This document shows positions 1 to 38,241 of a stretch of 38,241 nucleotides of DNA, one piece after another. How positions within the stretch are numbered: the stretch's first letter is position 1; each line of letters starts with the position of its first letter. Source of the DNA: Actinomycetota bacterium (lineage in GTDB: Bacteria > Actinomycetota > Acidimicrobiia > Acidimicrobiales > Acidimicrobiaceae); NCBI GenBank assembly GCA_027320695.1, contig DAHVKW010000005.1, positions 1 through 38,241 of the forward strand. Reading direction: 5' to 3'. Position numbers and translations under genes: made by a program. The notes below the pieces were generated by a model. It was not told the origin of the DNA. It saw only the letters and a program-made list of their open reading frames with translations, and made no database searches.

Positions 1-502
1 TGCTATTCAGCCATCGGTAATACCGTCCAAATGAAGGAATTGACGAGCTTGCGATTGTAACGCTGAACGGCGTACTCTCGATGAGCTTTTTCTCGGCGAG
101 ATTTTTAGGCGCGACGATTTCTGCTACCGCCGACGACAGCTCCGGTCCGCCTATTACGATGGGTCCGCTGTTCAATCCGATGAGGTGCTGTTGGATCTGG
201 GTCGCCGCATTTCCGAGTTCGCCGACTACTAGGGGTTCAGTGAGTCCCTTGTCGACGGCCGATTTAAGGATATTTGCCGGAATCTGGGCTAAAACAGGAT
301 TCGAAGTTTTAGCCGACGTGACGATCAAATCGCTCACCGCAGATCTGACGGATGGATTCTTGAGAGCAGTAGCAGTATATGTCGATGCCTGTCCCGAGAG
401 CTGAATACTCTGCCGAATCGCAACCGAGGTCAAACAGACCCAAGCGAAGACCAGACCAATTACCAAGAGAGTCCCGGCAACTCTTTGCCTTAAAAACTTC
501 AA
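1..502 (-). CDS. Partial (3' end off the left edge) membrane/secreted protein of unknown function, TTG start
   Basis: Minus frame open from TTG at 502 to the window edge; translation MKFLRQRVAGTLLVIGLVFAWVCLTSVAIRQSIQLSGQAS...FSVTIASSSIPSFGRYYRWLNS; N-terminal hydrophobic segment; GAGGGAG about 9 nt upstream of TTG. Not listed in the ORF track. Confidence 0.7.
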   Translation of the reverse strand, partial: MKFLRQRVAGTLLVIGLVFAWVCLTSVAIRQSIQLSGQASTYTATALKNPSVRSAVSDLIVTSAKTSNPVLAQIPANILKSAVDKGLTEPLVVGELGNAATQIQQHLIGLNSGPIVIGGPELSSAVAEIVAPKNLAEKKLIESTPFSVTIASSSIPSFGRYYRWLNS

Positions 503-627
503 AGTGCAAGACTCCCTCGGAAGGTCTTGAAGCTATCTCACGCTCAACGATATCATATTTACTGGAAATCCTGAACTGTCAATGCGGATCTATCGGTGGT
601 ATTCGGTTTCTAGGAGGCGATGCGAGG

Positions 628-2217
628 CTACTTCTTCACGAGCTTTCTGGCGATCACCTTTAATGAAAGCGTTTCATCGGCTCCCTCGAAGATCGAGAGG
701 ACCCTTGCATCCACGAAGAATCTGCTTACCGAAAATTCTTCCGCATATCCCATGCCGCCGTGTATCTGCATTGCCTCCCGCGTGACCCACTCGGCAGCCC
801 GGCAAACATAGGCCTTGATCATCGAAGCCTCAAGAGAACCCTCGCCCTTTGCCATTAAATTAGCCACGTGGTAGGCAAATTGTCGCGATACCTGAATCAT
901 GGCGGCCATTCGTCCTAATTTGGCTTGCGTGAGCTGGTATTCGATGATTGGCTGTCCAAACACCTTTCGATTGTTGGCATAATCGACAGCTGCTTCATAT
1001 GCGGCCTGCATCACTCCAACGGCTCGGGCTGCCGTTTGGATTCTCCCATTCTCGAAGCCCTCCATCTGAAAATAGAAGCCTTTGCCGAGCCCATCGTCGA
1101 GGCCAACCAATGCGTCGGAAGGAATCCACCAGTTCTCAAACGAGATCTCATACGAGTGCATTCCGCGGTAACCGATTGTTTCAATCGGCCGACCTTCCAT
1201 CCGTCCGGTTGTTCCAGACGGGCGAGAGTCCTGGTTGAAGAGAAAGCCTTTTCCGTCGCCTCGAGGTTTTTCGACTATGAAGAGTGAAAGCCCACGGTGC
1301 GCCTTGGAGCGGTCTGGATCGGTTCTTGCAAGAAGCATGAGCACATCCGCGCGGGCAGCGAATGTACACCAGGTCTTAACTCCATTTACAAGCCATCCAT
1401 CTTCCGTTCTTGTCGCCGAGGTGGTTATGCTTGCTACGTCGGACCCGTAGTCTGGTTCTGTGACTGCTACAGCGGCGAGAACTTCGGCCGTTGCGAGCTT
1501 TGGCAGCCAGTAGTTCTTTTGATCTGGTGTGCCACCGCGCATTAGGGCTCGCGCGAGAATCTCCGGCCGGGTGATCAATGAGCCACCGGCGCCAAGTGAC
1601 GCCCTGGAAAGCTCTTCGGTCGCGATGATCATTGCAGTGTAATTGTGTCCTTCGCCAGCCGCAAAACCGCCAAACTCTTCTGGTATGGATAGACCGAAGG
1701 CACCCATGTCCGCAAGTCCGGAAATTATATCCTCGGGGATATCCAGATTCTCCCGGTGGATTTGATCCGCTCGAGGAACGATTTTGTCATTAGCAAAACG
1801 GCGAAAAGCATCTCGGACCATTTCAAACTCAGGATCCAGATGCAGCGGGCCTGATTCGGTCGCCACCGAGGCCACAAAATCCGGGTTCCGGTATTTGGTG
1901 GCGAAGGCGCGCAGCTCATCCATGGCCCCTGCTTCCACGTCCCACTCCAATTCTCTTGCGAATGTTTTGGATGCGAGATCGTGGACAACATCTGCGATGA
2001 AGACGCACACTAGCTTGCCTTCGATTTTCCCCTTGGCGCCATAGTCGAGTACTGCGCGGGAGGACTCTACTCCCGAAGCGATATGCGCAAGGTCGTAGGC
2101 TAAAACCTGTTGCTGGTCTGGGTCGCCATTAGCTGAAAGCCGTAGGATTGCCTTGTCGACAATGTGCTTAGCTTTTTCAACAACCTCTGCTGCGTATTGG
2201 ATATCTGGCTCGAACAT
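628..2217 (-). CDS. Acyl-CoA dehydrogenase family protein with an about 125-aa helical N-terminal extension
   Basis: 529-aa ORF with ACAD motifs (AVTEPDYGSDVASI, QIHGGMGYAEEFSVSRFFVDARVLSIFEGADE). Confidence 0.9.
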   Translation of the reverse strand: MFEPDIQYAAEVVEKAKHIVDKAILRLSANGDPDQQQVLAYDLAHIASGVESSRAVLDYGAKGKIEGKLVCVFIADVVHDLASKTFARELEWDVEAGAMDELRAFATKYRNPDFVASVATESGPLHLDPEFEMVRDAFRRFANDKIVPRADQIHRENLDIPEDIISGLADMGAFGLSIPEEFGGFAAGEGHNYTAMIIATEELSRASLGAGGSLITRPEILARALMRGGTPDQKNYWLPKLATAEVLAAVAVTEPDYGSDVASITTSATRTEDGWLVNGVKTWCTFAARADVLMLLARTDPDRSKAHRGLSLFIVEKPRGDGKGFLFNQDSRPSGTTGRMEGRPIETIGYRGMHSYEISFENWWIPSDALVGLDDGLGKGFYFQMEGFENGRIQTAARAVGVMQAAYEAAVDYANNRKVFGQPIIEYQLTQAKLGRMAAMIQVSRQFAYHVANLMAKGEGSLEASMIKAYVCRAAEWVTREAMQIHGGMGYAEEFSVSRFFVDARVLSIFEGADETLSLKVIARKLVKK

Positions 2218-2283
2218 AGACCAAGATTATACCTTTGATTCTCTTCCTGGCTAATTGGCACCATGTATGGCGGCCAAAGAGCG

Positions 2284-2943
2284 TTACTTTGGCACTCGGG
2301 CGATGGTTGTAACCAGGGGCGGCAACATGACCGGTTCATCCGTAACGAGAACCTCTGTCATAGCTTCCAAATATCTGGATTCCGGGGTATCGCCTAGTCC
2401 GATTGGCGCTTCCGCCCAGCAGTCTGTCATTTCAAATCCAAGTTGCCGTATAATTCGAGGAACCATAATCCCGATATCTGGATGTCTCATAGTGCCGTTC
2501 AAGGTGCTCATCGCGGATTCGCCGATGCGCCCGGCGGAAGTGACCGCCTCCTGGATCACAATCCAACCGTTGTCTTTTACGACGCTGGCCATCCGCTGGA
2601 TCACGACTATAGGATCGACAACCTGCAGGAGCAGGAATCTGCAGAATGCCAGGTCGACTTTCTCGGGTAGCATCATTTCTTCTGCCGCCTGGGTAAGTGC
2701 TATAACTTGGGTTTCACGGGCCGCAATCTCAGCTACCTGGTCGCGGCGTTTCGGATCGATATCGACCGCGAAGACTCTACCCGATGGCCCAACTATTTTT
2801 CCCAGAGCAACGCTGACGTCCCCGCCACCCGCTCCGACATCTACGCACGTCCAACCCGCAGCGATTTCCAGTCGCTCTGTCGCAGTCTCGAGAGGTCTGC
2901 GATAAACATCGTCTCTTAGCTCAATAGCCATACGGTTCGCCAT
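2284..2943 (-). CDS. Class I SAM-dependent methyltransferase
   Basis: 219 aa with motif I CVDVGAGGGDVSVAL and VFAVDIDP. Confidence 0.85.
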   Translation of the reverse strand: MANRMAIELRDDVYRRPLETATERLEIAAGWTCVDVGAGGGDVSVALGKIVGPSGRVFAVDIDPKRRDQVAEIAARETQVIALTQAAEEMMLPEKVDLAFCRFLLLQVVDPIVVIQRMASVVKDNGWIVIQEAVTSAGRIGESAMSTLNGTMRHPDIGIMVPRIIRQLGFEMTDCWAEAPIGLGDTPESRYLEAMTEVLVTDEPVMLPPLVTTIARVPK

Positions 2944-2967
2944 AACTTTACGCTAGTGTGGTAACCC

Positions 2968-3429
2968 GTGAATGCGACAATGTTACTTTGTGATTCTGCG
3001 TTGGTTGCAGAAGGAAAGCTGTTCATTTTGGGCGGCGGATGGTCCGTAATCGGGCCGCAGCCTACTCCAATGGCAATAGCTTTGAAGTTGGATGTGGCCT
3101 GGACGGAGCTCGAGGATGCGCACCACTGGGAGATGTTTCTTGAAGACGCCGACGGCAAGGAAGTCATCTTTGATACTCCCGAGGGGCCAAGGCCTGTCGA
3201 GGTAAGAGGCGACTTTCAAGTTGGTCGTCCGCAAGGGGCGATAGAGGGTGCCCCGGTGTCAGTCAATCTCGCAATCAATATTGGCCCTCTTCCATTTACG
3301 CCGGGCCAACGATTCAACTGGAAATTGGTTATTGACGGCCAGGCAAAGGAAGAATGGGTGCTCTCATTTTCGACTAGATCATTGGAAGAGCCTGGCTTTG
3401 GTCAGATTCCGGGAGTTCAACAATCATGA
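2968..3429 (+). CDS. Conserved protein resembling the DUF6941 family
   Basis: 153 aa, MNATMLLCDSALVAEGKLFILGGGWSVIGPQPTP...; typical N-terminal pattern of that family; overlaps the next start (ATGA). Confidence 0.7.
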   Translation: MNATMLLCDSALVAEGKLFILGGGWSVIGPQPTPMAIALKLDVAWTELEDAHHWEMFLEDADGKEVIFDTPEGPRPVEVRGDFQVGRPQGAIEGAPVSVNLAINIGPLPFTPGQRFNWKLVIDGQAKEEWVLSFSTRSLEEPGFGQIPGVQQS

Positions 3430-3938
3430 CAATTTACGACAGACCCTTTGGGGCGTACCTTGAGGATTTCCACCCTGGTGACATATTTCGTCACTGGCCT
3501 GGGAAGACGATAACTGAGGCGGACGATCATCTCTTTTGCATGATCACCATGAATCATCATCCATTGCACACAAACGTTTATTTTGCTGAGCACGAGTCCG
3601 TCCAGAAGAAAAATGTTGTCGTGGGAAACCTTGTCTACTCCCTGGTGCTTGGTATGAGCGTTCCGGACATTAGCGGTGCGGCAATCGCCAACCTTGAGGT
3701 GGAGTCCCTGAAACATCTGCACCCCACTTTCCACGGCGACACCATTTATGCCGAGACCAGAGTCCTGGAGGTTTCTGAATCCAAGTCGAAGCAAGATCGC
3801 GGAATCGTGTCCGTGGAGACAAAGGGATTCAACCAGGATGGGCTTGAAGTTTGCTATTTCAAGCGGAAGGTGATGGTTTGGAAGAGAGAATTTGCACCTG
3901 CCCGCCAACGTCCGTACACTGATGCCAACTGGAGTTAA
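3426..3938 (+). CDS. MaoC-like hot-dog dehydratase
   Basis: 170 aa; GKTITEADDHLFCMITMNHHPLHTN, typical MaoC/hydratase pattern. Confidence 0.85.
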   Translation: MTIYDRPFGAYLEDFHPGDIFRHWPGKTITEADDHLFCMITMNHHPLHTNVYFAEHESVQKKNVVVGNLVYSLVLGMSVPDISGAAIANLEVESLKHLHPTFHGDTIYAETRVLEVSESKSKQDRGIVSVETKGFNQDGLEVCYFKRKVMVWKREFAPARQRPYTDANWS

Positions 3939-3987
3939 AGATTTCGGTCGCGCCTTGAAATTGGTGTTGCCAAACTCGGTCACTGGC

Positions 3988-4016
3988 GATGCCAAGTATT
4001 TTTTATAGTTGGCATC
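3988..4016. repeat. Inverted repeat GATGCCAA-(13 nt)-TTGGCATC
   Basis: Perfect 8-bp arms in the gap between the MaoC-like and MBL genes. Confidence 0.7.
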
Positions 4017-4182
4017 CGATGACTTTACTCCTTGCTGGGAAAATTCTTTGCCGCAGTGGCTCTTTTTGCGGCTGAGGTTGCCGGTGTGATTAACTTGCAG
4101 CTCCTGCTGATGCACGCCGAAGTCTTGTTCGAGTAGGTGGATTATGGGTTCCGTGGATATTTGGCTATGGTAGTGGGTACTC

Positions 4183-5034
4183 ATGGCGAGACTTAAATTT
4201 TTTGGAGTCAGAGGGTCGCACCCGACTCCAGGGAAAGATAACTCGAAATTTGGCGGAAACACGTCCTGCGCGGTGCTTTATTCTGACGCCGACGTCGCAG
4301 GAGAGTTTCCGATAATCCTGGATCTGGGAACTGGTTTGACCTGTTTCGCTGACAGCCAGCCTCTAGATGGTTCGTTTCACGGTATAGCCTTGCTCACTCA
4401 TCTTCATTTCGATCACATTCAAGGTCTTCCGTTTTTTACGCCCATCGACCGGCAGAATGCTCGGCTAGTCATTTACGGACCGAATGAGGATGGGGTCTCG
4501 TTGGCCGACAGCCTGAATACATTGATTGGCCCTCCGTTTTTCCCCGTAACGCTGGCAGATTTGAGGGGCGACATTGTCGTCGAGAGCATCCTGGTCGAAG
4601 AAATCAAACTTGATCAGCCAGGGAGTCCGACAATCTATTCTCGCGCGGTGGATCACACTAACGCGACTTTCGGTTTCAGGATTCAAGTTGACGATAGGGT
4701 GATCGCGTATGTACCTGATCATCAGGCGCCGCTGGATAACGCAACGGTAAGCGATTCAGTCTTGGAGCTTTGCCGTGACGCCGACCTTTTGATCCATGAC
4801 GCACAGTACACCAGGAAAGAATTCAGCGGGAAGCCGCATTGGGGCCATTCGACCTACGACTTCGCATTATCAGTGGCTACCAAGTCGAATGCCAAGACGT
4901 TAGCCTTTTTTCATCACGACCCACGACGGTCAGACATTGAGCTGGGGGAGATAGAGGAGAGCTATCGAAATTCTTCGTCGCCAGCCGGCCTACGCATCTT
5001 TGCAGCCCGTGAAGGCAAAACTCTGGAAATCTAA
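4183..5034 (+). CDS. MBL-fold metallo-hydrolase
   Basis: 283 aa; FGVRGSHPTPG, LDLGTGL, LTHLHFDHIQGLPFF, LLIHDAQYT, GHSTYDFA, FFHHDP. Confidence 0.88.
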   Translation: MARLKFFGVRGSHPTPGKDNSKFGGNTSCAVLYSDADVAGEFPIILDLGTGLTCFADSQPLDGSFHGIALLTHLHFDHIQGLPFFTPIDRQNARLVIYGPNEDGVSLADSLNTLIGPPFFPVTLADLRGDIVVESILVEEIKLDQPGSPTIYSRAVDHTNATFGFRIQVDDRVIAYVPDHQAPLDNATVSDSVLELCRDADLLIHDAQYTRKEFSGKPHWGHSTYDFALSVATKSNAKTLAFFHHDPRRSDIELGEIEESYRNSSSPAGLRIFAAREGKTLEI

Positions 5035-5078
5035 TAGTTTTGGATAAAAGAGTAAAATTTCTAGGTTGAGGTCGATGG

Positions 5079-5579
5079 GTGGAAAACGAATTCAGCGTCG
5101 AAGATTACAAAAAGGCTGTTGGATCATTTGTTACAGGTATTACGGTTGTCACCGCAGTATCCGGAGAAGGTCCAGTTGGCTTCACCTGCCAAAGTTTCAC
5201 GTCGCTTTCACTGGATCCCCCCACGATATTAATTTCGGTGGCGCAGACCTCCAGAACATTCTCCACAATTGCTTTGCATAAAAAGTTTTGTGTGAACATC
5301 CTTGCTGCAGGGTCGGCTCGTCTTGCTCGCGATTTCGCATTCATGGACCCCAGCATTCGTTTTTCAGCCCATTCCTGGATTTCAAGCGCTGAAGGCAACC
5401 CAATCCTGGGAGCAGCGATGAGCTGGCTTGACTGTGAACTGGTTCAGTCGGTTGAAGTCGAGGATCACCTTATTGCAATAGGAAGAGTCATATCTGTCGG
5501 GTTATCAAACGATAACCTGGAGCCGCTCACCTATTTCAAGGGTTTGTTCGGCGAATTTGTTCAGCTTCAGAATCTCTAA
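5079..5579 (+). CDS. Flavin reductase family protein (FMN-binding split barrel)
   Basis: 166 aa with GTG start; KKAVGSFVTGITVVTA...GPVGFTCQSFTSLSLDPPTILISVAQTSRTF. Confidence 0.9.
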   Translation: MENEFSVEDYKKAVGSFVTGITVVTAVSGEGPVGFTCQSFTSLSLDPPTILISVAQTSRTFSTIALHKKFCVNILAAGSARLARDFAFMDPSIRFSAHSWISSAEGNPILGAAMSWLDCELVQSVEVEDHLIAIGRVISVGLSNDNLEPLTYFKGLFGEFVQLQNL

Positions 5580-5851
5580 CAGGTAGCAATTTCCTTTCCT
5601 GCCCCTCTGGCGGGATTGTCAACTCGGGAAAGAGGCTGCCGCCACGGGTGGTCAAAAGCTGCTCAATAGACAGTTCTTCACCTAAATCGCCGGCGGTCGG
5701 AAGTATTTGAGATGGTCTAAGGAAGGCCCAATAACCCCGTTTGCTCCGGGCGCCAGCTAGAGACTTCGAGGATGCCGGCAGGTGCGCCTTGCTCTATCCT
5801 TGTAAGATCTCTGCGGAGACTGTCAGTTTGCGCAACTGGATGAGGTTTAAT

Positions 5852-6403
5852 ATGGCGAAAATATACGAATCTGATCGGATAGCAGATGTAATGATCGTGG
5901 AACCGCAATCGTTTTCGGACGAACGAGGGCGTTTTCTTGAAAGCTACCGGAGGTCGTGGTTTCCGCTAGGTCGTGAAATGGTCCAGTCGTCTAGATCGGA
6001 TAAGACGGCAGGTTCGCTGGTCGGATTGCACTACCACTTCCACCAAGCTGACTACTGGTATGTGGTGAGCGGCAGAGCGCAAGTAGTTCTTCATGATTTG
6101 CGCCTGGGATCAACTACCGAGGGTAAAACTCTGGAGATGGAGGCAGGGGATAACAGTGGAATTGGAATATTCATTCCCCCCGGTGTTGCACATGGCTTTG
6201 CGGCTATAACCGATATGACCCTAACTTATCTCGTAGACAGCTACTACAATCCATCGGATGAGCTTGGAGTGGCTTGGAATGATCCCGAAATTGGTGCAAA
6301 CTGGATCGTGGAGTCTCCCGTATATTCACAACGTGACGCAGACAATCCTTTAAGAAAAGATATCGCAGAGTATTTTCTGCCACGTGCAGTAATGCGAACC
6401 TGA
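5852..6403 (+). CDS. dTDP-4-dehydrorhamnose 3,5-epimerase (RmlC)-like cupin
   Basis: 183 aa from ATG 5852; FSDERGRFLESYR, GLHYHF, GIFIPPGVAHGF, WNDPEIGANW. Confidence 0.8.
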   Translation: MAKIYESDRIADVMIVEPQSFSDERGRFLESYRRSWFPLGREMVQSSRSDKTAGSLVGLHYHFHQADYWYVVSGRAQVVLHDLRLGSTTEGKTLEMEAGDNSGIGIFIPPGVAHGFAAITDMTLTYLVDSYYNPSDELGVAWNDPEIGANWIVESPVYSQRDADNPLRKDIAEYFLPRAVMRT

Positions 6404-6438
6404 TCAGATACCATTTAATGCGAGGATTAATTAGGAGC

Positions 6439-6530
6439 GACTTAGCGTCTTCTAGGAGAATTCTTACTAACTGCCAAATATTGTGAATAACGGGGCCTTA
6501 TTGTTGTACTTGCTCTAGCGACGCTAAGTC
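6439..6530 (+). repeat. Long-range perfect inverted repeat (11 bp: GACTTAGCGTC / GACGCTAAGTC)
   Basis: Arms at 6439-6449 and 6520-6530; the right arm ends 1 nt before the GGAGG SD of the next gene. Confidence 0.75.
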
Positions 6531-6542
6531 CGGAGGTAAGAG

Positions 6543-7649
6543 TTGGCTTTATTAGTTTTGGCATTTTTTGCGCTAATCATTTTAAGCTTTCTTGGAGCGA
6601 AATTCTCTTCTAAAGTTCGATCTGAAAGAAAATCCATTGCAAGCTTCCATGAGCAGATGGGTCAGCTGTCTGGTGTGGTCAAGCCGGAGAGCCGCGCGGC
6701 AGATGCCAGTTCTCTAACGAATAACGAACTGTTTGCCCCTGCTCCGTCTCACGTTAGAGTGCTAGGGAAAGCCAACACTTCCAAATCTGCAGGCACTGGC
6801 AAGAGACGCAGCTACAGGGTAGGAGCGGCCAATGCTGGCAACGGGCATGGTAGCCGATCGCCGGCACGCCGTGGAACGGCTAGCTCTTCGTCCGGTCAAG
6901 CAAGACCGGAGTTGATTCTAAGCACAGAATCCAAAGCTTCGCTTCATGAACTCAATACTGCAAAGAATGATGTCGCTTCCCAGGTTGATTCTGGTATCGA
7001 AGGGGCTTTGCCTGCGCGGCGGACTCGGCTTAGCTCAAGCGCTCGGTCAGCTGGATCCGTAATGCACACTGAGGTCCTGCACTTTGACGATAACGGCCTG
7101 GACGTTTCCGGCGAGAAAGTGGTCTTAGGTCCTGCTTTGGGATCTCGGAGGTTGAACGCCAAGATTCTAGCGGTTGCCTCAGTCGTGACACTCGTGGGAC
7201 TTGGCATGGTAGTAGTCGCTCTTAATGCCACTCGTGCCTCGAACTCAACAAGCAGGAGCTCGATTGTCACTGCTGTCCAGCATCCTACGGGCCAATCCAA
7301 GTCTGTTACAGCGACAACTGAGCCTCTCTCGTCTCGGCCCGGGCCATTGACGCCTACATCGGCTGACAGTACCGGCGCTACCTATTTCCTCAGTTCGTTA
7401 CCAATTACATTGGCCGTAAATGCATCAGCCCCGGCCTGGCTGGAGGAATCTGTGTCGCCTGGTTCGAAGATCTTGTGGCAAGGCATAGTCCCTGCCGGAG
7501 GGAGCAAGACTTTGATCCTGAATAGTTCCATGTGGATCCGCACGGGAAATGTTGGAGTTCTCACAATGGTTGCCAATGGACAGCCAGTGAGTTTCTCCGC
7601 GGCTCCAGGGGTGTATGAGTTCACTTTCAGGCAGGGAGTCAAGGCGTAG
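6543..7649 (+). CDS. Membrane protein with Ser/Arg-rich linker and C-terminal RodZ-like (DUF4115-type) domain
   Basis: 368 aa, TTG start with GGAGG at 6532-6536; TM at N-terminus and a second TM (KILAVASVVTLVGLGMVVVAL); C-terminus ITLAVNASAPAWLEES...LWQGIVPAGGSKTLIL...IRTGNVGVLTMVANGQPV resembles the RodZ periplasmic domain. Confidence 0.7.
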   Translation: MALLVLAFFALIILSFLGAKFSSKVRSERKSIASFHEQMGQLSGVVKPESRAADASSLTNNELFAPAPSHVRVLGKANTSKSAGTGKRRSYRVGAANAGNGHGSRSPARRGTASSSSGQARPELILSTESKASLHELNTAKNDVASQVDSGIEGALPARRTRLSSSARSAGSVMHTEVLHFDDNGLDVSGEKVVLGPALGSRRLNAKILAVASVVTLVGLGMVVVALNATRASNSTSRSSIVTAVQHPTGQSKSVTATTEPLSSRPGPLTPTSADSTGATYFLSSLPITLAVNASAPAWLEESVSPGSKILWQGIVPAGGSKTLILNSSMWIRTGNVGVLTMVANGQPVSFSAAPGVYEFTFRQGVKA

Positions 7650-7975
7650 CGCGTTTGGCGGCAGCTTGCCGTTTCTGGCAGTCACCGATGCACGCATTTA
7701 GGGAAATTTCAATCTTTGCCTGGTTTCTGCATGTGACGGATCATCGATTCGGTGGTGTGCGCTGGAAACGCAAAGGCCAGATCCAGCTTGCCGGATTTAT
7801 TTTCTCTGCGTGACCGGGAGATCCTCCGTCGGCTTCCAGTTCCTGCAGTCAGATCGTTTCATACTTTGCCATCGTCAACCGAGAGTGCATTCAGTTGGCT
7901 TTTTTCACGGGTTGGCCGCCGGCGAATCATGGAGTTTCCTGTCAACGAGGCGTCGATTCTCGGAGCTTTGGCCCA

Positions 7976-7998
7976 AGCGCTAGGCGAGGCCTAGCGCT
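7976..7998. repeat. Perfect 10-bp inverted repeat AGCGCTAGGC-GAG-GCCTAGCGCT
   Basis: Read directly; spans the stop codon of the S9 peptidase. Confidence 0.85.
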
Positions 7999-10043
7999 GA
8001 GAGCAAATACGCGTAGACGAACGCCTCGTCGCGCCATGCGTCATACCTGCCGGAGGGGCCCTGGTGGCCGGCTCCCATCTCAGTTTTGAGGATCACCCTC
8101 GGATTGATCGTTTTTACCCTTAGCCTTTGCACCCATTTAGCCGGTTCCCAGTAGGAAACTCTGGGGTCGTTCAGGCCAGCGGTTACCAACATGAAGGGAT
8201 ATTGGGTTTGAGCTACGTTTTCGTAGGGAGTGTACGATTTCATTAATTCATAAATGGATTCATCCGTCACCGGGTTACCCCATTCTTCCCACTCGAATGT
8301 GGTTAGGGGCAGGGAAGGATCAAGTATGGTGGTCAAACAGTCCACAAAGGGAACCTCGGCCACGATCACTTTATACAGCTCCGGTGCCATATTTGCTATC
8401 GCACCCATAAGCATTCCGCCGGCGCTTCCGCCTCTTGCCGCAATTTTTGACCGGTCAGCCCATCCGGATTCGATCAAGGTCTGCGTGCAATCTATAAAGT
8501 CAGTGAAGGTGTGGGTTTTACGATCAAGCTTTCCGTCCATATACCAGGCCCTTCCCATTTCGCCTCCTCCGCGTACATGGGCAAAGGCGAATAGCATTCC
8601 CCGGTCCAAAAGACTCAAGCGCGCCGAGGAAAATGCCGGATCAATGGAATGTTCGTATGAACCGTAGCCGTAAATGAGCGCGGGATAACCAATTTCGCTT
8701 GCCTGCAAGTCAGACCTGCACACAACAGATATTGGTATCTTGGTTCCATCTCTGGCGTCAGCCCAAACTCTGAAAGTCTTGTAACGAGTTTGGTCGAAGT
8801 TACCCAAGACTTCGCTTTGCTTAAGAAGAGTTGACTGTCTGGTTTCCAGGTCGATTTCAAATACTGACCTCGGGGTAATCATAGAGGCGTATTCGTAGCG
8901 CAGAATCTTCGACTCAAATTCCTCATTCTCGCCAATATCGATAGTTGAGACCTCTTCGCTCTTTTCGACCTCGAAAATATTCTTTGACCTTAGATCGACA
9001 ACACGCAGGCGAGTTGTGGCAAGGTGCCTTTCCTGTATAGCCATAAAGTCGGCAAATACTTCGATGTCCAACAGCCGGACGGCCTCGGATGTTTCCAGGT
9101 ACGGCTCCCATTTAAGGTGGTCGTTCACGCCTTCTTCAACCACCATCAGGCTGAAGTCCGGATTATCTCGGTTTGAAACGACAAAAAACCGGTCCTTCCA
9201 GTGCTCGATCGAATATTCGAGATCCTTCACTCGCTCGCTAAAGGGCACTGGCCGCGTCAGCGGAGCTGCGGCATCTATCGTAAATATTTGCGTCGTCGTC
9301 TTTGAGGCCGACTCTATTGCAATGAATTTGTCGTCCTTTGTGGTTCCAATGCCAACGAAGTAGCCCGCGTCATCCTCCTGAAAGACCAATTCGCTTTGAC
9401 CGGATTGAAGATCGAGGCGCCAAACCTGATAGGGGCGCATTTGGCGGTCAGTCTTTGTGTAAAAGACCGACAGGGAATCGAGTGACCACGCAAGGCCGTA
9501 GTAGCACTCTTCGAGTTGAGCTTTAATATAGCTCGGGCTCGCAATGCTACGGACAGTGAGTTTATAAAGCTCGGATCCGTCTGTGTCGGACAGAATGGCA
9601 GCGAGCTCCTCGCTTGGCGACACGGCAAGCCCGCCAAGGGCGAAGAAGGAATGTCCGAAGGCCTCGTCGTTTTCGTCAACAAGAATTTCTTCTGTTTCGG
9701 ACCCGATGCGCTTTCTTGCATGCATTGGATACTGAAGGCCTTCTTGTGTTTTCGCGAAATAGTTGTAGTTGCCTTTGCGCACTGGCACAGACAGGTCTGT
9801 TTCCTTGATCCTGCCCTTGATCTCCAAGAAGAGCTGATCTTCGAGGCCTTCGAGGCCGGAAGTTACGCGTTTTGTGTATTCGTTTTCTCTGTTGAGCAGG
9901 TCTATTGTTTCTGGCGAATCCCTGTCTCTGAGCCAATAGTATTCGTCAACTCTGTCGTCTTGAAAATGGGTGAGAGCTTTTGGCGTCTCCCTGGCGCGTG
10001 GGGGTATTCCCGCATTTTTGAAGAAGTTTTCTAACGCTGTCAT
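7980..10043 (-). CDS. S9 family peptidase (prolyl oligopeptidase / oligopeptidase B-like)
   Basis: Start MTALENFF at 10043; DEYYWLRDR, nucleophile region ARGGSAGGMLMGA, AGHQGPSGR. The ORF extends to 10196 but the first part is not conserved-looking. Confidence 0.9.
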   Translation of the reverse strand: MTALENFFKNAGIPPRARETPKALTHFQDDRVDEYYWLRDRDSPETIDLLNRENEYTKRVTSGLEGLEDQLFLEIKGRIKETDLSVPVRKGNYNYFAKTQEGLQYPMHARKRIGSETEEILVDENDEAFGHSFFALGGLAVSPSEELAAILSDTDGSELYKLTVRSIASPSYIKAQLEECYYGLAWSLDSLSVFYTKTDRQMRPYQVWRLDLQSGQSELVFQEDDAGYFVGIGTTKDDKFIAIESASKTTTQIFTIDAAAPLTRPVPFSERVKDLEYSIEHWKDRFFVVSNRDNPDFSLMVVEEGVNDHLKWEPYLETSEAVRLLDIEVFADFMAIQERHLATTRLRVVDLRSKNIFEVEKSEEVSTIDIGENEEFESKILRYEYASMITPRSVFEIDLETRQSTLLKQSEVLGNFDQTRYKTFRVWADARDGTKIPISVVCRSDLQASEIGYPALIYGYGSYEHSIDPAFSSARLSLLDRGMLFAFAHVRGGGEMGRAWYMDGKLDRKTHTFTDFIDCTQTLIESGWADRSKIAARGGSAGGMLMGAIANMAPELYKVIVAEVPFVDCLTTILDPSLPLTTFEWEEWGNPVTDESIYELMKSYTPYENVAQTQYPFMLVTAGLNDPRVSYWEPAKWVQRLRVKTINPRVILKTEMGAGHQGPSGRYDAWRDEAFVYAYLLSALGLA

Positions 10044-10152
10044 TCCCGTCAAGGCTAGTGGGATATTCGGTGAGTTTTGGGGGGATCCGATACCTCTGGG
10101 CGTGGCATATGCAAAAAAAATCGCAGAGTTACTACTATCTGGATAGGGATAA

Positions 10153-10180
10153 TTGTTGGCGCTGCCTAGAATGTTAATAT
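10153..10180 (+). promoter_or_regulatory. Candidate sigma70-type promoter for sufB (TTGTTG-16 nt-TAATAT)
   Basis: Consensus-like -35/-10 spacing, about 50 nt upstream of sufB ATG. Confidence 0.35.
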
Positions 10181-10230
10181 TCGAATCATTCAGCAAGGTG
10201 TTCTACGTAGGTTCTGAAGGCGGATCGATT

Positions 10231-11631
10231 ATGTCTACAGCTGATCTAGATCTTGGTAAATATCAACTCGGTTGGGCTGATGTCGAAGACTATGTCTTCA
10301 AACCGAAGAAGGGACTCAACCAAGAGATTGTAAAAGAAATGTCCTGGATGAAGGGCGAGCCTGAGTGGATGAGAGAGTTCAGGCTGCGCTCTCTGCGTTA
10401 CTTTGAGAAGAAACCTATGCTCCCATGGTTCGCAGTGAACATGCCAGACATCGATTTTAACGACATTTTTTACTACATCAAGCCAACTGAGAAGCAGGTT
10501 AGTTCTTGGGATCAATTGCCGGAGTCGGTAAAGCGGACCTATGAAAAGCTGGGAATTCCTGAGGCGGAACGCAAATATCTCTCTGGAGTGACAGCACAGT
10601 ATGAGTCAGAGGTGGTCTATCACAAGAACAGGGAAGACCTCGAGGCGCAAGGTGTCATATTTACTGACATGGACACCGCTCTCAGGGAGTATCCAGAAAT
10701 AGTGCGTGCCTATTTCGGGACGATTATTCCTCCCAACGACAACAAGTTCGCTGCCCTCAATAGTGCCGTCTGGTCCGGCGGATCATTTATTTACGTCCCG
10801 CCAGGCGTCAAGGTCGAGATGCCATTGCAGGCGTACTTTAGAATCAATGCAGAGAACATGGGTCAGTTCGAGCGGACGTTGATCATCGCCGATGAGGGAT
10901 CCCAGGTGCATTACATCGAAGGTTGTTCCGCGCCGGTGTACTCGACGGACTCGTTGCACTCTGCCGTTGTCGAACTAATTGCCAAGCCAGGCGCCAGAAT
11001 CACCTACACCACGATTCAGAACTGGTCCAATAACGTGTACAACCTCGTGACCAAGAGGGCCCGCGCCGAGGCAGAGGCCCGAGTGGAATGGATTGACGGC
11101 AACATTGGATCGCGATTGACTATGAAGTACCCTGCGGTTTACCTGGTCGGCCCCAAAGCGACAGGGGAAGTGCTATCCGTCGCATATGCGGGAAACGGAC
11201 AACATCAGGATGCGGGAGCCAAAATGGTCCATGCCGCCCCTGAGACAAGTTCAACCATCATTTCAAAGTCAATATCCAAAGATGGCGGCACATCCACCTA
11301 TCGTGGTTTAGTCCACGTCGACGAAGGAGCAAAGGGCTCGAAGAGTTTTGTCCGATGCGACGCTCTGCTGCTGGACGACTTCTCAATCTCTGAGACCAAG
11401 CCATATATGGAAGTCAATGAGCGTGATGCCCAGATCGGACATGAGGCGACTGTCTCAAAGATTGGCAACGATCAGCTATTCTACCTGATGTCTCGTGGTC
11501 TTTCGGAATCTCAGGCGATGAGCCTGATAGTGAACGGATTCATTGAGCCGGTAACCAGGACGCTTCCTATGGAATACGCGGTCGAGTGGAGCAGGCTGAT
11601 CGAGCTGCAAATGGATGGGTCTGTAGGCTAA
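10231..11631 (+). CDS. sufB: Fe-S cluster assembly protein SufB
   Basis: 466 aa from ATG 10231; [55 protein letters not shown]-terminal [28 protein letters not shown]. Confidence 0.97.
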
Positions 11632-11671
11632 TTTGGCGGGAAAATAAACGTTATCCCGGCAAACGGAAAAT

Positions 11672-11697
11672 CTCCCTGTTTAGGCGGGGAGTTTTTT
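11672..11697 (+). terminator. Candidate intrinsic terminator after sufB
   Basis: CTCCC-(10 nt)-GGGAG followed by TTTTTT; overlaps the 3' end of the convergent gene. Confidence 0.5.
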
Positions 11698-12441
11698 CCA
11701 TCCGTCGATTACATCCATATCGCCAAAGCACTGCAGTATTTCCGAGGGGATTCGCCCCCAGCTCCAAAGATACAATTCCGAGGCCGTTGCTTTGATGGCG
11801 GCGTCGGCCTTCTGGTGGCCATTCTCGACGGTCATCACTCCGTCATTCAGATTTACGGTCCATTCTGCGCTGATATCAGTCGCATGGAGGTGCAAGGAGC
11901 CAGGCAATGAGCCGGTCAATGTCTTTCTCCCGCCGATGGTGACCTCAAGCCTTTCCTCGATGCCATCCTTGGCAAATTCGGGAGTGTAGCCAAAGGGTAT
12001 GGATTCCGCCGGCAGAGATTTTATGGCGCTCACGCTTGGTATTCCCATATGGGCAAGCTCGGCGTCAAACCTGTGGATTGCAACTTCATGAGCCTGACGC
12101 CGAATCATCCAGTCGAGCGTCATATTCTTGCCTGTCCAGTTCCAAGCCGGATAGTCGGGAGGATGCGTTTGAAATATCTGATAAAGCTTTTCCCAGCCAG
12201 TATTGTACCAGCTCAAAATTTCTGAAGATTCGGTCGGAAGGCTGACTTCATAGCCTGTTGGATCGATATCCGAACCTATTCGAAAAACTGCCCTTCTGTG
12301 TACCGACCCCAGATGTTCAATGAGATCCTGGACGGTCCAACCAGGGCAGCTGGGAACGGCGTGATCAAGCACGGCTGCACACTGGACGGCAAACTTCTGG
12401 CACTCTTGTTCAAAGCGGCTTACTAACTCGTTACTCTCCAT
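11680..12441 (-). CDS. Maleylpyruvate isomerase-like / mycothiol-dependent (DinB-superfamily) protein
   Basis: 253 aa; VPSCPGWTVQDLIEHLGSVHRRA, typical TIGR03083-like N-terminus. Confidence 0.82.
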   Translation of the reverse strand: MESNELVSRFEQECQKFAVQCAAVLDHAVPSCPGWTVQDLIEHLGSVHRRAVFRIGSDIDPTGYEVSLPTESSEILSWYNTGWEKLYQIFQTHPPDYPAWNWTGKNMTLDWMIRRQAHEVAIHRFDAELAHMGIPSVSAIKSLPAESIPFGYTPEFAKDGIEERLEVTIGGRKTLTGSLPGSLHLHATDISAEWTVNLNDGVMTVENGHQKADAAIKATASELYLWSWGRIPSEILQCFGDMDVIDGWKKLPA

Positions 12442-12552
12442 TACACAGAGTCTTGCAAATATTTTGACTGCTAGCCATAGGTTCTTCCAAAAAACTCAAC
12501 TTTCTTTCTGCTGCACGACGGGCTTCAGGGGGTGACCGCAGCTGGCCGGTAT

Positions 12553-14079
12553 TTAGATTTCGGTTTCAGAGATATCGATTAGCAGATCGAATCCGAAGGT
12601 TGCGCCCTTCGACAGTCCAGCACTTGTTACCCATGCGCTGCCCCCGTGAGCTTTGACTATGGATGCGACGAGAGAGAGTCCAAGTCCCGTTCCTCCGGAA
12701 TCCCTGGATCGTGAGGATTCGGTTCTGTAAAATCTCTCGAACACGTTTCTCAGCGTGGATCTTTCGATCCCAGGTCCAAAATCAGTGAGGGCAAAGCGTA
12801 CGATTTCGAATTTGCCATCAGAGGGCACTTTAAATCCATCCTCGTCGGCTCGGACGATCTCAAGGCCGTCGAACTGCTCCAGCTGGTCTGATTCAATATG
12901 ACGAAGGGACACTTTCGCTGGACTGCACTCCGGAGTGTGAAATCTCAAGTTTGAGAAAAGGTTCGCAATTACCTGGATGAAGCGGTTCTTGTCTCCGATT
13001 ATCCAAAGGTCGTCTTCCACGTCTGAATCAATTTCTCTGCAGGGTTCCACGGTTTTTATGTCTTGGGTCAGGTCGTTTGCCAGTTCGGACAGGTCAACCG
13101 GAAGTTTCTCGACCGGCCTATTTTGGTCGAGTCTGGCCAGCAGGAGCAGGTCTTCCACTAGGCTCCCCATCCGGATCGACTCCGATTCGATGCGTTCCAT
13201 AGCACGGTTGGTCTCGGATTTATCCAGCATCCCTGACCTCTGCCTCACTAGTTCCGCATAGCCTCGGATCGATGTGAGCGGAGTCCGCAATTCATGGGAT
13301 GCATCAGCGACAAAGCGGCGCAACTTCGCTTCGGACTGGCCTCTGCGCTCGAGCGCGGTGATCAGCTGGCTGAGCATATAATTAAGCGCTCTTGCGAGTC
13401 TGGCAACCTCAGATGCCTGATTGTTGTTTGTTTCAACTCTTGCCGATAGGTTGCCCTCTGAGATTTCGTTCGCGGTATCTACCATTTTGCCCAGCGGTCT
13501 TAAGCCGAGGCTAACCAGATAGGTGCCCAATGCAGCCAACACCATAAGAACCGACAAAGATACTAGGAATTCTATGATGACAAGGCGCTTCAGCGTACTC
13601 ATCATGCCAGTGAGTGGTATCGCTAAAACCGTGACCGAGCCTGTCGTATCGTTTTTGGTTGCCAGCACTCGATAGCGGAGACTTGGGTTGCTCGTGCTGT
13701 CCACATTAAAGGGTCTGCCTAAAGCTATTGAGGAAGACTTGCTGTTGATAGTGGGCAAATTGGGGGGAGATCCAGCCTGCGATGGATTTTGCACGAAGGC
13801 CGCAACAAAGGTTGATCCATTTTCCGTGACAAGTTCGCCATAGCTGCCAAATGGCACGAAGGCAAATTCGGACTGGCTGACATTTTCTCCGAGGCTCGCT
13901 CTAGCCAGTGAGCGAGACGCCGGGGTGATCGAAGCACTTAGCTGCTGGTCCAGTTTTGTGATTAGAAATGATCGCAGGGCGGAATAAGTTGCGATGTCGG
14001 CGATCACGATCCCGATGAACAGCAACGACGTCACTGAAATGACTAGCCTCGCCTTGAGCGACAAGCGACTCCAACTCAC
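12553..14079 (-). CDS. Sensor histidine kinase (two TM, HAMP, HisKA, HATPase_c)
   Basis: 508 aa; FVADASHELRTPLTSIRGYAELVRQ, DFGPGIERSTLRNVFERFYR, GGTGLGLSLVASIVKAHGG. Confidence 0.94.
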   Translation of the reverse strand: MSWSRLSLKARLVISVTSLLFIGIVIADIATYSALRSFLITKLDQQLSASITPASRSLARASLGENVSQSEFAFVPFGSYGELVTENGSTFVAAFVQNPSQAGSPPNLPTINSKSSSIALGRPFNVDSTSNPSLRYRVLATKNDTTGSVTVLAIPLTGMMSTLKRLVIIEFLVSLSVLMVLAALGTYLVSLGLRPLGKMVDTANEISEGNLSARVETNNNQASEVARLARALNYMLSQLITALERRGQSEAKLRRFVADASHELRTPLTSIRGYAELVRQRSGMLDKSETNRAMERIESESIRMGSLVEDLLLLARLDQNRPVEKLPVDLSELANDLTQDIKTVEPCREIDSDVEDDLWIIGDKNRFIQVIANLFSNLRFHTPECSPAKVSLRHIESDQLEQFDGLEIVRADEDGFKVPSDGKFEIVRFALTDFGPGIERSTLRNVFERFYRTESSRSRDSGGTGLGLSLVASIVKAHGGSAWVTSAGLSKGATFGFDLLIDISETEI

Positions 14080-14083
14080 GGCA

Positions 14084-14809
14084 CTAACCTGCTTTAGGAC
14101 CCGTTTGGCTCCTTAGCGAGTAACCTACACCTCTTATTGTCTTAATCAAGGGTGCATCTTCCGAGGTGCCAATTTTCTTTCTCAGGTATGAGATGTACGT
14201 TTCTACGATGTTTGCGTCTCCGCCGAAGTCGTATTCCCAGACGTGATCCAGAATCTGAGCCTTCGATACAACTCTCCTTGCATTCAACATAAGAAATCTC
14301 AAGAGGCGGAATTCAGTCGCAGTAAGTTCTATGACATTTCCGTCCCTGTAGACTTCTCTCGTCTCTTCGTCGAGTTCCAAATCTTCAAATACCAGCCGGG
14401 ATGACACTGACTTGTCCCCCCGCGTTCGTCTCAAGACTGCTGCGGTCCTGGCTGAAAGCTCTTCCAAACTGAAGGGTTTGGTGACGTAGTCGTCGCCTCC
14501 GATTCCCAGGCCTCTTACCTTGTCTTCCGTAGAATCTTTGGCGGTTAGGAAAATGATAGGAACCTGTTGATTTTCCTGGCGAAGCCTGCGTGCCACTTCG
14601 TATCCGTCAAGATCTGGCATCATTATGTCCAAAATCAGAAGGTCTGGATGAAACTGGCTCACTTTTTCGATGGCCTCGCGGCCAGAATGCGCCTGTTCCA
14701 TCTGGTAGCCCTCATATCGAAGGGCCATGGTGACGAGTTCGGTTATCGGCGTTTCGTCATCTACAACTAATACCCTGCCAACTGTGGGCTTGGACTGCAA
14801 CGACTGCAT
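14084..14809 (-). CDS. OmpR-family response regulator
   Basis: 241 aa; receiver VLVVDDETPITELV, LLILDIMMPDLDGYEV, winged helix ...IVETYISYLRKKIG...IRGVGYSLR. Confidence 0.95.
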   Translation of the reverse strand: MQSLQSKPTVGRVLVVDDETPITELVTMALRYEGYQMEQAHSGREAIEKVSQFHPDLLILDIMMPDLDGYEVARRLRQENQQVPIIFLTAKDSTEDKVRGLGIGGDDYVTKPFSLEELSARTAAVLRRTRGDKSVSSRLVFEDLELDEETREVYRDGNVIELTATEFRLLRFLMLNARRVVSKAQILDHVWEYDFGGDANIVETYISYLRKKIGTSEDAPLIKTIRGVGYSLRSQTGPKAG

Positions 14810-14853
14810 CTAATGCCTTCCCCTGGTGAGCGGATCAAAGCTTATGTAATACA

Positions 14854-15954
14854 TTACGCGGTTGGTGCACTGCCCAGGGTTACAATCGCAGATCCGCTGC
14901 CGTTGCTATTTGTCCAATATATGGTTACCCTGTCACCAGGCTTCTTTTGTTGAATGGCCGTGACAAGCTGTGATGCGGAACTGATTGTGGTGTTGTCAAC
15001 TTTGGTGATTACTGAGCCGGCCGTTAGGCCAGTTCCACCAGCCGGTGAACCCGGTACTACGTCGACAATCAGAGCACCATTGAGACTTGAGGGTAAGCCC
15101 AACTGCGCCGCAATCTGCGGAGTCAAGTTTTCAATGCTGACGCCCAAGAATGCCTTGCCACCCGTTGCTGGAGTTGTTCCAGAGTTTGGGTGAGCTTCTA
15201 TCTGCTTCACTGCCGGCAGAACCGAATCAATTGCTTCAGCGAACCCTATGTTCTGTGCAGGCTCTGAACCGGTACTAGCGATAATTGCGGTGTTCATGCC
15301 GATAACCTGGCCGGCTGAGTTGACCAATGGTCCGCCTGAGTTGCCTGGATTTATCGGGGCATCGGTCTGTATCATGTCGGCAAGGGTGGTGGATCCTGAG
15401 GCAATGCCATTGGAGCTGGTCGTTATGGATCGGTGGAGTCCCGATACGATTCCTTGGGTAACCGTTGGAAGCCCTTGCAGCGCCAAGGCATTGCCTACGG
15501 CTACGACTGAATCTCCCACCTGGAGGCTAGAAGACTTTCCGAAAGTGACAGTCGGCAAGTTCGAGACTCCCTGAATTTTGATGACTGCCACGTCGTGTGC
15601 TGGATCGGTGCCAACGATCGATGCGTTGTAAAGCTTCGTCTGGTTGAATAGTTGGACTTTGATCGTGGATGCGTTCGCGATGACGTGGTTGTTGGTCAGG
15701 ACTTCACCGTTGGAGGTCATGATCATGCCAGTCCCAGCTCCTTGGAACTGCTGAGTTCCACCGAATAACCCACCTTGGGTCACGGTCCCGCTGGTTTGAA
15801 TATCAACGACGGCTGGTTCGACCTTAGAAAGTATTCCCTGGATATCCGTTGGAGTGGCGGTAACTCCAGGATTATTTACCGTCGGTGAGGCTGGTTGGCT
15901 GTTGGAAGAACTCAGCTTGGCTACCACCGCGCCAGCCGAGCCGCCGAGGACCAA
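14854..15954 (-). CDS. S1C-family (HtrA/DegP-like) serine protease with PDZ domain; N-terminus separated from the upstream ORF by one in-frame TAG
   Basis: His region NNHVIANAS, Asp region HDVAVIKIQG, Ser motif APINPGNSGGPLVN, C-terminal PDZ. The listed start (TTG 15954) lies inside the hydrophobic segment AVAAAAAISLVLGGSAGAVVA. Confidence 0.9.
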   Translation of the reverse strand: MVLGGSAGAVVAKLSSSNSQPASPTVNNPGVTATPTDIQGILSKVEPAVVDIQTSGTVTQGGLFGGTQQFQGAGTGMIMTSNGEVLTNNHVIANASTIKVQLFNQTKLYNASIVGTDPAHDVAVIKIQGVSNLPTVTFGKSSSLQVGDSVVAVGNALALQGLPTVTQGIVSGLHRSITTSSNGIASGSTTLADMIQTDAPINPGNSGGPLVNSAGQVIGMNTAIIASTGSEPAQNIGFAEAIDSVLPAVKQIEAHPNSGTTPATGGKAFLGVSIENLTPQIAAQLGLPSSLNGALIVDVVPGSPAGGTGLTAGSVITKVDNTTISSASQLVTAIQQKKPGDRVTIYWTNSNGSGSAIVTLGSAPTA

Positions 15955-16083
15955 TGAAATAGCTGCTGCAGCTGCGACTGCTTTCGAGAGAGGGGAAAGT
16001 GGCTTACGTCGCTTAAAGATTTTTTTCGTCTTGGGGGCGCCATTCCCGGAACCTGAGAGGGGGTAGTCAGGTGCCGGGAATGG

Positions 16084-16347
16084 CTAGGGGGTAGATTCTT
16101 CAGACTCGCCATTTTGGTCGTTACCGGGTTGATGTAGTTCCTGTGTGGTATTGCCAGGAGTTTCATCATCAGGAGCGGGAATACCGGCTATCATCGCGTC
16201 TGTCTCTGCGGTATTTCCTGTCTCGCCTTGACCTGATGTTTGGGTTACGCCTGCTTCGTTGTTGAGACCGTCTGAGCCGAGAAAACTCCCATTGTCCGTC
16301 TCGGGGGTTTCAGGATTCTCGTCTCGTTGGTTGTCGTTCGTGTCCAC
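16084..16347 (-). CDS. Acidic Pro/Glu/Gly-rich low-complexity ORF; probable N-terminal part of the HtrA-like gene
   Basis: GTG start; MDTNDNQRDENPETPETDNG...NGESEESTP* in the same frame as the protease ORF, separated by a single TAG at 16084-16086. Confidence 0.6.
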   Translation of the reverse strand: MDTNDNQRDENPETPETDNGSFLGSDGLNNEAGVTQTSGQGETGNTAETDAMIAGIPAPDDETPGNTTQELHQPGNDQNGESEESTP

Positions 16348-16550
16348 TTTTTATCACCCGCTGTTAATACGATCTGGTTTTTGCTATGAATACATCTTGC
16401 ACTGTGAAGCTTTGAGAATTCTGGGGAAGCTCTGAGTATCATTTAAAACCTTTACAAAGTTAAGCGACAAGTTGCCTGATATATTCCGCCCGCATGGCAA
16501 TATGGAATGGTTGGCGATAGAACAGATAGGGATCGGCAGGGTTGGATTCA

Positions 16551-16892
16551 ATGGCTATGCGGGAAGAATGCAAGCACTTTCAGAGCAGGACCTATCCTTC
16601 AGGCGATGTAGCCCGATTTTGCGAATTGGATCTCGCCCCTGAGGCGCCATGGCGATGTCCGGCCGACTGCCCGAAATATGAACGCAGGCTGGCTGACGTG
16701 GCCTGGGTGCATGGGTCGTTGATACCACCAAAGATTGAAGAGGAGCCCGAAGGCGATGCGGAAGATATTTCCAAGTTGCTCCACGATGCCGAATCCGTAG
16801 TTGATTCTGTACTGCCGCAGGTTCTTGATGACGTTGCGAACGACGAAAGGAAATCGAAGCGGGGGCTATTTTCTCGCTGGAGAAAATCCTAA
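16551..16892 (+). CDS. Conserved-looking hypothetical protein with four Cys (C-x16-C-x11-C-x3-C)
   Basis: MAMREECKHFQSRTYPSGDVARFCELDLAPEAPWRCPADCPKYERR...; TTG 16542 and ATG 16557 are alternative starts. Confidence 0.7.
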   Translation: MAMREECKHFQSRTYPSGDVARFCELDLAPEAPWRCPADCPKYERRLADVAWVHGSLIPPKIEEEPEGDAEDISKLLHDAESVVDSVLPQVLDDVANDERKSKRGLFSRWRKS

Positions 16893-17701
16893 TTGCCAGT
16901 GAATTTTGGCGGGCGCTTCTCCACGAACGCCGTTACAGCCTCCGATAGATCGTGCGAGCCAAGTTGAGGCAGGCTCAGCTCTGCCACCAGCTTGAGTTGT
17001 TTTGCGATTTCCTCGTCATAGAGGCTTCTGAGTACTTCTTTGACGCCTTGAGTCGCGGTAGGCGAATTAGCTGCGATTTCAAGTGCTAAAGACACAGCCT
17101 TGTTCATGAGCTCCACTTTGTCACGGCAAACGTAGTTGACAAGCCCGATCTCATGTGCGGCGACTGCCGAGATATCTCGACCCGTGAACGCAAGTTCCGC
17201 GAGATGGCCACGGCTGATTATCGAAGGCAGCCGTTGCAGCGAACCAAGGTCGGCTATCATGGCCAACTTAGTTTCTCGCAAGGAAAATACCGCGTCCGCA
17301 GAACACAGCCGCAAGTCTGCGTAGGAGGCCAAATCGAGTCCTCCTCCGATGCAGTGGCCGTTCACCGCTGCGATCACCGGTTTGCGACATGTCGCCAGCG
17401 AACTGGTAGCTTTCTGAAGCTGCTCAATCGTCGCAAGGGCTCGTGCCGGGTCGCCAGTATCGCCTCCAGTGAGAAGATCCTGCAACTCCATGAGGTCGAG
17501 ACCTGTTGAGAAATGTCTCGAATTTGAGGCAACAATTATGACCCTTACATCCGCATTTTCGTCCAGCTCTGATATTTTGCGAGGAAGCTGAGCAAAAAAT
17601 GCAGACCCCATAGCGTTTGATTTGTCGGCGCGGGATAACCAAAGGTACCCGATATTCGCCTTTACCTCTGTGAACATGACTTGCGGCGCAGAAGGTTCCA
17701 C
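16889..17701 (-). CDS. Enoyl-CoA hydratase/isomerase (crotonase) family protein
   Basis: 270 aa; RHFSTGLDLMEL, AAVNGHCIGGGLDLASYADLRLCS. Confidence 0.92.
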   Translation of the reverse strand: MEPSAPQVMFTEVKANIGYLWLSRADKSNAMGSAFFAQLPRKISELDENADVRVIIVASNSRHFSTGLDLMELQDLLTGGDTGDPARALATIEQLQKATSSLATCRKPVIAAVNGHCIGGGLDLASYADLRLCSADAVFSLRETKLAMIADLGSLQRLPSIISRGHLAELAFTGRDISAVAAHEIGLVNYVCRDKVELMNKAVSLALEIAANSPTATQGVKEVLRSLYDEEIAKQLKLVAELSLPQLGSHDLSEAVTAFVEKRPPKFTGN

Positions 17702-17890
17702 ACTGCGACTATAGCGCTATTTTCTCAAGGATCTAATAACTTTATGATAAATGGGAGCTGGCAAATTGGATTTGTGAGCTAATGAAGGTATTTAATAACA
17801 TCTAGGTGTTAGAAATTCACCTTGCTACAGTAGAATTTATTTTTGAAATCTGAAAAACTTTTTACGTTTTGCGGCACCTAAGGAGTAACA

Positions 17891-19141
17891 ATTCAACTTT
17901 CAAGCACGTGGACTGAAAGTCTTGATAATTCTGTTTCAAACAGCGGACAGTCCCAACGTTTTAGCGATTTAAGGGCGCGTGTCGATTCGTTGGAGATGCC
18001 AACATCCGCTATTGAGGAATGGCGATACTCAGATATCGATGAACTCGACCTGTCGGATTATTCGGTTTTCGCTAAGACGGGAATTTCCAAAGAGGTGGAG
18101 TCCGCGCTGGCTGGTCCGATCTTGGAGGAGAACCGGAACGCCTTAATTATCAAGACGTACAATGGCATCATCGACCCTGGGTTTGCGCCGCCGAAGGGAA
18201 TCATCCTAGGCGCGACGGACCCAGAGGATATTTCACATGATTTTTCAGCTGCAGATGTATTTTCGTACTTAAATGCATTGCTTGCCAGTCCGGTTACGCT
18301 CACGATTGGCGCCGACTACGATTCAAGCCGACCTGTGGTTGTGATGAGATATCTTGACGCCAGCAAGACCGCTGTATTTCCAAATTTGTGTCTGAAGGTG
18401 GAATCCAACGCCAGTGCTCAGGTGGTCGAGATACTTGCTTCTCCGCCAGAATCGGATCTCCTGGCGATACCCGTCACCAAGATCTTTCAGGAAGCTGACT
18501 CTGAGCTCGAGTATCTGTTAGTCCAGGATCTGGGCCCAAGCTGCGAAATGATTGGGCATCAGGCTTCACGGCTCATGTCTCGGGCAAAATTGCGATCAAT
18601 GTCATTGGTTGCGGGAGGTAGTTACTCCCGTCTTTTTACTACCTCGACAATTGCGGGTCAAGGGGCAGATTCGAATCTTAATGCCGCATATTTTGGATCC
18701 CGTAATCAGGTTCTGGACTTCCGGACCCTTCAGGAACACAGTGCCAAGAATGGCCGGAGCGAGCTTTATTTCAAGGGCGCTGGAGCAAACGAGTCCCACC
18801 TTGTTTATTCGGGGCTCATCAAGGTTGACAAAGGTGCAACATCCACTGACGCCTTCCAAACGAATAAGAATCTGGTTCTGTCAGAGGGCGCCCGCGCAGA
18901 CTCGGTTCCTAATCTCGACATTCAGGAGAATGACGTAAGGTGCAGCCATGCTTCTTCGGTGGGTCCGATCGATGAGGACCAGCAGTATTATTTGGAAAGC
19001 CGCGGGATCAGGCCGGAAATTGTTCAAAGACTTATTGTCACTGGGTTTTTTGCCGAAATGGCCGACAGGTCAAAAATTGTCGGGGTAAGAAGCATTCTTG
19101 CGGCGCTGGCTGCGGGGAAGTGGAAGGAATTTCAGAAGTGA
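17891..19141 (+). CDS. sufD: Fe-S cluster assembly protein SufD; proposed ATT start at 17891 (ORF track starts at TTG 17990)
   Basis: SufD motifs LEMPTSAIEEWRYSDI, SHASSVGPIDEDQQYYLESRGI, IVQRLIVTGFFAEM. The frame stays open and homologous-looking upstream of 17990 (RFSDLRARVDSLEMPT); AAGGAG followed by TAACA then ATT. Confidence 0.88.
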   Translation: MQLSSTWTESLDNSVSNSGQSQRFSDLRARVDSLEMPTSAIEEWRYSDIDELDLSDYSVFAKTGISKEVESALAGPILEENRNALIIKTYNGIIDPGFAPPKGIILGATDPEDISHDFSAADVFSYLNALLASPVTLTIGADYDSSRPVVVMRYLDASKTAVFPNLCLKVESNASAQVVEILASPPESDLLAIPVTKIFQEADSELEYLLVQDLGPSCEMIGHQASRLMSRAKLRSMSLVAGGSYSRLFTTSTIAGQGADSNLNAAYFGSRNQVLDFRTLQEHSAKNGRSELYFKGAGANESHLVYSGLIKVDKGATSTDAFQTNKNLVLSEGARADSVPNLDIQENDVRCSHASSVGPIDEDQQYYLESRGIRPEIVQRLIVTGFFAEMADRSKIVGVRSILAALAAGKWKEFQK

Positions 19142-19455
19142 GTAAAACGGTTGACCTTTGCGCCAAGGATGAGTTGGAGAGCGGGTCCGTGCGGAAGTTT
19201 GTAGCGGACGGCCATGAGATAGCTGTGGTTCGTATCGAAGATGATTTTTACGCAATCGGCGACCGCTGCAGCCACGCAAATTATTCCCTTTCCGAGGGCG
19301 AGGTCATTCTGGAGGAAAAGGAGCTCGAGTGCTGGAAGCATGGCTCTACCTTTTCGCTCACAACTGGAAAGCCGACCTGCTTGCCAGCCACTAAAGCCGT
19401 GCCTGTTTACGATATTGCGATCGAGGGCGACAGAGTGTTGGTGGTGATAGATTGA
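19138..19455 (+). CDS. Rieske [2Fe-2S] ferredoxin-like protein
   Basis: 105 aa from GTG 19138 overlapping the sufD stop; CSHANYSLSEG...ELECWKHGSTF Rieske motifs. Confidence 0.9.
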   Translation: MSKTVDLCAKDELESGSVRKFVADGHEIAVVRIEDDFYAIGDRCSHANYSLSEGEVILEEKELECWKHGSTFSLTTGKPTCLPATKAVPVYDIAIEGDRVLVVID

Positions 19456-20237
19456 GCCAGGTTCATGTTTTGAGGATAGAGAATCTTCGCGCAAACGTTG
19501 GGCAGAAGGAAATTCTCCGAGGAATAGATCTTGAACTGAAAAGCGGAGAAGTCCATGCCATCATGGGCCCCAACGGTTCCGGAAAGTCTACGTTATCGCA
19601 CGTATTGATGGGGAAGCCGGGATATGAAGTCACTGGCGGTTCGATACACCTGGACGGTACCGATCTCTTATCTTTGTCCGCCTGGGAGAGGGCGCAGGCA
19701 GGGCTGTTTCTTGTTTCACAGTATCCGGTCGAAGTTCCGGGCGTGTCATTGGAGGAGGCACTGGATGCCGCTTTCGAGACCCAGTCCAGAGATTCGAGCA
19801 ATTTGCATCAAGATGTTTTGGCTGAGGCAAACCGTTTGGGATTTCCACTTGAACTCCTAGGACGGTCATTGAATGTCGATTTTTCCGGGGGCGAGAAAAA
19901 GCGTAATGAAATGGTCCAGCTCGCTGTGCTTAGGCCGAGGTTTGCAGTGCTCGATGAGATTGACTCAGGGCTGGACATAGATGCATTGAGAGATGTCTCA
20001 AAAAGGGTCGAGGAAGCCACCAATGACGACCAATTGGGAGTTTTGGCGATCACTCACTACTCAAGACTTTTGAAGGAACTCCGTCCTGATCGCGTGCACG
20101 TCCTGGTTCGTGGAGAGATCGTGACTTCCGGCGGGCCGGAGCTTGCCTCGCAGCTCGAAAAGACCGGATATGCCGAATTCGGTGTCGAGGAGCCGGTGGC
20201 GATGGATGGAACCGGCATTTTCCGCACTTCTCAATAA
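19452..20237 (+). CDS. sufC: Fe-S cluster assembly ATPase SufC (copy 1)
   Basis: 261 aa; AIMGPNGSGKSTLSHVLMG, NVDFSGGEKKRNEMVQLAVLRPRFAVLDEIDSGLDIDAL; TTG start overlaps the Rieske stop. Confidence 0.95.
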   Translation: MSQVHVLRIENLRANVGQKEILRGIDLELKSGEVHAIMGPNGSGKSTLSHVLMGKPGYEVTGGSIHLDGTDLLSLSAWERAQAGLFLVSQYPVEVPGVSLEEALDAAFETQSRDSSNLHQDVLAEANRLGFPLELLGRSLNVDFSGGEKKRNEMVQLAVLRPRFAVLDEIDSGLDIDALRDVSKRVEEATNDDQLGVLAITHYSRLLKELRPDRVHVLVRGEIVTSGGPELASQLEKTGYAEFGVEEPVAMDGTGIFRTSQ

Positions 20238-20292
20238 AAAGTGACTTTTTTCACTAATTTTTCTCTTTAAAGTGTGAAATAGGTCACGTCTT

Positions 20293-20460
20293 GTATATAG
20301 TGTAGGAAGAAAGACGGCGGCTGAGGGTGTAAGGCGGCTGTCAAGGATTTTGCGGAGGGGGCGTCGCTTTCGCGACGATATTGTGATACTGGGTCGGGCA
20401 ATGCCTGGCTCAGTATCATTCTTTAACGAGCCTTTTTAGATCGGCGGTTGATCTGGCTTT
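20293..20460 (+). ncRNA. Putative structured RNA / multi-hairpin intergenic element
   Basis: Tandem GGCGGCTG repeats, then perfect hairpins CGTCGC-TTTC-GCGACG (20362-20377), TGATACTG...CAGTATCA (20384-20418) followed by TTCTTT, and AGATC...GATCT (20438-20454) followed by CTTTTT. Confidence 0.35.
20384..20425 (+). terminator. Candidate intrinsic terminator
   Basis: Perfect TGATACTG/CAGTATCA stem with inner GGCA/TGCC pairing, followed by TTCTTTAA. Confidence 0.5.
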
Positions 20461-20792
20461 TTAGCAGGACGCCGAAAGGTTCGTGTCGGCTAATCCACCG
20501 TGGCTCTCTCGGTTGACCTTGCACAAGTTGCGTATGCAGGGCCTCAATCGATACAGAACGAGCAGCCATTTCGGATCAAGATTTTTCAGGGCCAGGATTG
20601 CACATGACGCGAACGAAGGGAAAATGCAACGTTTACGAGCTGCAATCTTTTGGCGAGGCTTGATTAGGCGGGTTGCATTGATCGATGCACGGAATTAGTC
20701 GCGGTCTGCGGCTAAGGCGCCGCTCTATCTTTTTTGGTGGATGGAAACTAAAGTTACTGTTTAATTGCTGAGTGCATTTGGAGAGTTGGTAG

Positions 20793-21470
20793 ATGAGAGT
20801 CCTTGTAATTGAAGACGAAATTCGTTTGGGCGAGGCGCTGAAAAGAGGCCTAGAGGCCGAAGGCTTTGCTGTTGACGTTATCCATAACGGCACTGAGGGA
20901 CTTTGGATGGCAACCGAAAACCCCTATGATTTGATTCTTCTCGATATTATGCTGCCGGGGACAAATGGGTTCAAAATCTGCGGGACGCTTAGGGAGCGCG
21001 AAGTATGGACTCCGATTCTCATGCTGACCGCTAAAGACGGAGAGCTGGACGAAGCGGAATCTCTGGATACAGGCGCAGACGATTTTCTGTCCAAGCCTTT
21101 TTCCTTTACCGTGCTTTTGGCGAGGATGCGGGCCCTGCTAAGAAGAGGGGCCAAAGAAAGACCAGCGGTGCTCACGGCCGGAGATCTTCACCTCGATCCT
21201 GCAAGCCATTCAGTAACTCGCGGAGATGTCGACATTGTGCTTACGTCGAGGGAATTTTCGCTTCTGGAATTGCTGATGCGCAGAAAGGGCGAGGTTCTGA
21301 CGAAAAAAGTAATTCTTGAGCATGTATGGGATTACGACTTCGAAGGCGATTCGAACATTGTCGAGGTTTACATTGGCTACCTGCGCAAGAAGATCGGCAC
21401 TCCCTTCGACAAGAGGGTTATTCGAACAATTCGTGGAGTTGGCTACCTTTTAGAGGAAAATGGTGGCTAA
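20793..21470 (+). CDS. OmpR-family response regulator
   Basis: 225 aa; MRVLVIEDEIRLGEALKRGLEAEGF, LILLDIMLPGTNGF, IRTIRGVGYLL. Confidence 0.96.
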   Translation: MRVLVIEDEIRLGEALKRGLEAEGFAVDVIHNGTEGLWMATENPYDLILLDIMLPGTNGFKICGTLREREVWTPILMLTAKDGELDEAESLDTGADDFLSKPFSFTVLLARMRALLRRGAKERPAVLTAGDLHLDPASHSVTRGDVDIVLTSREFSLLELLMRRKGEVLTKKVILEHVWDYDFEGDSNIVEVYIGYLRKKIGTPFDKRVIRTIRGVGYLLEENGG

Positions 21471-21474
21471 GTAA

Positions 21475-23025
21475 GTGGCTTTAAAGAAGGGACAAAGGAA
21501 TTACTTCTGGTTCCATCGGTTGCTTTATTCCGTCCGGTTCAAGATCACGCTCGTTTCCGTGGTGGTCGTAGGGTTCGCTCTCTTCGGCGCTTCCCAAGTT
21601 CTGCTGACAACGCTTCGATCACAGTTGCAGAGTTCGGTCATCAGCCAAACCAAAACTCAAGAAGCTGCCGTGGTTTCGCTGTTGAGTTCGGGGTCCGTAT
21701 CGAATCCTCTACCCCTGCCAAGAAGCGAAATTGCAGTCCAGGTGATTGATTCGCACAATAACGTTGTAGCGTCGACCTCGGGCATTGTTGGGCAAAGCTC
21801 CGCGGTTACATCGTTTGCGAGCCCCAAGACGGCTGTATCTTTCGTTCCAGTGCCCAAGTGGATGTCCGTTGGGGATGCTGATGAATTCAATAGGCGCGCC
21901 GTGATGGTCACTTCGACTGTCGGCGCCCCGAGTGGTATGAACTTATCGGTTACCAACGCGCAATCGGACCTCACGCTTAGTCTCAGTCCTACCTCGTCTG
22001 ATTCTCAAAGCACCCAGTCATCCGGTGGAGGCGCGACTCCCAAGATTGTCACAAAGACCTACCATTCTGTTTTCAAAGTGATGGCGTTGGAGTCGATGTC
22101 AACCGTTGACCAGTCTGCGCATACAGTGGTAAACGTGATCAGCATTGCCTTCCCGCTATTGCTTGTTATAGTGGCTTTGCTCGTTATCATGCTGACTTCC
22201 CGGACGTTGAAGCCAGTCGAGCGCATAAACAGAGAAGTCGCTTCGATTACTGGATCCAATCTACACAACAGGATTTCAGTTCCTCCATCTATGGATGAAA
22301 TATCGGAACTGGCAGTGACCATGAACCAGATGCTCGAGAGACTGGATAACTCTGCCGAAAGGTCCAAGAGGTTTGTGGCGGATGCTTCCCATGAACTGCG
22401 AAGTCCACTATCGGCAATCCAAGCTGAGCTCGAGGTGGGTATTTTGCATCCCGAGGCTACAGACTGGCACAGGACTGCTACCGATGCTTTGGAAGAATCG
22501 AGGAGGATGCAACGGATCGTCGAGGATTTGCTGATGTTGGCGCGGGCGGATTCCGGAAAGGTGCTTGTTCACACATTGCTGCCTGTAGATTTGGATGACT
22601 TGGTCTTGGGCGAGGCGGCGAGGCTCCGGGTTTCGGGACTAGTGGCCGTTGATACCAGGGCTGTGAGTGGGGGCAGGGTTACCGGCGATCCCCACTATTT
22701 GTTGCGGGTGGTAAGGAACCTGTCCAACAATGCCGCTCGCCATGCACGGAGCAAGGTGACATTTGCGCTTCACAATGCCGGCGGGTTGGTGCAGCTTGAG
22801 GTTAGCGATGATGGCAAAGGAGTTCCGGAAGAGCTGAGAGAGAAAATCTTTGAGCGGTTTGCACGCCTTGACGAAGCAAGGTCTCGAGACGATGGCGGGT
22901 CAGGTTTGGGATTGTCGATCGTCCGCACGATTGTCGAAGCTCACGGTGGTACTGTTGAAGTAACCGGAAAACCCGACGGTTCGGGAGGTGCTCGCTTCGT
23001 GGTTAGAATTCCAACGTTGACGTAG
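21475..23025 (+). CDS. Sensor histidine kinase (TM, HAMP, HisKA, HATPase_c)
   Basis: 516 aa; RFVADASHELRSPLSAIQAELEVG, IFERFARLDEARSRDDGGSGLGLSIVRTIVEAHGG. Confidence 0.95.
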   Translation: MALKKGQRNYFWFHRLLYSVRFKITLVSVVVVGFALFGASQVLLTTLRSQLQSSVISQTKTQEAAVVSLLSSGSVSNPLPLPRSEIAVQVIDSHNNVVASTSGIVGQSSAVTSFASPKTAVSFVPVPKWMSVGDADEFNRRAVMVTSTVGAPSGMNLSVTNAQSDLTLSLSPTSSDSQSTQSSGGGATPKIVTKTYHSVFKVMALESMSTVDQSAHTVVNVISIAFPLLLVIVALLVIMLTSRTLKPVERINREVASITGSNLHNRISVPPSMDEISELAVTMNQMLERLDNSAERSKRFVADASHELRSPLSAIQAELEVGILHPEATDWHRTATDALEESRRMQRIVEDLLMLARADSGKVLVHTLLPVDLDDLVLGEAARLRVSGLVAVDTRAVSGGRVTGDPHYLLRVVRNLSNNAARHARSKVTFALHNAGGLVQLEVSDDGKGVPEELREKIFERFARLDEARSRDDGGSGLGLSIVRTIVEAHGGTVEVTGKPDGSGGARFVVRIPTLT

Positions 23026-23090
23026 ATGTTACCGTGATTGGGCAGCCATTTCATCGTTATGTAAGCTTTGGGACCTAGTATTTATGCACA

Positions 23091-24299
23091 GTGAAAACCA
23101 TACAAGAGATTGAGCCCGTAGCGCGGACCAGTAATCGTTTTACTTCCGCAAGAAAGCGCCCCCGCAGGGGTCTAAGAGTTCTGGTTATGACGGCAGCCGT
23201 CTTCGTGATTGGCAGCCTTACATGGTCAATCGGAAATGCCCTTACGGCAGCTAACCAGCAAAGTGAAGCGGTAAAGGCTGTTGAGTGGGTGAGGGGCCAC
23301 GGAGGGTCGCAGATCCTCAGGATGGCCGAGGACGTGTGGTACACGTGGCATCAGCCGCCCAAAGGTGGTGCTCCTCCCAAAGGTGCTATTCTTGCTTCGG
23401 CACCGACAACATCAACGACCCATACCACCGCTGCAGGTCCTGCGCACCTTGCAACTCCGAAGAATGTCGTGCCGTTCGTCAAAAATCCGCTGCCTGGCGA
23501 GGGAGTTTGGCAACCTGAGGGCAGAACGGTCGGCGGGCTCCATGGTCTCTATGTCACCACAATGCGGCCGGATTCAGTACACACCTCAATTGTTGCGGGT
23601 CTAGCCTGGATGGATCCGAAGCTGCTCTCCTTTACCCTCTTTGCGGGTGCGGTCGAGCCGGGGGGAGCATCATGGCCAAATATGGGCCCGGTCAACTCTT
23701 CCCAAGCTGCGTCATTGGTTGCTGCGTTCAATTCAGGTTTTAGAATGCGGGATTCCAGGGGTGGGTACTATTCGAATGGACGGACCGCAGTTCCTCTCGT
23801 CAATGGTCAGGCGTCATTCGTAATCTATTCCAACGGAACTGCTAATGTCGTGGATTGGGGCCGGGATCAAACGATGGCATCCAACGTTGTTTCAGTTAGG
23901 CAGAACCTTTCGCTTATCGTTGATAACGGCAAGGTGACCCCCGGTGTATATTCTCCAAACTACCAGCAGTGGGGTGCCACGGTGGGTAACAGCGTGCTTG
24001 TCTGGAGATCCGGCGTGGGAGTTACCGCCGATGGCGCCATTGTCTACGCTGCGGGTCCCGGATTGAGTGTGGCATCGCTGGCTGATCTATTGCAAAGGGC
24101 GGGTGCGGTCCGCGCTATGGAATTAGACATCAACAGCACTTGGGTCGACTACTTTTTCTTCAATCCTCCAAACGGCGGATTGGCTGCACCTTCAAACGGG
24201 ACTCGGCTGGTCTATAACATGCAGCGTCCTCCTCAGCGATACTTCGAGGGAACCGCCCGAGACTTCATTGCAGTATTTGCCAGACCCTACAAGAAATAG
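23091..24299 (+). CDS. Phosphodiester glycosidase family (NAGPA-like) protein with N-terminal TM
   Basis: 402 aa; AAFNSGFRMRDSRGGYYSNGRTAVPLVNGQASFVIYSNG, RAMELDINSTWVDYFFF. Confidence 0.8.
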   Translation: MKTIQEIEPVARTSNRFTSARKRPRRGLRVLVMTAAVFVIGSLTWSIGNALTAANQQSEAVKAVEWVRGHGGSQILRMAEDVWYTWHQPPKGGAPPKGAILASAPTTSTTHTTAAGPAHLATPKNVVPFVKNPLPGEGVWQPEGRTVGGLHGLYVTTMRPDSVHTSIVAGLAWMDPKLLSFTLFAGAVEPGGASWPNMGPVNSSQAASLVAAFNSGFRMRDSRGGYYSNGRTAVPLVNGQASFVIYSNGTANVVDWGRDQTMASNVVSVRQNLSLIVDNGKVTPGVYSPNYQQWGATVGNSVLVWRSGVGVTADGAIVYAAGPGLSVASLADLLQRAGAVRAMELDINSTWVDYFFFNPPNGGLAAPSNGTRLVYNMQRPPQRYFEGTARDFIAVFARPYKK

Positions 24300-24693
24300 G
24301 CTGGAGATCGACCGGATCCTTCTCGAATCACGAGCCGTAGCTTTCAAGGCCGTGCAGTCGCTGACAGGAAGCTTGGCTTTCGGGGTGCACTTTCCAGAGC
24401 GTCTCATGCCAGGAGATAAAACGATGCTTGAAGGGTTGTATCGGCACGTGAATTTCACATATCGCTACAAGGTGGCATGTCAGCGGCGGAAACTTTGGAT
24501 TCTAAAATCGCGGGACGCAGACTAATAGAATTGTCAGCTAGGTTTGAAGCGTCGGGCAGAGCTGCGATGTTACCTGGAAGCACCAAATTGATGAAGCGCA
24601 AGGTCCGCAAGGAATTCATCAGACTTCTTCTGGGGGACCCAGCTTTTCCAGGATGGTCATAGGTGATCGCCAAGCGGCGGCCGGACCTCTGGC

Positions 24694-25164
24694 CTAGCTG
24701 GCCCTGTCTTCCAAGGCCTGAACAAGCGTGTTCCAGGACAGGGTGGCGCACTTTATTCTGACCGGAAATTTGACCACTCCTTGCAGTGCAATCAGTTCTC
24801 CGAGTTCCCTTTCGGAATACTCGACTGGATCGACTACTTCGGCTTCACCGCTGGAGTTTGTCGAAATCGACATCATTGATTTGAAGATCTTAAGCAGGCG
24901 ATCGACCTCTTGGAGGGTCTTGCCCTTTACGGCAACCGACATCAACGAAGCGGACGATCTCGATATTGAGCATCCTTGGCCAGTAATGCGAATATCTTTA
25001 ATCACGTCGCCTTCAAGCAGCAGGTATACAGTCAGCTCATCACCGCAAAGCGGATTGTGTCCTTCAGCCTTCAATGCGGGCGGCGTAGGAAATATGCCTT
25101 CATTTCGTGGGTTTTTGTAGTGATCGAGGATGATCTCCCTATAAAGGTCTTCTAGACCAGGCAT
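24694..25164 (-). CDS. sufU: Fe-S cluster scaffold/sulfur transfer protein SufU
   Basis: 156 aa; LYREIILDHYKNPRNEG, HNPLCGDELTVYL, GQGCSISRSSASLMSVAVKGK, RIKCATLSWNTL. Confidence 0.95.
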   Translation of the reverse strand: MPGLEDLYREIILDHYKNPRNEGIFPTPPALKAEGHNPLCGDELTVYLLLEGDVIKDIRITGQGCSISRSSASLMSVAVKGKTLQEVDRLLKIFKSMMSISTNSSGEAEVVDPVEYSERELGELIALQGVVKFPVRIKCATLSWNTLVQALEDRAS

Positions 25165-25182
25165 TGTTTCTCCTTCGTTATC

Positions 25183-26445
25183 CTAGCCAAAAAATGCCCG
25201 AGCTTTTGCCAGGGCGTCCACAAGAGCGTCAACATCGCTCCGATCATTGTAGATATGAAACGATGCGCGAGCTGTTGCCGCGATGCCGAGGTGACGCATC
25301 AAAGGCTTCGCACAGTGGTGTCCGGCTCTTACGCATACTCCACTCTGGTCAAGAACTTGGGATATGTCGTGGGGATGAATATTTTTGAAGTCAAATGAAA
25401 TGACTCCTCCGCGGTCATTTACATTTCTGGGACCATGGATAACCAAGTCCTTCCCGAAATTCGACTCGAGTGATTCAAACGCGTACGAGAGAAGTTCGAG
25501 TTCGTGGTCTCTGATGGCGTCCATACCAAGATTTTCGAGGTAATCGACTGCTGCCGCTAAACCTATAGCCTCCGCAATCGGGGGCGTTCCAGCTTCGAAT
25601 TTCCACGGGAGTTCATTCGGCGTGAACCCGTCGAGCCTTACGTCAGTTATCATGTCTCCGCCACCCATGAAAGGCGGAAGGGACTCAAGAAGCTCGGATT
25701 TTCCCCAAAGCACGCCGATCCCCGTCGGACCCAGCATTTTGTGCCCGGTGAAAGCCAGAAAGTCGAGGCCAAGATCAGTAACGTTGGTGCTGAGGTGAGG
25801 AACGTACTGGGCGCCGTCGCCAATCGCGATAGCCCCATGCTCATGGGCCAGATCCGCCAATCGTCTTATCGGGTTGATTGTCCCCAAGACGTTCGAAGTC
25901 AAAGAAACACTTAGTATTTTTGCATTCTGCAGCAGTTCGTCGATGTTTTGCAGATCCAAGTAGCCGTTTTCATCGACCATAATGTAGCGGATCTCAATCC
26001 CGAACTGTTCTTTTGCCATTAGCCATGGCACCAGATTTGCGTGATGCTCCATTTCGGTGAGAACGACAACGTCTCCCTTTTTGAGGGTTCCACGGGTCAG
26101 CGAGTTGGATAAGAGATTGATGGACTCCGTCGCATTCTTTGTGAAAATGGTTTCGCGCGATGGGTTGGGCGCTCCGACAAAACGGCCAATTGTGGCGCGC
26201 GCTCCCTCGTAGAGCTCGGTTGCGTGCTCGGCAATGTGGTAGACACCCCGATGCACATTTGCATGCGTAGTGGAATAGTAGTGGTCCATTGCCTGGAGTA
26301 CCTGGACTGGTTTTTGGGAGGATGCCGCGGAGTCGAGGAAAAAGAGCTTCTTCCCATCATGTTGATTGAAGATGGGGAAATCTTTTCGGATCTCGCTCAC
26401 AATCAATGGCCTTGTTTTCACGCCGAGCGTATTCATTCTCTCCAT
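25183..26445 (-). CDS. sufS: Cysteine desulfurase SufS
   Basis: 420 aa; FLDSAASSQKP, HANVHRGVYHIAEHAT, FTGHKMLGPTGIGVLWG, VCVRAGHHCAKPLM. Confidence 0.96.
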   Translation of the reverse strand: MERMNTLGVKTRPLIVSEIRKDFPIFNQHDGKKLFFLDSAASSQKPVQVLQAMDHYYSTTHANVHRGVYHIAEHATELYEGARATIGRFVGAPNPSRETIFTKNATESINLLSNSLTRGTLKKGDVVVLTEMEHHANLVPWLMAKEQFGIEIRYIMVDENGYLDLQNIDELLQNAKILSVSLTSNVLGTINPIRRLADLAHEHGAIAIGDGAQYVPHLSTNVTDLGLDFLAFTGHKMLGPTGIGVLWGKSELLESLPPFMGGGDMITDVRLDGFTPNELPWKFEAGTPPIAEAIGLAAAVDYLENLGMDAIRDHELELLSYAFESLESNFGKDLVIHGPRNVNDRGGVISFDFKNIHPHDISQVLDQSGVCVRAGHHCAKPLMRHLGIAATARASFHIYNDRSDVDALVDALAKARAFFG

Positions 26446-27179
26446 CCCTCGTAACCCTCGGATTCTAGCTTTTCTGACAGCTCCATCCCGCCGGAGGCTA
26501 CGATCCTGCCATTTATCATAATGTGGACAAAATCAGGGGAAAGCTCGTCCAAGATGCGCTGATAGTGGGTTATCAAGACCACCCCGAGATCAGGATTTTC
26601 TTTACGAACTTCATTAACGCCTCGTGCAACCACTCGCAAAGCATCGATGTCAAGTCCGGAATCCGTCTCGTCTAAAATTGCCAACTCAGGCTCGAGCAGC
26701 GCCATTTGCAAAATCTCATTTCGCTTTTTCTCTCCTCCGGAGAAGCCTTCGTTAAGGTATCTTTGGGCAAACGAAGGGTCCATGCCAAGCTTTTGCATCC
26801 ATTCCATCATCGAGAACCGGATTTCAATCGCGGAGATATCCGCAGCCTTGCGTGCCGATACTGCTTGGCGCAGAAACTGAATGACCGAAACTCCTGCAAT
26901 CTCCTGAGGGTATTGGAATGCTAGAAAGATGCCTGCCTTGGCCCGGATATCAGTCGACCAGTCGGTTATGTCCTCGCCGTGAAAGAGGATTGAGCCAGAG
27001 GTAATTTGGTAATCCGGGTTTCCCAGCAAAGTGTTTGCAAGGGTTGATTTTCCTGAACCATTTGGACCCATGATTGCATGGACTTCTCCTTTGCCCACGG
27101 AAAGCGACAAACCTTTCAGGATCTGATGTTCCCCTGCAGCAACGAGCAGGTCCTTGATTTCAAAAAGAGAACGTTCCAT
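26433..27179 (-). CDS. sufC: Fe-S cluster assembly ATPase SufC (copy 2)
   Basis: 248 aa; AIMGPNGSGKSTLANTLLG, GFSGGEKKRNEILQMALLEPELAILDETDSGLDIDAL. Confidence 0.95.
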   Translation of the reverse strand: MERSLFEIKDLLVAAGEHQILKGLSLSVGKGEVHAIMGPNGSGKSTLANTLLGNPDYQITSGSILFHGEDITDWSTDIRAKAGIFLAFQYPQEIAGVSVIQFLRQAVSARKAADISAIEIRFSMMEWMQKLGMDPSFAQRYLNEGFSGGEKKRNEILQMALLEPELAILDETDSGLDIDALRVVARGVNEVRKENPDLGVVLITHYQRILDELSPDFVHIMINGRIVASGGMELSEKLESEGYEGWRE

Positions 27180-27241
27180 GAGCTACAGTCTATTACTCCT
27201 ATGACGGTAGGAGAAACCCATGCCTGAAATTAATTTATTTA

Positions 27242-27826
27242 CTACGCCCAATATGAAAGAGTATTCATTGCTCCATCGTGGTTGCGGCCGTCATCCAGCG
27301 AAGCGCTAGCGAACCCGAAATACAACCAACCCACTATCATGTCTGTTTCTTTGAGCATGAGGGCAGCCTTGACGAACGGATCATAGCTTGCCTCCCCAGT
27401 CCGCCACATCGAGCCTACCTCGAGCGCCGTCGCAGCGAGAAGCATGTTCTCGCATGCGGCAGCTGTTGCGGCAAACTGTTCGATTGCCGGGATTGAGCTC
27501 TCCTCGTCAATGGCGGCGCATACAGCGACAACCAGCGGAGCTCTAAGCAGCTTGCCCTGCTCCTTTTCGATTTGGCTGGCCGTTGCTGTCAAACCCTGCC
27601 GCTCAAGTCGTGCCTGCATTGCCTGGGCCAAGACCAAGCCAAATTTCCGGCGAGCGTCGCCTTGGAAAACTATGAACCTCCATGGCTTGAGATGGCCATG
27701 ATCGGGTGCCGCTGCTCCGGCTTTGATGATAGTTTCTAGTTGCTCTTGGTTTGGCGCCGGTTCGCTGAGACGGCCTACCGAGTGCCTGTCCCAAATGGCT
27801 GACAAAATCGGCTGGGGTTGGTTCAT
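27242..27826 (-). CDS. Nitroreductase family protein
   Basis: 194 aa; RHSVGRLSEPAPNQEQLETIIKAGAAAPDHGHLKPWRFIVF. Confidence 0.88.
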   Translation of the reverse strand: MNQPQPILSAIWDRHSVGRLSEPAPNQEQLETIIKAGAAAPDHGHLKPWRFIVFQGDARRKFGLVLAQAMQARLERQGLTATASQIEKEQGKLLRAPLVVAVCAAIDEESSIPAIEQFAATAAACENMLLAATALEVGSMWRTGEASYDPFVKAALMLKETDMIVGWLYFGFASASLDDGRNHDGAMNTLSYWA

Positions 27827-27871
27827 CTGGCTTGAATTCCCTTGAACTGTTTCAATTGATACTAGCCATAC

Positions 27872-28468
27872 TTACCAACCGCGGGCGATCCATTCGGAGA
27901 GGTTGGGCGATTCCCGGCCGATCGTAGTGGAGGTACCGTGGCCCGGAAGCACTATGGTCTGGCCAGGGAACTTGGAAAAGAGCCTGTTCTCGATCGAACT
28001 TATGATACTTGGAAAATCTCCGCCTTCAAAATGGGTAGCACCAGGGCCGCCAGGGAACAGGGTGTCCCCGCTGAAGACGATGTTGTGCCCGTTTACCGAA
28101 AAGCAAACCGAGCCCGGGGTGTGTCCAGGCGTCTTGATTGCTCTTAGTCTCAGTTTCCCTACTGCAAATTCTTCGTCGTCTTCGATCAGATAGTCGTAGC
28201 TTGGCAGCATATTCGCGTCGTTCTGGCCAATTCCAACGCTATAGCCAGCCTCGCGGAGTTTTTCAACTGCGCCGATGTGATCCCAATGGCCGTGAGTTTC
28301 GACGATTGTCGTGACGCTAAGGTCGTTCGAAAATTCCAGGAGTTTCTCATGTTCATTGGCCGCGTCTACAAGAATCGACTCCTTGGTGTCGGAGCATCTT
28401 ATGACGTAGACATTGTTGTCAAGGGGTCCTACTACCAGTTTGTAGACTTCCAGGCCTTCTTCTGACAT
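27872..28468 (-). CDS. MBL-fold metallo-hydrolase (glyoxalase II-like)
   Basis: Start MSEEGLEVYKLVVGPLDNNVYVI at 28468; VETHGHWDHIGA, TPGHTPGSVCF, FSGDTLFPGG, LPGHGTSTTI. Confidence 0.9.
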   Translation of the reverse strand: MSEEGLEVYKLVVGPLDNNVYVIRCSDTKESILVDAANEHEKLLEFSNDLSVTTIVETHGHWDHIGAVEKLREAGYSVGIGQNDANMLPSYDYLIEDDEEFAVGKLRLRAIKTPGHTPGSVCFSVNGHNIVFSGDTLFPGGPGATHFEGGDFPSIISSIENRLFSKFPGQTIVLPGHGTSTTIGRESPNLSEWIARGW

Positions 28469-28625
28469 GAAAGGTATGAATTGCAAATTCCCTCCTAGGT
28501 GTGCGTGGTAACTGGCCGTGGAGTACATTAGTGTCAGGTTTGTTTAACAGGTTACTTGAACGATCTGCGCGACAAAACCCGTTCGTGGGGGCGGGAAAGG
28601 ATGGTGCTGACGGCGAAGCCGTTGG

Positions 28626-28653
28626 GTGCTATAGGGGAATATATGTGCTATAG
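28626..28653. repeat. Direct repeat GTGCTATAG x2 with 19-nt period
   Basis: GTGCTATAG at 28626-28634 and 28645-28653. Confidence 0.7.
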
Positions 28654-28670
28654 CCGGAAGATAGGCTGAC

Positions 28671-28892
28671 ATGGTGAGCATTGCGCAGTTGTTGGACATC
28701 CAAGCCGAGAACACCAAGAGCCAAGTGCTCTTTGCCTGTACCCCCAATGAGCATGGCCCTCAGCCGGATGTTGCCGCAGTGAAAGGCATTGTCGCCGCAC
28801 TGGTTGCAGTCGCGGGACGCAGAGGGAGAGAGCACCTGTTTGTGCACAGCGGCCCGGCGGAGCGTCAACTCATGAAAGAAAAAGTGGCATGA
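28671..28892 (+). CDS. Small hypothetical protein (73 aa)
   Basis: Open frame only; no recognised motif and only a weak SD; an overlapping opposite-strand ORF exists. Confidence 0.3.
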   Translation: MVSIAQLLDIQAENTKSQVLFACTPNEHGPQPDVAAVKGIVAALVAVAGRRGREHLFVHSGPAERQLMKEKVA

Positions 28893-28996
28893 GCCGTTGC
28901 CATTCGGAAAGCCCTTCCCTTTTGGAAGGGGAAGAAGTCAAGTATTAACCATCCTGATAGATGGTAAGTAAAGTTCTAGTCGGCACGGGAGCTGAA

Positions 28997-30109
28997 GTGA
29001 ATTTCGCCTTCAACGAGGAACAGGAAGAATTCAGGCGTTCAGTTCGTCGCTTTCTTCAGGACAAGTCACCGGTATCTGAAGTTAGGCGTTTGATGGAGAC
29101 TGATGAAGGTTTCGATCCTGGCGTATGGAACCAGATGGCAAATCAGCTTGGCCTGACAGGGGTCACTATTCCGGAGAAATTCGGAGGCCTGGGCTATGGG
29201 CAGGTTGAGCTCGGCATAGTTTTTGAAGAGATGGGAAGGGCATTGCTGTGTGCGCCATATTTCTCCACCGTCGCTCTTGGGGTAAATCTCATGCTCGAGA
29301 GCGGGGATGAAGCTGCATGCTCGACATATCTCCCCTTGGTAGCTTCCGGCGAGGTCCGGCTAGCTGTGGCAGCAAACGAGTCGCTATCCGATTGGTCGAT
29401 CGATGAAATCGTCACAATGTCCAAGGGGGGAGTCGAGACGACTATCAGCGGTTCCAAACCATATGTTGTAGATGGGCTTACGGCTACGCATATTCTTGTT
29501 CTGGCATCTAATCCTGAGGGAGCCGGTCTTTACATTGTCGACGGTTCAGATCCTTCTTTGCGTAAGACGCTGCAACCTTCTCTAGACCAAACGAGAAAGT
29601 TAGCCGTTTTGACCTTTGATTCCACGCCAGCCAGGCTGATCGGTTCAGCTAGCGGCGGATCGTCCTATTACGAGGGAATGCTGGCCAAAGCATTGGTATC
29701 TCTGGCATCGGAGCAGGTTGGAGGTGCCCAACGCATACTTGAAATGGCAGTTGAATATGCGAAAACGAGGAACCAGTTTGGCAGGCCCATCGGATCTTTT
29801 CAAGCCATTAAACACAAGTGTGCGGACATGTTGGTAGATGTCGAGTCGGCTAAATCGGCTGCTTATTATGCCAGCTGGGTTGTGAACAATGACCCAGCCG
29901 AGTTGCCGACCGCGGCTTACTTGGCCAAGGCGTTCTGTTCCGAGGCGTATTTTTCGGCCGCGGCAGAAAATATTCAGATTCATGGGGGGATCGGCTTCAC
30001 TTGGGAACATGACGCCCATCTTTATTTCAAGAGGGCGAAATCCTCTGAGATCATGTTTGGCTCGCCCGCGTTTTATAGGGAAAAGCTTGCTCAAGCCATT
30101 GGCATCTAG
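28997..30109 (+). CDS. Acyl-CoA dehydrogenase
   Basis: Start GTG 28997 (MNFAFNEEQEEFRRSVRRFL) with GGGAG upstream; QFGRPIGSFQAIKHKCADMLVDVE, IQIHGGIGFTWEHDAHLYFKRAK. Confidence 0.92.
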   Translation: MNFAFNEEQEEFRRSVRRFLQDKSPVSEVRRLMETDEGFDPGVWNQMANQLGLTGVTIPEKFGGLGYGQVELGIVFEEMGRALLCAPYFSTVALGVNLMLESGDEAACSTYLPLVASGEVRLAVAANESLSDWSIDEIVTMSKGGVETTISGSKPYVVDGLTATHILVLASNPEGAGLYIVDGSDPSLRKTLQPSLDQTRKLAVLTFDSTPARLIGSASGGSSYYEGMLAKALVSLASEQVGGAQRILEMAVEYAKTRNQFGRPIGSFQAIKHKCADMLVDVESAKSAAYYASWVVNNDPAELPTAAYLAKAFCSEAYFSAAAENIQIHGGIGFTWEHDAHLYFKRAKSSEIMFGSPAFYREKLAQAIGI

Positions 30110-30218
30110 CGCGGGGTTTGTTTCGCCTCTGCGACCAGCAACTGGCGCGACATACCGGGGGCGGGCTGGAGCGAGCCCAATGACCAGTCGTTAATCTTGA
30201 AACCTTGAGAGGTCAAAA

Positions 30219-30971
30219 TTGGAAGTTGAGATCGAAGGAAATCAGGGAAGCATCCTTGGCTATCTTTCGCAGAGTAGCTCTAAGGCTAAGCATTCAGGGC
30301 AGGGAGGCCAGACTCTGATCCTGAATTTCGGGATGCCAGTCGCACAGCCTGTAGCTGGAACTGACTTATTCCACAAGGAATTTGTAGAGAGAATCGCCAG
30401 CCAGTCCGGATGGACGGTCCTCTCACTTGTTTGCTCTGGAATTGACGGGTCAGCTGGCAGGTTTTCACCAATGAATTGGTGCCGCGATTTGGAGTCCTCC
30501 ATCAAATATGCAATTGACGCTGACCAGGCTAAGTCGGTGCTGCTGGTTGGCTATGATTTCGCGGCGTCATTATGCTTGTACGTTGCATCACGGTTCGAGT
30601 CCGCAAGGGGCGTGGCAACCATTTCACCGGTTTTCGACCTGGCCGCATATGCCGAAAAGCCACAGTTGCTTGCGCGTAGAGCCCAGTCCGTCGGGATCAG
30701 GGTGCCAACAAAGTTGTCGGAGATCGATTTATGGACGAAGGAGTTGGACGAACTCAATCCTGCCAAATCGGCCGAATTGATTGGCTCAAAACAGTGGCTC
30801 GTGATACATGGCCGCGACGATGAAATAGTAACTGACGCTAATCTCAGAGAGTTTTTAACTGTTTCTGGCGTGACCGCGGAAGCCCACACGCTTGCCGCGG
30901 GCGAGCATCAGCTAATCTCTGATCCTCGGATGATGGCGATACTTCTCGGATGGATGGAGCGAAATAACTAG
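30219..30971 (+). CDS. Alpha/beta hydrolase fold protein
   Basis: 250 aa; VLLVGYDFAASLCLYVA, WLVIHGRDDEIV, LAAGEHQLI; TTG start. Confidence 0.7.
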   Translation: MEVEIEGNQGSILGYLSQSSSKAKHSGQGGQTLILNFGMPVAQPVAGTDLFHKEFVERIASQSGWTVLSLVCSGIDGSAGRFSPMNWCRDLESSIKYAIDADQAKSVLLVGYDFAASLCLYVASRFESARGVATISPVFDLAAYAEKPQLLARRAQSVGIRVPTKLSEIDLWTKELDELNPAKSAELIGSKQWLVIHGRDDEIVTDANLREFLTVSGVTAEAHTLAAGEHQLISDPRMMAILLGWMERNN

Positions 30972-31606
30972 CTGGCTAAAGCCTCATCGATCGCTGTCCT
31001 AAGCTTCTTTGCGGCCTCCCGTGGGTCAGACGCCTCAGTCAGATACCGCACCACGACGAAGTGGCGAATTCCTCGGGCGACGAGGTCTTTAATGGCTTCC
31101 GGCTGAACTCCTCCAGTGACGAATACCGGTCTAGGCGATAGCAACGAGGCTTGCTCGGCGTAGCCGATTCCGGTTCCAGCTCTTCCGGGCTTGGTAGGGG
31201 TTGCCGATATCGGCCCTGCAGAGATGTAGTCAATATCCTTTGCAAGGCTGTCCTGCAGCTCGCTGTGATCATGAGTTGAAAGCCCTACCAGGGCTTCTGG
31301 AATAATTTTATGCACAAGATCAACATCTACATCATCCTGGCCTACATGAACACCATCCGCCCCAACTTCGAGGGCAATGTCTGGACGGTCATTGACAAAG
31401 AACGGCACACCAAAATCATGGGCGATCTGCTTGACTTCTTTGGCATGACGAATTATCGTCCGCGCATCCGCGTATTTCTCCCTTAGCTGGATGACCTCAA
31501 CCCCGCCTTGAATGGTTTCGGAAACAAATCTGGTTAAGTCGTCTCTAATCCCGGTACATAAATACAGATGTTTTGCGGAAAGGTCAAATTTAGGACCGTT
31601 GCTCAT
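30968..31606 (-). CDS. thiE: Thiamine phosphate synthase ThiE
   Basis: 212 aa; VEVIQLREKYADA, FFVNDRPDIALEVGADGVHVGQDD, YISAGPISATPTKP, VFVTGGV. Confidence 0.94.
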   Translation of the reverse strand: MSNGPKFDLSAKHLYLCTGIRDDLTRFVSETIQGGVEVIQLREKYADARTIIRHAKEVKQIAHDFGVPFFVNDRPDIALEVGADGVHVGQDDVDVDLVHKIIPEALVGLSTHDHSELQDSLAKDIDYISAGPISATPTKPGRAGTGIGYAEQASLLSPRPVFVTGGVQPEAIKDLVARGIRHFVVVRYLTEASDPREAAKKLRTAIDEALAS

Positions 31607-32178
31607 TTGTGCGCTTTGCTCGTGGCTTTCATCTCTGTTTTGAATTCCCTGACTTTAGCCAGCGAGTCCATGTCTGTGATATCTGCGATGGAGCGGAATG
31701 ACCCAGGCTCTCCAAAAGGTTCAGATGCCTCCCGCCATCCAGGAACGTCAACTCCTAGCTGCTTTCCCAGCAGCGCTACGAATATCTTGGCTTTCATCGC
31801 CCCAAACCCAGGCAGGTCCTTTATTCTGTTCAGAAGCTCGGCGCCGCCTTTGGCATTTTGCCATATCTGGATGGCGTCATTTCCGTACTTATCGGCGACG
31901 ACTCTACAGACCTCTTGAACCCGTTTTGCCATTGCGGCCGGGAATCTATGCAGCGCTGGCTTTTCGGAGAAGATATTCTCCAGTTCGCCGGGATCGAGCG
32001 ACGCGATATAGCTGGCGTCCAGCTCTCTGCCGAGACGTTGCCTCAATAGAAGAGGCGCCAAAAATGCCTTCTCTAGTGTTATCTGCTGGTCAAGCACAAG
32101 CCCGATGAGCAGGGCAAGAGGCGAGTCGGAGAGGAGCTGGTCAGCGTCGCGGTTTTGCGCGATTACAAGTTTTGGCAT
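31603..32178 (-). CDS. HhH-GPD superfamily base-excision repair-type protein
   Basis: Start MPKLVIAQNRDADQLLSDSPLALLIGLVLDQQITLEKAF at 32178; LPGFGAMKAKIFVALLGKQLGVDVPGW. Confidence 0.85.
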   Translation of the reverse strand: MPKLVIAQNRDADQLLSDSPLALLIGLVLDQQITLEKAFLAPLLLRQRLGRELDASYIASLDPGELENIFSEKPALHRFPAAMAKRVQEVCRVVADKYGNDAIQIWQNAKGGAELLNRIKDLPGFGAMKAKIFVALLGKQLGVDVPGWREASEPFGEPGSFRSIADITDMDSLAKVREFKTEMKATSKAHK

Positions 32179-32312
32179 ATTTGGCGTGCTCCTTGGGATT
32201 TCTAAAAGTAACATTGCTGGATCTGTCAGCTAAGACGAATAACCGAAAAACATGTCTGTCGATCGGTATCGGTAATTTCGACGATAGGACTCGAAAGCCT
32301 TTGGTCTCCCGT

Positions 32313-35039
32313 CTAGACGTTGGCTCTCATGGGATCGACCGCGTTCGGATCGATTCCTAGGCTATTTATGGCATCCTGGACTTCTTCGGGCTTTGCCACT
32401 CCACTCGACATCAACCCGTATAAGACCGAAACGACAATATGGGCGGCATCGATCTCAAAATGACGCCTAAGGGCTTCGCGGGTGTCAGATCTTCCGAAAC
32501 CGTCGGTTCCCAGCGGGATGAACACCTCGCGAGGCACAAATCTGGCTATTTGATCGGGAACTATTTTCATGAAGTCTGTAACAGCTACTACCGGTCCTTC
32601 TCCCTGCGAAAGGATTTGAGTTACGTAAGGAGTTTTAGGAGTCGAGGTGGGATTGAGGCGGTTCCACCTTTCGGTCTCGAGCCCGTCTTCCCTTAGACCT
32701 TTATACGAGGTGACCGAGTATAAAGTCGCGGCAACGTTGTAGTCGTTGGCAAGGATTTCCTGTGCCTGCTGGGCCAAATGCCACGTTGGGCCGGAGAAGA
32801 GGATCGTCGCCTTGCGGGGTATTTCGACGCTGGAAACCGTTGGTGGTTCGAGCCACTTGTAGATTCCCTTGATCACGCCTTCTTGAATTTCCTCGAGTGT
32901 TGAGCCCTCTGGAAGCGACGGTTGCACATAATTTTCGTTATAGAGGGTTATGTAGTAGATGCAGTCCCTCGCGTTTTCGCCATACATGTCTTCGAAGCCG
33001 TGCCTGATGAGAATTCCAAGCTCATAGGCAAAGGACGGGTCGTAAGCCATGATGCTTGGAACAGTTGATGCCAGGACATGTGAATGTCCGTCGGCATGCT
33101 GTAAGCCTTCGCCGAGAAGAGTCGTTCGTCCAGCGGTGGCTGCCAGAAGGAATCCCTTTGCCCTCGCGTCGCTTGCCGCCCAAATCAGATCTCCAGTCCT
33201 TTGGAATCCGAACATCGAATAGAAAATGTACATCGGTACCATCGGCTGGCCAAAGTTGGCGTATGACGTTCCCGCCGCCGTAAACGAGGCCATTGACCCA
33301 GGCTCTGTGATTCCTTCTTCAAGGATTTGGCCGTCCGTAGACTCTGCATAGGAAAGCAAGAGGCCCGCATCGACCGGCGTGTATCTTTGCCCTTGCGAGG
33401 AGTAAATCTTCACCTCTTTGAAAAGGGCATCGAGGCCAAAGGTTCGCGCCTCGTCCGGAACGATCGGTACGATGCGCCGCCCGACTGAAGGATCTCTTAC
33501 CAGGTTGCGAAGCATTTTGGCGAATACCATGGTTGTAGATACCGGAAGCTTGGCGGAACCCAGGAGAAACTCGGAAATAGTTTCCATCTTTGGCGGTTCA
33601 AGAGGCTTGGATCGAACAACCCTGGCCGGAACTGGGCCGCCAAGAGATGTTCTGCGCGAGATCATGTATTCGAATTCCGCTGAGCCTTCCTTGGGTCGAT
33701 AGTAAGGAGGAAGTTTGTTGTCGAGCAGCTCTTCTGGTATCTCATCCTTTAACCTCAGGCGATCTCTAAGCTTGAGGAGCTGGGCCTTGTTCATCTTCTT
33801 GATCTGGTGGGTAGCGTTACGGGCCTCGATCTCTGGACCGAGCGTCCAACCTTTGATCGTCTTCGCAAGAATCACCGTCGGAGCGCCAACATTTTCAGTG
33901 GCAGCTTTGTAGGCGGCATACAGCTTTCGATAATCGTGGCCACCTCTAGGCAGATCCTCGAGCTCCTTGTCAGTCATGTGCTCAACCATCTTGCGCAAGC
34001 GAGGGTCAGGTCCGAAGAAGTGTTCCCTGATGTATTCGCCGCTTTCAGTGGCGTATTTCTGAAAATCGCCGTCGACTGTTGTGTTCATTCTGTTCAGCAG
34101 AACCCCGTCGGTGTCTTGAGCCAAAAGCTTGTCCCACCCGCGTCCCCAGATTACCTTTATCACATTCCAGCCGGCACCGCGAAATACGGCTTCAAGCTCC
34201 TGGATAATCTTCCCGTTGCCTCGAACCGGACCATCCAGTCTCTGAAGATTGCAGTTGACCACGAAGATGAGATGGTCCAACTTCTCCCTGGATGCGAGGG
34301 AAAGGGCACCAAGTGTTTCTGGCTCGTCAACCTCTCCGTCGCCGACGAAGCACCAGACTCTGCTGGAGGAGGTGTCAGCTATGCGGCGATGCTCAATATA
34401 TTTGTTGAACCTTGCTTGGTATATGGCGGTAATGGGGCCAAGACCCATAGAAACGGTTGGGAACTGCCAGAGGTCTGGCATTAGACGAGGATGGGGATAC
34501 GACGACAGTCCGTTCCCGGCGACTTCCTGGCGGAAATTATCAAGCTGGGTTTCGCTGATACGTCCTTCCAGAAACGCTCTGGCGTAGATTCCGGGAGATG
34601 CGTGGCCCTGGATGAATACCTGGTCGCCAAAGTTCCCGTCTGCCTTTCCCCGGAAGAAGTGGTTGAAGCCAACTTCGTAGAGCGATGCGGATGACGCATA
34701 AGTGGCGAGGTGTCCGCCAATGCCGTCGGAGAGGATGTTTGCCCGCGTGACCATAACTGCGGCATTCCACCTAATGAAGGCTCTGATGCGCCTTTCCATA
34801 TACTCGTCTCCAGGAAACCAAGGTTCCTGCTCGGGCGGGATGGTATTGATGTACGGGCTCGACACCGAGGCAGGGAATCCGACCTGGTTCTCTCTCGCTT
34901 TTTCCAGAAGCTTCATCATGAGGTAGGTCGCCCGTGGACGTCCCTTGGCATCAATAACTGAAGCTAGTGAGTCAACCCATTCCTGTGTTTCCTCGGGATC
35001 AGTATCTGGCAATTGATGAGAAAATCCGTCGAATATCAC
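32313..35039 (-). CDS. aceE: Pyruvate dehydrogenase E1 component, homodimeric type
   Basis: 908 aa; ETQEWVDSLASVIDAKG, DGGHLATYASSASLYEVGFNHFFRG-like, CFVGDGEVDEPETLGALSLASREKLDHLIFVVNCNLQRLDGPVRGNGKI. Confidence 0.97.
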   Translation of the reverse strand: MIFDGFSHQLPDTDPEETQEWVDSLASVIDAKGRPRATYLMMKLLEKARENQVGFPASVSSPYINTIPPEQEPWFPGDEYMERRIRAFIRWNAAVMVTRANILSDGIGGHLATYASSASLYEVGFNHFFRGKADGNFGDQVFIQGHASPGIYARAFLEGRISETQLDNFRQEVAGNGLSSYPHPRLMPDLWQFPTVSMGLGPITAIYQARFNKYIEHRRIADTSSSRVWCFVGDGEVDEPETLGALSLASREKLDHLIFVVNCNLQRLDGPVRGNGKIIQELEAVFRGAGWNVIKVIWGRGWDKLLAQDTDGVLLNRMNTTVDGDFQKYATESGEYIREHFFGPDPRLRKMVEHMTDKELEDLPRGGHDYRKLYAAYKAATENVGAPTVILAKTIKGWTLGPEIEARNATHQIKKMNKAQLLKLRDRLRLKDEIPEELLDNKLPPYYRPKEGSAEFEYMISRRTSLGGPVPARVVRSKPLEPPKMETISEFLLGSAKLPVSTTMVFAKMLRNLVRDPSVGRRIVPIVPDEARTFGLDALFKEVKIYSSQGQRYTPVDAGLLLSYAESTDGQILEEGITEPGSMASFTAAGTSYANFGQPMVPMYIFYSMFGFQRTGDLIWAASDARAKGFLLAATAGRTTLLGEGLQHADGHSHVLASTVPSIMAYDPSFAYELGILIRHGFEDMYGENARDCIYYITLYNENYVQPSLPEGSTLEEIQEGVIKGIYKWLEPPTVSSVEIPRKATILFSGPTWHLAQQAQEILANDYNVAATLYSVTSYKGLREDGLETERWNRLNPTSTPKTPYVTQILSQGEGPVVAVTDFMKIVPDQIARFVPREVFIPLGTDGFGRSDTREALRRHFEIDAAHIVVSVLYGLMSSGVAKPEEVQDAINSLGIDPNAVDPMRANV

Positions 35040-35110
35040 GTCTTTCGCGCCTCCACTCTTTAGGGGTTAAATAAAGTAGTCCAAAGCGATTAATTGCCAC
35101 TTAGGGCACC

Positions 35111-35139
35111 TTGACAGCCTATGGTTAACCGGATCAGAT
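35111..35139 (+). promoter_or_regulatory. Candidate promoter for rnhA (TTGACA-17 nt-TCAGAT)
   Basis: Perfect -35 hexamer, 17-nt spacer, partial -10, in the divergent aceE/rnhA gap. Confidence 0.4.
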
Positions 35140-35250
35140 TCGTATTCAACAACTTGTTTTGTGTTCAACTATTAATTTTTTCTAAACCTATTTTAATAAT
35201 CTAGGACGATATGCAGAATTTAATTGCAGCGCCGGACGAGAGGCTCGAAG

Positions 35251-35718
35251 ATGACCTTAATTATTTATACCGACGGAGCATGCTACGGGAATCCAGGTCC
35301 CGGTGGTTGGGCATGGGTCAGGGAGAACGGGGTTTCCGGCGGAGGCTACGAGTTGCATACTACCAACCAGCGCATGGAAGCAATGGCGGTTCTTGAAGCC
35401 CTGAGAATGCACGATGGCGAACTTGCAATATATTCCGACTCTGCTTATGTAGTGAGCTGTTTTCAAAGCAGCTGGTGGAAAAGTTGGGAAGCCAAGGGAT
35501 GGAGGAATGCCAAAGGCGCGCCAGTGGCAAATCAGGATATTTGGCGGCCGCTTATTCAGCTCTATAAAGAAAGGCAAAAGGTGGCTTTTCATAAGGTGAA
35601 AGGCCATTCCGGCGTTGCGCTTAATGAGAAGGCTGACCAACTCGCAAATGAACAGGCAGCGATTGCCGTCGCGCTGGGAAAGAGCGAGTCGAATTCTGGC
35701 CAAGGGAGGCTTTTCTAA
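35251..35718 (+). CDS. rnhA: Ribonuclease HI
   Basis: 155 aa from ATG 35251; IIYTDGACYGNPGPGGWAWV, TTNQRMEAMAVLEAL, IYSDSAYVV, KVKGHSGVALNEKADQLANEQA. Confidence 0.95.
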   Translation: MTLIIYTDGACYGNPGPGGWAWVRENGVSGGGYELHTTNQRMEAMAVLEALRMHDGELAIYSDSAYVVSCFQSSWWKSWEAKGWRNAKGAPVANQDIWRPLIQLYKERQKVAFHKVKGHSGVALNEKADQLANEQAAIAVALGKSESNSGQGRLF

Positions 35719-35814
35719 AAAGTTGTTAAGCGTTTATTCCACACCTTGGAGGAGTTCTCCAGCCATTTCATGCGGGGCCTTGTCAGAACGGTATTTTCAC
35801 TCTAAGTTGGGGTC

Positions 35815-36582
35815 ATGGATATCTCAAAGCTTTCCGCATTCGTTACCGGGGGCGCTTCAGGTTTAGGTGCCGCAACCGCAAAGCATCTAGCTGAGCTCGG
35901 AGCTGTAGTCACAATTTTCGATCGAGACGAAGCGCATGCAAAGGCCAAAGCCGAGGAGCTTGGTGGTTCCGTAGCCTGGGCTGCCGGTGACGTAACAAGC
36001 GAATCCGATGTTAGGCAGGCGCTGGAAGGGTCAATGGTGCGGCGCCCTCTTCGGGTAGTTGTCAACTGTGCGGGCATAGGTCATATTGAGCGGGTTGTCA
36101 GCCGAGATGGCCTGCCTCATGATCTAGCGGCTTTCGAAAAGATCATTCGGTTCAACCTCATCGGGACCTTCAACGTTCTCAGGTTGGCGTCGTCTCTCAT
36201 GGCATCGAATGACCCTGTCGATGATGATGAGCGAGGCGTTATCATCAATACCGCTTCAGTCGCCGCCTACGAAGGTCAAATTGGTCAAGTTGCCTACTCC
36301 GCGTCCAAGGGAGGGTTAGTGGGGCTCACGCTCCCGGCTGCCAGAGATCTCTCCAGCGTGGGAATCCGAGTGATGACGATTGCGCCCGGGATAATCGATA
36401 CGCCGCTGCTTGGCCAGCTTCCCCAAGAGGTACGGGCAGCGCTTGCGGCCGGCGTCCCGTTCCCAAAGAGGCTCGGTGCTCCTCAGGATTACGCGGTTTT
36501 AGTGGAGATGATCGTGAGGAATGGCTATCTGAATGGTGATGTGATCAGATTGGACGGAGCGCTCCGGATGGCTCCAAAATAG
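35815..36582 (+). CDS. SDR family oxidoreductase (3-hydroxyacyl-CoA dehydrogenase type 2-like)
   Basis: 255 aa; TGGASGLGAATAKHLAELGA, NCAGIG, NTASVAAYEGQIGQVAYSASKGGLVGLTLPAARDLSSVGIRV. Confidence 0.93.
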   Translation: MDISKLSAFVTGGASGLGAATAKHLAELGAVVTIFDRDEAHAKAKAEELGGSVAWAAGDVTSESDVRQALEGSMVRRPLRVVVNCAGIGHIERVVSRDGLPHDLAAFEKIIRFNLIGTFNVLRLASSLMASNDPVDDDERGVIINTASVAAYEGQIGQVAYSASKGGLVGLTLPAARDLSSVGIRVMTIAPGIIDTPLLGQLPQEVRAALAAGVPFPKRLGAPQDYAVLVEMIVRNGYLNGDVIRLDGALRMAPK

Positions 36583-36621
36583 TCCTCGAAATAGCTTAAA
36601 GTTATGGTCTAGTCTTGCAAG

Positions 36622-37587
36622 ATGAAATACATTGAGGTGTCGGGTAGGAAAATATCGGCTATTGGTCTAGGTACCTGGCAGTTTGGTTCGAGAGAATGGG
36701 GCTACGGCCGGGAATATGCCGATAAGACTGCGATCACTCTGGTTCACAGGGCCTTGGAACTTGGGTTGAATCTCATTGATACCGCCGAGTTCTATGGATT
36801 TGGGAAGTCGGAAGCAGTTGTGGGAAGTGCTATTGCAGGCCTAAGAGACCAGGTATACGTCGCGACCAAGCTGTTTCCGATCTTTCCTGTTAGCTCGATG
36901 GTGCTTTCCAGGGCAAAGGCGAGCGCGACAAGGCTCCAGGTTGACTCAATCGATCTCTATCAGTTGCATTGGCCAAATCCTGCAATTCCTATAGCGGAGA
37001 CGGCCAAAGGATTAAAGGGGTTGCTCGACAGTGGTTTGGTCGCCGACGTAGGCGTCTCAAACTTTTCATTAAAGCAATGGAGGAGAGCTGAGGCGGCATT
37101 GGGCCAGCCGATTATTTCCAACCAGGTTCATTTTTCGCTGTTGACCAGGGAACCAGAGCTTGAGCTACTTCCCTTTGCCCAGGCCAATAACCGGGTGATA
37201 ATTGCATATTCACCCCTGGAGCAGGGAGTGCTGAGCGGAAAGTACGGATCTGCCAATCGACCGAAAGGCATGCGTTCCACCCGTAAGTTCTTTTATCCTG
37301 CCAACCTCGATAGGGTTAGGCCGCTTCTGGACAAGATGGCTCAGATAGCCAAGAGTCACAGTGCAACAAGTTCCCAAATCGCGCTTGCCTGGTTGATTGC
37401 CAAGCCAAACGTGGTTGCGATTCCGGGAGCGGCAACTGTGGCGCAGCTCGAATCAAACGTCGCATCGGCTGAAATAGACCTTTCCTCGGCTGAGATCGAA
37501 ATACTAAACGAAGTCTCGAGCCAGTTCGATCCGATTGGTCCGGGAGCACTATTAACCGATTTGAAAACACTTATTCGACGTTCATAA
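36622..37587 (+). CDS. Aldo/keto reductase
   Basis: 321 aa; GLGTWQFG, LIDTAEFYGFGKSEAVVG, DLYQLHWPNP, GVSNFS, IPGAATVAQLESN. Confidence 0.94.
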   Translation: MKYIEVSGRKISAIGLGTWQFGSREWGYGREYADKTAITLVHRALELGLNLIDTAEFYGFGKSEAVVGSAIAGLRDQVYVATKLFPIFPVSSMVLSRAKASATRLQVDSIDLYQLHWPNPAIPIAETAKGLKGLLDSGLVADVGVSNFSLKQWRRAEAALGQPIISNQVHFSLLTREPELELLPFAQANNRVIIAYSPLEQGVLSGKYGSANRPKGMRSTRKFFYPANLDRVRPLLDKMAQIAKSHSATSSQIALAWLIAKPNVVAIPGAATVAQLESNVASAEIDLSSAEIEILNEVSSQFDPIGPGALLTDLKTLIRRS

Positions 37588-38184
37588 ATCATTTCTGAAA
37601 CGCCATCTATAGCTTGGCGTGATCGATTGCGACCGCCGAATTTAGGAGGTTTGGCCAGCTTGACATTTCCCCCCTCGCGGAAGGGTTTGTCGCTCAGATT
37701 GATCAATCCTCAATTAGGCGGATGTTGCTGTTCGCGATCGGCATTTCGTTCCGATCATTAAAGCTAAAATTTTGATTTTGGGAATTGCTTAGGGGATAGA
37801 GGCGAATTTCCTTCGGCTGGCAATCTAAATTCTGGGCGGCGCTCGCGGCAAGTATTACGCAAGTGACTCCAGGATGAAGCTTATGCTGGTTGTTAAGACC
37901 ATTCCGAACCAGGTCAGAGTCCCATCACATCATAGAGCCGGGATGCCGCGGTTCGCGGAAAGTTCGACTGCAAGTAGGAGGGGGGCGGACGAAAAGCTTG
38001 GAGAGGGCGGTGTAGCGGGCAAGTACAAAGGGGACGCCGCGGATTTAATTAAATGTTGAGAGCAGAATAGTGAAGTTTTCCTGTTTTACCCAGGCTGTTC
38101 AGAATCCATCGATGCCCAGGTAAATTTTGATAAATGGAAATTGGCATTTAGTAATTGGATTGAACTCGGTTAGAAAGAGAATCG

Positions 38185-38241
38185 ATGCGCAAGTCGGGAA
38201 TAGTTGCTGCTCTGCTGGTCGTTGCAATTTTGCTGGTGGCA
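38185..38241 (+). CDS. Partial 5' end of a secreted/lipoprotein-type CDS running off the right edge
   Basis: ATG 38185: MRKSGIVAALLVVAILLVA..., signal-peptide-like, with AAAGAGA upstream. Confidence 0.6.
   Translation, partial: MRKSGIVAALLVVAILLVA

Follow-up and report, generated by a model that had tools for sequence, protein, structure and literature searches.

The locus considered here raises a simple question: at which codon does translation of its sufD gene begin? The gene lies in a stretch of 38,241 nucleotides, the whole of which was analysed and is called the window below, from an incomplete 1.9-Mb MAG of an uncultured acidimicrobial genus. A first-pass annotation had proposed that sufD starts at a non-canonical ATT codon. 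Its coordinates for the upstream TAA, the AAGGAG Shine-Dalgarno (SD) sequence, the ATT and a frame of 416 codons all match the sequence, as does its statement that no ATG, GTG, TTG or CTG occurs between TAA 17879 and TTG 17990. Read directly, positions 17879–17893 are TAA GGA GTA ACA ATT; the codons GGA, GTA and ACA thus separate the in-frame stop at 17879–17881 from the ATT, and the gap between AAGGAG and ATT is 5 nt. From ATT 17891 the frame runs to a TGA at 19139–19141, and the earliest in-frame ATG, GTG, TTG or CTG after the ATT is TTG 17990 (codon 34), followed by ATG 17996 (codon 36). The TTG at 17990 had been described as the annotated start, and a mechanical ATG/GTG/TTG rule does reproduce it, but it is simply the product of such a rule. 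The features of the locus are collected in Table 1.

Table 1. Features of the sufD locus, with positions in the window
Feature	Coordinates	Strand	Evidence or remark
Palindrome TAACATCTAGGTGTTA, candidate operator	17796..17811	.	Overlaps putative -35; function inferred
Putative promoter: -35 TTAGAA (17809-17814), 16-nt spacer, -10 TAGAAT (17831-17836)	17809..17836	+	Conserved block, 10-species alignment
Shine-Dalgarno AAGGAG	17880..17885	+	TAAGGAG in all 10 species, gap to ATT of 5 or 6 nt
ATT initiation codon of sufD	17891..17893	+	10/10 species; of 152 residue-invariant columns, one of the 2 with a single codon throughout
sufD CDS, 416 aa, SUFBD_core PF01458	17891..19141	+	Pfam, TIGR01981, AlphaFold/Foldseek
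N-terminal two-helix segment, residues 5-17 and 22-33	17903..17989	+	AlphaFold (predicted), dN/dS
Rieske [2Fe-2S] ferredoxin-like gene, GTG start in sufD stop (GTGA)	19138..19455	+	PF00355, E 9.4e-19
sufC, TTG start in Rieske stop (TTGA)	19452..20237	+	TIGR01978, 287.5 bits, above cut-off (match 19455-20234)

Comparison of the window with nine further MAGs gave ten species of the genus, with SufD proteins that are 61–86% identical. In every one of them sufD opens with this ATT, preceded by the same TAAGGAG; the gap is 5 nt in six of the species and 6 nt in the other four. An in-frame stop lies 1–21 codons upstream of the ATT (1–9 codons in nine of the ten), and no species has a usable ATG, GTG, TTG or CTG between that stop and the ATT. 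L057 alone carries an in-frame TTG upstream, ten codons from the ATT and without an SD, and the other nine are clean. Where the gap is 6 nt, the frame upstream of the ATT is shifted relative to the SD: in L051 and L052 it is closed by a TGA two codons before the ATT, and in the other species of this kind by a TAA, TGA or TAG further up. Because the upstream frame thus differs relative to the SD, a single upstream start shared by all ten species is excluded.

The codon itself is as constant as its position. Across the ten species, 152 columns of SufD are invariant in residue (Met and Trp excluded), and only two of these use an identical codon throughout, one being the initiating ATT; 150 of the 151 others vary in codon. 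All eight of the other invariant Ile columns mix codons, and the ratio of ATT:ATC:ATA among Ile codons in these SufD sequences is 102:101:51. An ordinary internal Ile codon would be expected to drift among ATT, ATC and ATA, so the invariance of codon 1 points to a start codon. Since the ten species are related, these statistics count retention of the ATT and not independent origins. In the other sampled genera of the family (f1), sufD starts with ATG, GTG or TTG, which makes the ATT a genus-level trait. Considering the SD-ATT arrangement in all ten species and the invariance of codon 1, the original proposal is supported, and sufD in this genus almost certainly initiates at ATT 17891.

Why the ATT has been kept is a separate matter. 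It may have been fixed once in the genus, and the codon test speaks to its retention against turnover rather than proving a regulatory role. Conceivably, the start has no regulatory meaning at all, a strong SD making AUU good enough and drift having fixed it in the ancestor of the genus. Such an account would fit the confinement of ATT to this genus among the sampled members of the family, as well as the very strong SD, with which close spacing and an AUU could simply be tolerated. However, the one-base back-mutation to ATG, which would normally be favoured, is seen in none of the ten lineages, while the start column of the neighbouring Rieske gene has swapped freely among GTG, TTG and ATG in relatives. 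Moreover, distant families carry another weak sufD start, CTG. Neutral fixation is therefore rather unlikely, and with good confidence we take the best overall explanation to be an AUU start placed by a strong SD, with the weak codon kept by selection.

An internal start is far less probable. Here, TTG 17990 or ATG 17996 would be the true start of a SufD of 383 or 381 aa, respectively, and the open frame upstream would be a coincidence. An ATG does occur at the MPT position in all ten species, and a mechanical gene call does yield the TTG. Nevertheless, ATG 17996 sits within an LPT/MPT motif that is conserved across SufD and lacks a usable SD, as the GGAG directly abuts it; in addition, an internal start would leave the invariant SD without a purpose. 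The intervening codons also argue against it. By comparison among the species, codons 2–33 evolve as coding sequence under purifying selection at the protein level, and dN/dS, computed for seven species pairs, stays below 1 in each (dN 0.08 and dS 0.80 against the nearest species). In an AlphaFold model built from the window sequence and relatives (mean pLDDT 88.8), this segment is predicted to fold as two helices (pLDDT 81–86), neither of which a protein starting at TTG 17990 or ATG 17996 would retain.

The identity of the protein accords with the longer form. The product of 17891..19141 is closer to SufD than to SufB: it matches PF01458 with an E of 1.4e-61 (208.4 bits, cut-off 27) and scores 212.9 bits against the sufD model TIGR01981, just below the cut-off of 222, and 84.5 bits against the sufB model. 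The best Foldseek matches of the AlphaFold model were to E. coli SufD, with a TM of 0.85 over about 415 columns, that is, at full length. When the sequences are aligned, the shared (L/M)PT motif is preceded by 39 residues in E. coli SufD and by 34 here. The first-pass annotation had considered that orthologs might start at the LEMPT position; the constraint on codons 2–33, the two predicted helices and the long E. coli N-terminus all indicate that they do not.

A frameshift error of sequencing or assembly, concealing a normal ATG or GTG start, can for practical purposes be set aside. A GTG at 17908 does lie out of the sufD frame, as had been pointed out, but the ATT frame and its coding pattern recur in ten independent assemblies; codons 1–14 contain no indel, and the distance to the SD differs by a single base. 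Initiation upstream in another frame, followed by programmed frameshifting into that of sufD, has next to no probability, for although some species have an out-of-frame ATG or TTG 16–31 nt upstream, these codons are unconserved and lie in differing frames, no conserved slippery motif is present and the SD points at the ATT. Comparison between species shows three things: where sufD starts, that its ATT stays constant as a codon, and that codons 2–33 are coding.

By what means could an ATT start act at this locus? In the mechanism that we propose, AUU 17891 would be positioned by the invariant strong SD UAAGGAG 5–6 nt away and decoded by the initiator tRNA as fMet. The third position of AUU mismatches the initiator anticodon, such that a low rate of initiation would be expected, with IF3 discriminating against the codon as it does in infC, and selection would have retained the weak AUU within the genus. 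We lean towards weak or IF3-sensitive initiation as the selected role of the ATT; sensitivity of sufD to IF3 is suggested by analogy with infC, Streptomyces sigR and S. aureus cvfC1.

The arrangement of the neighbouring genes bears on how far such an effect might reach. A SufB homolog is encoded separately at 10153–11628. A second sufC-like ATPase gene occurs at 26436–27179, on the strand opposite to the sufD operon, beside sufS-like (25186–26445) and sufU-like (24697–25164) genes; these three were named from sequence, and family models were applied only to the first sufC. Within the operon, the starts of the Rieske gene and of sufC each overlap the stop of the gene before (NTGA), which suggests translational coupling, and the TTGA overlap of Rieske and sufC recurs in most relatives. 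Both genes are thus probably coupled to the gene before them, and by virtue of these overlaps the ATT could well set the output of the whole operon. The single weak codon would then cap sufD-Rieske-sufC output relative to sufB and the second sufC/sufS/sufU cluster (24.7–27.2 kb), although for gating on this operon-wide scale we see the case as evenly balanced. The first-pass annotation had suggested that the ATT could tune the level of SufD against those of SufC and the Rieske protein. The idea of tuning is kept, but in modified form, as the NTGA-coupled genes make an operon-wide level the likelier target.

Transcriptional control probably exists as well, considering that a palindrome conserved in most of the genus lies over the putative -35 element. 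The palindrome (TAACA-N6-TGTTA) occurs once in the window and may bind a regulator. Both of its arms are kept in seven of the ten species, while the right arm is TGGTA in L055 and L057, and the left arm is missing from L058. The putative promoter was not scored by a generic σ70 promoter scan, and conservation is the basis on which it is proposed. A structured or riboswitch-like leader was considered and rejected, given that the 5′ leader folds no better than shuffled sequences (z 0.54); an Rfam search of the sufD leader returned only a chance match, at 13.1 bits where the gathering score is 117.

The sufD gene appears to be weakly initiated well beyond the genus with ATT. The 5′ ends of sufD were surveyed in about 100 members of the order, 77 of which could be anchored at a GPxW motif. 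In the start column, 13 residues before the anchor, these 77 sequences have CTG in 32, GTG in nine, TTG in seven and ATG in two, and CTC, CTT, CTA and TTA in none; in a control Leu column two residues before the anchor, the counts are CTG 38, CTC 21, CTT 5, TTG 5 and CTA 2. In sixteen of the CTG cases, from 11 families (f3, f9, f10, f14, f16, f22, f29, f43, f44, f46 and f53), a stop closes the frame upstream and no in-frame ATG, GTG or TTG precedes the domain. It is the 32 CTGs among 77, with sixteen lacking an alternative, that suggest weak sufD initiation across a wider range than the genus. CTG is the apparent start in L015, L016, L018, L020, L022, L026, L096, L107, L109, L120, L121, L148, L152, L153, L163 and others, and SD-like GAGG or GGAGG sequences are found at the right distance from most of the CTGs in the survey. 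Very probably, then, sufD starts with CUG in many families of the order, and with GUG, UUG or AUG in others. The CTG calls rest on the position of the motif and on absent alternatives, and each is weaker than the case for ATT in the genus.

In two members of the order, the start column offers no well-placed NTG. The sequence of L102 is GGGAGGATGCT GTC ACG, where a GTC start is possible, and that of L103 is GGGAGGGCCC ATC TTC, where an ATC start is possible. The gene after sufD has ordinary starts in members of the order, as judged by eye. A strict Rieske-motif search in these relatives gave no match, the pattern being too narrow, and the NTGA overlap there was likewise judged by eye.

Taken at its broadest, the comparison raises the idea that Fe-S assembly is throttled at one step in much of the order by selection of a non-canonical codon at the start of sufD (AUU here, CUG for many families and perhaps GUC or AUC for single species), which would couple Fe-S biogenesis to IF3 or to initiation stringency via the coupled sufD-Rieske-sufC operon. 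We offer this tentatively, as a possibility somewhat short of an even chance. The order-wide CTG pattern does suggest that weak sufD initiation could be a selected control point in Fe-S assembly.

To our knowledge, very few bacterial genes have conserved AUU starts, and gene callers limited to ATG, GTG and TTG miss them. The order-wide CTG pattern suggests, in addition, that many genomes of the order probably carry a wrongly annotated SufD N-terminus. On the present comparison sufD joins this small class, with support that is unusually good for comparative evidence, and it belongs to a core metabolic system, being neither a translation factor nor a regulator. The open-access literature searched yielded no earlier description of a non-canonical start for sufD.

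Known systems offer several points of comparison. The sufD of E. coli has a canonical start codon. Its product (PDB 1vh4, 2zu0, 5awf) matches the fold of the present protein over the full length, with a TM of about 0.85, at an identity of only 23%. A parallel in codon is infC, which has a conserved AUH start (AUU, AUC or AUA) behind a strong SD. The start codon of infC forms part of a loop by which IF3 regulates itself, but SufD is a scaffold protein for Fe-S clusters, and any effect of IF3 on it would be one-way. On the criteria used for sufD, the infC of the same genus apparently starts at ATA (GAAGGAGTGATGCCGAATAGTC), as seen in L076, L083, L071, L073, L074, L080, L081, L082 and L089, and would thus provide a precedent within the genus for the ATT of sufD. 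A short ATG reading frame overlaps this infC start in another frame, and other members of the order have ATC or ATA there.

Streptomyces sigR starts at GTC, is repressed by IF3 and shows increased output when the codon is made canonical (PMC5472188). Much like sufD, it is an actinobacterial gene that heads an operon and combines a conserved non-canonical start with a strong RBS, and the next gene overlaps its stop (ATGA) (PMC5472188). The gene and the codon differ, and both the effect and the IF3 dependence were measured for sigR, while the sufD case is known from sequence. In S. aureus, the AUU of cvfC1 and the AUA of ccpN lower reporter output (PMC13009471). These genes belong to another phylum, and their starts were mapped experimentally, whereas that of sufD was located by comparison; nonetheless, they share with sufD a conserved AUU or AUA behind a strong SD, in the first gene of an operon (cvfC1) or in a regulator (PMC13009471).
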